NCBI RefSeq assembly: GCF_900107965.1
Contig: NZ_FNVU01000007.1
Coordinates: 186,001-250,000, forward strand
Length of the DNA: 64,000 nucleotides
Source of the DNA: Actinacidiphila yanglinensis
GTDB lineage: Bacteria; Actinomycetota; Actinomycetes; Streptomycetales; Streptomycetaceae
Direction of reading: 5' to 3'
Shown here: positions 1-64,000 of the stretch, piece by piece
Layout of the letters: each line of letters starts with the position of its first letter
Numbering within the stretch: position 1 is the first letter of the stretch
The notes under the pieces: model-generated
Database searches by the model: none
The model's input: only the letters and a program-made list of their open reading frames with translations
Told to the model about the DNA's origin: nothing
Position numbers and translations under genes: made by a program

Positions 1-81
1 CACCCGGAAGGAGACATCACCGAGCAGCGCCCGACCGTCCGGGAGGTAGTACTCGATGTGCGCGGCTTCCACGTGACCCAT
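1..81 (-). CDS. ABC-F family ATP-binding protein, N-terminal fragment
   Basis: Only the first 27 codons are inside the window, and the frame is open at base 1. The peptide begins MGHVEAAHIEYYLPDGRALL and continues GDVSFRV. This matches the start of streptomycete duplicated-ATPase (ABC-F) proteins, where the strand precedes the first Walker A motif. The start at 81 is preceded by a GGGAGAA ribosome site. It is divergent from the gene at 158. The Walker motifs lie outside the window, so the family call rests on resemblance of the N terminus and is tentative. Confidence 0.6.
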   Translation of the reverse strand, partial: MGHVEAAHIEYYLPDGRALLGDVSFRV

Positions 82-144
82 GGCCCGGATTCTCCCTGCC
101 GCCACGGACCCGCCCCAAGTCCTTTTCCGGGGCCGCGACGGCAA

Positions 145-160
145 TATGATGCGCCACATG
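145..160 (+). promoter_or_regulatory. -10 box placed for a leaderless transcript
   Basis: TATGAT at 145-150 fits the TAnnnT actinobacterial -10. Transcription would start about 7 bases later, at the ATG at 158. No Shine-Dalgarno sequence precedes that ATG, so a leaderless message is inferred. No convincing -35 is visible. Confidence 0.45.
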
Positions 161-1606
161 AGTGAAGGGCCGGGGCAGCAGCCCCCGCAGGAACCCCGTA
201 ACCAGGCCTCCGACGGTCCTCGCGAGGTCCTGGAGGGACGTGTCATTCCCTCCCGCACGTCGGAGGCCGACCCCCGGCGCGGCTTCGCGGCCCCGCCGCA
301 GCACGCGCGGCCCCGGCCGGAGGCCGACCCGGGTCCCGAGGACCCGGCCGCCGCGCCGCCCGAGGGCGCGTTCCCCGACGGCCCCTACGCCTTCCGCCCG
401 GGCCAGCCCGGCGTGCCCGGCCCCCGGGGCAGGCGTACCCCCACGCAGGCCGCACCCTCCGCGCAGGGCCCCTCGGCGCCCGGACCGGCCCAGGGCCAGG
501 ATCCCGCCCAGGGCGGCCGGCCGGGGCAGCAGGCAGGCGGGTACGGCTTCCCGCAGCAGCAGCAACAGCCACCGCCCGGACCCGCAGTACCCGGCACCCC
601 GGGCGGCGCCGCGGCCCCCGGTGCGCCCGGCCCCGGCCCGGCACAGGGCGGATACGGCTTCCCGCGCCAGGAGGCACCCGGCGCGGGGACCGGCCGCGGA
701 CCGGGCGGACCCGGCGCACCCGGCGGTCCCACCGGCCCGAGCGGGCCGGCCGGACCCGCTGGCAGGGGGCCGGGCACGCCCGGTCCCGCCGCCGCGCGTG
801 GCGCCTCCCCCGTGCCCGGGACGCCCGACTGGAGCGCCCTGGCGGAGGAGCAGGCCAGCGGGGCCCGGCGCCGCCGGATCATGATGCTGGTCGGCGGCGG
901 CGTCGCCGTCGCGGTGATAGCCGGCGGTGTGGCCACGGCCGTGGTGATGTCCGGCAGGAGCTCGGACCACACCATCGCCGACCCGACCGCGTCGAGCAGT
1001 TCCACCGCCAGCGAGAAGCCGCTGCCGCCCGAGCCGTCCTTCTCCTCGGTGGCCCCGCCGCCGCCCGCGAACCCGCTGGACTTCATCTCCAGCGCGGCCA
1101 AGGACACCGCGCCCCTGACCCCGGCGTCGCTCTTCCCGGGCAAGCAGTTCGTCCTGCAGGGCCGCACCTACACCAAGACCAACAGCGCCGTCACCACGAC
1201 GTGCTCGGCCGCGGCCGGCGCCCCGCTGTCCGGTGCCCTCGCCTCCAACGGGTGCACCAAGCTGGTGCGGGTCACGTACACCAACGGCAAGATCGCCGTC
1301 ACCGTCGGCGTCGCGGTCTTCGCCGACAAGGCCCACGCCGCCAAGCTGCACAACGTCGCGCAGTACATCGCCCCGCTCAACGGCGGTGGCGTGGCCGACT
1401 TCTGCCATGCCGTGGCCTGCCAGATGACCTCGAACTCGGTCGGGCGGTACGCCTACTTCGCGATCTCCGGCTTCAAGAACGGCCAGACCCTCAAGCAGGG
1501 CAACACCACGGGCGAGCAGGCCGCCAACGACGCGTCGGACTTCGCCTTCCAGCGGATCGTCCAGCGCGGGCGCGACGCCGCCCAGGCCCAGGCGAACAGC
1601 CAGTAA
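158..1606 (+). CDS. Proline/glycine-rich single-pass membrane protein
   Basis: This is a 482-residue protein of unknown function. Residues 1 to about 235 are low-complexity Pro/Gly/Ala/Gln, including several collagen-like GPxG runs and two copies of a GGYGFP motif followed by Gln or Arg. A basic stop-transfer sequence (RRRRI) then precedes one membrane helix at roughly residues 240-262. After it comes a Ser/Thr/Pro linker and an extracytoplasmic domain of about 170 residues with paired cysteines. The topology (long disordered cytoplasmic N terminus, outer globular domain) resembles many streptomycete envelope proteins. The ATG at 158 is preferred over the ATG at 80 because of the -10 box placed just before it. 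It is convergent with truA. Confidence 0.75.
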   Translation: MSEGPGQQPPQEPRNQASDGPREVLEGRVIPSRTSEADPRRGFAAPPQHARPRPEADPGPEDPAAAPPEGAFPDGPYAFRPGQPGVPGPRGRRTPTQAAPSAQGPSAPGPAQGQDPAQGGRPGQQAGGYGFPQQQQQPPPGPAVPGTPGGAAAPGAPGPGPAQGGYGFPRQEAPGAGTGRGPGGPGAPGGPTGPSGPAGPAGRGPGTPGPAAARGASPVPGTPDWSALAEEQASGARRRRIMMLVGGGVAVAVIAGGVATAVVMSGRSSDHTIADPTASSSSTASEKPLPPEPSFSSVAPPPPANPLDFISSAAKDTAPLTPASLFPGKQFVLQGRTYTKTNSAVTTTCSAAAGAPLSGALASNGCTKLVRVTYTNGKIAVTVGVAVFADKAHAAKLHNVAQYIAPLNGGGVADFCHAVACQMTSNSVGRYAYFAISGFKNGQTLKQGNTTGEQAANDASDFAFQRIVQRGRDAAQAQANSQ

Positions 1607-1615
1607 GGACGCGGG

Positions 1616-1646
1616 TAAGGGCCGTCCGCCTGGAGGAGGGCCCTTA
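1616..1646. terminator. Bidirectional stem-loop between convergent genes
   Basis: TAAGGGCC (1616-1623) pairs with GGCCCTTA (1639-1646). The right arm includes the truA stop codon. It can serve both the membrane protein (+) and truA (-). Confidence 0.6.
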
Positions 1647-2489
1647 CAGGCAGCCGGGGAGCGTCCGCATGTTGCGGGCCTCCCGGCTGCGCGCGGCCAG
1701 CAGCTCGTCGGCCGGGTAGCCGACCTCCTCCAGCGTCAGCCCGTGCGGGCGCACCACGTTGACCGCCGAGTGCCGCTCCCTGCCGGCCAGCACCTCGGCC
1801 GGGAAACCGACCGGCCGGTGCCCGTCGCCGACCAGGATCATCGCGCCGACCAGCGCCCGCACCATGTTGTGGCAGAAGGCGTCGGCCCGCACCGTCGCCA
1901 CCGCCAGCCCGTCGGCGCCCCGCTCCCACGACAGGTCGAGCAGCGTACGGATGGTGGTCGCGCCCTCCCGCTTCTTGCAGTACGCCGCGAAGTCGTGCTC
2001 CCCCAGCATCAGGGCCGCGGCCTCGTTCATCAGGTCCACGTCCACCGGCCGGTCGTGCCACAGCACGTGGCCGCGCAGCAGCGGGTCCACGCCCCCCGGG
2101 TGGTCGCCGATCCGGTAGGCGTACCGCCGCCACACCGCCGAGAACCGCGCGTCGAACCCGGGCGGCGCCTCCGCCACCCCCCACACCCGCACATCCCACG
2201 GCAGCCGCCCGGCCAGCCGCCGCCGCAGCTTCCCGCTCTCCCGCTCCCACACCTCGGCCGGCAGGTCCACGTGCGCCACCTGCCCGCGCGCGTGCACCCC
2301 CGCGTCGGTGCGCCCCGCCACGGTCAGCTCCACCGGATCGGGTAGCCGCAGCACCGTGGCGATCGCCGACTCCAGTTCGCCCTGCACCGTCCGCCGGCTG
2401 CGCTGCTTCGCCCACCCGGAGAAGTCCGCTCCGTCATAGCCCAGATCCAGCCGCACCCGCACGAATCCGGCCGCCGGCCCCTCGCTCAC
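1644..2489 (-). CDS. truA: tRNA pseudouridine synthase A
   Basis: This 281-residue enzyme converts U38-40 of the tRNA anticodon arm to pseudouridine. The motif GRTDAGVHA carries the catalytic aspartate, and the N-terminal [16 protein letters not shown] strand is typical of TruA. The start is the GTG at 2489, with AGGAG about 6 bases upstream; the reading frame stays open further upstream but has no coding character there. It is the last gene of the rpoA-rplQ-truA arrangement and lies 79 bp after rplQ. A strong hairpin in the gap suggests transcription is reduced before truA. Confidence 0.93.
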
Positions 2490-2516
2490 CCGTCGCTCCT
2501 CCGTGTCACATACGTC

Positions 2517-2550
2517 GGCGGGCCCGCACCCCTTGGGGTACGGGCCCGCC
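2517..2550 (-). terminator. Strong hairpin after rplQ
   Basis: GGCGGGCCCG (2517-2526) pairs with CGGGCCCGCC (2541-2550), and an inner ACCCC/GGGGT stem continues it. No clear U-tract follows, which is usual for streptomycete terminators. Confidence 0.65.
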
Positions 2551-2568
2551 CGTGGGTCGTCAGGACGC

Positions 2569-3102
2569 TCAGGCGTCCTTGGACTCCTCGTCCGCCGGAG
2601 CGGCGTCCTCGGCCTCGGCCGCCGGCTCGGCGTCCTCGACCGCGTCGTCCTTCTTGACCTCGGCCAGAGCCTCGTCACCGGCGCGGTCCTTGGCGGAGCG
2701 CTTGGTGGCGGCCTCGGCCTCGCCGACCGCGTTCTGCTGAACGGTCAGGGCCTCCACCAGCTCGATGACCGCCATCGGGGCGTTGTCGCCCCGGCGGCTG
2801 CCGATCTTGGTGATGCGGGTGTAGCCACCCGGGCGGTTCTCGTACCGCGGCGCGATCTCGGTGAAGAGGGTGTGCACCACCGACTTGTCGGTGATCTGCT
2901 GCAGCACCTGGCGACGGTTGTGGATGTCGCCCTTCTTCGCCTTCGTGATCAGCCGCTCCGCGACCGGGCGCAGCCGACGCGCCTTGGCCTCGGTGGTGGT
3001 GATCCGGCCGTGCTCGAAGAGCGACTTCGCGAGGTTCGCGAGCAGCAGCTTCTCGTGCGCGGCACTCCCGCCCAGACGGGCACCCTTAGCGGGCTGGGGC
3101 AT
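2569..3102 (-). CDS. rplQ: 50S ribosomal protein L17
   Basis: The protein has 177 residues. The first 120 or so ([20 protein letters not shown] onward) are the conserved L17 fold near the peptide exit tunnel. The last 55 residues are an acidic Glu/Asp/Ala tail that extends beyond the roughly 120-residue bacterial core, as is usual in actinobacteria. The start at 3102 has AAGGAGAAGGA upstream; an upstream in-frame start would add only a basic stretch without a ribosome site. It follows rpoA after a 290-bp gap that holds a dispersed inverted repeat. Confidence 0.96.
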
Positions 3103-3189
3103 GGTCCTTCTCCTTCTTCGCTGCACCGGCCGTGTCAGGTACCGATGTCAGTGCGAACCGGCGGCTGCCGGCTCGTGGGTCTCCGGGCT

Positions 3190-3345
3190 CCGCCCGGAGG
3201 AGGGCGCCCCTCGGGGGCGCGGGGAACGGCGCGAGCGACCACCACCGGACCGGTGGTCCGGAGACTCGCCGCGGGGGCTGGGCCCGCAGGCCCGGCGCGC
3301 CGCGACGACGGCTGGTCGCGCAGTTCCCCGCGCCCCTTGCGGGGC
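3190..3345. repeat. Streptomycete-type dispersed intergenic inverted repeat
   Basis: The left arm at 3212-3240 (GGGGGCGCGGGGAAC... GCGACC) is an imperfect reverse complement of 3314-3338 (GGTCGCGCAGTTCCCC...). The short palindrome CCGGACCGGTGGTCCGG at 3245-3261 lies between them. The core GGTCGCGCAGTTCCCCGCGC is, from memory, a very common intergenic element in Streptomyces chromosomes. It fills most of the 290-bp rpoA-rplQ gap (3103-3393), where no gene is seen. Confidence 0.7.
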
Positions 3346-3393
3346 ACGGTCGTACGCGGCGGACGCGAAGATCCCGCTGTCCGCCGGTGGCAC

Positions 3394-4416
3394 TCAGTAC
3401 TGCTCGGTCTCCACGAAGCCCGCGTCGACGTCGTCATCGGCGCCGAAGGCGTCGGCGGCGGCGGTCGGGTCGAATCCGGGCGGGCTGTCCTTGAGGGCCA
3501 GGCCCATCCCGGCGAGCTTCGCCTTGACCTCGTCGATCGACTTCGCACCGAAGTTGCGGATGTCGAGCAGGTCCGCCTCGGAGCGGGCCACCAGCTCGCC
3601 CACCGAGTGGATGCCCTCGCGCTTGAGGCAGTTGTAGGAGCGGACGGTGAGTTCCAGCTCCTCGATCGGCAGCGCGAGGTCCGCGGCCAGGGCGGCGTCC
3701 GTCGGGGACGGGCCCATGTCGATGCCCTCGGCGTCGACGTTCAGCTCGCGGGCCAGACCGAACAGCTCGACCAGGGTCTTGCCGGCCGACGCCATGGCGT
3801 CACGCGGCCGCATGGCCTGCTTGGTCTCGACGTCGACGATCAGCTTGTCGAAGTCGGTGCGCTGCTCGACACGGGTCGCCTCGACCTTGTAGGTGACCTT
3901 GAGCACCGGGCTGTAGATGGAGTCGACCGGGATACGGCCGATCTCCTGGCCCTGCTGCTTGTTCTGCACCGCGGAGACGTAGCCGCGACCGCGCTCGACG
4001 GTCAGCTCCATCTCCAGCTTGCCCTTGGCGTTGAGCGTGGACAGCACCAGGTCGGGGTTGTGCACCTCGACACCGGCCGGCGGCGCGATGTCGGCGGCGG
4101 TGACCACACCCGGGCCCTGCTTGCGCAGGTACATCACGACCGGCTCGTCGTGCTCCGAGGAGACGACGAGCTGCTTGATGTTGAGGATGAGGTCGGTGAC
4201 GTCCTCCTTGACGCCCGGCACGGTGGTGAACTCGTGCAGGACCCCGTCGATCCGGATCGAGGTGACAGCCGCACCCGGGATCGAGGAGAGGAGCGTACGA
4301 CGCAGGGAGTTGCCGAGGGTGTAGCCGAATCCCGGCTCCAGCGGCTCGATCACGAACCGGGAGCGGAACTCGTCGACGACCTCTTCGGTCAACGAGGGAC
4401 GCTGAGCGATCAGCAT
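3394..4416 (-). CDS. rpoA: RNA polymerase subunit alpha
   Basis: This 340-residue alpha subunit dimerises to start core polymerase assembly. The N-terminal domain (residues 1-230) has the [19 protein letters not shown] assembly motif. The C-terminal domain (about 245-320) has [16 protein letters not shown] and FGAKSIDEV, the UP-element and activator-binding helices. The C terminus is acidic. The length equals the usual streptomycete form. The start at 4416 has GAAGGA upstream. It follows rpsD after 130 bp. Confidence 0.98.
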
Positions 4417-4546
4417 GTGTTCGGTCCTTCAGTCGTGGGCGCCCGCTATTTGACGCCCCCTGTACTACGAGGGTACGGGTGGCGCGGCCGAACCGTCCGA
4501 AAACGGCGGCCGCACCACCCTCCACCTGCGAACTTCTACCCGACTA

Positions 4547-5173
4547 CTACTTCGAGTAGAGCTCGACGATGAGCTGCTCCTGCACCTGGGTGTCGATCAC
4601 CTGGCGCTCGGGCAGGCTGTGCACGAGGATCCGCAGCTTGCCGGCGTTGGCCTCGAGCCACGCGGGCACGGTCTTGTCGCCGGCCTCGCCCTGCGCCACC
4701 GCGAACGGGGTCAGGTTACGGGACCGCTCGCGGACCTCGACGATGTCGTTCACGGACACGCGGGCCGACGGGATGTCGGTCTTGCGGCCGTTGACGGTGA
4801 TGTGTCCGTGCCGGACCAGCTGACGGGCGTGGTCACGGGACTTGGCGAAGCCGGCCCGGTACACCACGTTGTCGAGGCGGGTCTCGAGGATGCGCAGAAG
4901 GTTCTCACCGGTCTTGCCGGTCTTCTGGTTCGCTTCCTTGTAGTAGTTCACGAACTGCTTCTCGAGGACACCGTAGATCCGCGCGCACTTCTGCTTCTCA
5001 CGAAGCTGGAGAAGGTACTCGCTGTCCTTGGTGCGCCCGCGCCCGTGCTCACCCGGGGGGTAAGGACGGATCTCGATCGGGCACTTCGCGCTCTCGCACT
5101 TAGCTCCCTTGAGGAAGAGCTTCTGCTTCTCCCGACGGCAACGCTTGCAGTCGGCCCCGGTGTAACGCGCCAT
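4547..5173 (-). CDS. rpsD: 30S ribosomal protein S4 (zinc form)
   Basis: The protein has 208 residues. Four cysteines (C9, C12, C26, C31) form the N-terminal zinc site, so this is the C+ paralogue. The S4 RNA-binding domain follows (RLDNVVYRAGFAKSRDHARQ). S4 nucleates 30S assembly, and in enterobacteria it represses the alpha operon. The gene lies between rpsK and rpoA, the standard alpha-operon place. Confidence 0.98.
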   Translation of the reverse strand: MARYTGADCKRCRREKQKLFLKGAKCESAKCPIEIRPYPPGEHGRGRTKDSEYLLQLREKQKCARIYGVLEKQFVNYYKEANQKTGKTGENLLRILETRLDNVVYRAGFAKSRDHARQLVRHGHITVNGRKTDIPSARVSVNDIVEVRERSRNLTPFAVAQGEAGDKTVPAWLEANAGKLRILVHSLPERQVIDTQVQEQLIVELYSK

Positions 5174-5199
5174 TGTCTCAGTTCTCCTGTATCAGCTGG

Positions 5200-5604
5200 T
5201 CAGACGCGGCGGCGCTTCGGCGGGCGGCAGCCGTTGTGGGGGGTCGGGGTGACGTCCTGGATCGAGCCGACCTCGAGGCCCGTGGCCTGGAGGGAGCGGA
5301 TCGCGGTCTCACGGCCGGAGCCGGGGCCCTTCACGAAGACGTCCACCTTGCGCATGCCGTGCTCCTGCGCGCGGCGGGCAGCCGACTCGGCGGCCATCTG
5401 CGCGGCGAAGGGGGTGGACTTGCGCGAGCCCTTGAAGCCGACGTGCCCGGCGGAGGCCCAGGAGATCACGTTCCCGGCAGGGTCGGTGATCGAGACGATG
5501 GTGTTGTTGAACGTGCTCTTGATGTGGGCGTGCCCGTGAGCGACGTTCTTCTTTTCCTTGCGGCGCACCTTCTTGGCTGCGCCCTGACGGCCCTTAGGAG
5601 GCAT
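5200..5604 (-). CDS. rpsK: 30S ribosomal protein S11
   Basis: This 134-residue platform protein has the conserved [20 protein letters not shown] stretch and the basic C-terminal [10 protein letters not shown] tail. The N terminus ([20 protein letters not shown]) is the rRNA-contacting extension. It lies 26 bp before rpsD and 68 bp after rpsM on the same strand. Confidence 0.98.
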
Positions 5605-5672
5605 GTGTCGGTTCTCCCGGTGGAGGTGGTCGGTCCTACAGCGAAGACCGCTGATGGGGTCTGGCTGTCGGA

Positions 5673-6053
5673 CTACTTCTTGCCCGGCTTCTTCTTACCG
5701 GCGATCGCGCGACGCGGGCCCTTGCGGGTGCGGGCGTTGGTGTGAGTGCGCTGGCCGTGGACCGGCAGGCCCCGACGGTGGCGCAGACCCTGGTAACAGC
5801 CGATCTCGACCTTGCGGCGGATGTCGGCCTGGACTTCACGGCGGAGGTCACCCTCGGTCGTGTAGTTCTCGTCGACCCACTTGCCGATCTTGACGAGGTC
5901 TTCCTCGGCAAGGTCGCGGACGCGGATGTCGGGGTTCACACCGGTGTTCTTCAGGATCTCCTGGGCGCGCGAGCGCCCGATGCCGAAGACATAGGTGAGG
6001 GCGATCTCCACGCGCTTCTCGCGCGGGAGGTCAACGCCTGAGAGGCGTGCCAT
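5673..6053 (-). CDS. rpsM: 30S ribosomal protein S13
   Basis: This 126-residue 30S-head protein contacts the P-site tRNA and 50S (bridge B1). It carries the helix-two-turn-helix motif ([12 protein letters not shown]) and the basic tail ([20 protein letters not shown]). It is the first long gene of the alpha operon. The 185-bp gap upstream (6054-6238) contains a 9-bp stem-loop. Confidence 0.98.
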
Positions 6054-6150
6054 GTGTGTGGCTCCTGATGTTTGCGGAGGTCTTCCGCAGCTCCGGTTCC
6101 CGTCCGCCGTACCAGGTACGAAACGGGTCCCCGGCCTCCACCGGGGGTGT

Positions 6151-6173
6151 CATCCCCGTACCGGACGGGGATG
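6151..6173 (-). promoter_or_regulatory. Stem-loop in the rpmJ-rpsM gap, possible alpha-operon leader element
   Basis: CATCCCCGT (6151-6159) pairs with ACGGGGATG (6165-6173) around a 5-base loop. It sits in the unusually long rpmJ-rpsM spacer. It could be an attenuator, a processing site or a ribosomal-protein binding site; the sequence does not decide between these. Confidence 0.4.
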
Positions 6174-6238
6174 GGAGATGCGTATGAACGCGTGTGCGTC
6201 GCGCGAAGTTCTGCTGGTGCAGGGGTGGTCGGCGGGCG

Positions 6239-6352
6239 TCAGCCCTGGCGCTGCTTGTGGCGCAGGTTGTCGCAGATGACCATGACCCGGCCGTGGCGGC
6301 GGATCACCTTGCACTTGTCGCAGATCTTCTTGACGCTCGGCTTGACCTTCAT
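6239..6352 (-). CDS. rpmJ: 50S ribosomal protein L36 (zinc form)
   Basis: This 37-residue ribosomal protein reads [20 protein letters not shown], then [18 protein letters not shown]11, C14, C27 and H32 form the zinc ribbon, so this is the C+ paralogue. It lies between infA and rpsM, the expected position. Confidence 0.97.
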
Positions 6353-6395
6353 GGGGCTGAGGTTCTCCGGGTCGTGTGTGAGATCTACAAGCGGG

Positions 6396-6617
6396 TTACT
6401 TGTATCGGTAGACAATCCGTCCGCGCGTCAGGTCGTACGGAGACAGCTCCACAACGACCCGGTCATCCGGGAGGATCCGGATGTAGTGCATCCGCATCTT
6501 GCCGCTGATGTGCGCGAGGACCTTGTGACCGTTCTGCAGCTCCACCTTGAACATCGCGTTCGGCAGAGACTCGATCACGGTGCCCTCGATCTCGATGGCG
6601 CCTTGCTTTTTGGCCAT
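6396..6617 (-). CDS. infA: Translation initiation factor IF-1
   Basis: This 73-residue OB-fold protein binds the 30S A site during initiation. It begins [20 protein letters not shown] and contains [23 protein letters not shown]. The ATG at 6617 has GCAGGA upstream; an in-frame ATG at 6671 would add 18 non-conserved residues. A probable promoter lies in the 162-bp gap after map, so infA may begin its own transcript leading into the alpha operon. Confidence 0.98.
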
Positions 6618-6687
6618 GTCCTGCTTTCGGGATCGGCTACCGGGGTCGGCTCCGGACATGCCGGAAGACACGCGGGGCCGACATATG

Positions 6688-6717
6688 ATTCTACGGCAAG
6701 GCCCCCGGAAACACGAA
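6688..6717 (-). promoter_or_regulatory. Candidate promoter for infA and the alpha operon
   Basis: On the minus strand TTCGTG (6712-6717), an 18-bp spacer and TAGAAT (6688-6693) resemble a housekeeping-sigma promoter. The predicted start is near 6681, about 64 bases before the infA ATG. Confidence 0.55.
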
Positions 6718-6779
6718 TCGGGAGTATGCCCACCGTGCGTGATCGTTATGCACGGCGGTGGCCCGGAGGCGGGCCGGGT

Positions 6780-7616
6780 CTAGGAAAGCGGGTCCGGGGC
6801 CGTGGTGACGCCGTACTCCGCGAGCTTCGCCTTGCCGCCGTCGGGGGCGGTGAGGACCAGGGGGCCCTGCTCGGTGAGGGCGATGGTGTGCTCCCAGTGC
6901 GCCGACCACGAACCGTCGTCGGACTTCACGGTCCACTCGTCCTCGAGCACGTGCGTGTGCGGAGTGCCCAAAGTCACCATCGGCTCGATCGCCAGGCACA
7001 GCCCGGGCACCAGCCGGATGCCGCGGCCGCGCTTCTTGGTGACGTAGTTGAGCACGTGCGGGTCCATGTGCATCTGGGTGCCGATGCCGTGGCCGCCGTA
7101 CCCCTCCACGATGCCGTACTTGCCCGAGGCCGGGCGCGGCTGGCGGCGGATGTAGGACTCGACCGCGTGCGAGATGTCGTCCAGCCGGGCGCCCTTACGG
7201 AAGGCGGCGATCCCGGCCCACATGGACTCCTCGGTGACCCGGCTCAGCTCCGCCAGCTCCGGCGCGTGCCCGGTGCCCACCAGGCAGGTGAACGCCGCGT
7301 CGCCGTGCCAGCCGTCGACGATCGCGCCGGCGTCGATGGCGATGATGTCGCCGTCCTTCAGCACCGTCACGGAGTCCGGGATGCCGTGCACCACCACGTC
7401 GTTGACCGACGTGCAGATGTTGCCGGGGAAACCGCCGTACCCCAGGAAGTTGGGCTTGGCGCCGTGGTCGGCGATCACCTTCGCGGCGACCTCGTCGAGA
7501 TCCTTGGTGCTGGCGCCCGGCACGGCCGCGGCACGGGTCGCCTCGTGGATCGCCGCGACGACCAGACCGGCCTCCCGCATCTTCGCGATCTGCTCCGCGG
7601 TCTTCAGCTCCACCAT
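6780..7616 (-). CDS. map: Type I methionine aminopeptidase
   Basis: This 278-residue enzyme removes N-terminal Met from nascent proteins. Metal ligands of the pita-bread fold are visible: two Asp in GDIIAIDAGAIVDGWHGDAAF, His in YGGHGIGTQMH, Glu in AIEPMV and Glu in SAHWEHTIAL. The substrate-side His is in VNDVVVHGIPD. The start ATG at 7616 has AGGAAGG about 10 bases upstream. It follows adk by 115 bp; the secY-adk-map-infA order is standard in actinobacteria. Confidence 0.97.
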   Translation of the reverse strand: MVELKTAEQIAKMREAGLVVAAIHEATRAAAVPGASTKDLDEVAAKVIADHGAKPNFLGYGGFPGNICTSVNDVVVHGIPDSVTVLKDGDIIAIDAGAIVDGWHGDAAFTCLVGTGHAPELAELSRVTEESMWAGIAAFRKGARLDDISHAVESYIRRQPRPASGKYGIVEGYGGHGIGTQMHMDPHVLNYVTKKRGRGIRLVPGLCLAIEPMVTLGTPHTHVLEDEWTVKSDDGSWSAHWEHTIALTEQGPLVLTAPDGGKAKLAEYGVTTAPDPLS

Positions 7617-7731
7617 CGCGGCTGATGCCTTCCTGCTGCCGTCATCCTTGCTCTTACCTGCCGTCACCAACCATACGGCCGTGGTGCCCGTCGGGGCACC
7701 ACGGCCGTATGACGCATCACACACCGCTGGG

Positions 7732-8403
7732 CTAGGCGCTCTTCTCGCTGTCCGCGCCCGCGTGCAGCGCCGCCATCGCCCGTCCGGTGACCTCGGCCAC
7801 CGGGCCGAGCGCCGAGATCGTCACCACAAGGCCCTGCTTCTTGTAGTAGTCGATGATCGGCTCGGTCTCGCGGTGGTAGATCTCCAGCCGGTTGCGCACC
7901 TTGTCCGGCGCGTCGTCGTCACGCCGGTACAGCTCACCGCCGCACTCGTCGCAGACGCCTTCGGTCTTCGGCTGCTTGTACTCGACGTGGAAGACGTGCG
8001 CGCTGTCGTTGCGGCAGATCCGGCGGCCGGCGATCCGCTTGACCACCTCGTCCTCGGGGACCTCCAGGTCCAGCACGCCGTCGAGCGCGATCTCGTGCCG
8101 GGCCAGGTAGGCGTCCAGCGCCCGCGCCTGGTGCTCGTTGCGCGGGAAGCCGTCCAGCAGGAAGCCCTCGGAGGCGTCGGGACGGTCCAGCCGGTCCTCG
8201 GCCATCCCGATGGTGACCTCGTCGGGCACCAGGTCACCGGCGTCCATGTATGCCTTCGCGCGCTTGCCCAGGTCGGTGCCGCGGTTGATGTTGGCCCGGA
8301 ACAGGTCGCCCGTGGAGATGTGCGGGATCGACAGGTTCTTGGCCAGGAACGCGGCCTGCGTTCCCTTGCCTGCGCCGGGCGGCCCGACCAGGACGATACG
8401 CAT
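7732..8403 (-). CDS. adk: Adenylate kinase
   Basis: This 223-residue enzyme interconverts ATP + AMP and 2 ADP. It has the P-loop [10 protein letters not shown] at residues 7-16, the AMP-binding ISTGDLFR and [10 protein letters not shown] motifs, and a long-form LID (about residues 126-165) with [13 protein letters not shown], which keeps only part of the usual four-Cys zinc set. The ATG overlaps the secY stop (ATGA), so the two are translationally coupled. Confidence 0.98.
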
Positions 8404-9719
8404 CAGCGGAGGAACCCTTCGTAGTTACGCTGCTGGAGCTGGCTCTCGATCTGCTTCACGGTCTCCAGGCCCACACCGACGATGATGAGGATGCTGGTGC
8501 CGCCCAGCGGGAAGTTGCCGTTGCTCCCGTTGAAGATCGCGATGGCGACCGTCGGTACGAGCGCGATCAGACCCAGGTACAGCGAACCGGGCCAGGTGAT
8601 CCGGTTGAGCACGTAACTCAGGTATTCAGCGGTGGGACGACCGGCCCGGATACCCGGGATGAACCCACCATACTTCTTCATATTGTCGGCTACTTCTTCG
8701 GGGTTGAAGGAGATCGCGACGTAGAAGAAGGCGAAGAAGACGATCAGCAGGAAGTACGCGGCCATGTACGCCGGGTGGTCGCCCTTGGTGAAGTTGCGCT
8801 CGATCCACTGTGCCCAGCCGGCCGTCGACCCGGAGAACTGCACGATCAGCGCCGGGATGTAGAGCAGCGACGAGGCGAAGATGACCGGGATCACACCGGC
8901 CTGGTTGACCTTGAGCGGGATGTAGGTCGAGGTGCCGCCGTACGACCTGCGGCCGATCATGCGTTTCGCGTACTGCACCGGGATACGGCGCTGGGCCTGC
9001 TCGACGAAGACCACCAGGCCGACCATGGCCAGGCCGATCAGGATCACCGCGAGGAACTCGACCCAGCCGCCCGCGATGGTGCCGGACACCTTGATGCCCC
9101 ACAGCGAACCGGGGAAGCCGGCGGCGATGGAGACGAACATCAGGATCGACATGCCGTTGCCGATGCCGCGGTCGGTGATCAGCTCGCCCAGCCACATGAT
9201 CATCACGGTGCCCGCGGTCATGCAGGTCACCATCGTGACGGTCGTGAAGATCGACTGGTTCGGGACGATGTCGTTGCCCTTGGTGCAGGTCGAGAAGAGG
9301 TTCCCGGACCGGGCGGTCGCCACCAGACCGGTGCCCTGCAGGATCGCCAGCGCGACCGTCAGGTACCGGGTGTACTGGGTGATCTTGGTGGTACCGGCCT
9401 GGCCCTCCTTCTTCAGGGCCTCCAGCCGCGGGATCACCACGGTCAGCAGCTGCAGGATGATGCTCGCCGTGATGTACGGCATGATCCCGAGCGCGAAGAT
9501 CGTGAGCTGGAGCAGGGCTCCGCCACTGAACATGTTGACCAGACCGAAGAGGCTGTTGTTGCCCTTCGTCTGCTTCACACAGTCGTTGACGACGCCGAAG
9601 TCGATACCGGGCACCGGGACGTGCGCGCCCAGCCGGTACACCACGATGATGGCCAGCGTGAAGAGCAGCTTCTTGCGCAGGTCGGGCGTCCTGAACGCCC
9701 GGGCGAACGCGGTGAGCAC
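8403..9719 (-). CDS. secY: Protein translocase subunit SecY
   Basis: This 438-residue channel protein has ten predicted membrane helices. It begins [20 protein letters not shown] and contains the plug region and the [13 protein letters not shown] cytoplasmic loop. The start is the GTG at 9719, with a perfect AGGAGG 5 bases upstream. The open frame extends to 9791 but those codons lack coding character. It is separated from rplO by 195 bp containing a perfect 15-bp hairpin, so secY-adk-map probably has its own promoter. A TAAGGT at 9795-9800 (minus strand) is a possible -10. Confidence 0.97.
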
Positions 9720-9859
9720 GGTGCCTCCTGCACCCCCCGCGCCACGGCGGAAGGACGGTCTCTGGTGAGATTTCTGACGGATAGGGGCCACGCCACCTTA
9801 CCGGCGAGGTGCCCCCGGTAGGAATGACCCATCGGCCAGGGAAAATTCACAGAAATGAA

Positions 9860-9898
9860 CGACCGGGGACGCCCTGAGGTACTGGGCGTCCCCGGTCG
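9860..9898 (-). terminator. Perfect 15-bp hairpin between rplO and secY
   Basis: CGACCGGGGACGCCC (9860-9874) pairs perfectly with GGGCGTCCCCGGTCG (9884-9898) around a 9-base loop. On the minus strand a T-rich stretch follows (9841-9859). It looks like an intrinsic terminator ending the spc ribosomal genes before secY. Confidence 0.8.
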
Positions 9899-9914
9899 GG
9901 TTGCACATCCGGGC

Positions 9915-10367
9915 TCAGACGAGCTCGGTGACGGTGCCACCGGCAGCGGTGATCTTCTCCTTGGCGGAGCCGGAGACCGCGTCCACGGTCACCTGCAGCG
10001 CCACGGAGACGTCGCCGGAGCCGAGCACCTTGACGAGCTGGTTCTTGCGCACGGCACCCTTGGCGACCAGGTCGGCAACGGTGACCTCCCCACCCTCGGG
10101 GTAGAGGGCGGCGAGCTTGTCCAGGTTCACGACCTGGTACTCGGTGCGGAACGGGTTCTTGAAGCCCTTGAGCTTCGGGAGCCGCATGTGGAGGGGCATC
10201 TGCCCGCCCTCGAAGCGCTCCGGAACCTGGTAACGGGCCTTGGTGCCCTTGGTGCCACGACCGGCCGTCTTGCCCTTGGACGCCTCGCCGCGACCCACAC
10301 GGGTCTTGGCGGTCTTGGCGCCCGGAGCCGGACGGAGGTTGTGCACCTTGATCGGGTTGTCACCCAT
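9915..10367 (-). CDS. rplO: 50S ribosomal protein L15
   Basis: This 150-residue protein has the Gly-rich rRNA-binding N terminus ([19 protein letters not shown]) and the C-terminal globular domain ([15 protein letters not shown]). It is a late-assembly 50S protein. It starts at 10367, 2 bases after the rpmD stop. Confidence 0.98.
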
Positions 10368-10369
10368 GA

Positions 10370-10552
10370 TCAGTCGACCTCCTCGACCGTGACGAGGTGG
10401 CGGACGGTCTGGACCATGCCGCGGATCTCCGGGCGGTCCTCCTTGACCACGACGTCGTGCAGGCGCTTGAGCCCGAGCGAACGCAGGGTGTCACGGTGGT
10501 TCTGCTTGCTACCGATGTAGGACTTGGTCTGCGTGACCTTGAGACGCGCCAT
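10370..10552 (-). CDS. rpmD: 50S ribosomal protein L30
   Basis: This 60-residue protein begins [20 protein letters not shown], with the L30 signature [14 protein letters not shown]. Its ATG overlaps the rpsE stop as ATGA (10550-10554). It sits between rpsE and rplO as in other spc operons. Confidence 0.97.
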
Positions 10553-11157
10553 CACACACCGACCCCGGCTCGGGCGCGCAGCAGCGCGGCCGGCGCGACA
10601 TCCTCGATCGGCAGACCGCGGCGGGCGGCGATCTCCTCGGGCCGCTGAAGGCCCTGGAGCGCGGCCACCGTGGCGTGCACGATGTTGATCGCGTTGTCCG
10701 AGCCGAGGCTCTTGGACAGCACGTCGTGGATGCCCGCGCACTCCAGCACGGCACGCACCGGGCCACCGGCGATCACACCGGTACCGGGGGAAGCCGGCTT
10801 GAGCAGGACGACGCCCGCGGCCTTCTCGCCCTGGATCGGGTGCGGGATGGTGCCCTGGATACGGGGGACCTTGAAGAAGTGCTTCTTGGCCTCCTCCACA
10901 CCCTTGGCGATGGCGGCCGGCACCTCCTTGGCCTTGCCGTAACCGACACCGACGGTGCCGTCACCGTCGCCCACCACGACCAGCGCGGTGAAGCTGAAGC
11001 GACGACCACCCTTCACAACCTTGGCGACGCGATTGATCGCGACGACCCGCTCGACATAGGCGGTCTTCTCGGCCTGCTGGCCGCCGTCCCGCCGGTCCTT
11101 ACGGTCCCGTCGCTCGCCGCCACCGGCACCGCTTCCGCGGCGCTGGGGTCCAGCCAT
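10552..11157 (-). CDS. rpsE: 30S ribosomal protein S5
   Basis: This 201-residue protein works in translational fidelity and mRNA unwinding at the entry channel. The dsRBD-like N domain ([20 protein letters not shown]) and the C domain ([20 protein letters not shown]) are intact. The spectinomycin loop [10 protein letters not shown] is present without deletion. A basic Gly/Arg N-terminal extension of about 30 residues is typical of actinobacteria. Confidence 0.98.
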
Positions 11158-11210
11158 TGGAATTACCTCTCGATCTCTTCGGCGTTTCTCCGCTAGCTAA
11201 CGGAACCGGG

Positions 11211-11594
11211 TCAGAACTTCAGACCGGCTTCGCGGGCGGCATCCGCCAGGGCGGCGATCCGCCCAGCGTACTGGTTGCCGCCACGGTCGAAGACGACAGC
11301 TTCGACGCCCTTGGCCTTCGCACGCTCGGCCACGAGCTGGCCGACCTGCTTCGCCTTGGCGCTCTTGTCGCCTTCACCGCCACGGATGGACGCGTCGAGG
11401 GTCGACGCCGACGCGAGCGTGTGGCCCGCGAGGTCGTCGATGACCTGCGCCACGATGCCGCGGTTGGACCGCGTCACCACCAGGCGCGGACGCTCGGACG
11501 TACCGTTGACCCGCTTGCGGACCCGGATGTGACGGCGCTTGAGCGCCGCACCCTTGTACGCCTTGCCCTTGGCAATCTTGACACCGTATGCCAT
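11211..11594 (-). CDS. rplR: 50S ribosomal protein L18
   Basis: This 127-residue 5S rRNA-binding protein contains [20 protein letters not shown] and ends [20 protein letters not shown], the conserved L18 C terminus. It starts 2 bases after the rplF stop and lies 53 bp before rpsE. Confidence 0.98.
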
Positions 11595-11596
11595 GG

Positions 11597-12136
11597 CTAC
11601 TTACCAGCCTTTCCGACCTTGCGGCGGATGACCTCGCCGGCGTACTTGACGCCCTTCGCCTTGTACGGGTCAGGCTTCCGCAGCTTGCGGATGTTGGCGG
11701 CCACTTCGCCGACCTTCTGCTTGTCGATGCCCTCGACGGAGAACTTCACCGGGGACTCGACCTTGAAGGAGATGCCCTCGGGGGCTTCCACGACGATCGG
11801 GTGGCTGTAGCCCAGCGCGAACTCCAGGTTGGAGCCCTTCGCCTGGACGCGGTACCCGACGCCGCTGATCTCAAGGGACTTGCTGTAGCCCGCGGTCACG
11901 CCGGTGATCATGTTCGCCACCAGCGTGCGGGACAGGCCGTGCAGGGCCTTCGAGACACGCTCGTCGTTGGGGCGGGTGACCAGCAGCACGCCGTCCTCGC
12001 CCTTCGCGATCTCGATCGGCGCGGCGACGGTGTGGGTGAGCGAGCCCTTGGGGCCCTTCACCGCAACCGTGCGGCCGTCGATGGTGACGTCCACTCCGGC
12101 GGGAACCGAGATGGGCAGCTTGCCGATACGCGACAT
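11597..12136 (-). CDS. rplF: 50S ribosomal protein L6
   Basis: This 179-residue protein has two tandem L6 folds. It begins [20 protein letters not shown] and ends with the conserved [16 protein letters not shown]. It lies near the factor-binding site of 50S. The spacing to rpsH is 21 bp. Confidence 0.98.
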
Positions 12137-12157
12137 TGCTCTACCTCTCTTTCCCGG

Positions 12158-12556
12158 TTACCAGACGTAGGCGAGGACTTCCCCACCCACGCCCTTCTTC
12201 TGCGCCTGCTGGCCGGTGAGCAGACCGTGCGACGTGGAGATGATCGCCACGCCGAGGCCGCCCAGCACCCGAGGCAGGTTGGTGGACTTTGCGTAGACCC
12301 GCAGACCCGGCTTGCTGATCCGCTTGATGCCGGCGATCGAGCGCTCGCGGTTCGGGCCGAACTTCAGCTCGAGGACGAGGTTCTTGCCGACCTCGGCTTC
12401 CTCGACCTTCCAGCCGGTGATGTAGCCCTCCTGCTGGAGGATCTCCGCGATGTGCGACTTGATCTTGCTGAACGGCATCCCGACTTCGTCGTGGTACGCC
12501 GAGTTCGCGTTCCGCAGACGGGTCAGCATGTCTGCGATGGGGTCGGTCATGGTCAT
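12158..12556 (-). CDS. rpsH: 30S ribosomal protein S8
   Basis: This 132-residue protein binds 16S rRNA helix 21; in E. coli it is the spc-operon repressor. It starts [20 protein letters not shown] and ends with the diagnostic [20 protein letters not shown] motif. A 130-bp gap (12557-12686) separates it from rpsN, larger than elsewhere in the operon. Confidence 0.98.
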
Positions 12557-12686
12557 GAGTTGGCCCTGGGCCTCTCTCGCCGGGGTTTCCTGTCTGCTCC
12601 GTCCCTCTCCCCCGGCCGGAGCCGGGAGCGGGTGTGGAGCGGGGACCTACGGCGTAGTGGATCGGGTCCTGATGTCCGGGAGAGGA

Positions 12687-12872
12687 CTACCAGGAGCTCT
12701 TGGTCACGCCCGGCAGCTCACCACGGTGCGCCATCTCACGAAGGCACACGCGGCACAGGCCGAACTTGCGGTAGACGGAGTGCGGCCGGCCACAGCGCTG
12801 GCAGCGGTTGTACGCGCGCACAGCGAACTTGGGCTTGCGAGCCGACTTAGCGATCAGAGCCTTCTTCGCCAC
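12687..12872 (-). CDS. rpsN: 30S ribosomal protein S14, type Z
   Basis: This is the short 61-residue S14 with a zinc ribbon: C24-x2-C27 and C40-x2-C43 (RCQRCGRP and GLCRVCLRE). The zinc-free, roughly 100-residue paralogue of actinobacteria would be elsewhere. The start is the GTG at 12872, 2 bases after the rplE stop, with AAGGAG upstream. Confidence 0.97.
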
Positions 12873-12874
12873 GG

Positions 12875-13456
12875 TCAGTTCTCCTTGAACGGGAAGCCGA
12901 GGTGACGAAGCAGGGCACGACCCTCGTCGTCGTTGGTCGCCGTGGTGACCACGGTGATGTCCATGCCCCGGACCCGGTCGATCTTGTCCTGGTCGATCTC
13001 GTGGAACATGACCTGCTCCGTGAGACCGAAGGTGTAGTTGCCCCGGCCGTCGAACTGCTTGGGCGACAGGCCGCGGAAGTCGCGGATACGCGGCAGCGCC
13101 AGCGACAGCAGGCGGTCCAGGAACTCCCACATCCGGTCACCGCGAAGGGTGACGTGGGCACCGATCGGCTGACCCTCCCGCAGCTTGAACTGCGCGATGG
13201 ACTTGCGAGCCTTGGTGACCTGCGGCTTCTGGCCGGTGATCGTGGCGAGGTCGCGGATGGCGCCCTCGATCAGCTTGGAGTCGCGGGCGGCGTCGCCCAC
13301 ACCCATGTTGACCACGATCTTGGTGAGACCGGGGATCTGCATGACGTTCTCGTAGGAGAACTGGTCACGCAGCTTGCCCGCGATCTCCTCGCGGTAGCGC
13401 GTCTTGAGACGCGGAGTGGTGCTGGTGGTAGCGGCACCTGAAGTAGCAGTAGTCAT
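12875..13456 (-). CDS. rplE: 50S ribosomal protein L5
   Basis: This 193-residue 5S rRNA-binding protein contacts the P-site tRNA. Its core includes [20 protein letters not shown] and ends HLGFPFKEN. The ATG at 13456 lies 1 base after the rplX stop. A short Thr/Ser-rich N-terminal extension precedes the core. A further in-frame start at 13486 would overlap rplX and is not preferred. Confidence 0.97.
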
Positions 13457-13457
13457 C

Positions 13458-13781
13458 TCAGATGTCCTCACCGGTCCGCTTGGCAACGCGGATCTTGGTG
13501 CCCTCGTCGTCGAAGCGGTAGCCGACGCGGGTCACGACCTTCTTACCGTCCTTCTCAACAACCAGCTGCACGTTGCTGATGTGGATCGGCGCCTCGGTGG
13601 TGATGATCCCGCCGGTCTTGGAACCGCGGTCGGTCTGGCCGGCCTTGGTGTGCTTCTTGACCCGGTTGACACCCTCGACCAGGACCCGGTCCTCGCGGGG
13701 GTAGGCCACGATGACCTTGCCCTGCTTGCCCTTGTCCTTACCGGTGATGACCTGGACCAGGTCGCCCTTCTTGATCTTCAT
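13458..13781 (-). CDS. rplX: 50S ribosomal protein L24
   Basis: This 107-residue assembly initiator starts [20 protein letters not shown], the KOW motif that defines L24. It lies 3 bp after rplN and is tightly followed by rplE. Confidence 0.98.
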
Positions 13782-13784
13782 CGG

Positions 13785-14153
13785 TTACAGCACCTCCGGC
13801 GCGAGCGAGACGATCTTCATGAACTTCTTCTCGCGCAGCTCGCGGCCCACCGGGCCGAAGATGCGGGTGCCGCGGGGGTCACCGTCGTTCTTCAGAAGGA
13901 CGGCGGCGTTCTCGTCGAAGCGGATGTACGAGCCGTCCGCGCGACGGCGCTCCTTGACGGTACGGACGATGACGGCCTTGACGACCTCGCCCTTCTTCAC
14001 GTTGCCACCGGGGATCGCGTCCTTGACGGTGGCGACGATGACGTCACCGATACCCGCGTAGCGGCGACCCGAGCCTCCGAGAACACGGATGCAAAGGATC
14101 TCCTTGGCACCAGTGTTGTCGGCGACACGAAGTCGCGACTCCTGCTGGATCAC
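13785..14153 (-). CDS. rplN: 50S ribosomal protein L14
   Basis: This 122-residue L14 starts [20 protein letters not shown] and contains [20 protein letters not shown]. It is the first gene of the spc group. The 107-bp gap before it, after rpsQ, carries two hairpins. Confidence 0.98.
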
Positions 14154-14185
14154 GTCTATCTCCTGTTTGTCTGCCGGTTCCCGGC

Positions 14186-14250
14186 GGCGCCGCGCGTACT
14201 GCGCGGCGCCACCGAGCCTGGCGGAACCGTCCTGCGGGGGATCCCGCAGG
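14186..14250 (-). promoter_or_regulatory. Two consecutive hairpins at the S10/spc operon boundary
   Basis: The first, 11 bases after the rpsQ stop, pairs CCTGCGGG (14231-14238) with CCCGCAGG (14243-14250). The second pairs GGCGCCGCGC (14186-14195) with GCGCGGCGCC (14201-14210) around GTACT. No U-tract follows, so partial termination or RNA processing is more likely than a full stop. Confidence 0.5.
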
Positions 14251-14260
14251 AATTACTGGG

Positions 14261-14545
14261 CTACTTGGCCTTCTCGAGAATCTCGACGACGCGCCACCGC
14301 TTGGTGGCGGACTGCGGCCGGGTCTCCATCAGGAGGACGCGGTCGCCGATGCCGGCGGCGTTCTGCTCGTCGTGGGCCTTGAGCTTGTTGGTACGGCGGA
14401 TGACCTTGCCGTAGAGCGCGTGCTTCACACGGTCCTCGACAGCGACCACTACGGTCTTGTCCATCTTGTCGCTGACCACCAGACCCTCACGGGTCTTGCG
14501 GAAGCCGCGCTGCTCTGCAGTTTCAGTCACATTCTTCTCGCTCAT
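14261..14545 (-). CDS. rpsQ: 30S ribosomal protein S17
   Basis: This 94-residue OB-fold protein binds 16S helix 11. It contains the [20 protein letters not shown] signature and [14 protein letters not shown]. The ATG overlaps the rpmC stop (ATGA). It is the last gene of the S10 group. Confidence 0.98.
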
Positions 14546-14769
14546 CAGGCGCTCTCCACCGTCTCGATGCCGAGCTCACGCTCACGCATGAGGGTGTAGA
14601 TCCGGGCGATGTCCTTGCGGACGGTCTTGAGCCGGGTGTTGTTCTCAAGCTGTCCGGTGGCCGCCTGGAAGCGGAGGTTGAACAGCTCCTCCTTGGCCTC
14701 GCGCAGCTTGTCGAGGAGGTCCTCGTCGCCAAGCTGACGCAGCTCGGTCGCCTTGGTACCGGCCGCCAT
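14545..14769 (-). CDS. rpmC: 50S ribosomal protein L29
   Basis: This 74-residue helical-hairpin protein beside the exit tunnel has [20 protein letters not shown]. The ATG at 14769 overlaps the rplP stop (ATGA) and gives the usual streptomycete length; a GTG one codon earlier is possible. Confidence 0.97.
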
Positions 14770-15188
14770 CACGACTCACCTGCCTCGCGCCGCACGATGC
14801 GGCACTTCATCGGAAGCTTGTGCGCGGCGCGGGTGAGCGCTTCGCGGGCAATCTTCTCATTCGGGAAGGACAGCTCGAACATCACCCGACCGGGCTTGAC
14901 GTTCGCGATCCACCACTCCGGCGAACCCTTACCGGAACCCATGCGGGTCTCGGCCGGCTTCTTCGTCAGCGGACGGTCCGGGTAGATGTTGATCCAGACC
15001 TTGCCGCCGCGCTTGATGTGGCGGGTGATGGAGATACGAGCGGACTCGATCTGCCGGTTGGTCACGTAGGCGGGGCTGACGGCCTGCAGGCCGTACTCGC
15101 CGAACGCCAGCTCCGTGCCGCCCTTGGCCATACCGCGCCGGGTGGGGTGGTGCTGCTTGCGGTGCTTGACCCTACGGGGGATCAGCAT
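14769..15188 (-). CDS. rplP: 50S ribosomal protein L16
   Basis: This 139-residue protein organises the A site of the peptidyl transferase centre. It begins [20 protein letters not shown] and contains [20 protein letters not shown], the L16 signature. It lies 5 bp after rpsC. Confidence 0.98.
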
Positions 15189-15193
15189 GGTAC

Positions 15194-16030
15194 TTAGCCT
15201 TCCGTTCCGGGGGTCTCAGCAGCCGGAGCCGCCTCGACGGGAGCGGGCGCCTCGGCCTTGGCGGCCGTGGGAGCTCCGTCCGTCTGGGGACGACGGCCGC
15301 GGCCACCGCGCTCGCCACCGCGGCGCTGCGGACGCTCGTTGCCACCGCCGCGGGCCGGGCGGTTACCCGCGCGGGCAGCGGCGTTGTCGGCGCGGACCTC
15401 GGCGATGTTCTTCACGTCGCCCTTGTAGATCCACACCTTCACACCGATCCGGCCGAAGGTGGTCTTGGCCTCGAAGAAGCCGTAGTCCACGTTCGCGCGC
15501 AGGGTGTGCAGGGGCACACGGCCCTCGCGGTAGAACTCCGAGCGGGACATCTCGGCGCCGCCGAGACGGCCACCGCACTGGATCTTGATGCCCTTGGCGC
15601 CGGCCTTCAGCGTGCCCTGCATGCTCTTGCGCATGGCACGGCGGAAGGAGACGCGGGAGGACAGCTGCTCGGCGACCGCCTGGGCCACCAGCTGCGCGTC
15701 CATCTCGGGGTTCTTGACCTCGAGGATGTTCAGCTGGACCTGCTTGCCGGTCAGCTTCTCGAGGTCACCGCGGATGCGGTCGGCCTCCGCGCCGCGACGG
15801 CCGATGACGATGCCCGGCCGGGCGGTGTGGATGTCGACGCGGACGCGGTCGCGGGTGCGCTCGATCTCCACCTTGGAGATGCCGGCCCGCTCCATGCCCT
15901 GCGTCATCATCCGGCGGATGGCGACGTCTTCCTTGACGTAGTCCTTGTACAGCTTGTCGGCGTACCACCGGGACTTGAAGTCCGTGGTGATGCCGAGCCG
16001 GAACCCGTAAGGGTTAACCTTCTGGCCCAT
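15194..16030 (-). CDS. rpsC: 30S ribosomal protein S3
   Basis: This 278-residue protein starts [20 protein letters not shown], with a KH domain ([20 protein letters not shown]) and the conserved C domain ([18 protein letters not shown]). The last 60 or so residues are an Arg/Gly then Ala/Pro-rich tail typical of streptomycetes. It lines the mRNA entry channel. The ATG overlaps the rplV stop as TAATG. Confidence 0.98.
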
Positions 16031-16377
16031 TACCGGGTCCCTTCCTTGCTGGCAACGACCACGGTGATGTGACTCGTCCGCTTGCGGATGCGGTAGGCGC
16101 GGCCCTGGGCGCGCGGCCGGAACCGCTTCAGGGTCGGACCCTCGTCCACGTACGCCTCGCTGATGTACAGCGACTCGGCGTCCGTGTGGTCGTAGTTGTG
16201 CGCGGCGTTGGCGATGGCGCTGTCCAGCACCTTGCCCACGGGCTCACTCGCGGCCTGCGGCGTGAAACGCAGGACCGCCTGAGCCTCCGTGGCGTTCATG
16301 CCACGGATGAGGTCCACCACGCGGCGGGCCTTCATGGGCGTGACGCGGATATACCGCGCCTGGGCCCTGGCTTCCAT
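16030..16377 (-). CDS. rplV: 50S ribosomal protein L22
   Basis: This 115-residue tunnel protein starts [20 protein letters not shown]. The beta-hairpin region [20 protein letters not shown], which reaches the macrolide-proximal constriction, is intact. The ATG at 16377 is preferred (GAAGGGA upstream, family length) over an in-frame ATG at 16401. Confidence 0.97.
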
Positions 16378-16424
16378 GGTTGTCCCTTCAGTGTCTGTCA
16401 TGGTCGGTCGCTTCTCGCCGCTGG

Positions 16425-16706
16425 TCAGCGACGCCGCGCCTTGCGGTCGTCCTTCTCGTGACCGCGGAAGGTGCGGGTCGGCGCGAACTCGCCGAGCTTG
16501 TGGCCGACCATCGACTCAGTGACAAACACCGGGACGTGCTTACGGCCGTCGTGCACCGCGATCGTGTGGCCCAGCATGGCCGGGACGATCATCGAGCGGC
16601 GGGACCAGGTCTTGATGACGTTCTTGGTGCCTGCTTCGTTCTGGACGTCCACCTTCTTGCTCAGGTGGTCGTCGACGAAGGGCCCCTTCTTGAGACTGCG
16701 CGGCAT
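16425..16706 (-). CDS. rpsS: 30S ribosomal protein S19
   Basis: This 93-residue head protein begins [20 protein letters not shown] and contains [20 protein letters not shown]. Family length is complete. The spacing is 12 bp after rplB and 47 bp before rplV. Confidence 0.98.
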
Positions 16707-16718
16707 CTAAACCCGCTC

Positions 16719-17555
16719 CTAGCGCTTCTTGTTCGTCTTGCGGCGGCGGACGATGTACTTGCTGCTCGCCTTCTTGGGAGAGCGCGTACGACCCTCCTTC
16801 TGACCCCAGGGCGAGACCGGGTGGCGACCACCGGAGGTCTTGCCCTCACCACCACCGTGCGGGTGGTCCACCGGGTTCATGGCGACACCGCGGACGGTCG
16901 GGCGAACGCCCTTCCACCGCATACGGCCGGCCTTGCCCCAGTTGATGTTCGACTGCTCGGCGTTGCCGACCTCACCGATGGTGGCGCGGCAGCGGACGTC
17001 GACCATCCGGACCTCGCCGGACGGCATGCGAAGGGTGGCCATGTTGCCTTCCTTCGCCAGCAGCTGCACCGAGGCGCCCGCGGAGCGGGAGATCTTGGCG
17101 CCGCCACCGGGCCGCAGCTCGATCGCGTGGATCGTGGTACCGACCGGGATGTTGCGCAGCGGGAGGTTGTTGCCCGGCTTGATGTCGGCGCTGGGGCCGT
17201 TCTCGATCCGGTCGCCCTGCTGCAGGCGGGCGGGGGCGAGGATGTAGCGCTTCTCGCCGTCCGCGTAGTGCAGCAGCGCGATGCGCGCGGTGCGGTTGGG
17301 GTCGTACTCGATGTGCGCGACCTTGGCGGGCACGCCGTCCTTGTCGTGCCGACGGAAGTCGATCACTCGGTAGGCGCGCTTGTGGCCACCGCCCTGGTGG
17401 CGAACGGTCACACGACCGGCGTTGTTACGGCCGCCCTTGCTGTGCAGCGGGCGGACCAGCGACTTCTCCGGCGTGGACCGCGTGATCTCGACGAAGTCGG
17501 CGACGCTGGAGCCACGACGGCCCGGAGTCGTCGGCTTGTACTTGCGGATACCCAT
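16719..17555 (-). CDS. rplB: 50S ribosomal protein L2
   Basis: This 278-residue protein starts [20 protein letters not shown] and has the peptidyl-transferase-linked [18 protein letters not shown] stretch with the conserved HPHGGG histidine. It is a primary binder needed for subunit association. The gap to rplW is 47 bp. Confidence 0.98.
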
Positions 17556-17602
17556 TTCTCAGTCCTCGGAATATTCCGGACTTCGACTCGATCCGATCCC
17601 CG

Positions 17603-17965
17603 TTAGGAGACCGGACCGCCGAAGATGTCGATGCGGTCGCCCTCGGCAAGGGTCACGATGGCGCGCTTGGTGTTCGCGCGCTTTCCGAAACCGGTGCGGG
17701 TGCGCTTGCGCTTGCCCTGCCGGTTGATCGTGTTGACCCCGGTGACCTTGACCTGGAAGACCGCCTCGACGGCCTGCTTGATCTGGGTCTTGTTGGCGCG
17801 CGGGTCGACGACGAAGGTGTACTTGTTGTCGTCCAGCAGCGCGTAGCTCTTCTCGGAGACGACCGGCTTGATCAGCAGGTCGCGCGGGTCCGTGAAGGTC
17901 TTGCTGGTGATCTCGGCGACCGCCACCTGCTCGGTGGCCTCGGTCAGTTCGGTCTGCTCGGCCAT
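17603..17965 (-). CDS. rplW: 50S ribosomal protein L23
   Basis: This 120-residue exit-tunnel protein is the docking site for SRP and trigger factor. The core begins [20 protein letters not shown] after an N-terminal extension of about 25 residues rich in Glu/Thr. The ATG overlaps the rplD stop (ATGA). Confidence 0.97.
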
Positions 17966-18627
17966 CAGGCGTCGCTCCCTTCGGTCTCGGCGGCGCCGTT
18001 ACCGGGGACACTGACGAACCGGTCGAAGGCGGCCTTGGTGAAGACCACGTCGTCGGAGACGAGCACGTCGTACGTGTTCAGCTGGCCCGCCTCGAGGATG
18101 TGCACCTGGGGCAGGTTGCGGGCGGACAGCCACCCGGCCTCGTCGGCGCGCTCGACCACGAGCAGCAGGTTCTTGCGCTCGCTGATCTTGCCCAGCAGGG
18201 TCTTCGCGGCCTTCGTCGACGGCGCGTCGCCCTCGACCAGGTCGGTCACGACGTGGATCCGGCTGTGCCGGGCGCGGTCGGTCAGGGCACCACGCAGGGC
18301 GGCCTTGATCATCTTCTTGGGCGTGCGCTGCGAGTAGTCGCGCGGCACGGGGCCGTGCACGACGCCACCGCCGGCGAACTGCGGTGCGCGGGTCGAGCCC
18401 TGACGGGCGCGGCCGGTGCCCTTCTGGCGGTACGGCTTCTTGCCACCACCGCGGACCTCGCCACGCGTCTTGACCTTGTGCGTGCCCTGGCGGGCCGCGG
18501 CAAGCTGCGCGACGACGACCTGGTGGATCAGCGGGATGCTGACCTTGGCGTCGAAGATCTCGGCCGGGAGCTCTACGGTCCCGGCAGTGTCGCCCGCGGG
18601 CGACAGGATGTCGATGCTGGTGCTCAT
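17965..18627 (-). CDS. rplD: 50S ribosomal protein L4
   Basis: This 220-residue protein has the loop [20 protein letters not shown] that reaches into the tunnel, followed by [20 protein letters not shown]. In E. coli L4 represses the S10 operon; whether it does so here is unknown. It begins 5 bp after rplC. Confidence 0.98.
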
Positions 18628-18632
18628 ATCCT

Positions 18633-19277
18633 TCAGGCCCCCTTGGCCGCGCTGCGGACCAGGACGAGGCCGCCGTTCGGACCGGGAACCGCGCCCTTGA
18701 TGAGCAGCAGGCCCTTCTCCGCGTCAACGGCGTGAACGGTCAGGTTCTGGGTGGTGACCCGCTCGTTGCCCATGCGGCCCGCCATGCGCAGACCCTTGAA
18801 CACGCGGCCCGGGGTGGCGCAGCCACCGATGGAGCCGGGAGAGCGGTGCTTGCGCTGGACGCCGTGGCCGGCGCCGAGGCCCTTGAAGTTGTGACGCTTC
18901 ATGACACCGGCGAAGCCCTTGCCCTTGCTCTTGCCGGTCACGTCGACCTTGACACCGGCCTCGAACACCTCGGCGGTGATCTCCTGGCCGAGGGTGTACT
19001 CGGCGGCGTCGGCGGTGCGCAGCTCCACGAGGTGGCGGCGCGGGGTGACGTCGGCCTTGGCGAAGTGGCCCTTGAGGGGCTTGTTCACCTTGCGCGGGTC
19101 GATCTCGCCGAAGGCGAGCTGGACCGACTCGTAGCCGTCGGCGTCGTTGGTACGCACCTGGGTCACGACGTTCGGGCCGGCCTTGACCACGGTCACCGGG
19201 ACGACACGGTTGTTCTCGTCCCAGACCTGGGTCATGCCGAGCTTCTCGCCCAGGATGCCCTTGATCTGCTTGGTCAT
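18633..19277 (-). CDS. rplC: 50S ribosomal protein L3
   Basis: This 214-residue 50S assembly initiator has [20 protein letters not shown] and [20 protein letters not shown], including the region near the peptidyl transferase centre. It starts 14 bp after rpsJ. Confidence 0.98.
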
Positions 19278-19291
19278 CTTCTCCGTGCCTC

Positions 19292-19600
19292 TCAGAGCTT
19301 GATCTCGATGTCGACGCCGGCCGGCAGGTCCAGGCGCATCAACGAGTCAACGGTCTTGGGCGTCGGGTCGAGGATGTCGATCAGGCGCTTGTGCGTGCGC
19401 ATCTCGAAGTGCTCGCGCGAGTCCTTGTACTTGTGCGGCGACTTGATGACGCAGTACACGTTCTTCTCAGTGGGCAGCGGCACCGGGCCCGCGACCTGCG
19501 CACCAGTACGCGTCACCGTCTCGACGATCTTCTTCGCCGAGGAGTCGATGACCTCGTGGTCGTAGGCCTTGAGCCGAATGCGGATCTTCTGTCCCGCCAT
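19292..19600 (-). CDS. rpsJ: 30S ribosomal protein S10 / NusE
   Basis: This 102-residue protein begins [20 protein letters not shown] and ends [16 protein letters not shown], the usual length. It is a 30S head protein and also the NusE partner of NusG in antitermination and transcription-translation coupling; NusG is encoded at 43976-44929. It is the first gene of the S10 operon. The leader upstream carries a hairpin shared with the rpsL leader. Confidence 0.98.
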
Positions 19601-19979
19601 GGCTACTCCGTAGTCCTTGTCTCTGTCTTCCGCTCTGGCATCCGCTTGCCCGACCCACGCGGTCGGGCGTGTCGCGTCTCTCGCACATGGCTTTCCGCAT
19701 GCGGAAAGGCCCTGCACCAGGGATGTGCGTGGGAGATCTCACCCACCGGATGCCTGGCCGGAGCCGCGCTGACACTTCCCGGGAGATTCCCGTACGTCCG
19801 CCCCAGTGCTGCCCCGGGGGGCAGATAAGGCGACGAGTACTGTGGGACTCGCTTCCGGTCCTCCCGACGGGAGGCGTGCAACATCGGCGCTCGACCGAGC
19901 AACTTGAGCAGTCTGCCATACCGGACGCACCGGACGCCAATCGAGCCGGGTAGCTTACCCGCGGCCCCGCCCCCGCCAA
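19601..19979 (-). promoter_or_regulatory. S10 operon leader and candidate promoter
   Basis: This gene-free stretch lies before rpsJ. A candidate promoter on the minus strand is TTGGCG (19974-19979), a 16-bp spacer and TAAGCT (19952-19957), giving a leader of about 345 bases. The leader holds the hairpin CCGACC-CACGC-GGTCGG (19650-19666, plus-strand notation) and the perfect 18-bp palindrome CTTTCCGCATGCGGAAAG (19691-19708). The promoter call is by eye. Confidence 0.55.
19650..19676 (-). promoter_or_regulatory. Conserved leader hairpin, rpsJ copy
   Basis: This 27-bp block is identical at 26 positions to 27415-27441 before rpsL. It contains a 6-bp stem and ends 49 bases before the rpsJ start. 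Confidence 0.75.
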
Positions 19980-20060
19980 ACCCGCCCTCCCCCCGTGACG
20001 GCGAGCGGCCGGCGCGGAGGGCCCCCCGCGCCGCCGCGGAGGGCCCCGCCCGCCCGGGTC

Positions 20061-20226
20061 TCAGCCGGCCGTGATCCCCGGCGCCGGCTTTACGACGTAG
20101 TCGGCCGAGTAGGTGATCGGGTCCCCGTTGTTCCACCAGGCCCAGGCAGAGCCCGGTGACCCCGTACACGTGCAGCGCGCCCCCGGTGGCCGCCGCGGCG
20201 CGCACCCGCCTGGTGGTGTTCCGCAT
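20061..20226 (-). pseudogene. Small secreted or membrane protein with a frameshift
   Basis: Two reading frames are coding-like in sequence. Codons 1-25 (20226-20152, MRNTTRRVRAAAATGGALHV...) have only G or C in third positions. Beyond this the same frame loses that bias, while the frame ending at the TGA at 20061 gains it (AWAWWNNGDPITYSADYVVK...). Reading across one extra T near 20148 gives a continuous protein of about 54 residues, with a signal-anchor-like N terminus and a Trp-rich segment. A GAGGGAGAGGG ribosome site precedes the ATG. It may be a real frameshift mutation or a sequence error; I do not recognise the family. Confidence 0.45.
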
Positions 20227-20485
20227 CCGCGCCCTCTCCCTCTGCGGTCCCCTCCCCCGGGATTCGGGGCGACCGGTGCGGAGCGGAGGAAGGGTCCGCG
20301 CGGGACCGCAATGGGCGTGCGCACGCGCGTGGCAGGGGCGCGGAATCCGGCCGTTTTCCTGTCAGGCGCCGCGCACGGCGGGCGGCGCGATCGTGCCCGC
20401 GATGAGCGCGAGGGCGGCGGCCCCGACCCGACGCGCACGGGGTTAGGGTCTCGGGAGCATCCCACCGGAGTTCGGAGGCGGCCGT

Positions 20486-21190
20486 ATGAAGGCCAGTACC
20501 GGCGGCAGCGCCCTGCTGCGGCTGCGGAAGGTCAGCAGGACCTACGGCAAGCGGCAGGCCCTGCATCCGATGGACCTGGACGTGACCGCCGGCACCTGCA
20601 CCGCGCTGTTCGGGCACAACGGTTCGGGCAAGTCCACGCTGCTGCGGATCGCCTCCGGCCGCGACACCCCCAGCGGCGGCCAGGCGCTCTTCGCCGGGCG
20701 GCAGATCAGCGAGGACGACCCGGAGGTACGCGCCCGGGTCGCCGTGGTCGGCGACACCGTGGCCTGCTACCCCGACCTCACCGTGCGCGAGCACCTGGAG
20801 CTGGTGACGGTCGCGCACGCGGTGGACGACGCGGCGGGGTGGATCGACCAGGTGCTCGCGGACCGGCGGCTGTCCGACCACGCCGACGCGCTGCCGGGCG
20901 CACTGTCCTCGGGCCAGATGCAGTCCCTGCTGCTGGCCGCCGCCTTGGTCCGGCCGCGCGACCTGCTGGTGCTCGACGAGCCCGAGCAGCGGCTCGACCC
21001 CGACGCCCGGCAGCGGCTCGCCGCTCTGCTGGTCGCCGAGAAGGAGAGCGGCGTCGCGGTGCTGCTGGCCACCCACCAGGCCGAGTTGGCGGAGGCGGTG
21101 GCCGACCATCTGGTCGCCCTGGAGGACGGCCGGGTCGCCGCCCAGGGCCCGCCCGCGGACGTGCTGCGGCAACTCGGCGCGGGCGCATGA
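20486..21190 (+). CDS. ABC transporter ATP-binding protein
   Basis: This 234-residue single nucleotide-binding domain has Walker A GHNGSGKST (about residues 51-59), the signature LSSGQMQ, Walker B LLVLDEPEQRLDPDAR and the H-loop LLATHQAEL. The glutamine of the signature is in its usual place. It overlaps the next gene by ATGA, so the pair is one operon and the partner is probably the membrane subunit. The substrate is unknown. The 20227-20485 stretch upstream contains no other gene I can support. Confidence 0.88.
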   Translation: MKASTGGSALLRLRKVSRTYGKRQALHPMDLDVTAGTCTALFGHNGSGKSTLLRIASGRDTPSGGQALFAGRQISEDDPEVRARVAVVGDTVACYPDLTVREHLELVTVAHAVDDAAGWIDQVLADRRLSDHADALPGALSSGQMQSLLLAAALVRPRDLLVLDEPEQRLDPDARQRLAALLVAEKESGVAVLLATHQAELAEAVADHLVALEDGRVAAQGPPADVLRQLGAGA

Positions 21191-22902
21191 GCCGCCCCGC
21201 CGCGAGCCCGTTCCCCGCGGCCGGAGAACCCACCGACAGCGCGGACCCGACCGACGGCGACGGCGCGTACGCCTCCGGTGGCTGGAGCGAGGCCGACGAC
21301 GACCGCACCGCCGAGACACTGGCCTGGCTGAAGAGGAAACGCAAGGCCCATCGCCGGCAGCAGGGCCGCGACCTCGCGCTGCTCCTCTACTCCCTGCTGC
21401 TCGCCGTCGTCGGCTACGGCAGCGGCCTGGCCGTCCACTTCCTGCGCGGCCTCGACGAGGGCGCGGACTACGGCGGCTTCGGCGCCGGGCTGACCCGCGG
21501 CCTGCCCGCCGTGTTCCCCGCGCTGACCCTGCTGCTGTGCCTGGTGTCGGCCCGCGACGCGCTGTGGCGCGGGCCGGTGGTGCTGCCCGGCCCGGCCGTG
21601 GGCTGGCTGCTGGGCCAGCCGGTGCGGCGCGCGGCGGTGCTGCGGCCGTGGTTCCGGCTGTCCGCCGGGCTGGCGCTGATACCCGGCGTGCTCGGCGGGA
21701 TCGCGGGCGCGGTCCTGCTGCGCGTCACCGGCCAGGCGTCGATCGGATCCGCGCTGCCGGCCGTGCTGCCCGCTGCGCTGTGCCTGCCGCTGCTGGCGGT
21801 CGCCCTCGGCATGGCCGTGGAGCGACGCCCGGACCGCGCCGCGACGGTGCGCCGCTGGACCGCGCCCGCCGTCCTGCTGCTCGCCGCACTCGGCGCGCAG
21901 ACCGGGCTGGCCGGCACCGGGCACCGCGTGCGGCCGCTGGAGTGGGTCGAGTTGTGGTCGGGGCCGTGGGGCTGGGCGGCCCAGCCGGTGGTCCGCGCCT
22001 GCGGCGGCAGCGCGCCGGGCTGGCCGGCCGCCGTCGTCCTGCTGCTGGCCGCCACCGCGGCCGCCGTGCTGCTCGCCCACCGCGAGGCCGGCGCCGTACC
22101 GACCGCCCAGCTGCGGGCCAGGGCGGCCACCGCCACCACCGTGGCCTCCGTGCTGTGGTCGCTCGAACTGCGTGCCGCCAAACTCGCCCTGCTGGACGCC
22201 GCCGGCGGCGACGCCACCCGCATGGTCCGGCTGCCGCCGCCGCGCGGCCGGGCGGCCCGGCACCTCGCGGTCGTCTGGCGCGACACCCTGACCCTGCTGC
22301 GCGCGCCCGGCCGGCTCGGCCGCTCCGTGCTGTGGACGGCCGCCGCGGCGACCGCCGCCGGGCTCGGCGCCGACCTCGGCGGGGAGCGGCGCCCGGTGGG
22401 CCTGGTCGTCGGCCTGGTCTGCGGCTACCTCGCGGTCGGCGCCCTCGCCGAGTCCGCGCGGGTGGAGACGGACGACCTGCGGCGCTCCGCCTGGTCCCCG
22501 TACCGGCTGCGCGGCCTCATGCTGCAGCACGGGGTGGTGCCCGCGGTGGTCGGCGCGGCCCTCGGCCTGCTGGCCGCGGTCCCGCTCGCGCTGCACGGCT
22601 CCCCCGCGGCCCTCCTCGACATGCCGTTGTGCGCCTTCCCGTTCACCGCCGCCGCCCTCTACGGCGCCTGCCGCGGCCCCGCCCGCACCCAGCTGATGTT
22701 CCTCGGCGGCGGCTCCCCCATCGGCTCCCCCGGCCCCCTCATCTACCTCGCCTGGTACGCGGCCGGCCCTCTGGTCGCGGTGACCGTGCTGGCCCTCACC
22801 CTCTCCTACGGCGCCCCCGCCACCGTCGTGACGGTGAGCGTGCTCCTCACCGCCCTCATCGCCTCGGTGGCGGCCAGGTCCGCCACGAAGCTGCTCACCT
22901 AG
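21187..22902 (+). CDS. Polytopic membrane protein, probable ABC partner (DUF6297-like)
   Basis: This 571-residue protein has a charged N-terminal region (residues 1-60) and then many hydrophobic segments, probably 10 to 12 helices. Examples are LALLLYSLLLAVVGYGSGLA, AVLLLAALGAQTGLAG and the last helix TVSVLLTALIASVAA. Its ATG overlaps the stop of the ATPase gene, which argues that they form one transporter. From memory this layout resembles the streptomycete DUF6297 family; that name is tentative. It ends 48 bp before a terminator shared with tuf. Confidence 0.75.
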   Translation: MSRPAASPFPAAGEPTDSADPTDGDGAYASGGWSEADDDRTAETLAWLKRKRKAHRRQQGRDLALLLYSLLLAVVGYGSGLAVHFLRGLDEGADYGGFGAGLTRGLPAVFPALTLLLCLVSARDALWRGPVVLPGPAVGWLLGQPVRRAAVLRPWFRLSAGLALIPGVLGGIAGAVLLRVTGQASIGSALPAVLPAALCLPLLAVALGMAVERRPDRAATVRRWTAPAVLLLAALGAQTGLAGTGHRVRPLEWVELWSGPWGWAAQPVVRACGGSAPGWPAAVVLLLAATAAAVLLAHREAGAVPTAQLRARAATATTVASVLWSLELRAAKLALLDAAGGDATRMVRLPPPRGRAARHLAVVWRDTLTLLRAPGRLGRSVLWTAAAATAAGLGADLGGERRPVGLVVGLVCGYLAVGALAESARVETDDLRRSAWSPYRLRGLMLQHGVVPAVVGAALGLLAAVPLALHGSPAALLDMPLCAFPFTAAALYGACRGPARTQLMFLGGGSPIGSPGPLIYLAWYAAGPLVAVTVLALTLSYGAPATVVTVSVLLTALIASVAARSATKLLT

Positions 22903-22949
22903 CCGGTCGGGAGCGCCCCACGGGCGCGCGGAAGAACCCCGGCAACGCG

Positions 22950-22983
22950 AAGGTGCCCCACTCCCGGAGGAGTGGGGCACCTT
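22950..22983. terminator. Bidirectional terminator between membrane gene and tuf
   Basis: AAGGTGCCCCACTC (22950-22963) pairs perfectly with GAGTGGGGCACCTT (22970-22983) around CCGGAG. The A and T ends of the stem suit termination from both convergent transcripts. Confidence 0.85.
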
Positions 22984-23010
22984 CTCTACGGCTCAACGAG
23001 CCCGCAGGAC

Positions 23011-24204
<1,194 letters not shown>

Positions 24205-24278
24205 TGGGGTCCTCCTGGGAGTGGATCTGTACGCCTTGCTTCATCGGCGCCAGGTGATCTTTGCTGGAATGCCGACCC

Positions 24279-24330
24279 CGGGGTACTTCCGGCACATAGT
24301 GCGGGAAATACCCCGAAAGCCTGCTGTCAA
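24279..24330 (-). promoter_or_regulatory. Long hairpin and possible -35 in the fusA-tuf gap
   Basis: The arms at 24279-24295 and 24299-24315 (CGGGGTA... and ...TACCCCG) pair at 15 of 17 positions around a 3-base loop. On the minus strand a TTGACA (24325-24330) precedes it, but no good -10 lies at 16-18 bp. tuf of streptomycetes is known to be transcribed from its own promoter as well as with fusA; which role this hairpin has is open. Confidence 0.45.
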
Positions 24331-24354
24331 GCCTAAACGAGGCAGTACGAGGAA

Positions 24355-26484
<2,130 letters not shown>

Positions 26485-26521
26485 GTGGCTCAGTCTTCTC
26501 TCGGTTCGATGGGGGTGGTGA

Positions 26522-26992
26522 CTACCAGCGGTAGTGCGCGAAGGCCTTGTTGGACTCGGCCATCTTGTGCGTGTCCTCGCGGCGCTTCACGGAGGCACCG
26601 AGGCCATTGCTGGCGTCGAGGATCTCGTTCATCAGCCGCTCGGTCATGGTCTTCTCGCGGCGGGCACGGGAGTACCCGACCAGCCAGCGCAGCGCCAGCG
26701 TGTTCTGACGGCCCGGACGGACCTCGACCGGCACCTGGTAGGTCGCACCGCCGACGCGGCGGGACTTGACCTCCAGGGTCGGCTTGATGTTCTCCAGCGC
26801 GCGCTTGAGGGTGATCACCGGATCGGCGCCACCCTTCTCGCGCAGGCCCTCCAGGGCGCCGTAGACGATGCGTTCGGCGGTGGAGCGCTTGCCGTGCAGG
26901 AGGATCTTGTTGACCAGCGAGGTCACCAGCGGGGAGCCGTAAACCGGGTCGATGATGACCGGGCGCTTCGGGGCGGGGCCCTTACGAGGCAT
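26522..26992 (-). CDS. rpsG: 30S ribosomal protein S7
   Basis: This 156-residue 30S-head assembly protein begins [20 protein letters not shown] and ends [20 protein letters not shown]. The AAGGAG ribosome site lies inside the end of rpsL, which stops 2 bases upstream, so the two are coupled. Confidence 0.98.
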
Positions 26993-26994
26993 GC

Positions 26995-27366
26995 TTACTT
27001 CTCCTTCTTGGCGCCGTAGCGGCTGCGGGCCTGCTTACGGTTCTTCACGCCCTGCGTGTCGAGCGAACCGCGGATGATCTTGTAGCGAACACCCGGCAGG
27101 TCCTTCACACGGCCGCCGCGGACGAGCACGATAGAGTGCTCCTGAAGGTTGTGGCCCTCGCCCGGGATGTAGGCGGTGACCTCGATACCGCTGGTCAGAC
27201 GGACACGCGCGACCTTACGGAGCGCCGAGTTCGGCTTCTTCGGGGTGGTCGTGTAGACGCGCGTGCAGACGCCGCGACGCTGGGGCGAGCCCTTCAGCGC
27301 GGGCGTCTTGTTCTTCTCGACCTTGTCCTGCCGGCCCTTTCGGACCAACTGCTGGATCGTAGGCAC
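26995..27366 (-). CDS. rpsL: 30S ribosomal protein S12
   Basis: This 123-residue decoding-centre protein begins with a GTG codon (27366; [12 protein letters not shown] follows), with GGAGAAACG upstream. Lys43 in TPKKPNS and Lys88 in GGRVKDLPG are present, the streptomycin-sensitive states. It is the first gene of the str operon. A near-consensus promoter lies about 190 bases upstream, and the leader carries the hairpin shared with rpsJ. Confidence 0.98.
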
Positions 27367-27414
27367 CGTTTCTCCGGTTTCTGTGTGCCGATCTCGATAC
27401 ATCTAACCTGGGGA

Positions 27415-27441
27415 CCGACCCACGCGGTCGGGTGTGTCGCG
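27415..27441 (-). promoter_or_regulatory. Conserved leader hairpin, rpsL copy
   Basis: This is the 27-bp block shared with 19650-19676 before rpsJ, differing at one base (T for C in plus-strand notation). The stem is CCGACC (27415-27420) with GGTCGG (27426-27431). It ends 48 bases before the rpsL start. A second weak hairpin follows (CGCAC... GTGCG around 27448-27475). Confidence 0.75.
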
Positions 27442-27560
27442 GACCCCGCACGTCTCCGAAGCAACGGAAAGTGCGTCTTGTCGGGCGCCGCGGCCTCGGT
27501 GTCCTTGTCCGGTCACATGGCACGCACAAGGACCCGGGCACACCCCAGGCACAAGATGAG

Positions 27561-27589
27561 AGCGTACCTACCGCACCGGCTGCGGTCAA
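27561..27589 (-). promoter_or_regulatory. str operon (rpsL) promoter
   Basis: On the minus strand TTGACC (27584-27589), a 17-bp spacer and TACGCT (27561-27566) are close to the housekeeping consensus. The predicted start is near 27554, giving a leader of about 188 bases. The whole 27367-27727 stretch holds this promoter and leader and no gene. Confidence 0.8.
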
Positions 27590-27727
27590 AACAAATGCAT
27601 ACGGGCACCACGTGGCCGCAAATCCCACCCCGATCCGGCCGTCCTCCCTGGCCTTGGCGGGGCCGTGGCGGGGCCTTGGCCAGGCCGCCCTCCGGACCCG
27701 GCGGTCCCGGAACGGGTGCTCCCGGGC

Positions 27728-28204
27728 TCAGTGGCCAGTGGCCGAGATCACTCCGGCGACCGCCGCGATGAAGACGACGTAGCCGATGATCACCAGGTAG
27801 CCCAGGACCAGGCCCGCGGTGGCCTGGCCGCCGCCGTCCTGGCCGGTGCGGCGGATCTGGCTCCGGGCGACGTGCCCGAGGATGACCGCCGGGATCGAGG
27901 TGACGCCCAGGGTGCAGACACCGATGATGCCGCAGACCAGGGAGCCGGTCGCCGCGCTGTTGGTGCCGGTGAGCCGGGCGGGGGTGAGGGAGGCCGGGTG
28001 GGCCACCGGCGCGGGCGCGAAGGTCGCGGGCGCGGCCGGCGGGCCGGGGATGTCCGCGGTGAGGAGGTCGAGATCGGCGTAGGTACGGGCCTGGTACGCC
28101 CGGCCGACCCGCTCGTCGTACTCCTCGGGTCTCAACCGGCCCTCGGTGTACGCCTCCTTGAGGACCTCCACCGCCCGCTCACGATCCGCGTCGCCCGCCA
28201 GCAT
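27728..28204 (-). CDS. DUF1707 and DUF4190 domain membrane protein
   Basis: The protein has 158 residues. Residues 1-50 ([20 protein letters not shown]... ) match the DUF1707 motif found at the N terminus of many actinobacterial membrane proteins. A Pro/Ala linker follows, then two membrane segments around [20 protein letters not shown] and [20 protein letters not shown], as in DUF4190. The function is unknown. The ATG at 28204 begins the domain; its ribosome site is weak (TGGAA). It lies 100 bp after the TetR gene. Confidence 0.85.
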
Positions 28205-28304
28205 GGTTCCAGCATGCCCCAGGGGCGCGCGGCGCCGCGGGAACGACCGGCGTGTGTAGAGAAGTTGTGACATCGACCGGCTCGCCCGGAGCCGGCGGGC
28301 CGGG

Positions 28305-28991
28305 CTATCCGGCGCCGGTGCCCGCCTCACCGGTCTCCCCCGCACCGCCGGCATCCCCCGGCGGCAGGGTGAGCGTGGTGAGCGCTTCGGTGACCAGGGC
28401 GACCAGTTCGGCCCTGGGCACGGACCGGATCTCCTCGAACCAGCCGAGCGAGCGGCCGAGGGTGATGCCGTAGAGCGCGGAGACCGCGATCTCCGCGCGG
28501 AGCCGGGCCCGGTCGACGTGCTGGGCGGCCATGTCCTCCGCGAGCGGCTCGACGATGCGCCCGGCGATACGGTCACGCGCGGCCACCCGGATCTCCGGGG
28601 AGGTGTCGGACCGGATCAGCGCCTGGATGATCGGGCCGGGCCCGCGCTCGTCGGACCTGCCGACCAGGGTGTCCGTGATCTGCGCCAGCCCCCGGAACTC
28701 GGCGGGCCCGCGCGCCGCGTTGTCCTCCGCGACCACCGCGGCGACGTAGAGCTCCGCCTTGTTGCCGAAGTAGCGGGCGATCAGGGCCGCGTCCACGCCG
28801 GCCCGTTCGCCGATCTCCCGGATCGTGGTGCGCTCGAAGCCCTTCTGCCCGAAGAGTTCCTGTGCGGCGCGCAGCAGTGCCTGCTTGCTCGCGGCGGCGT
28901 CCCGGGCCCGGCCCGCCCGCGGCCGCGCCCCGTCCTCGCGCGCCGCCGCTTCCGGTCCCGCGTGCTCGGGACCCGCGTACTCGGCGCTCAC
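28305..28991 (-). CDS. TetR family transcriptional regulator
   Basis: The protein has 228 residues. The helix-turn-helix is at about residues 35-80 ([20 protein letters not shown] then [20 protein letters not shown]). The C-terminal domain is the ligand-binding, dimerising part and ends in a Gly/Glu-rich tail. The GTG start has a perfect AGGAGG placed within the last codons of the MFS gene, so the regulator is translated from the exporter message. A good operator lies upstream of the exporter (30617-30632). This suggests repression of the pair, relieved by an exporter substrate (inference). Confidence 0.88.
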
Positions 28992-29001
28992 GTGGACCTC
29001 C

Positions 29002-30564
29002 TCAGCGCGTGCCCGACGCCTTGTCGTCGACGGTCATGAGACCGGAACCGGCGAGTTCGGCCTCTTCCTCCCCCGCCTCCGTCCCCATCATAGGGACGGT
29101 CTCCGACCCGCCCTTCACGCTCGACCCGGCCCGGCCGCGCGGTGCCAGCCCGGGCAGCACGAAGCTGATGACGGCGGTGGCCACGCCCAGTCCGGACGCG
29201 ATGATCAACGCGGTCCGGAATCCCGACACCTCCGGCAGCGCGCTGCCGGCCGGGGTGTGCGCCATCAGCACCGCCGCGGACAGCGCGCTGCCCAACGTCA
29301 GGCCGATGCTGCGGAGCACCTGGTAGAAGCCGGTGGCGCTGCCGGTCTCGCTGTGCGGCACCGCGCGGACGATGAAGCCGGGCATCGCCGCGTAGGTGAA
29401 GCCCATGCCGAAGCCGGCGATGCCGGTGGTCACGAACGCCTCCCACAGGTGCGCGTGCTCCAGCGCGAAGAAGCCGGTGGAGAGCGCGAAGATCAGCGAG
29501 CCGAGCGGGATCATGCTCCGTGCGCCGAACCGCCGTTCGTACACCCCGAGGAAGCGGCTGGCCACGAAGTTCGCGACCGCGTACGGCACCAGCACCAGGC
29601 CCGAGACGACGAGCGACGCCCCGAACCCGTAGCCCTTGGCCGCCGGGACCTGGACGAACTCCACCACGACCGGCAGCAGCAGGTACATCGCGACGCTGAT
29701 CAGGAGCCCGCCGGTGTCGGCGGTGAGCACCGAGCGGTTCCTGACCTGCCGCAGGTCGATCAGCGGGTCGGTGGTGCGCAGTTCGTACGGGATCCACAGC
29801 GCGAGGACCACCAGGCTGGCGGCGAACAGCCCCAGCGTGCGGGCCGACGTCCACCCCCAGCCGTCGGCCTCGCTGAGCACCACCGACAGGCCGACGACGG
29901 CCAGGCTGATCAGGGTCGCGCCCACGGTGTCGAACCGCCGCGAGGGGACCTGGGCCCGGCCGGGCAGCACGAACGCGGCGAGCAGGAAGGCGCAGCCGAC
30001 GGTGATCGCGCCGAACCAGTACGCGCCCCGGAAGTCGAAGGTCTCCGCGATCAGCGCGGTCAGCGGATAACCGAGCCCGGCGCCGATCGCCGTGGTGATC
30101 GAGAGGGTGGCGATGGCCTGCCGTGACTTCTCCGGCGTGAGGTTGCGCCGGGCGACGGCCATCGCCACCGGCAGCAGCCCGAGCCCGACCCCCTGCAGGC
30201 CGCGCCCGACGATCAGCATCGCGAAGCCGTTGGACAGCGCGGCCACCACGCAGCCGGCCACCACCGAGCCGAGGGCGGCGAGGATCACGTCCCGCTGCCG
30301 GGGTCCGTCGGCGAGCCGGCCCATCAGCGGGGTGGCCAGCGCGCCGGTCATCAGCGTGATGGTGAGCAGCCACTCGGCGGTGCTCAGCGAGACACCGTCG
30401 GCGTCGGCGATGGTCGGGATGAGCGGGGCGCCGAGGCTGGAGACGACCGCCATCAGCGAGCCGACGATCACCAGCGTCGGCCCGAGCAGGCGCAACCGCA
30501 GCCCGCGGGGTACGGCGGCTCCGGGCCCGGTGGACCCGCTTGCTATGTCTCCGCTGATCGACAC
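29002..30564 (-). CDS. MFS transporter, DHA2-like
   Basis: This 520-residue major facilitator probably has 14 helices. It contains the motif LMGRLADGPRQRDVI after helix 2 and GRGLQGVGLGLLPVAM in helix 4. Drug/H+ antiport is the usual role; the substrate is not predictable. The GTG at 30564 is chosen because GGAGGAGAA lies about 10 bases upstream; upstream in-frame ATGs at 30621 and 30657 would overlap the operator. It forms an operon with the downstream TetR gene. Confidence 0.85.
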   Translation of the reverse strand: MSISGDIASGSTGPGAAVPRGLRLRLLGPTLVIVGSLMAVVSSLGAPLIPTIADADGVSLSTAEWLLTITLMTGALATPLMGRLADGPRQRDVILAALGSVVAGCVVAALSNGFAMLIVGRGLQGVGLGLLPVAMAVARRNLTPEKSRQAIATLSITTAIGAGLGYPLTALIAETFDFRGAYWFGAITVGCAFLLAAFVLPGRAQVPSRRFDTVGATLISLAVVGLSVVLSEADGWGWTSARTLGLFAASLVVLALWIPYELRTTDPLIDLRQVRNRSVLTADTGGLLISVAMYLLLPVVVEFVQVPAAKGYGFGASLVVSGLVLVPYAVANFVASRFLGVYERRFGARSMIPLGSLIFALSTGFFALEHAHLWEAFVTTGIAGFGMGFTYAAMPGFIVRAVPHSETGSATGFYQVLRSIGLTLGSALSAAVLMAHTPAGSALPEVSGFRTALIIASGLGVATAVISFVLPGLAPRGRAGSSVKGGSETVPMMGTEAGEEEAELAGSGLMTVDDKASGTR

Positions 30565-30616
30565 GATGCCGCCGTTCTCCTCCGGTCGTCCGTCCGACCG
30601 GTTGTCACCGGTCGAT

Positions 30617-30632
30617 GTCATCAGATGATGAC
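30617..30632. promoter_or_regulatory. Palindromic operator upstream of the MFS/TetR pair
   Basis: GTCATCA-GA-TGATGAC is a perfect 16-bp inverted repeat. It is nested between a second pair of arms, CCGGTTGTC (30598-30606) and GACAACCGG (30630-30638). It lies about 55 bp upstream of the GTG start and is the likely TetR binding site. Confidence 0.7.
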
Positions 30633-30722
30633 AACCGGAGATAACGGTAACACGCATCTATCTCGCCGCTGCCGGCGCCCATGAGAGCCCGTGGGCGCCC
30701 GTGCGTGCCCCGTCGCCCTCGC

Positions 30723-30742
30723 CCGCATGCGCGCGCATGCGG
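30723..30742. repeat. Perfect 20-bp palindrome beside the rpoC terminator
   Basis: CCGCATGCGCGCGCATGCGG is self-complementary over its full length and directly abuts the terminator stem at 30743. Its role is unknown. Confidence 0.7.
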
Positions 30743-30780
30743 AAGGGCGGCCACCCCGGAACCCCGGGATGGCCGCCCTT
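30743..30780 (-). terminator. rpoBC terminator
   Basis: AAGGGCGGCCA (30743-30753) pairs with TGGCCGCCCTT (30770-30780), with further C/G pairing inside. It lies 20 bp after the rpoC stop. Confidence 0.8.
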
Positions 30781-30800
30781 CAGGCGATGAGTGCTACCGC

Positions 30801-34700
<3,900 letters not shown>

Positions 34701-34793
34701 TGTGTCGTCAATCCCTCTCAGGGTTGATTCTCAAAATGGTCTGAACGGGTCGCGGGAGAGCCCGTCCGGTTGGAGACCGGACGGGCCGGCCCG

Positions 34794-38279
<3,486 letters not shown>

Positions 38280-38438
38280 GAGGGGGTCCTTCCGAGGGCT
38301 CGGACTCACTACGCGCGTACCGGACCGAACCCGAGCGGAAGAGAAAAGCCCTGATGGCAGGCTTCCTCACGAATGCTCGGACACGGGCATACCCCTGGTG
38401 ACGGGCCAGGCAGCAGCTAACAGGCAGCGCAAAGGGTC

Positions 38439-38467
38439 AGTGTAGCCACTTGGCCCACTGATGTCCA
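38439..38467 (-). promoter_or_regulatory. rpoBC promoter
   Basis: On the minus strand TGGACA (38462-38467), a 17-bp spacer and TACACT (38439-38444). The predicted start is near 38432, with a 5' leader of about 150 bases. Confidence 0.7.
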
Positions 38468-38768
38468 GGCTGAGATTCGGAGTACCGAATCGTCGCCCCC
38501 TCCGCCTGTCTCGTCCGTGGCGCCCGGCCCTCGGAGCCCGGGTCCACATCCGTCATCCTGCCCTGCTGCGTGCGCCCGGTATCGAACCGGTCACCCAACC
38601 ACCATCGCATCCATTCCCGCTTCGCCGACGATCCATGCATCCGGCTCCCCAGAAGTGTGGAGCCGATGTGTGCCGGAGCGGGTGGCCGCGTGTGGCAGCG
38701 CGTCCTGAGAATTGCGCGATGCGTGCCATCCGTCAAGGCCCAAGCCTCGCGGAGATCGAAAACGACCG

Positions 38769-38798
38769 AGGGCGGCCACCCGATCGGGTGGCCGCCCT
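38769..38798 (-). terminator. Perfect 30-bp palindromic terminator after rplL
   Basis: AGGGCGGCCACCCGA (38769-38783) is followed at once by its exact reverse complement (38784-38798). On the minus strand TCGTTTTCG follows. It separates rplJL from rpoBC. Confidence 0.8.
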
Positions 38799-38829
38799 AC
38801 GGCGGGTGGAGCAGACGCGGTGCGAGGTG

Positions 38830-39216
38830 TTACTTGACCTCGACCGAGGCGCCGGCAGCCGCGAGGGACTCCTTGGCCTTCTCCGCGGCTTCCTTGGTGG
38901 CCTTCTCGAGCACGGGCTTCGGGGCGCCGTCCACGAGGTCCTTGGCCTCCTTCAGGCCCAGCGAGGTCAGCTCACGCACGACCTTGATGACCTGGATCTT
39001 CTTGTCGCCGGCGGCGGTGAGGATGACGTCGAACTCGTCCTGCTCCTCAGCGGCCTCGGCCGGGGCGCCCGGGGCACCCGCGGCGGCGGCGGCCGCGACC
39101 GGGGCGGCGGCGGTGACGTCGAACTTCTCCTCGAACGCCTTCACGAACTCGGAGAGCTCGATGAGGGTCAGTTCCTCGAACTGGGCGAGCAGTTCGTCCT
39201 GGGTGAGCTTCGCCAT
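38830..39216 (-). CDS. rplL: 50S ribosomal protein L7/L12
   Basis: This 128-residue stalk protein recruits translation GTPases. The N-terminal dimerisation helices ([20 protein letters not shown]) are followed by an Ala/Pro hinge (about 36-55) and the C domain with [20 protein letters not shown]. It has AAGGA upstream and lies 119 bp after rplJ. Confidence 0.98.
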
Positions 39217-39335
39217 GATGGCGTCCTTCCATTCCTTCGGCTGGTGCCGTGGTGTACATGTCGGCGGGCGTACTTCGGCCCGCGTCGACCGCTGCCGGCC
39301 CTGGGGATCAGGCGGCGGTCATTGTGCGAGCCGAA

Positions 39336-39872
39336 TTACTCGGCACCGCCCTGCTCTGCCTCGGCCTTCTTGGCCCGAAGTGCCTCCGCGGTGCGGACGA
39401 ACTTCGACGGGAGCGCCTGGAAGAGCGCGGCAGCCTGGGACTGCTTGGCCTTCATGGCACCCGCCAGCTTGGCGAGCAGAACCTCGCGGGACTCGAGGTC
39501 CGCAAGCTTCTTGATCTCGTCGGCGGACAGCGCCTTGCCGTCAAGGACACCGCCCTTGATGACGAGATCGGGGTTGTCCTTGGCGAAGTCGCGCAGACCC
39601 TTCGCCGCCTCGACCGGGTCACCGGTCACGAAGGCGACGGCCGACGGACCCGCGAACAGGTCGTCGAGCGTGCTGATCCCGGCCTCGTTGGCCGCGATCT
39701 TGGTCAGCGTGTTCTTCACCACGGCGTACGTGGCGTTCTCACCGAGCGAACGACGCAGCGTCTTGAGCTGCGCCACGGTGAGACCGCGGTACTCGGTCAG
39801 CACGGCGGCGTTCGAGGCGCGGAACTTGTCCGTCAACTCGGCAACCGCGGCAGCCTTGTCAGGCCTCGCCAT
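39336..39872 (-). CDS. rplJ: 50S ribosomal protein L10
   Basis: This 178-residue stalk base binds L7/L12 dimers. It contains [20 protein letters not shown] and [15 protein letters not shown]. The ATG at 39872 has GGAAGGAGG upstream; the open frame continues into the leader but is non-coding there. Expression is probably set by the L10-type leader and attenuator just upstream. Confidence 0.97.
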
Positions 39873-40142
39873 GAGTCTCGGCCTCCTTCCGGGTGATTGC
39901 GGACCGCCCGGTTGACGAAGGGGACGTGACTTGGCGGAAAAACAAACGCCCCGGGCGCAGGCGCACGGGGCGGAACTCGACGGGAGGGCGTCAGCACCCC
40001 CGGAGATCTTGATCCGGTCACCTACGCGGGCCGTCCGCACCGAGCGGAATCCTTCGGCCGTCACACCCGCTTGCGGGCACGACGACAACCTGCGGTCTTT
40101 GGCTTCGGATTGAGAGTACGGGAGCCCCCCGCCACGGAGCAA
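39873..40142 (-). ncRNA. L10-type leader of rplJL with candidate promoter
   Basis: A candidate promoter on the minus strand is TTGCTC (40137-40142), an 18-bp spacer and TACTCT (40113-40118), with the start near 40106. The transcript then reads CCAAAGACCGCAGGTTG, which fits the start of the ribosomal L10 leader family, in which L10 with L12 binds its own mRNA. It ends in an attenuator hairpin. The family assignment is from motif resemblance; the fold was not computed. Confidence 0.65.
39937..39972 (-). terminator. Attenuator before rplJ
   Basis: CGCCCCG (39947-39953) pairs with CGGGGCG (39966-39972). On the minus strand GTTTGTTTTTC follows at once. This is the most canonical intrinsic terminator in the window and lies about 65 bases before the rplJ start, inside the leader, so it should act as an attenuator. 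Confidence 0.75.
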
Positions 40143-40178
40143 ATCGCCTCCGGCGGGGCCGGCACTCCCACGACGCCC

Positions 40179-41018
40179 TCAGCCGGCCGGTGGCGCCGAA
40201 CTCGCCGCCGCCTTGTTGCTCGTGTCGATGACGTCCGACGCCGGCGGGGTCCGGATGGTCCGGGCGCCACCGAAGCTCTGGAAGTCGGTGATGTTCCGCT
40301 GCTTCCCGTCGTCCCAGACGTAACGCACCGGATAGCCGTCCGGTCCGACCCACACGTCCGCCTGCGCGGTGACGGGCACGTCTTCCAGCGCGACGATGTC
40401 GGAGTCGGCCGCGACGGTCGCGCGGTAGTGGGTCGTCGGCTTGCCGTCCATCGTCTCCCGCCCGACCAGGGCCACCTCGCCGTCCGCCGCGGGCGCCCTC
40501 AGTGCCTCGATCGGGCTCTGCCTGCCCGCCTTGTCCATCGCACCGGTGAGGCCGCTGCCGCCGACAGCCGCCATCGAATACCGCAGCCAGCGCTTTCCCT
40601 TGAACGCTCCGCTCTTCACCGGGTCGATCGACAGGTACTCGCTGCCGTCCATGGTGCGCATCTCCATGTGGGAGGAGTGGTTCAGGTTCTGCATGCCGAG
40701 GTCAGCCGGGGAGACCGTGAAATCGAGAGCCGCACCGCTGCTCCCCCAGACCTGCCAGCCCGACATGGTCACCGTCCCGCTGGTTCGGTGCTGGATCTCG
40801 ACCAGGCGGCTGGAACTCTTGGCGGCCACCCGAGCCACCATCGCGGCGACCGCCCTCGACGCCGCGGGGTCGGCGCCCTTCGTCGTGGAGGGCGTCGGGG
40901 TGGCCTTGTTCGCCGCGGGGTTCGCCGTGCGGGCGTGGTGGGTCGGGCCGCCGCAGGCCGTGGTGGCGAGCAGGGCTGCCGCCGCGAGCGCGCAGCAGGC
41001 AGCCGTGGTTGTCCTCAT
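40179..41018 (-). CDS. Secreted lipoprotein, LppX/LprG-like
   Basis: The protein has 279 residues. It has a signal peptide MRTTTAACCALAAAALLATT followed by AC-GG, with Cys at about residue 22 as the lipid-anchor site; the lipobox (TTAC) is slightly atypical. Then come a Thr/Pro/Ala linker and a domain beginning RLVEIQHRTSGTVTMSGWQV, containing ALDFTVSP and YLSIDPVK. This layout resembles mycobacterial LppX/LprG and LolA-like lipid-binding lipoproteins, but the match is by eye. The start at 41018 is preferred over an in-frame codon at 41039. A lipoprotein at this place, between rplA and rplJ, is usual in Streptomyces. Confidence 0.8.
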   Translation of the reverse strand: MRTTTAACCALAAAALLATTACGGPTHHARTANPAANKATPTPSTTKGADPAASRAVAAMVARVAAKSSSRLVEIQHRTSGTVTMSGWQVWGSSGAALDFTVSPADLGMQNLNHSSHMEMRTMDGSEYLSIDPVKSGAFKGKRWLRYSMAAVGGSGLTGAMDKAGRQSPIEALRAPAADGEVALVGRETMDGKPTTHYRATVAADSDIVALEDVPVTAQADVWVGPDGYPVRYVWDDGKQRNITDFQSFGGARTIRTPPASDVIDTSNKAAASSAPPAG

Positions 41019-41075
41019 CGTGTTCCCCCCTGGTCGCACGCCGTGGTGCGTGCGAGCGACTCACTGTAAACGGCG

Positions 41076-41118
41076 AGCGCCCCGCCTCGCCCGGGGATAC
41101 CGGGGGAAGCGGGGCGCT
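41076..41118 (-). terminator. Terminator after rplA
   Basis: AGCGCCCCGC (41076-41085) pairs with GCGGGGCGCT (41109-41118), with inner C/G pairing. It lies 27 bp after the rplA stop. Confidence 0.7.
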
Positions 41119-41144
41119 GCGGCGAGGGGGTGGACCGGCTGCCG

Positions 41145-41870
41145 TCAGACGGAGGCCGGGTCCTCCTCCACCAGCAGGTTGCGGGTGCGGTTGGAGTCCA
41201 GCGGGACACCCGGACCCATGGTGGTGGAGATGGCCGCCTTCTTGATGTACCGGCCCTTGGCCGCGGACGGCTTGAGACGCAGGATCTCGTCCAGCGCCGC
41301 CGCGTAGTTCTCCACCAGCTTGGTCTCGTCGAACGAGGCCTTGCCGATGATGAAGTGCAGGTTCGAGTGCTTGTCGACGCGGAACTCGATCTTGCCGCCC
41401 TTGATGTCCGTGACAGCCTTCGCCACGTCCGGGGTGACCGTGCCGGTCTTCGGGTTCGGCATCAGACCGCGCGGGCCGAGCACCCGGCCCAGCCGGCCGA
41501 CCTTGCCCATCAGGTCCGGGGTGGCGACGACGGCGTCGAAGTCGAGCCGTCCCTTCGACACCTCGTCGATCAGTTCGTCGGAGCCGACGATGTCGGCTCC
41601 CGCGGCTTCCGCGGCCGCGGCACGGTCACCGGTCGCGAAGACCAGGACCCGGGCGGTCTTGCCGGTGCCGTGCGGGAGGTTCACGGTGCCACGGACCATC
41701 TGGTCGGCCTTGCGCGGGTCGACACCCAGGCGGAAGGCGACCTCGACGGTCGAGTCGAACTTGGTGGTCGCGGTCTCCTTGGCGATGCGGACGGCCTCCA
41801 GGGGCGCGTACAGGCGCTCCTGGTCGATCTTGGCGTCCGCAGCGCGGAGAGACTTGCTGCGCTTGCTCAC
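41145..41870 (-). CDS. rplA: 50S ribosomal protein L1
   Basis: This 241-residue L1-stalk protein releases deacylated tRNA and in other bacteria represses its own operon. It contains [20 protein letters not shown], the L1 signature. The GTG start at 41870 ([11 protein letters not shown] follows) has AGGAGCAG upstream. It lies 76 bp after rplK. Confidence 0.98.
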
Positions 41871-41946
41871 TTGCTGCTCCTACGGTGTCTTGGAGTCGTG
41901 GTCCGGGCCGAGCAGGCCCTTCCACTCACTGCCGGGGTGGTACTGG

Positions 41947-42381
41947 TCAGCCCTGGACGGTGATGCCCATGGAACGCGCCGTGCCCGCGATGATCTTCTC
42001 CGCGGCGTCCAGGTCGTTCGCGTTGAGGTCGGGGAGCTTCGTCGTGGCGATCTCCCGAACCTGCTCACGGCTGAGCGAGGCGACCTTCTTGACGTGCGGC
42101 TCGCCGGAGCCCTTCTCCACGCCCGCGGCCTTCAGGATGAGCTTCGCGGCCGGCGGGGTCTTGGTGATGAAGGTGAAGGTACGGTCCTCGTAGACCGTGA
42201 TCTCCACCGGGATCACCATGCCGCGCTGCGACTCGGTGGCCGCGTTGTAGGCCTTGCAGAACTCCATGATGTTCACGCCGTGCTGGCCCAGCGCGGGGCC
42301 CACCGGCGGGGCCGGGTTGGCCGCGCCAGCGTTGATCTGGAGCTTGATCAGCCCCGTGACCTTCTTCTTCTTGGGAGGCAT
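41947..42381 (-). CDS. rplK: 50S ribosomal protein L11
   Basis: This 144-residue protein of the GTPase-associated centre is needed for RelA activation and is the thiostrepton target with 23S rRNA. It begins [20 protein letters not shown] and has [20 protein letters not shown]. The ATG at 42381 has CCGGAGAGAG upstream. It is normally adjacent to nusG, but here 1.6 kb separates them. A TATGAT (42468-42473, minus strand) may be its own -10. Confidence 0.98.
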
Positions 42382-42774
42382 TGCTCTCTCCGGGTCCTGT
42401 TGAGAGTGTCCATACCTGCGAGCAGGCATACCGCACCACAATAACGGGTATCGGGGTGCGCCCTGAAATCATAAGGTCAGCGCCCTCCGGACGCGGCCCC
42501 CGGCCGTCCCTCCGGGCGAGGGTCCCGTCCGCCCGCGCTCCCTTCCGGTGGCGCCCGACCGACCTGTCCCCCGCGGCGCCCGACCGACCCCTCCCGTACG
42601 AGGGCCGGCGCGACGGCCCGGCGTCCCACAGGTCGCGCCGGAACACACCCGCTTCTCGCGTACCACTGGCCGACGTTCAGGTCTACGCGCAGAGAATTCT
42701 TGGCATGAACACTTCCCAAGAGAAGCTACCGCGCGGTACCAAGGTGCAGCAGCGATCCTGCCCTTGGAGGTTTC
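42382..42774. promoter_or_regulatory. Divergent regulatory region between rplK and the lipase
   Basis: This gene-free stretch must carry promoters both ways. For rplK a -10 TATGAT (42468-42473, minus strand) is present without a clear -35. For the lipase an imperfect palindrome TCTACGCGCAGAGA (42682-42695) lies 80 bp before the start, with TTGGCA at 42700-42705. The rest shows nothing I can name. Confidence 0.45.
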
Positions 42775-43572
42775 GTGAGACTGACCAGGCCCTTAACCGC
42801 CCTTGCCGCACTGGCCTTCGCCCTGGTGGCCGCGATGTTGCTCGCAGGTCCGGCGCAGGCCGCCGGGCCCGCGTACGTCGCCTTGGGAGACTCGTACTCG
42901 GCCGGCAACGGCGCCGGAAACTACATCAGTTCCAGTGGCGACTGCCACCGAAGCAACAGCGCCTACCCCGCGTTGTGGGCGAGCGCGCACAGCCCGTCCT
43001 CGTTCACGTTCGCCGCCTGTTCCGGCGCGGTGACCACGGATGTGATCAACAATCAGCTCGGTGGCCTGAACTCCTCGACCGGGCTGGTCAGCATCACCAT
43101 CGGCGGCAACGACGCCGGCTTCGCCGACTCGATCACCACCTGCGTGACCGGCTCGGACGACACCTGCGTCAGCCGGATCAACACCGCCGAGACGTACATC
43201 CGCAACACGCTTCCCGGCAAGCTGGACGCGGTCTACAACGCGATCCGCGCGAAGGCGCCCTCGGCGAAGGTCGTCGTCATGGGCTACCCCGACCTCTACA
43301 CCCTCAACGTCTTCTGCATCGGCCTCAGTGACACCAAGCACAAGAAGATCGACGAGGCCGCGGACCTGCTCGACACCACCATGTCCGCCCGCGCCGCCGC
43401 GCACGGCTTCACCTTCGGCGACGTGCGGAGCACCTTCAAGGGCCACGAACTGTGCTCCGGTGACGACTACCTGCACTCCCTGGTCATCGACCCGAGCTGG
43501 GAGTCCTACCACCCCACCGCCACCGGCCACGCCAGCGGCTACCTCCCGGTCCTGACCGCGGACGCCTCCTGA
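42775..43572 (+). CDS. Secreted SGNH/GDSL-type lipase or esterase
   Basis: The protein has 265 residues. Signal peptide: MRLTRPLTALAALAFALVAA through AQA, cleaved about residue 29. Block I is YVALGDSYSAGNGAG with the nucleophile Ser; block III is TIGGNDAGF; block V is the C-terminal SYHPTATGHASGY with the catalytic His. Six cysteines suit three disulphides, as in the streptomycete SGNH phospholipase/lipase group. The GTG start has TTGGAGG 5 bases upstream. It points opposite to its neighbours and splits nusG from rplK. Confidence 0.93.
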   Translation: MRLTRPLTALAALAFALVAAMLLAGPAQAAGPAYVALGDSYSAGNGAGNYISSSGDCHRSNSAYPALWASAHSPSSFTFAACSGAVTTDVINNQLGGLNSSTGLVSITIGGNDAGFADSITTCVTGSDDTCVSRINTAETYIRNTLPGKLDAVYNAIRAKAPSAKVVVMGYPDLYTLNVFCIGLSDTKHKKIDEAADLLDTTMSARAAAHGFTFGDVRSTFKGHELCSGDDYLHSLVIDPSWESYHPTATGHASGYLPVLTADAS

Positions 43573-43605
43573 CACCACGGGACGGCGTACCGCACAGCGC
43601 ACGCA

Positions 43606-43638
43606 GGCCCCGGCCGACGCAACCTGTCGGCCGGGGCC
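43606..43638 (+). terminator. Lipase terminator
   Basis: GGCCCCGGCCGAC (43606-43618) pairs perfectly with GTCGGCCGGGGCC (43626-43638) around a 7-base loop, 33 bp after the lipase stop. Confidence 0.75.
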
Positions 43639-43663
43639 CGCTGTTCGGTCAGAAGTTCCCCCG

Positions 43664-43870
43664 TCAGGCGCTCGGCTCCTCGGACGCCCGCTCCCCGGCG
43701 GCCGGCTCCTCGGTAGCGGCCTCCTCCGCCTCCTGCGACGGAAGCTCCCGCCGCGGGCGGTCGACCGGTTCCGGCCGTCGTTCACCTTCAGCCACGGGTA
43801 CTCGAAGCCCATCCGGCCCGGCACCTTGAGCGGCAGCGCGGGTATCGTGCCGGCGCGTCGGCGCGGATCG
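43664..43870 (-). pseudogene. Remnant of a gene C terminus with a frameshift
   Basis: Two frames each look coding over part of the region. Near 43870-43797 the minus strand reads IPALPLKVPGRMGFEYPWLK, with nearly all G or C third positions. Downstream the frame ending at the TGA at 43664 continues with GERRPEPVDRPRRELPSQEA and an acidic Glu/Ala tail. No start codon with a ribosome site is visible upstream. It looks like the tail of a decayed protein gene between nusG and the lipase. The family was not recognised. Confidence 0.4.
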
Positions 43871-43918
43871 GTGCCGCCGACTCCGCCTGCGGATCGCGGA
43901 GTTCGCCCCTCGCACGAG

Positions 43919-43960
43919 AAAGGCCCCTGCCCGGCGGCGAACCGCGGGGCAGGGGCCTTT
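43919..43960 (-). terminator. nusG terminator
   Basis: AAAGGCCCCTGCCC (43919-43932) pairs perfectly with GGGCAGGGGCCTTT (43947-43960), 15 bp after the nusG stop. It should end the secE-nusG transcript before rplK. Confidence 0.8.
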
Positions 43961-43975
43961 CGAAGCCGGGTGGAA

Positions 43976-44929
43976 CTAGTTCTTCTGGATCTGGTCGAAG
44001 CTCAGCTCGACCGGAGTCTCGCGGCCGAAGATCTCGACCAGGCCCTTGACCTTCTTCGAGTCCGGGTTGATCTCGTTGATCGTCGCCTGGAGGGTGGCGA
44101 AGGGGCCGTCGGTGACGGTGACCGAGTCGCCGACCTCGAAGTCCAGCACCTGGACCTCGACCTTGCGCGGCTGGGCCGTGCCCTCGGCGATGGCGGCGGC
44201 CTCGGCCGCGGCCTCCACCTCGGGGGCGAGCATCTTGACGATCTCGTCCAGCGTCAGCGGGTAGGGGTCGTAGGCGTTCCCCACGAAGCCGGTGACGCCC
44301 GGGGTGTTGCGGACCACGCCCCACGACTCGTTGGTGAGGTCCATACGGACCAGCACGTAGCCGGGGAGCTTGTTCTGCCGGATGGTCTTCCGGTCGCCGT
44401 TCTTGATCTGGACTACTTCTTCCTGGGGCACTTCGGCCTGGTAGATGTACTCCTCGACGTTGAGCGAGACGGCGCGCTGCTCAAGGTTGGACTTCACGCG
44501 GTTCTCGTAACCCGCGTAGGTGTGGATGACGTACCACTCGCCGGGCAGCGTGCGCAGTTCCTCGCGGAACGCGGCGACCGCGTCGACCGGCTCGGCGGCG
44601 GCGTCGCCCTCGGCCTCGCCGGCATCCTGGGCCGCGTCGTCGTCCGCCGCCTCGTCCTCAGCGTCGTCGGCGGCCTCGGCGTCCTCGGAGTCCTCGGCGG
44701 CCTCAGCGTCCTCGGAATCGTCCGCGGCCTCAGTGTCCTCGGCGGCGTCGGCGTCCTCAGCTTCGTCGGCGGCCTCGGCGTCCTCGGAACCCTCGGCGTG
44801 CACGGCGTCCTGCTCGGCAGGCTCCTCCGCGTCCTGGTCCGCAGCCTCGGCCTGGATGTCGAGCGCGGAGTCCTCTTCCTCCACGGACTCGTCGGCGACG
44901 TCGGCATCGTGCACGTTCGGGTCAGACAC
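43976..44929 (-). CDS. nusG: Transcription termination/antitermination factor NusG
   Basis: The protein has 317 residues. Residues 1-115 are an acidic Asp/Glu/Ala extension with near-repeats ([20 protein letters not shown]). The NGN domain follows (about 130-240: [40 protein letters not shown]), then the KOW domain (262-315: [20 protein letters not shown]). NusG couples polymerase to the ribosome through S10 and Rho. The start is the GTG at 44929 with AGGAAG upstream. It is preceded by secE (88-bp gap). Confidence 0.97.
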
Positions 44930-45017
44930 GGTGACTGCTTCTTCCTGACTTCTCAAAGGGTGGGACAGACGGCTCGACGCCATGGAGCCGGCGCGAGCCG
45001 CGGTATCGAGGGACAAC

Positions 45018-45296
45018 TCATCCGAAGACGGACGAGACAAGCTTCTCGAAACCGTAGTCAACCACGCTGACGAAGGCGATGACGACGACAACGAACACAA
45101 TCACCACAGTGGTGTACGTCGACAGGTCATTGCGGCTCGGCCAGACCACCTTGCGCAGTTCGGCGACGATCTGGCGGTAGAAGAGAGCGAGACGGCCGAG
45201 CGGGCCCTTCTTGCCGCGCTTGCCGCGGCGGGGCTTCTTGGCGGTCTCCTTGTCGTCCTCAGCCGGGACCTCAACGGAGTCCGTGATCTCAGTCAC
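45018..45296 (-). CDS. secE: Protein translocase subunit SecE
   Basis: This 92-residue protein has a single membrane helix near the C terminus ([20 protein letters not shown]), preceded by the amphipathic conserved [20 protein letters not shown]. The GTG start at 45296 has GAGGACGA just upstream. It is the partner of SecY (8403-9719). It lies downstream of tRNA-Trp, a conserved arrangement. Confidence 0.97.
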
Positions 45297-45402
45297 TCGT
45301 CCTCACCTGACTCCGGGTCGTGGCCATGCCGCGCCCGTCGCGCGGTACGGCGAGTGCTCCTGCTTACTACCTGCGCCCACGCCCACCGTCGGACGTGTGG
45401 AG

Positions 45403-45475
45403 CAGGGCCGGAGGGACTTGAACCCCCAACCGCTGGTTTTGGAGACCAGTGCTCTACCAATTGAGCTACGACCCT
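45403..45475 (-). tRNA. tRNA-Trp (CCA anticodon)
   Basis: This 73-base cloverleaf has the acceptor stem AGGGTCG with CGGCCCT. The anticodon stem CTGGT/ACCAG encloses CT-CCA-AA, and the T arm contains GGTTCAAGTC. The 3' CCA is not encoded. Confidence 0.96.
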
Positions 45476-45530
45476 ACGCTGACACCCCCAACGTACCGCA
45501 AGGGGGCGTTGGGAAGGCCACCGACCGCTG

Positions 45531-45560
45531 AGTGTACGTGGTCCGGGCCGCGCCGTCGAA
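45531..45560 (-). promoter_or_regulatory. Candidate promoter of tRNA-Trp, secE and nusG
   Basis: On the minus strand TTCGAC (45555-45560), an 18-bp spacer and TACACT (45531-45536). The start is near 45524, about 49 bases before the tRNA. Confidence 0.6.
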
Positions 45561-45638
45561 CGCCTTGCACCCGAAAGAGCCGAACCGGCCCTCGGAACAC
45601 GGGTGCCGGGCCCACCCGGGGTCTGGGACGATGCAGTC

Positions 45639-46877
45639 ATGAGCGCAGCTACTCCCTCCGCACAGTCTGCAACCGATCGGCGGGTGTCGGCCCGCGTCGG
45701 GTCGATCTCCGAGTCCGCGACGCTGGCCGTGGACGCCAAGGCCAAGGCCCTCAAGGCCGCCGGGCGTCCGGTGATCGGCTTCGGCGCCGGCGAGCCCGAC
45801 TTTCCCACGCCCGACTACATCGTCGAGGCGGCCGTGGAAGCCTGCCGGAACCCGAAGTACCACCGCTACACCCCGGCCGGCGGCCTGCCGGAGCTGAAGA
45901 CGGCCATCGCCGCCAAGACGCTCCGCGACTCCGGCTACGAGGTGGACGCCTCGCAGGTCCTGGTCACCAACGGCGGGAAGCAGGCGATCTACGAGGCGTT
46001 CGCCGCCATCCTCGACCCGGGCGACGAGGTCATCGTGCCCGCCCCGTACTGGACCACCTACCCCGAGTCGATCCGGCTGGCCGGCGGCGTGCCGGTCGAG
46101 GTCGTCGCGGACGAGACCACCGGCTACCGGGTGTCGGTGGAGCAGTTGGAGGCGGCCCGCACCGAGCGCACCAAGGTGGTGCTCTTCGTCTCGCCGTCCA
46201 ACCCCACCGGCGCGGTCTACGGCGAGGCCGAGTCCGAGGCGATCGGCCGCTGGGCCGTGGAGCACGGCCTGTGGGTGCTCACCGACGAGATCTACGAGCA
46301 CCTGGTCTACGGCGACGCGAAGTTCACCTCGCTGCCCGCGATCGTCCCCGAGCTCCGCGACAAGTGCGTCGTGGTCAACGGCGTCGCGAAGACGTACGCG
46401 ATGACGGGCTGGCGGGTCGGGTGGATCGTCGGCCCCAAGGACGTGGTGAAGGCCGCGGCGAACCTCCAGTCGCACGCCACCTCCAACGTGAACAACGTGG
46501 CGCAGGTCGCGGCCCTCGCCGCGGTGACCGGCGACCTGTCCGCGGTCGCCGAGATGCGCGCCGCCTTCGACCGCCGCCGGCAGACCATCGTCCGGATGCT
46601 CAACGAGATCGACGGCGTGGTCTGCCCGGTCCCCGAGGGCGCCTTCTACGCCTACCCGTCGGTGAAGGCCCTGCTCGGCAAGGAGATCCGCGGCAAGCGC
46701 CCGCAGACCTCGGTGGAACTGGCCGCCCTCATCCTCGACGAGGCCGAGGTCGCGGTGGTCCCGGGTGAGGCGTTCGGCACACCCGGCTACCTGCGGTTGA
46801 GCTACGCGCTGGGCGACGAGGACCTGGTCGAGGGCGTCTCCAGGCTGCAGAAGCTGCTCGGCGAGGCGACGGACTGA
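45639..46877 (+). CDS. aspC: Pyridoxal-phosphate aminotransferase, aspartate type
   Basis: This 412-residue fold-type I class Ib enzyme is probably an aspartate (or aspartate/prephenate) aminotransferase. The PLP lysine is in [39 protein letters not shown] and [12 protein letters not shown] hold cofactor contacts, and the C-terminal GYLRLSYAL has the substrate-carboxylate Arg. The start at 45639 has only a weak ribosome site (GGGA); an in-frame ATG lies at 45603. It is divergent from tRNA-Trp and sits next to the adenosine deaminase. Confidence 0.93.
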
Positions 46878-46966
46878 CCCTCGCGCGTCCCGCTCGCGTT
46901 TTCGGGCAAGCCCCCGTTCGGAGAAAATGGTTCCGGGCGGGGGCCGACGTATAGCAGGATCTTGGA

Positions 46967-48013
46967 ATGGCACGCGAGGTAGGAACCGAGGTGGGTACGA
47001 CGGCGCGCGAGGTCCGCGAGCTGCCCAAGGCGCATCTGCATCTGCACTTCACCGGGTCCATGCGGCCCGCGACCCTGCTGGAACTGGCCGACAAGCACGG
47101 CGTGCACCTGCCCGAGGCGCTGACCTCGGGCGAACCGCCGAAGCTGCGGGCCACCGACGAGCGCGGCTGGTTCCGCTTCCAGCGGCTCTACGACATCGCC
47201 CGGTCCTGCCTGCGCACCCCGGAGGACATCCAGCGGCTGGTGCGCGAGGCCGCGGAGGAGGACGCCGCCGACGGCTCCGGCTGGCTGGAGATCCAGGTCG
47301 ACCCGACGTCGTACGCGCCGCGCCTCGGTGGCCTGATCCCCACCATGGAGATCATCCTCGACGCCGTGCGCACCGCCTCCCGCGACACCGGGGTCGGCAT
47401 GGCCGTCATCGTGGCCGCCAACCGCATGAAGCACCCGCTGGACGCCCGTACGCTGGCCCGCCTCGCGGTCCGCTATGCCGACCAGGGCGTGATCGGGTTC
47501 GGCCTGTCCAACGACGAACGGCGCGGCCTGGCCCGCGACTTCGACCGGGCCTTCGCCATCGCGCACGAGGGCGGCCTGCTCGCCGCGCCGCACGGCGGGG
47601 AGCTGTCCGGCCCGTCCAGCGTGCGCGACTGCCTCGACGACCTGCACGCCCAGCGGGTCGGGCACGGCGTCCGGGCCGCCGAGGATCCCTTCCTGCTGCG
47701 CCGCCTGGCCGACTCCGGGATCACCTGCGAGGTCTGCCCGACCTCCAACGTCGCCCTCGGGGTCTACGACAAACCTGAGGACGTGCCGCTGCGCACCCTC
47801 TGGGACGCCGGCGTCCCGATGGCCCTCGGCGCGGACGACCCCCTGCTGTTCGGCTCCCGCCTCGCCGCGCAGTACGAGCTCGCCCGCGACGCCCACGGCT
47901 TCTCCGACCCCGAACTCGCGGAGCTGGCCCGCCAGTCCGTCCGCGCCTCCAGGGCCCCCCAGGACGTCCGCGACCGCCTCCTCACCGCCATCACCGCGTG
48001 GGCGGCACCCTGA
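46967..48013 (+). CDS. add: Adenosine deaminase-like hydrolase
   Basis: This 348-residue amidohydrolase has the metal motif HLHLHF near residue 23, PHGGELSGP with catalytic Glu, RVGHGVRA and ALGADDPLLFG with the metal Asp. It converts adenosine (or a related aminopurine) to inosine. The start follows a CAGGAT by 6 bases with no ribosome site, so it could be leaderless. It is downstream of aspC by 89 bp on the same strand. Confidence 0.88.
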   Translation: MAREVGTEVGTTAREVRELPKAHLHLHFTGSMRPATLLELADKHGVHLPEALTSGEPPKLRATDERGWFRFQRLYDIARSCLRTPEDIQRLVREAAEEDAADGSGWLEIQVDPTSYAPRLGGLIPTMEIILDAVRTASRDTGVGMAVIVAANRMKHPLDARTLARLAVRYADQGVIGFGLSNDERRGLARDFDRAFAIAHEGGLLAAPHGGELSGPSSVRDCLDDLHAQRVGHGVRAAEDPFLLRRLADSGITCEVCPTSNVALGVYDKPEDVPLRTLWDAGVPMALGADDPLLFGSRLAAQYELARDAHGFSDPELAELARQSVRASRAPQDVRDRLLTAITAWAAP

Positions 48014-48067
48014 CCCCCCAGGCTGCCCCTGTCCGCCGGTTGAGGGACCACCTGCCGGTGGTGGGTT

Positions 48068-48104
48068 GGGGGTACCTCCCAGGCGGAGCTCTGGGGGGAC
48101 CCCC
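48068..48104. repeat. Intergenic inverted repeat, possible terminator
   Basis: GGGGGTACCTCCCAG (48068-48082) is an imperfect inverse of CTGGGGGGACCCCC (48091-48104). From memory this GGTACCTCCCAG element is another frequent streptomycete intergenic repeat. It lies between the convergent adenosine deaminase and murB genes. Confidence 0.55.
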
Positions 48105-48171
48105 ACACCACCGCCGGACCGCAAGGTCCCGTAGCAACAGAACGGGGCACCCCGGAGGGTCAGGGCACCCT

Positions 48172-49227
48172 CTAGAGCCTCGCTCCGACGAACACCGGCT
48201 CGTTGACCAGGGTGACCCCGAACGCCTCGTGGACCCCCGCCCGCACCTCCCGGGCCAGCGCCAGCAGGTCCGCGGTGGTGGCCGCCCCCCGGTTCGTGAG
48301 CGCGAGCGCATGCTTCGTGGAGATCCGGGCCGGCCCGTCACCGTACCCCTTGGTGAACCCCGCCTTGTCGATCAGCCAGGCCGCGGACGTCTTCACGTGG
48401 TCCGCGGCGGCCGGGTACGCGGGCGGGATGACCTCCGCGCCGAGCCGCTCCTTCACCCGGACCAGGAACTCCGCGTGCTCGGCCGACGTCAGCACCGGGT
48501 TGGTGAAGAACGACCCGGCGGACCAGGTGTCGTGGTCGGCCGGATCGAGCACCATCCCCTTGCCCGCCCGGAGCCCCAGCACGGCCTCGCGGGCCCGTTC
48601 CAGCGGTACGCGGTCCCCCGGCCCGACACCGAGCGCCTTCGCCGTCTCCGCGTACTTCAGCGGCGCCGACAGCCCCTCCGCGTCCTCCAGTTCGAAGCGG
48701 ACCCGCAGCACCACGAACCGTGCCGGGTCCTCCTTGAAGCGGCTGTGGCGGTAGGCGAAGGCGCACGCGGCGTTCGGCAGGGTGACGGTCTCGTCGCGCT
48801 GCCGGTCGTACGCCACCACCTCGCTGATCGCGGCCGAGACCTCCTGGCCGTACGCCCCGACGTTCTGGATCGGGGTCGCGCCGGCCGAGCCCGGGATACC
48901 AGCCAGGCACTCCACGCCGGCGAGGCCCGCCTCGACGGTGCGGGCCACGGCGTCCGTCCACACCTCACCCGCCGCCAGCTCCATCGCGGTGCCCCGGAGG
49001 GTCACCCCGCGGGTGGCGATCCGGACGGCGGTGCCCTCGAAGCCCTCGTCCGCGATCACCAGGTTGCTGCCGCCGCCGATCAGCAGCACCGGCTCGCGCC
49101 GCGCGTCCGCCTCGCGCACCGCCGCGACCACGTCCTCGTCGGTCCGCGCGGTGACCAGCCGCCGGGCCGGGCCCCCCAACCGGAAGGTGGTCAGCGGGGC
49201 GAGCTCGGCGTTCTCCGTTACGTCCAC
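48172..49227 (-). CDS. murB: UDP-N-acetylenolpyruvoylglucosamine reductase
   Basis: This 351-residue FAD enzyme makes UDP-MurNAc for peptidoglycan. FAD contacts are in LIGGGSNLVIADEGF and GIPGSAGATPIQNVGAYGQE. The catalytic Ser is in WSAGSFFTNPV and Glu in VTLVNEPVFVGARL; YRHSRFK holds the conserved Arg. This is the E. coli-like type I. It begins at the GTG at 49227. TAGGCT lies 6 bases before the start with no clear ribosome site, so the message may be leaderless. A perfect inverted repeat lies just upstream. Confidence 0.95.
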   Translation of the reverse strand: MDVTENAELAPLTTFRLGGPARRLVTARTDEDVVAAVREADARREPVLLIGGGSNLVIADEGFEGTAVRIATRGVTLRGTAMELAAGEVWTDAVARTVEAGLAGVECLAGIPGSAGATPIQNVGAYGQEVSAAISEVVAYDRQRDETVTLPNAACAFAYRHSRFKEDPARFVVLRVRFELEDAEGLSAPLKYAETAKALGVGPGDRVPLERAREAVLGLRAGKGMVLDPADHDTWSAGSFFTNPVLTSAEHAEFLVRVKERLGAEVIPPAYPAAADHVKTSAAWLIDKAGFTKGYGDGPARISTKHALALTNRGAATTADLLALAREVRAGVHEAFGVTLVNEPVFVGARL

Positions 49228-49239
49228 GCGGAAAGCCTA

Positions 49240-49277
49240 CGTTCCCCGCGTGGAAGGCAGCTTCCACGCGGGGAACG
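49240..49277. repeat. Perfect 17-bp inverted repeat upstream of murB
   Basis: CGTTCCCCGCGTGGAAG (49240-49256) and its exact reverse complement (49261-49277) flank GCAG. It sits 12 bp before the murB start and 36 bp after the MFS stop. It could be the exporter terminator or an operator over the murB promoter. Confidence 0.8.
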
Positions 49278-49313
49278 CAGGCTCCGTGTCCCCGCGGCCC
49301 GTCCCGGCGGGCG

Positions 49314-50846
49314 CTAGTGTGCGCTCAGTTCCAGCCCGGCCGCGTCCTGCGGGTCCGCCAGGTCCTTCGGCGCCCCCTGGGCGGCCAGCGCGCGCCGGGT
49401 CGGGTTGAACAGCGCCGCGACCATGCCGAGCGCCAGCACCGACGCACCCACCCACAGGGCCGGGGTGAGCCCGTCCACGAAGGCCGACGGGGACTGGTAG
49501 CCGCCCTGCGCGGCGAAGATCGTGCTGAGCATCGCGATCCCGAGCGCGCCGCCGACCTCGCGCAGCGCGTTGTTCGTCCCGGAGGCGATCCCCTGCTCCG
49601 AGGCCCGGACCGAGCCCATCAGCAGGTTCGTCGCGGGGGCGAAGAACAGCGCCATCCCGACGCCGCTGATGATCAGCGCGGGCAGCTGCGCGGCGTACGT
49701 CGTGTCCGTCGCGACCACCGAGGCGAACCAGCCGAGGCCGACGGCCTGGAGCCCCAGCCCCGCGGCGACGACCACCCGGCCGCCGATCCGGTCCGAGAGG
49801 TAGCCGGCGAACGGCGAGACGATCATCGGCATCCCGGTCCACGGCAGCATCCGCAACCCCGCCTCGGTGGGGCCGTACCCGGCGACGGTCTGCAGGAACT
49901 GGCTGAGCAGGAAGATCGATCCGAACATCCCGACGTACATCAGCATGCTGGTCGCGTTGGTCGCCGCGAAGCCGCGGTTGGCGAACATCCGCATCGGCAC
50001 CATCGGCCGCTTCGCGGTGAAGCCGTGCCGGATGAACGCCGCCACCAGCACGCCGCCGCCTATCAGGCCGGACAGCACCCGGGCGCTGGTCCAGCCGTGG
50101 TCGGTCGCGCTGACCAGGGCGTAGACGATGCCGAAGAGGCCGAGGCTGATCAGCGCGGTGCCGCGGAAGTCCAGCCGGGCGTCGGGGGCGAAGGACTCGC
50201 GCAGCTTCAGCCGGGCCAGCGGCAGCAGTGCCAGGCCGATCGGGACGTTCAGCCAGAAGATCCAGTGCCAGGAGATGTGCTGGGTGAGGCTGCCGCCGAT
50301 CAGCGGGCCGCAGGCGACCGCGAGGCCGTTGGCCGCGCCCCAGATCCCGTAGGCCATACCGCGCTTGTCCTTCGGCACGGCCGCGGTCAGCAGGGTCAGG
50401 GTGAGCGGCATCATGATCGCGCCGCCCACGCCCTGCACCGCCCGCGCGGCGATCAGGGCGCCGATCCCGGAGGAGAGGGCGGCGGCGGCCGAGGCCCCGG
50501 TGAAGATGGTGATGCCGATCAGGAAGAGCCGGCGCCGCCCGAAGCGGTCGCCCAGCGCGGCGCCGAACATCAGCAGCACCGCGAAGGTCAGCGTGTAGGC
50601 GCTCACCGTCCACTCCAGGTCGGACAGCGCCCCGCCCAGGCTCTTGCGGATGGACGGCAGCGCGGTCGTGACGACCAGGTTGTCCAGCGCCGCCATGAAG
50701 CCCGCGACGCTCGTGATGACCAGGGCCCAGCCCATTCCGGGCCCCTTCTTCCCGTCCTCGTCGAGCGGCGCTCCCGGCTTGGCGAGCGAGGTGCCCGGTG
50801 CCTGCGCCCGTGCCCGCCCCTGCGGTTCCTGCTGTTCGCTACTCAC
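49314..50846 (-). CDS. MFS drug/H+ antiporter, DHA2 (EmrB/QacA) type
   Basis: This 510-residue protein has 14 predicted helices. It contains the DHA2-type FMAALDNLVVTTALPSI in helix 1, GDRFGRRRLFLIG after helix 2, AVQGVGGAIMMPLTLTLLTA and GPLIGGSLTQHISWHWIFWL. The likely role is multidrug or metabolite export. The GTG at 50846 has GGCAGGAAC just upstream; the in-frame ATG at 50885 would start at the operator. A TetR gene lies just upstream on the same strand. Confidence 0.9.
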   Translation of the reverse strand: MSSEQQEPQGRARAQAPGTSLAKPGAPLDEDGKKGPGMGWALVITSVAGFMAALDNLVVTTALPSIRKSLGGALSDLEWTVSAYTLTFAVLLMFGAALGDRFGRRRLFLIGITIFTGASAAAALSSGIGALIAARAVQGVGGAIMMPLTLTLLTAAVPKDKRGMAYGIWGAANGLAVACGPLIGGSLTQHISWHWIFWLNVPIGLALLPLARLKLRESFAPDARLDFRGTALISLGLFGIVYALVSATDHGWTSARVLSGLIGGGVLVAAFIRHGFTAKRPMVPMRMFANRGFAATNATSMLMYVGMFGSIFLLSQFLQTVAGYGPTEAGLRMLPWTGMPMIVSPFAGYLSDRIGGRVVVAAGLGLQAVGLGWFASVVATDTTYAAQLPALIISGVGMALFFAPATNLLMGSVRASEQGIASGTNNALREVGGALGIAMLSTIFAAQGGYQSPSAFVDGLTPALWVGASVLALGMVAALFNPTRRALAAQGAPKDLADPQDAAGLELSAH

Positions 50847-50888
50847 GTTCCTGCCCCCTGCTGGATTCGGAATGACCGTGTCCACTTA

Positions 50889-50906
50889 TTAGTTATTGAT
50901 CACTAA
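50889..50906. promoter_or_regulatory. TetR-type operator before the MFS gene
   Basis: On the minus strand TTAGT-GATCAATA-ACTAA (50906 to 50889), 18 bp. It overlaps a possible -10 TAACTA (50890-50895), and a TTGGGG lies 18 bp upstream of that -10. It matches the site at 51522-51539. Confidence 0.7.
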
Positions 50907-50956
50907 GTTTCGACCCCAAAAAAGGGGCCCCACCCGCCCGGCCCGGGCCGGGCCGG

Positions 50957-51511
50957 TCACTCGGGTCGCGCCGACTGGTAGAAGCCCTCCCAGTTGCGGT
51001 GCCCGGGCGGAAAGCCCAGCGAGACCAGGGTGTTGACCAGCATCCCGTAGGCGAAGAACGTCGTCGTCTCCTCGACCTCGGCACCCAGGTCCAGGTGGAC
51101 CGAGTCCCACATCTGCTGCCACCCGTCCCGCAGGGTCGCGCCGAACTCGTGGTCGCCGCCCGCCTCCGCCGCCGCGACCGCGGCGTACGTCTGCATCTGC
51201 ATCAGCAGCTTGTCGGGGTCGTCCCTGATCAGCTGCTGGTAGGCGGCGGCCATCGCCTCGAGCTTCTCCTCGGCAGGCACCCCCTGGGCGGCCTTCGAGA
51301 AGACCTCCCGGGTCGCCGCGAGGCAGTACTCCGCCGCCGCGATGAACATGGCCTGCTTGTTCGGGAAGAGCCGGAACAGGTACGGCTGCGAGACGCCGAC
51401 GCGGCGGGCGATCGCCTCGGTGGAGGTGCCCTTGTAGCCGCCTTGGGCGAACTCGCTCATCGCCGCGTGGACGACGCTGATGCGCCGCTCCTCTGCGCTC
51501 ATCCTGACCAT
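50957..51511 (-). CDS. TetR family transcriptional regulator of the MFS exporter
   Basis: The protein has 184 residues. The helix-turn-helix occupies about residues 8-55 (ISVVHAAMSEFAQGGYKGTS then EAIARRVGVSQPYLFRLFPN). The C-terminal part is the effector pocket. The ATG at 51511 falls at the predicted transcription start of a near-consensus promoter, so the message is probably leaderless; the frame is open to a TTG at 51532 inside the promoter. It is followed by the MFS gene, and matching operators lie before both genes. Confidence 0.9.
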   Translation of the reverse strand: MVRMSAEERRISVVHAAMSEFAQGGYKGTSTEAIARRVGVSQPYLFRLFPNKQAMFIAAAEYCLAATREVFSKAAQGVPAEEKLEAMAAAYQQLIRDDPDKLLMQMQTYAAVAAAEAGGDHEFGATLRDGWQQMWDSVHLDLGAEVEETTTFFAYGMLVNTLVSLGFPPGHRNWEGFYQSARPE

Positions 51512-51518
51512 GGCCACA

Positions 51519-51547
51519 AAGTTAGTGGCCAATCACTTACCTGTCAA
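51519..51547 (-). promoter_or_regulatory. Promoter of the TetR gene with embedded operator
   Basis: TTGACA (51542-51547), a 17-bp spacer and TAACTT (51519-51524) on the minus strand form one of the closest matches to the housekeeping consensus in the window. The operator TTAGT-GGCCAATC-ACTTA (51522-51539, plus strand) fills the spacer and -10. Bound repressor would exclude polymerase. Confidence 0.8.
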
Positions 51548-51556
51548 CCCGGGGGG

Positions 51557-51587
51557 CGGAGTGCCCCGTACGGCGCGGGGCACTCCG
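51557..51587 (-). terminator. Terminator after hadB
   Basis: CGGAGTGCCCCG (51557-51568) pairs perfectly with CGGGGCACTCCG (51576-51587). Short CTCGGGCG direct repeats fill the rest of the gap to hadB. Confidence 0.7.
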
Positions 51588-51663
51588 GCGGGTCCGGCGA
51601 GAACGCGGGCGAGGCCACACAGTGGCGACTCGGGCGCGAACTCGGACGAGCTCGGGCGAGGAC

Positions 51664-52092
51664 TCAGGCGAGGACCACCGTGGCCCGGGACATGCCCAGG
51701 ACCTTCTGGTCGTCCGCGGTGGCGGTGAGGTCGACCCGGACGCGGTTGTCGTCGAGCTTGGCCGCGACCTTGGCGGTGACGTGGACGGTCGCGCCGCGCT
51801 CGTCGTTGGGCACGACGACCGGCCGGGTGAAGCGGACGCCGTACTCCTCGACCGCGCCGGGGTCGACGGTCCAGTCGGTGACGACCCGGATCGCGACGGC
51901 CATGGTGAACATGCCGTGCGCGATGACGTCGGGCAGACCCACCTCGCGGGCGAACTTCTCGTTCCAGTGAATGGGGTTGAAGTCGCCGGAGGCGCCGGCG
52001 TACTGGACGAGGGTGGCCCGGCTGATCGGGAAGTCCCGGGCCGGCAGTTCGGTGCCGACCTCGACGTCGTCGTAGGAGATTGCCGCTGCCAT
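51664..52092 (-). CDS. hadB: MaoC-type dehydratase, HadB-like
   Basis: This 142-residue hot-dog protein has the active-site motif DFNPIHWNEKFAREVGLPDV followed by IAHGMFTMA. Asp and His are the hydratase dyad. With HadA it should dehydrate 3-hydroxyacyl-ACP in fatty-acid synthesis, by analogy with the mycobacterial HadAB complex. The ATG at 52092 overlaps the hadA stop (ATGA). Confidence 0.88.
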   Translation of the reverse strand: MAAAISYDDVEVGTELPARDFPISRATLVQYAGASGDFNPIHWNEKFAREVGLPDVIAHGMFTMAVAIRVVTDWTVDPGAVEEYGVRFTRPVVVPNDERGATVHVTAKVAAKLDDNRVRVDLTATADDQKVLGMSRATVVLA

Positions 52093-52574
52093 CACGCGTC
52101 CCCGTTCGTGTCGTTGCCGCTCTCGGCGGTGTCGGCCGCGCGGGACACCAGCTTCGTCCAGGCGGTCACCACGTGCTCGCCGGACGCGTCGTGGACCTCG
52201 CCGCGGATCTGGACGATGTCGTTTCCCGCGAGGGACTTGACCGACTCGATCGTGGAGGTGACCGCGAGCCGGTCGCCGGCCCGGACCGGGCGGCTGTAGG
52301 CGAACTTCTGGTCACCATGCACCACCCGGCTGTAGTCGAGGCCGAGTTCGGGATCGCTGATCACCAGGCTCGCCGCCTTGTAGCTGATCGCGAAGGCGAA
52401 GGTGGGCGGTGCGATCACGTCGGAGTGGCCCAGCGCCTTGGCCGCGTCCGGGTCGACGTACGCCGGGTTCGGGTCGCCGATCGCCTCGGCGAACTCGCGG
52501 ATCTTCTCCCGGCCGACCTCGTAGACGGCGCCGGGCGGATAGCTCCGCCCCACGAAGGACGGGTCGAGGGCCAT
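52092..52574 (-). CDS. hadA: MaoC N-terminal-like dehydratase subunit, HadA-like
   Basis: This 160-residue single hot-dog protein begins MALDPSFVGRSYPPGAVYEV. The place of the catalytic loop reads GDPNPAYVDPDAAKALGHSD, where Tyr stands in for the catalytic His. This is the mark of a substrate-binding partner subunit. The ATG at 52574 is chosen (GGAGG 5 bases upstream); the adjacent ATG at 52577 is too close to it. It lies downstream of rpmG, as in other streptomycetes. Confidence 0.87.
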   Translation of the reverse strand: MALDPSFVGRSYPPGAVYEVGREKIREFAEAIGDPNPAYVDPDAAKALGHSDVIAPPTFAFAISYKAASLVISDPELGLDYSRVVHGDQKFAYSRPVRAGDRLAVTSTIESVKSLAGNDIVQIRGEVHDASGEHVVTAWTKLVSRAADTAESGNDTNGDA

Positions 52575-52609
52575 CATTACCTCCGGTACGGATGGGTCGA
52601 GACATGCCA

Positions 52610-52641
52610 TGAGGCCGTCCCCGGATACGGGAACGGCCTCA
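52610..52641 (-). terminator. Hairpin between rpmG and hadA
   Basis: TGAGGCCGT (52610-52618) pairs with ACGGCCTCA (52633-52641), and CCCG/CGGG extends the stem. It may end the tRNA-rpmG transcript. Confidence 0.6.
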
Positions 52642-52790
52642 CGGTAGGACTTTGCCGGTCTGGACCGGCGGTCAGCCGATGCTGAGCCTGAAACGCGGAC
52701 TGCTGGAGCGGACCGCACCTCGGCGACCCGCGACGGGCGGCTTCGGTTCGGCGGCGCCTGAACGGTCGCCGCCTCGCGTCGCCGCCTGCC

Positions 52791-52955
52791 TCAGCGGGTC
52801 TCGCGGTGAGCGGTGTGAGCGTTGCAGCGAGGGCAGTGCTTCTTCATCTCAAGACGGTCCGGGTCGTTGCGCCGGTTCTTCTTGGTGATGTAGTTCCGCT
52901 CCTTGCACTCCACGCAGGCCAGCGTGATCTTCGGGCGGACGTCGGTGGCGGCCAC
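52791..52955 (-). CDS. rpmG: 50S ribosomal protein L33 (zinc form)
   Basis: The protein has 54 residues. C14-x2-C17 and C41-x2-C44 ([18 protein letters not shown]) form the zinc ribbon. The GTG at 52955 ([11 protein letters not shown] follows) has AAGGAG 7 bases upstream. It follows tRNA-Met and precedes hadA. Confidence 0.96.
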
Positions 52956-53039
52956 GTGAGTGCTCCTTGACGAACGAGTGTGATGAACACAGGAAGAGTA
53001 GCCGATCGAGGGACCGAACCCGCAATCGGCTACGGAGAG

Positions 53040-53112
53040 TAGCGGCGACCGGACTTGAACCGGTGACACAGCGATTATGAGCCGCTTGCTCTACCGACTG
53101 AGCTACGCCGCT
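53040..53112 (-). tRNA. tRNA-Met (CAT anticodon, elongator type)
   Basis: This 73-base cloverleaf has the acceptor stem AGCGGCG with CGCCGCT, and the anticodon loop CT-CAT-AA between GCGGC-type pairs. The first base pair A-T and the ordinary anticodon stem argue for elongator rather than initiator Met. Confidence 0.93.
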
Positions 53113-53158
53113 TCGACGAACTGGCCCCCGCCGTGACGGCGGGGAACCGATCCATCAG

Positions 53159-53231
53159 AGCCCCAATACGGAATCGAACCGTAGACCTTCTCCTTACCAT
53201 GGAGACGCTCTACCGACTGAGCTATTGGGGC
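53159..53231 (-). tRNA. tRNA-Thr (GGT anticodon)
   Basis: This 73-base cloverleaf has the acceptor stem GCCCCAA with TTGGGGC. The anticodon stem TCTCC/GGAGA encloses AT-GGT-AA, and the T arm contains GGTTCGATTC. Confidence 0.95.
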
Positions 53232-53597
53232 GAGCGAGGAAGACATTACACGCTCCGCAGCGATACGTGAAATCCGTATCCGGCAGGGCACATCGGACCT
53301 GGCGGACACCTCAACCACGCCTCCCCCGGGCCTGGTCGGCGCCCTTTTGCGGCCCCGCCGGCCCGCCCGCACGCCCCGTTCCGCGCGACCCCGACCGGTA
53401 CGACTAATGCGCTCCTGCCGGGACCGCGCCATCGGGCGCCCTACGCTCGGAGGGCGTGATCATGCCGTACTCCGTTTCGTGATCCCCTGAGATCGTCGGT
53501 GATCCCCGCCGATCCCCACCGATCTCCGGTGATCTCGGTATTCCTGTCCCGTGATCCTGCCTCCCACCGCCAGCCAGGCCCGCACCGGAGGAGCGCG
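53232..53597. promoter_or_regulatory. Divergent intergenic region with tRNA promoter and phased GATC repeat
   Basis: This stretch has no gene I can support. On the minus strand TTCACG (53266-53271), a 17-bp spacer and TAATGT (53243-53248) form the promoter of tRNA-Thr, tRNA-Met and rpmG. Further on, a 10-bp periodic GATC array (53481-53534) precedes the amidohydrolase, whose GGAGGAG ribosome site is at about 53587. Confidence 0.65.
53481..53540. repeat. Six decamers each starting with GATC
   Basis: GATC occurs at 53481, 53491, 53501, 53511, 53521 and 53531, exactly 10 bp apart. The following six bases are C/G-rich and similar (CCCTGA, GTCGGT, CCCGCC, CCCACC, TCCGGT, TCGGTA). Further GATC copies lie off-phase at 53458 and 53552. 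Confidence 0.85.
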
Positions 53598-54959
53598 ATG
53601 ACCGACAGCCCCCGCAGCACCACCGCGGAGACCGCCACCCTGCTGCTGTGCGGTGCCCGGCTGACCGACGGCCGGACCGTCGACGTCCGGCTGAGCGGAC
53701 CGCGGATCGAGGCCGTGGGCACCGCGGGCAGCCTCGCCGTGTCCGCCGACCGCCCCGACCGCAGCGGTGAGCGGGCCGCGGACCGACCCGAGCGCGGCGA
53801 CCGCACCGACCGCATCGACCGGCCGGACCGCACCGACCGCGGCGCCCGGATCGACCTGCGCGGCTACCTGCTGCTGCCCGCGCCCGCCGAACCGCACGCC
53901 CACCTCGACTTCGCGCTCACCGCGGGCGGCCCGCCGTCCGGCGACACCGAGGACGTCCAGCGCCGCGCCACCGAGGCCGCGCTGCTCCAGCTCGGCCACG
54001 GCGCCACGGCGGTGCGCAGCCATGTGGGCATCGGCGATGTCCGCGGCCTGCGCTCGCTGGAGGCGGTCCTCCAGGCACGGCAGTCGCTGCGCGGGCTGCT
54101 GGACGTGCAGGTGGTGGCCGTGCCGCGGCTGCTGACCGGCGCGGCGGGCGCGGACGGCCTGGCGATGCTGCGGGACGCGCTGAAGATGGGTGCGGCGGCG
54201 GTGGGCGGTTGCCCCGACCTCGACCCGGACCCCAGCGGCTACACGGAGGCGGTGCTCTCGCTGGCCGCGGAGTTCGGGCTGCCGGTCGATCTGCACACCT
54301 CCGCCGAGGACCCGGCCCGGATGGCCCGGCTGGCCGCGATGGCCGGCGGGCTGCGGCCCGGCGTCACCCTCGGCCCCTGCCACGGGCTGCCCGCGCTCGG
54401 CCCCGACGCGGTGGCGCGCACCGCCGACCGGCTCGCCGCCGCGGGCGTCTCGGTGGTCGCCCTTCCGCAGGGCGGCTGCGGCGCCCTGGACCACTGCGCG
54501 CCCGCGCCCGGCACCGCCGCCGCCCGCGCCGCCGCGTCCCTGCGCCCGCTCGTCCCGCTCACCGCGGTCCGCACGCTGCGCTCGGCGGGTGTGCGGGTCA
54601 CCGCGGGCAGCGGCGCGCTGTGCGACCTCGCCAACCCGGTCGGCCGCGGCGACCCGCTGGAGGCGGCCTACCTGCTCGCTTCCCACGGCGAGTGCGCTCC
54701 CCCGCAGGCGTACGGCCTGATCAGCGCGGAGGCCCGGGCCGTCCTCGGTCTGCCGGAAGTACGCGTGGAGGCCGGTTTCCCGGCCGAGTTGCTCGCGGTG
54801 CGCGGGGAGAGCCTGGCCGGTGTCCTCTCGCTGGCCTACAGCCGGATCGTGATCCACCGCGGCCGGGTGGTCTCCCGGACCAGCGCGGTGCGCGAGTACT
54901 GCGACTCGGCCGGCGACGCAGCCCTGGATCTCCCACGGCAGGCGCACCGTCAGGCGTAG
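53598..54959 (+). CDS. Amidohydrolase-superfamily protein, cytosine-deaminase-like
   Basis: This 453-residue protein has the N-terminal metal motif PHAHLDFAL, later metal or substrate histidines in DLHTSAEDP and GPCHGLPALG, and the C-terminal LANPVGRGDPLEAAYLL typical of CodA-like enzymes. In the last metal block the sequence is AGSGALCDLANP, where relatives usually have GSDNxRDPxNP, so the metal-ligand Asp appears to be Gly. Between about residues 50 and 90 there is an Asp-Arg repeat insert (DRTDRIDRPDRTDRG). The start at 53598 has GGAGGAG. The substrate is uncertain. Confidence 0.75.
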   Translation: MTDSPRSTTAETATLLLCGARLTDGRTVDVRLSGPRIEAVGTAGSLAVSADRPDRSGERAADRPERGDRTDRIDRPDRTDRGARIDLRGYLLLPAPAEPHAHLDFALTAGGPPSGDTEDVQRRATEAALLQLGHGATAVRSHVGIGDVRGLRSLEAVLQARQSLRGLLDVQVVAVPRLLTGAAGADGLAMLRDALKMGAAAVGGCPDLDPDPSGYTEAVLSLAAEFGLPVDLHTSAEDPARMARLAAMAGGLRPGVTLGPCHGLPALGPDAVARTADRLAAAGVSVVALPQGGCGALDHCAPAPGTAAARAAASLRPLVPLTAVRTLRSAGVRVTAGSGALCDLANPVGRGDPLEAAYLLASHGECAPPQAYGLISAEARAVLGLPEVRVEAGFPAELLAVRGESLAGVLSLAYSRIVIHRGRVVSRTSAVREYCDSAGDAALDLPRQAHRQA

Positions 54960-54968
54960 CGTCGGGGC

Positions 54969-55634
54969 ATGCGTACGGTGATCGCTGGTGGACACGGACA
55001 GATCGCGCTGCGGCTCGAACGGCTGCTGGCCCAACGCGGCGACAGCGCGGCGGGGTTGATCCGCAATGCCGCCCAGGCCGACGACCTGCGGGCGGTGGGT
55101 GCCGAACCGGTCGTGCTCGACCTGGAGTCGGCGACGGTGGAGCAGGTGGCGGCGACGCTGGAGGGCGCCGACGCGGCGGTTTTCGCGGCCGGCGCGGGTG
55201 CCGGTTCGGGCGCCGAGCGCAAGCAGACCGTCGACCTGGGCGCGGCCGTGCTGCTCGCGGACGCTGCCGTCCGGGCCGGCGTGCGGCGCTTCCTGGTGGT
55301 CTCGTCGATGGGCGCGGATCCGGCGGCCAGGGGCATGGACCCCGTCTTCAGCGCCTACTTGCGGGCGAAGGGCGTGGCGGACGACGAGGTGCGGGCGCGA
55401 GCGGGCCTGGACTGGACGATCGTGCGCCCGGGTGCCCTGACGAACGACAGCGGGACCGGCCGGGTCCGGCTGGCGGAATCCACCGGCCGGGGCGAGATCG
55501 CGCGGGACGACGTGGCCGCGGTGCTGGCGGAGATGCTCGTGGTGCCGCAGACCGCCGGGAAGACGCTGGAGCTGATCGCGGGCTCCGACCCGGTGGCCGA
55601 CGCGGTGCGCGCGGCGGGGTCGTTCGGGTCCTGA
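54969..55634 (+). CDS. NAD(P)-binding protein, atypical SDR family
   Basis: The protein has 221 residues. The Rossmann motif GGHGQIA is at residues 7-13, with acidic and hydrophobic strands after it. FLVVSSMGADP and LDWTIVRPGALTNDSGTGRV are typical of the NAD(P)H-binding atypical SDR (YwnB/NmrA-like) group. No SDR catalytic Tyr-x3-Lys is present in standard form (AYLRAKG has Tyr and Lys at the right spacing). It starts 9 bp after the amidohydrolase stop and is probably cotranscribed. Confidence 0.85.
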   Translation: MRTVIAGGHGQIALRLERLLAQRGDSAAGLIRNAAQADDLRAVGAEPVVLDLESATVEQVAATLEGADAAVFAAGAGAGSGAERKQTVDLGAAVLLADAAVRAGVRRFLVVSSMGADPAARGMDPVFSAYLRAKGVADDEVRARAGLDWTIVRPGALTNDSGTGRVRLAESTGRGEIARDDVAAVLAEMLVVPQTAGKTLELIAGSDPVADAVRAAGSFGS

Positions 55635-55733
55635 GGGACCGGTGCCGCGCGGCCGACGGGCGGCGGTCGGGCCGCGGCTGCCGGGCTGCGCGTCCGACGG
55701 ACGCGGGACCTCGGCCGGCCGGTGCCGGCACCC

Positions 55734-56093
55734 TCAGAGGCCGCGCAACCCGACGAGCACCCGCTCCAGCAGCGTGACGTCCGGCCGTCCTCCGGCGTGA
55801 CCCGGCTGCTGGACGTTGACGAACCCGCTCTCGGCCAGGTCACCGACCAGGACGCGGGTCACGCCGAGCGGGATGTTCAGCAGCGCGGAGATCTCGGCCA
55901 CCGAGGTGAGGTTCATGCACAGCCGGCAGATCGCCTGTTGCTCGGGAAAGAGGCGTACGCCGCTCTCCCAGGCGCGCGCGCTGGTACTCACCAGTGCTTC
56001 GAGCGCGAAGTCGGTCCGCGCTGTGGTGCGCCCCCGCGTGACGGCGTAGGGGCGTACGAACGGCGACGAGTTGCGCCTGCGGTCTCCACTCAC
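55734..56093 (-). CDS. cvnC: Conservon protein CvnC (DUF742)
   Basis: The protein has 119 residues. It contains RPYAVTRGRT and a winged-helix-like part with LTSVAEISALLNIPLGVTRV and LVGDLAESGFVNV, the DUF742 signature. In S. coelicolor such proteins work with CvnA, CvnB and the GTPase CvnD as a membrane signalling complex. The GTG at 56093 has AAGGATG upstream. It is the last gene of the cluster here: the next gene is convergent, and no cvnD follows. Confidence 0.93.
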   Translation of the reverse strand: MSGDRRRNSSPFVRPYAVTRGRTTARTDFALEALVSTSARAWESGVRLFPEQQAICRLCMNLTSVAEISALLNIPLGVTRVLVGDLAESGFVNVQQPGHAGGRPDVTLLERVLVGLRGL

Positions 56094-56142
56094 GAACGCA
56101 CATCCTTCCGGGTGTGACTCGGACAGCCGATCGCACCGGGAC

Positions 56143-56565
56143 TCAGCCCGCGGCCGCGTTCTGCAGCTCCCGGCGCACGGCGGGGGTGAGCACGTCGCCG
56201 GTCCGCTCGACCAGCAGGGTCATCTCGTAACCGACGACCTTCATGTCGCAGGTGGGTGCGGCCAGCACCACGAGGACGGAGCCGTCGCTGATCGACGTCA
56301 GGAAGAGGAAACCATTCAGCATGTCCACCACGGTCTGGGTGACCGCCCCGGCCTCGAACAGGGTGGCCGCCCCCTGCGTCAGGCTCACCAGGCCCGAGGC
56401 CATCGCGGCGAGTTGGTCGCCGCGGTCCTTGGGCAGGGACGCCGAGGCCAGCAGCTGGACGCCGTCCGAGGAGACGACCACCGCGTGTGCGACTCCGGGC
56501 ACCTGCTTCACGAAGTTGGCGATGAGCCAGTTCAGGTTCTGCGCTTCGTTGCTCAAGTCGCTCAT
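56143..56565 (-). CDS. cvnB: Conservon protein CvnB (roadblock/LC7)
   Basis: This 140-residue roadblock fold starts MSDLSNEAQNLNWLIANFVK and contains VPGVAHAVVVSSDGVQLLAS and DGSVLVVLAAPTCDMKVVGY. Roadblock proteins regulate small GTPases; the usual partner CvnD is not encoded next to it. It lies 87 bp after cvnA and 49 bp before cvnC. Confidence 0.94.
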   Translation of the reverse strand: MSDLSNEAQNLNWLIANFVKQVPGVAHAVVVSSDGVQLLASASLPKDRGDQLAAMASGLVSLTQGAATLFEAGAVTQTVVDMLNGFLFLTSISDGSVLVVLAAPTCDMKVVGYEMTLLVERTGDVLTPAVRRELQNAAAG

Positions 56566-56652
56566 GGCTGTGGCTGCTTCCTATGCTGCTGAGGACGTCG
56601 TCCGACAGCGCTGCGGTCTGGGGCGCGGTGGACAAAGGGAACGACAACCCGC

Positions 56653-59600
56653 TCATCGCGGACCCGATCCGTCCGGGGACGGACCGCGCCCGTCACGCTC
56701 GGTCCCGTCCTTCCCCCGCCTGACGCCCTGGTGGAAGCTGGACAGCCGCTCCCTCATGAGGTTCGCCTGACGCGGTGTGGACGGCGCCGCGTTGGGCTGG
56801 GGCACGGCTCCGCTGCGCGGCGCCAGTCCGGCTGCGAGGTTGTCGAACGGCACCCGCCGGGGCAGGCCCTGCGCGGTGGAGCCGCCGGTGAGCGGGCCAC
56901 CCGTCCCGCCGGCTGCCGGGCCGTTCGCCGGTCCGGCCCCGATGGCGCGTGGATCACCGTCCGGCCGGGCCCAGGAGGGCGACGGATGAGCGGCGTCCCT
57001 GCCGTCCCTCGTGTCCCGGGTGTCCCGGGCGTCCCTGGTGGGAAGTTGGGGCTGCTGCTGGGGCCGCGCGGGCAGTTGCGGGGACTGGCCGCCCGCCACG
57101 GGCCGTCCGGTGTCCGGGTGTCCCCGGTCCGGCTGGGCGCGCTCCGGCAGCCCTCGTCCGCCCTCGGGCTCCGGCCAACCCGACCTGGTCGACTCGAAGA
57201 TCGGCAACCGGTCGGACCCGCGCCCGTCCGGCGCCTGGCCGGGGTACGAGTGCCGGCCGGACTGCGGGGGGTCGGGGACGTGGGAGCCGGCCGCCGGCAG
57301 GCCGGCCGCGTGGGACCCCTGCGGGGCCGCGCGATCCGGGCCGGCGCCGTTGAGCGGGTGCTCCTCGAGCGGTTGGGCGAACCACGAGAATCCGTGGCCG
57401 TCCGGGCCGCCCGCCTCGTCCTCCTCGTGGAACCAGGGGAAGCCGCCGTCGGGCGGGCCCGAGTGGCGCCCGGCCGGCGCCTCCTCGTACCGCCGCCCGC
57501 CGCCGGGCGGCTGGCCCGGCGCGCCGTAGGCACCGTCGAACCGCGGGTCGCCGACCGGCGGTCCCGACGGGACCCCGGAGCGCAGCACCCCGGCGAGTTC
57601 GGGGGTGTCGTACGGGCCGGGCCGCAGCGCGTTCTGGTCGAGGGGGTCGCCCGCGCCCGGGTCGACGTCGCCCACCGGGGTGAGCAGCGTCAGCGGGATC
57701 CGGATCAGCGCGTTCAGGCCGGTGCGGCCCGAACTGGTCAGCCGCACCTGGATGCCGTACTTGGCGGCCAGCCGGCCGACCACGAACAGCCCCATCCGGC
57801 GGGAGATCGCCACGTCGAGCACCGGCGGCTCGGCGAGCCGGCGGTTGATCCGCTCCAGCTCCTCCGGGCGGATGCCGATCCCCGCGTCCGCGATGTCCAG
57901 CACCACGTCGCCGGCGGTGAGCATCTTGGCGCCCACCAGTACCTGGGTCTCCGGGCCGGAGAACGCCGTGGCGTTCTCGATGAGTTCGGCCACGAGGTGG
58001 ACGACGTCGGTCGCGGCGTGACCGGTGACGGCCACGTCGGGCAGCTCGTAGAGCACGACCCGCTCGTACTGCTCGACCTCGGCGGTGGCGGCGCGGACCA
58101 GGTCGAAGAGCGACACCGGCTGGTTCCAGCGGCGGCCCTGCTCCTCGCCCGCGAGCACCAGCAGGTTCTCGTTGTTGCGGCGCATGCGCGTCGCGAGGTG
58201 GTCGAGCTGGAACAGGCTGGACAGCTGGCTCGGGTTCTGCTCGCTGTTCTCCAGGTCGTCGATCAGCTGCAGCTGGCGCAGCACGAGGCTCTCACTGCGC
58301 CGCGAGAGGTTGGTGAAGATCGCGTTGACGTTGCTGCGCATCCGCGCCTGCTCGGTGGCGAGCCGGACCGCCTCGACGTGCACGCGGTCGAACGCGCGCG
58401 CCACCTGGCCGACCTCGTCCTGCGTGCTGAGCTCGATCGGCGCGACCCGCACCGGCTCGTCGGTCTCCGTCGGCTCCACGTCGCGCAACCGGCGGACCGC
58501 CTCCGGCAGCCGGTTGTCCGCGACATCGAGTGCGGAGACGCGCAGCGTGCGCAGCGGCCGCACCACGGACCGGGCCAGCACCAGGGCGCCGAGGAAGGAC
58601 AGTGCGACGACCGCGATGATGATCGCGATGTTCTCGTACAGCTGGGTGCGGTCGGCCGACACCAGGTGCGAGGCGCGGTGGTTCATGTCCGACACGGCCT
58701 GCTGCCGGACGATCCGGACCGCGGCGAGCTTGTCGGTCAGCTGGTCGAACGCGGTGGTCTTGCTGATGCCGAGGCTGTCGAGCGGGATGTCCTCCTGCGC
58801 GGCGGTGGAGACCGCCTGCACGGTGCCGTCGGCCGCGCCGACCTTGTCGCCGCTGACCGTCGACTGGTACAGGTTGAGCAGCGAGGTCGGCGCGTTGTTG
58901 GCGAGCGCGTCGCTGGCCGTCTCGAACTGCGCCTGCTCGATGTTCTCCTTCAGCTCCAGCGTGAAGTCGCCCCGGTCCAGCACGTCGACGAGGTAGCCGC
59001 GCTCGCTGGAGGTCTGCTGCTCGATCTGCTCGATCGAGGACAGTGTGGCGACCAGGCTGCCGAGCGTGTGGTCGGAGTTGACACCGGCGAGCTGGTCGCT
59101 GAAGTCCAGCAGGTCGTCGATGATCGTGGTGTACGCGCTGAAGGTCGGCGTACCGGCGCCGGCGGCCAGGCCCTTCGCCGAGGCGCGCAGCGGATCGAGG
59201 TCGCCGAGCCGGGCCTCGCCGCGTGCCCCGAGCTGCCGTACGGCGGCGGGCAGGGCGTCGATGCTGTCCCGGTGCTGCTGCAGGCTCTCGTCGAACTGCT
59301 TGATGTCCGCGCTGGTGGTCGTCTCGGCCGCGGCGAGCTGCTTGTCCTTCGCGGTGCCCGAGCCGTTGAGCGCGACCTCGGTGAGGTCGCGCTCGTCGTC
59401 GAGCGCGCCGACCAGCATGGAGATCTGTCCCGCGATCTGTGCCTGGTCCTGGATGTGCCGGGCGTTCTGGAGGCTGCCGACCTCCGACACCACGCGCACG
59501 CCGACCAGCGGGATGATCGCGATCAGCGGGACCAGGACCAGGACCAGCATGCGACTGCGCAGCCGCCAGTCGCCCAGGCGGGGCTTGATGTGCAACCGGG

Positions 59601-59754
59601 TGAGCAGACTTCCGACCAGGGCATTCCGCTTCGGAGCGGATGCGTCACCGGATCTGCGCGCGCCCGTCACGGTATCGCCACATTGTGATGCGCCACGCGG
59701 TCCCCCCGCCTTAACGGATACCCGGCTCCGCGAGACCGCTGGTCTTCCATTCAC
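56653..59754 (-). CDS. cvnA: Conservon sensor CvnA, histidine-kinase-like
   Basis: The protein has 1033 residues. Membrane helix at 69-88; extracytoplasmic nitrate/nitrite-sensing-type (NIT) domain about 95-350; second helix 374-396; HAMP-like linker to about 465. The kinase-like part has FQLDHLATRMRRNNENLLVL (His519), the N box LIENAT (591-596) and the G box DAGIGI (623-628). Residues about 695-1033 are a Pro/Gly/Asp-rich disordered tail. The ATG at 59754 has AAGGG upstream. It is the first gene of cvnABC. Confidence 0.93.
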   Translation of the reverse strand: MNGRPAVSRSRVSVKAGGPRGASQCGDTVTGARRSGDASAPKRNALVGSLLTRLHIKPRLGDWRLRSRMLVLVLVPLIAIIPLVGVRVVSEVGSLQNARHIQDQAQIAGQISMLVGALDDERDLTEVALNGSGTAKDKQLAAAETTTSADIKQFDESLQQHRDSIDALPAAVRQLGARGEARLGDLDPLRASAKGLAAGAGTPTFSAYTTIIDDLLDFSDQLAGVNSDHTLGSLVATLSSIEQIEQQTSSERGYLVDVLDRGDFTLELKENIEQAQFETASDALANNAPTSLLNLYQSTVSGDKVGAADGTVQAVSTAAQEDIPLDSLGISKTTAFDQLTDKLAAVRIVRQQAVSDMNHRASHLVSADRTQLYENIAIIIAVVALSFLGALVLARSVVRPLRTLRVSALDVADNRLPEAVRRLRDVEPTETDEPVRVAPIELSTQDEVGQVARAFDRVHVEAVRLATEQARMRSNVNAIFTNLSRRSESLVLRQLQLIDDLENSEQNPSQLSSLFQLDHLATRMRRNNENLLVLAGEEQGRRWNQPVSLFDLVRAATAEVEQYERVVLYELPDVAVTGHAATDVVHLVAELIENATAFSGPETQVLVGAKMLTAGDVVLDIADAGIGIRPEELERINRRLAEPPVLDVAISRRMGLFVVGRLAAKYGIQVRLTSSGRTGLNALIRIPLTLLTPVGDVDPGAGDPLDQNALRPGPYDTPELAGVLRSGVPSGPPVGDPRFDGAYGAPGQPPGGGRRYEEAPAGRHSGPPDGGFPWFHEEDEAGGPDGHGFSWFAQPLEEHPLNGAGPDRAAPQGSHAAGLPAAGSHVPDPPQSGRHSYPGQAPDGRGSDRLPIFESTRSGWPEPEGGRGLPERAQPDRGHPDTGRPVAGGQSPQLPARPQQQPQLPTRDARDTRDTRDGRDAAHPSPSWARPDGDPRAIGAGPANGPAAGGTGGPLTGGSTAQGLPRRVPFDNLAAGLAPRSGAVPQPNAAPSTPRQANLMRERLSSFHQGVRRGKDGTERDGRGPSPDGSGPR

Positions 59755-59969
59755 TAACCCTTAACACTCATAACGTCGCAGCATGACGCGGCGACGCTTG
59801 GTCATTCGGTTCACCACAACGAGCGCTCGACTCCGGTGCGCACCAAGCCGCGAGCGCTTTGCCGCCGCGTGCTTCCGCGCCCTCGTCGGGGACCCTCATT
59901 GCAGCACACGCACGCCCACGGGGGCAAAGGATGCCGCTACTGACTTAGTGCGGCCGGGCGGCCCGGTGG
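59755..59969. other. Gap between the IS4-like gene and cvnA
   Basis: This gap is 215 bp. It must hold the cvnA promoter; no clear -35/-10 pair was identified. The only evident structure is the left part of the hairpin that overlaps the next gene's stop. Confidence 0.4.
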
Positions 59970-59986
59970 TCACACCACCGGGCCGC
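59958..59986 (-). terminator. Hairpin overlapping the IS4-like gene stop
   Basis: GCGGCCCGGTGGT (59958-59970) pairs perfectly with ACCACCGGGCCGC (59974-59986). The last codons and stop of the transposase-like gene lie within it. Confidence 0.65.
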
Positions 59987-61133
59987 GCTCTTCGTCCGAA
60001 AGCAGGTCTGCCGAATACATCGGCGATACCAGGTGCCCTACCGCGTGGTAAGTGCAAAGCATCGCATATATTTCCTGCTGGACGAGTTCAGGACTTTTCG
60101 ACCGTAGTACCACACGCGGCCCCGCGATCTGCGCCGTGAACTGACCCACACCGGATCGGCACAACTCCGCCACACGCGCGTGACGTGCGGAGATCTCGTC
60201 CGCCGTCACGGAGTCGTCGAGGATCGACGTGACGAGCGCGAGGGGCCGCGCACCCGGGTCGGCGGGCCGGCCCGGGCCGGAGCCGGCGGTCCGCGGAACC
60301 ACCCGGACCACCGTCCCGGCGCCGGAGCCGCGAGCCGGGCCGTCGGGCCCAAGTGTCGACAGATAGGACCCGTCCGGCAGTTCCCGCTCCACCGGCAGGT
60401 GCCGCCGCGCCGGACCGCGCTCGGCGGCGCACCAGATCTGGTGCGCGCCGGACTCGGTCACTGCCTGCCACAGTGCCGGGGTGACCAACTCCTGGTCGCC
60501 GACCACCAGCGCCCCCGCGCCGAGGAGGTCGTGCGGCCATTCGGAGAGGACACCCTCGACCCCCGACTCCCGGCTGGGAGTGATGGCCGCGACCGCGGAA
60601 GCACGCAGCCGGCAGTCGGTGAGCGAGGCCAGCCACACGTCCAGGGCACGCCCTTTCAGCTGGTCCTTTGTCTCGGCCACCCCGTACGCGACCCGGTTCG
60701 CGGGGGTGTCCGGCGCCTCCATGGCGACACTCTCGAAGACGAACACCCGCCCGTCGTCGGGCGGCGAGCGGCGCCCCGCGGACGCGGCCACATGACCGCA
60801 CAGCGCCTTGAGCGGTTCGACGCCGAGCCGCATCCGGGCCCGGGCGATCGCGGCGGCCGTGGCCAGGTCCCCCACGCCCTGGAACATCTCGGGCAAACCG
60901 CCGGTCAGCTTGGCGAGTACCTCCTCGTAGGAGGACGCCCCGAAGAGCCACATCGCGAGCGCGAAATACATCATGAGCTGGGCAGGTAGCAGTCTTCGCC
61001 TGCGCTCTCTCCGCTCGGCTTTGTCGACGAGCCTGTCCATTAACTCCGGCCGGAAAGTCTGCACCAGCATGCGCAGTGCGAGCCGGTCCGGCAGGTGGGT
61101 TTCAGACGGTATGCCGAGATAACGGAACGTCAT
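59970..61133 (-). CDS. IS4-family transposase-like protein with altered active site
   Basis: The protein has 387 residues. Residues 1-95 match the IS4 N-terminal domain (DRLALRMLVQTFRPELMDRL, RRLLPAQLMMYFALAMWLFG, YEEVLAKLTGGLPE). The DDE core follows, but the first catalytic block reads FVFESVAMEAPDTPANRVAY where active relatives have an IDGT-type Asp. The second block (LVVGDQELVTPALW) and the third (ELVQQEIYAMLCTYHAV) keep Asp and Glu. No terminal inverted repeats or target duplication are visible at its edges. It looks like an immobile, possibly domesticated transposase. It is divergent from the ABC transporter. Confidence 0.8.
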   Translation of the reverse strand: MTFRYLGIPSETHLPDRLALRMLVQTFRPELMDRLVDKAERRERRRRLLPAQLMMYFALAMWLFGASSYEEVLAKLTGGLPEMFQGVGDLATAAAIARARMRLGVEPLKALCGHVAASAGRRSPPDDGRVFVFESVAMEAPDTPANRVAYGVAETKDQLKGRALDVWLASLTDCRLRASAVAAITPSRESGVEGVLSEWPHDLLGAGALVVGDQELVTPALWQAVTESGAHQIWCAAERGPARRHLPVERELPDGSYLSTLGPDGPARGSGAGTVVRVVPRTAGSGPGRPADPGARPLALVTSILDDSVTADEISARHARVAELCRSGVGQFTAQIAGPRVVLRSKSPELVQQEIYAMLCTYHAVGHLVSPMYSADLLSDEERGPVV

Positions 61134-61328
61134 CGCAAGAAGTTACCGCGAAGAACACGCCCCGGTCTAACCATCGTCGACAATCCGCAGAAAACGCACT
61201 TTGTGAATCTTCTCGGGACAGCGGTGCGGGCGGGCAGTGCCAGATCAGGGCGCTGCGCGCGCTTAAGTCAGTGCACCCTTGTTCGACGAGGTTGTTGTCC
61301 CGCGCCAAGTTCTGGCAGCCTCACTCGC

Positions 61329-62201
61329 GTGGCAAGCGAATCCCAGCATGAACGCATCAATGGGTCGGTCACATCACGGCAACCGACAACACCGCCTATC
61401 GTGATGCGCAATGTGACCAAGTGCTTCAATACGCCGCAAGGCGGAAATCACGATGTCCTGCGCGACATCAATTTTACGGTCGAGGCCGGCGAGTTCACCG
61501 CGGTGGTCGGCCCCACCGGCTGCGGCAAGTCGACCACGTTGTCGCTGATCTCCGGCATGGAGCGGCCGGACACCGGTGAGGTGCTCATCGACGGGCGGCC
61601 GGTGGAGGGCATCGGGAAGGACGTCGGCTTCGTCTTCCAGACGGACGCGGTGTTCCCCTGGAAGACGGTGATCAACAACGTCGCGGCCGGCCCGCGGTTC
61701 CGTGGCGCGTCGCGCAAGGACGCCCACGCCGAAGCCGCCGACTGGATCCGCCGGGTGGGCCTGGCCGGGTTCGAGAAGTACCACCCGCACCAGCTCTCCG
61801 GCGGGATGCGCAAGCGGGTCGCGCTCGCCCAGACGATGATCAACCGCCCCCGGGTGCTCCTCATGGACGAGCCCTTCTCGGGCCTGGACGTGCAGACCCG
61901 CCAGATCATGTCCGACGAACTCCTCGCGCTGTGGGACCTCACCCGCCCCTCGGTCGTGTTCGTCACCCACGACCTGGAAGAGGCCATCTCGCTCGCCGAC
62001 AAGGTCGTCGTCATGACGGCCGGACCGGCCACCGTGAAGGAGGAGTTCGCGATCGATCTCCCCCGGCCGAGGAATCCACGCGATATCCGGCACACCCCCG
62101 AATTCGTCAAACTCCACGAACGGATCTGGGAAGCCCTGCGTGACGAGGTGCAGGTCGCCTACAGCCGCACCGTGACCGCGCCGCCCGAGACCGCGGCCTG
62201 A
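61329..62201 (+). CDS. NitT/TauT-type ABC transporter ATP-binding protein
   Basis: The protein has 290 residues if read from the GTG at 61329. Walker A VVGPTGCGKSTT, Q-loop FVFQTDAVFPWKTV, signature HQLSGGMRKRVALAQ, Walker B VLLMDEPFSGLD and H-loop FVTHDLEEA are all intact. Family members (SsuB, TauB, ThiZ) drive uptake of sulfonates, nitrate or pyrimidine-like compounds. The start is uncertain: no ribosome site is clear, and ATG at 61404 or earlier in-frame codons are possible. The 195 bp before it (61134-61328) has no gene. It is followed by permease and binding protein. Confidence 0.88.
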   Translation: MASESQHERINGSVTSRQPTTPPIVMRNVTKCFNTPQGGNHDVLRDINFTVEAGEFTAVVGPTGCGKSTTLSLISGMERPDTGEVLIDGRPVEGIGKDVGFVFQTDAVFPWKTVINNVAAGPRFRGASRKDAHAEAADWIRRVGLAGFEKYHPHQLSGGMRKRVALAQTMINRPRVLLMDEPFSGLDVQTRQIMSDELLALWDLTRPSVVFVTHDLEEAISLADKVVVMTAGPATVKEEFAIDLPRPRNPRDIRHTPEFVKLHERIWEALRDEVQVAYSRTVTAPPETAA

Positions 62202-62229
62202 CCCATCCGCCCGGAAGAGGCATGAGCGC

Positions 62230-63336
62230 ATGAACGTGCAAGGCTCCCGATCGACTGCCGGCACACCGGATACCGAGCCCGACGACGCGAAATCCGCTGA
62301 CGCGGACGCCGTCGAGCCGGACGCCGCCGAGCCGGAAGCCGCCGAGGCGAAGGCCGCCGAAGGGCAGGGCGGTGAAGGGCAGGCCGCCGAAGGGCCGGGC
62401 GGTGACGAGAAGGCGGCCGTCGAGACGGCCGGCGACGAGGTGGCCGCCGACGTGACCGGCGGTGACGAGAAGAAGGCCGCCGGCGACCCGGGCAGGAGCG
62501 CCGCGCCTGTCGACCGGGTCGCGCTCGCCCGCCGGCAGCGCATCCGGCGCCGCGTGCTCGTCAACGCCGCCCGGGTCGCCGTTCTCGTGGTGGTCATCGG
62601 CCTGTGGCAGGTGCTGGCCTCGACGGGAACTGTCGACAAGTTCTACTCCGGCGAACCCTCGGGCGTCTGCTCGAAGTTGTGGGACTGGATACGCCACGGC
62701 ACCTCGCAGGGCTCGCTGTGGGACCAGGTGTGGACGACGCTCCAGGAGACGCTGATCGGCTTCGGCGTCGGTGTGGCGCTCGGCGTCGTCTTCGGCGTCA
62801 TGCTGGGCCGGATGCGGTTCCTCGCCGACGTCTTCGCCCCCTTCATCAAGACCCTCAACTCCATCCCGCGCATCCTGTTCGGCTCGGTGTTCGCGATCTG
62901 GTTCGGCCTCGGCATCAGTTCCAAGGCCACGCTGGCGGCGGTCCTCGTCTTCTTCGGCGTGTTCTTCAACGCGTTCCAGGGCGCCCGCGAGGTCGACCGC
63001 AACCTCATCGCCAATGCCCGCATCCTCGGCGCCGGCAGCACCAAGGTGACGTTGCAGGTGGTCGTCCCGTCCGCGCTGAGCTGGATCACCACCAGCCTGC
63101 ACGTCGCGTTCGGCTTCGCCGTCACCGGCGCGATCGTGGGCGAACTGCTCGGCGCGCAGCAGGGCCTCGGTCTGCTCATCTTCCAGGCGCAGGCCAACTT
63201 CGACCCCAACGGCGTCTACGCGGGCCTGGTCCTCACGGCCGCCTTCGCGCTGGCCGCCGAGGGACTGATCACCCTCCTGGAGCGCCGCCTGCTCCGGTGG
63301 CAACCGCGCCCGCAGAGGTCTGGCGCGGAGGCGTGA
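62230..63336 (+). CDS. NitT/TauT-type ABC transporter permease with long acidic N terminus
   Basis: The protein has 368 residues. Residues 1-95 are a low-complexity Glu/Ala/Asp/Gly repeat region (EAAEAKAAEGQGGEGQAAEG) not found in standard SsuC/TauC proteins of about 260-280 residues. The membrane part begins with LVNAARVAVLVVVIGLWQVL. The EAA-type loop is in NAFQGAREVDRNLIANARIL and GAGSTKVTLQVVVPSA. It lies 28 bp after the ATPase gene. Confidence 0.9.
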   Translation: MNVQGSRSTAGTPDTEPDDAKSADADAVEPDAAEPEAAEAKAAEGQGGEGQAAEGPGGDEKAAVETAGDEVAADVTGGDEKKAAGDPGRSAAPVDRVALARRQRIRRRVLVNAARVAVLVVVIGLWQVLASTGTVDKFYSGEPSGVCSKLWDWIRHGTSQGSLWDQVWTTLQETLIGFGVGVALGVVFGVMLGRMRFLADVFAPFIKTLNSIPRILFGSVFAIWFGLGISSKATLAAVLVFFGVFFNAFQGAREVDRNLIANARILGAGSTKVTLQVVVPSALSWITTSLHVAFGFAVTGAIVGELLGAQQGLGLLIFQAQANFDPNGVYAGLVLTAAFALAAEGLITLLERRLLRWQPRPQRSGAEA

Positions 63337-63460
63337 TCCCCGTGGCACCCAGCACTCCCGGAACTCCCCTGACGAACACTCACCCCGCAACGACATGCAG
63401 GGCGCAGCGGGGCCGAAGACGGCCGCCGAGATGCCCGCTCCCGAGGAGAAGACACAGCAC

Positions 63461-64000
63461 ATGTGGCACAAGAAGATCGTTCTCATAGCCGCGACGGCGT
63501 TCCTGGCCACGGGGCTCACCGCCTGCTCGGACGACAAGTCCGGCGGCAGCGACGCGGCGAGCGACGGTTCGCTGACGAAGGTGAAGATCGCGCTGTCGAA
63601 CCAGGCGAACCAGAGCTACCTCCCGCTGATCCTGGCGTCGCGGATGGGGTACTTCAAGAAGCAGGGCCTGGACGTCCAGATCGTCAACCTCCAGGGCACC
63701 CCGCAGGTCTCCGACGCGCTGCTCAACGGCCAGGTCCAGGGCATGATCGGGTTCTTCGACCACAACCTCGACCTCCAGGCCAAGGGCAAGGACACCAAGG
63801 CGGTCGTCCAGCTCCTCCAGGCGCCCGGCATGGTCGAGATGACCCGCAGCAACGAGTCCTCGCTGAAGTCCCCGGGCGACCTGCGCGGGAAGAACGTCGG
63901 CGTGACCTCGCTCGGCTCCGCCAGCTCGACCATCGGCTCGTACCTGGCCGTGCACAACAACATCCCCCTGAACCAGACCCACCTGGTCGCCGTCGCCGCC
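63461..64000 (+). CDS. ABC transporter substrate-binding lipoprotein, N-terminal part
   Basis: This is 180 codons, open at the window end. Signal peptide MWHKKIVLIAATAFLATGLT followed by AC, so the lipobox LTAC places lipidated Cys at residue 22. The mature part KVKIALSNQANQSYLPLILA and RMGYFKKQGLDVQIVNLQGT is typical of NMT1/THI5 or SsuA-like binding proteins. ATG at 63461 has GAGGAGAAG about 12 bases upstream. It completes the transporter with the two preceding genes. The ligand is not predictable from this part. Confidence 0.88.
   Translation, partial: MWHKKIVLIAATAFLATGLTACSDDKSGGSDAASDGSLTKVKIALSNQANQSYLPLILASRMGYFKKQGLDVQIVNLQGTPQVSDALLNGQVQGMIGFFDHNLDLQAKGKDTKAVVQLLQAPGMVEMTRSNESSLKSPGDLRGKNVGVTSLGSASSTIGSYLAVHNNIPLNQTHLVAVAA

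Follow-up and report, generated by a model that had tools for sequence, protein, structure and literature searches.

Two ribosomal-protein genes in the window, by which we mean the whole 64,000-nucleotide stretch of DNA that was analysed, are preceded by nearly the same short sequence, and this raises the question of what the shared sequence is and whether it works as RNA or as DNA. The initial annotation had reported near-identical blocks before rpsJ and rpsL, and we confirm them: with the next base added to each (19676 and 27441), the blocks agree at 26 of 27 positions, with 49 nt between the first block and the rpsJ ATG and 48 nt between the second and the rpsL GTG. In the window, the GACAC within the blocks starts 73 nt upstream of rpsJ in one case and 72 nt upstream of rpsL in the other. 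Over 27 bases the two leaders agree at 26 positions at best, compared with 17-19 in 8 pairs of dinucleotide shuffles. The 17-mer CCGACCGCGTGGGTCGG from the block centre has exactly two copies in the 9.59-Mb assembly, both at these blocks, and the 26-mer with up to 3 mismatches also occurs there just twice. The evidence set out below leads us to consider it very probable that both blocks are DNA operators of the transcription factor WhiA, long, asymmetric and made of two parts, through which it controls the str and S10 operons. The features concerned are the following.

19292..19600, minus strand: rpsJ (S10), Pfam PF00338, ATG at 19600
19650..19675, minus strand: proposed two-part WhiA operator in the rpsJ (S10 operon) leader, sequence GCGACACGCCCGACCGCGTGGGTCGG, kept across the class
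19666..19673, minus strand: core in the rpsJ operator, GACACGCC, fits GAYACRCY, helix-turn-helix (HTH) half
19650..19659, minus strand: auxiliary half in the rpsJ operator, CGTGGGTCGG, recognized by conservation; putative LAGLIDADG-domain contact, by reference to PMC11701221
26995..27366, minus strand: rpsL (S12), Pfam PF00164, GTG at 27366
27415..27440, minus strand: proposed two-part WhiA operator in the rpsL (str operon) leader, sequence GCGACACACCCGACCGCGTGGGTCGG, kept in the class and in nine families outside it
27431..27438, minus strand: core in the rpsL operator, GACACACC, fits GAYACRCY
27415..27424, minus strand: auxiliary half in the rpsL operator, CGTGGGTCGG, recognized by conservation and sequence
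27561..27589, minus strand: predicted rpsL promoter, -35 TTGACC (27589-27584), 17 bp, -10 TACGCT (27566-27561)

The predicted rpsL promoter lies ~120 nt upstream of the rpsL operator, and an alignment of 19 Streptomyces leaders, that of the window among them, shows its -35 and -10 boxes to be conserved. Directly after the -10 box, GTGCCTGGGGTGTGCCCGGG (27533-27552, minus strand) probably folds into a hairpin where the rpsL transcript is predicted to start, and a sequence like it follows the rpsL promoter in Streptomyces and many other families of the class. Upstream of the site in the rpsJ leader (~19780-19890, minus strand), long blocks are strongly conserved in 23 aligned Streptomyces leaders, with a CTCCCG/CGGGAG palindrome; a TTGAC-type promoter was not found in this interval.

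The initial annotation made its case depend on conservation of the pair in related genomes, and the pair is kept: the 26-mer with up to 3 mismatches is found in 210 of the 246 genomes of the host class (85 of 104 genera), while a reversed control pattern gave two matches in the same table. A looser alternative, a short-core search of 296 genomes allowing one mismatch, was too permissive to be useful, the reversed control also being frequent (40 versus 28 in the window's own genome). Of 32 motif loci checked for position, 31 precede rpsL or rpsJ; the other, a 3-mismatch match at locus L018, precedes neither gene and counts against the WhiA-operator reading. A search for S12 and S10 in 138 class genomes yielded 180 upstream regions (94 rpsL, 86 rpsJ) from 102 genomes, and the element reaches a score of at least 10 in 123 of them (84 rpsL and 39 rpsJ), 28-228 nt before the start codon. 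A site at this score is present in 95 of the 102 class genomes with fetched leaders, and six of the remaining 7 had the rpsJ leader alone in the sample. A GTDB genome scan for GACACRCCCGACCNCGKGGGTCG found at least 120 loci with the exact site. Among the matches listed, all 80 titles are by our reading Actinomycetota, and the 120 loci hold 122 exact sites, 52 before rpsL and 69 before rpsJ; 121 of the 122 lie 42-158 nt before one of these genes, and the remaining site runs off its contig, with 9 bases of contig after it. Genomes of ~1-2 Mb in families f5 and f25 (loci L039-L098) retain a nearly canonical rpsL site, and whiA was confirmed in one of them, G025. The proposal that one regulatory element in the same orientation is common to two ribosomal-protein operons is borne out by the relatives that keep the block.

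The initial annotation had further read the block as an RNA hairpin, serving as a ribosomal-protein binding site, an antitermination signal or a processing site. On this reading, the 5' UTRs of rpsJ and rpsL would contain a hairpin to which an S10-operon protein, L4 or S10 for example, binds in feedback, or which acts as an antitermination or processing signal. The fixed orientation of the element suits an RNA leader, as does the fact that the stem CCGACC/GGTCGG can be drawn and that both window leaders contain it when folded to their predicted energy minimum. The variation among relatives does not bear this out. In 76 distinct versions the stem is paired in 80.9% of cells versus 81.2% in shuffles, its 5' arm being nearly fixed and its 3' arm drifting so that pairs are broken, and a search for compensatory changes found one double change in 456 cells. 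The mean pairing probability of the stem in context is 0.19 over 105 leaders. We rejected this stem as a conserved unit, since it pairs no better than shuffled versions. The commonest fold of the isolated 26-mer is instead a bulged hairpin, which takes two full forms in 35 and 10 of 105; it too is without clear covariation, with 87.6% of cells paired versus 87.4% in shuffles and a covariation score reached by 29 of 500 shuffles.

Comparison with known RNAs gave little more. An Rfam search of both leaders returned no match at the gathering score and weaker sub-threshold ones only, among them an alphaproteobacterial L2 leader over 19620-19667 (13.3 bits versus a cut-off of 37.8). The window does hold one true, ordinary RNA leader, the L17 ribosomal-protein leader RF03132 at 3121-3175 on the minus strand (64.6 bits). 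Mimicry of rRNA was also considered, using rRNA from G018 because none was found in the window's assembly. It was rejected, as the best matches are no better than shuffles for those windows that were compared with shuffles, and a 10-base near match in 5S, GAAACGCCCG, which has no shuffle comparison behind it, was treated as chance. The blocks thus resemble RNA ribosomal-protein leaders (Eckert and Weinberg 2020, PMC7247131) in being a conserved element before ribosomal-protein operons, but differ from them in having no conserved secondary structure and no Rfam match; the portion of Table 1 covered in that paper lists no actinobacterial S10 or S12 leader.

The conserved sequence points elsewhere. 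In 105 versions, taken as one per genus, gene and sequence, A3, C4, C6, C8, C9, C10, G11, C16, G17 and G19 (positions counted from 0) are invariant, position 7 is G or A (R7) and position 18 is G or T (K18). The 5' half of the site, invariant as GACACRCC, agrees with the WhiA core GAYACRCY described in PMC11701221, down to the degenerate R, and both window cores, GACACGCC and GACACACC, match this consensus. Downstream of the core lies an auxiliary motif, which makes an asymmetric site of ~20 bp; in the 105 versions its C16, G17 and G19 are invariant and its spacing from the core is fixed. It reads CGKGGGTCGG, and its letters differ from those of the auxiliary motif in Mollicutes.

This arrangement has a close counterpart in Mycoplasma gallisepticum, where WhiA binds GAYACRCY in the rpsJ promoter and represses the rpsJ operon, with its HTH domain on the core and its homing-endonuclease-like domain on a downstream auxiliary motif in an ATP-sensitive manner (Fisunov 2024, PMC11701221). 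The same study reports GAYACRCY upstream of rpsJ in the majority of whiA-bearing species examined, naming Actinobacteria among the groups. The Mollicutes rpsJ site is like ours in having a core and a downstream auxiliary motif before the rpsJ operon, and in lying downstream of the start site in most Mollicutes; it differs in that the auxiliary motif there is GTTGT rather than CGKGGGTCGG, and in that a second copy stands before rpsL here. In Streptomyces venezuelae, WhiA sites likewise have a GACAC core and rpsJ is a ChIP-seq target, with a peak 75 bp before the rpsJ start (Bush 2013, PMC3781837), which agrees with the 73 nt between GACAC and rpsJ in the window. Expression of rpsJ is down in the S. 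venezuelae whiA mutant (PMC3781837). The MEME search in that study reported nothing beyond GACAC, versus about 19-26 conserved bases in fixed orientation here.

Placement relative to promoters bears on whether the site acts as DNA. In a sample of other-class genomes chosen in part from families already showing sites, 41 of 78 rpsL leaders, from nine of 40 families, carry a related site, ACRCCCGNNNNCGKG with no more than 1 mismatch. In four of these families (f55, f62, f76 and f84), only 2-5 bp separate the site from TTGAC-N16-18-TAnnnT downstream of it in 21 of 21 leaders, each family having a single site-promoter spacing, and the site is thus outside, upstream of, the predicted rpsL transcript. 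Because it stands upstream of the -35 box, the site acts in these four families as DNA. In the other five site-bearing families outside the class, none of 20 rpsL leaders has the site adjoining the -35 box. Within the class, where promoters were again identified as consensus matches, 65 of 84 rpsL sites have a TTGAC-type promoter 20-198 nt upstream, where shuffling predicts 0.1; none of the 39 rpsJ sites, for which no promoter was found, has one upstream, and none of the 123 class sites has one downstream. The rpsL sites of the class are therefore probably within the transcript, as judged from promoter predictions, and this would suit an RNA leader. The initial annotation's hairpin nonetheless remains unsupported, given the lack of covariation, the low pairing probability, the absence of an Rfam match at gathering score or a convincing rRNA likeness, the position upstream of the -35 box in four families, a core that is a published WhiA DNA site and a distribution that tracks whiA. 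We consider an RNA leader improbable as the explanation of the blocks, although in the class, where the site is probably transcribed, an RNA role may exist in addition to the DNA role.

The distribution of whiA was compared with that of the site. The host encodes a WhiA of 325 aa with all three Pfam domains, whose closest PDB chains, 8dy7_I and 8dy9_I, are named WhiA, and whiA is present in 11 of 11 class genomes searched, including one of 1.3 Mb. Outside the class, whiA was searched in 60 of 80 genomes, the 20 left out being 18 site-bearing genomes and two without an rpsL start found. The rpsL site is present in 23 of 40 whiA-bearing and 0 of 20 whiA-lacking genomes (Fisher 4e-6), a value computed without correction for relatedness; since the genomes are related, such p-values overstate the association. 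In family f83, the sole sampled genome without the site, G364, is also the sole one without whiA. Before rpsL, the whiA-lacking genomes G246 and G426 contain a partial GAAACGCCCG, which counts against the WhiA-operator reading; loose core matches in 5 of the 20 whiA-lacking genomes look like chance. Also against that reading are the 17 of 40 whiA-bearing genomes of other classes that lack the rpsL site, and the class genome G106, in which whiA is present and the full site absent.

Alternatively, the block could be the DNA site of a different factor, or of an RNA polymerase pause, with a core resembling GACAC by chance. GACAC is short and has 15,116 copies in the S. venezuelae chromosome (PMC3781837), and the 17 whiA-bearing genomes without a site fit this alternative. 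However, the match extends over the 8-base GAYACRCY with its degenerate R, WhiA occupies rpsJ at the same distance in the ChIP data (PMC3781837), and the site is absent from all 20 whiA-lacking genomes searched, so that we regard a chance resemblance as very unlikely.

The WhiA-operator reading can also be set against operon layout, using the 73 class genomes in which rpsL and rpsJ share a contig and the leaders of the two are known. For this count a site was any score of at least 1, which adds only the rpsL site of G082 (9.1) to the score-10 set, and the layout cut of 4520 bp was picked after looking at the data. Where rpsL and rpsJ are separated by 4520 bp or more, 31 of 33 genomes have a site at rpsJ, as opposed to 3 of 40 with a smaller separation; a site at rpsL is present in 40 of 40 close-layout and 25 of 33 distant-layout genomes. 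G106 alone among the 73 has a site at neither gene. Close rpsL and rpsJ probably form one unit, and the counts then mean that the S10 operon is nearly always behind a site, a rule that would suit an S10-operon regulator, as invoked for an RNA leader, as well. In the window rpsL and rpsJ are 7.7 kb apart, versus 4.3-4.5 kb in 40 of the 73 genomes; tuf and rpsJ are separated by 3.4 kb (19601-23010), and the 929-aa frame between them at 20113-22902 on the plus strand has no Pfam match.

In the mechanism that we propose, the C-terminal HTH domain of WhiA would contact the core GACACRCC, and its LAGLIDADG domain, which is of the homing-endonuclease type, would contact CGKGGGTCGG, the auxiliary half, at a constant spacing from the core; one WhiA molecule would probably hold both halves and, when bound, would alter transcription of the str and S10 ribosomal-protein operons. 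Our own support for this consists of the sequence and its conservation, its near-exclusive place before rpsL and rpsJ, its placement at the DNA level in four families, its co-occurrence with whiA and its dependence on operon layout. WhiA occupancy at S. venezuelae rpsJ (PMC3781837), and binding to the core with repression of the rpsJ operon in M. gallisepticum (PMC11701221), were established by others. WhiA binding at rpsL, the assignment of domains to halves and the sign of regulation in the host genome are inferred. By analogy the sign could go either way, with repression in Mycoplasma and apparent activation in S. venezuelae. The class site, downstream of its promoter at variable distance, is easier to reconcile with repression or with an influence on promoter escape than with classical activation; only a weak effect of WhiA on elongation is reported (Fisunov 2024, PMC11701221).

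Some observations weigh against the WhiA-operator reading. A site downstream of the promoter at no fixed distance does not suit classical activation, and yet rpsJ expression is lower in S. venezuelae mutated in whiA. The blocks keep one orientation, which S. venezuelae WhiA targets in general do not (PMC3781837). The reported targets infA and rpsH have no such site within 260 nt upstream in the window, and WhiA at rpsL is absent from the texts checked, with no occurrence of rpsL in the main texts of PMC11701221, PMC3781837 and PMC4850268. A literature search found no rpsJ/rpsL leader motif. The rpsJ copy is known in substance, as WhiA at rpsJ has been reported (PMC3781837); relative to the texts checked, what appears to be new is the copy at rpsL, the two-part site of 26 bp, its near-exclusive placement and the layout rule.

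With 15,116 copies of GACAC, more determinants of WhiA binding must exist, a point left open by Bush 2013 (PMC3781837). The auxiliary half CGKGGGTCGG at fixed spacing is a candidate for the extra determinant, and with it one could predict from sequence where WhiA occupies ribosomal operons.

The best-known role of WhiA is in Streptomyces sporulation. A long operator before rpsL and rpsJ offers a concrete reason for the presence of whiA in all 11 class genomes searched, and suggests that WhiA controls ribosome production in many Actinomycetota. We give an even chance to the broader view that WhiA in this phylum ancestrally served to control the ribosomal superoperon, with a long two-part operator kept before nearly every separately transcribed str or S10 unit, the short GACAC sites of sporulation genes being later and weaker and the auxiliary half being the missing specificity determinant and perhaps an ATP-sensitive contact. 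If the auxiliary half is such a contact, WhiA would link ribosome production to the energy state of the cell.
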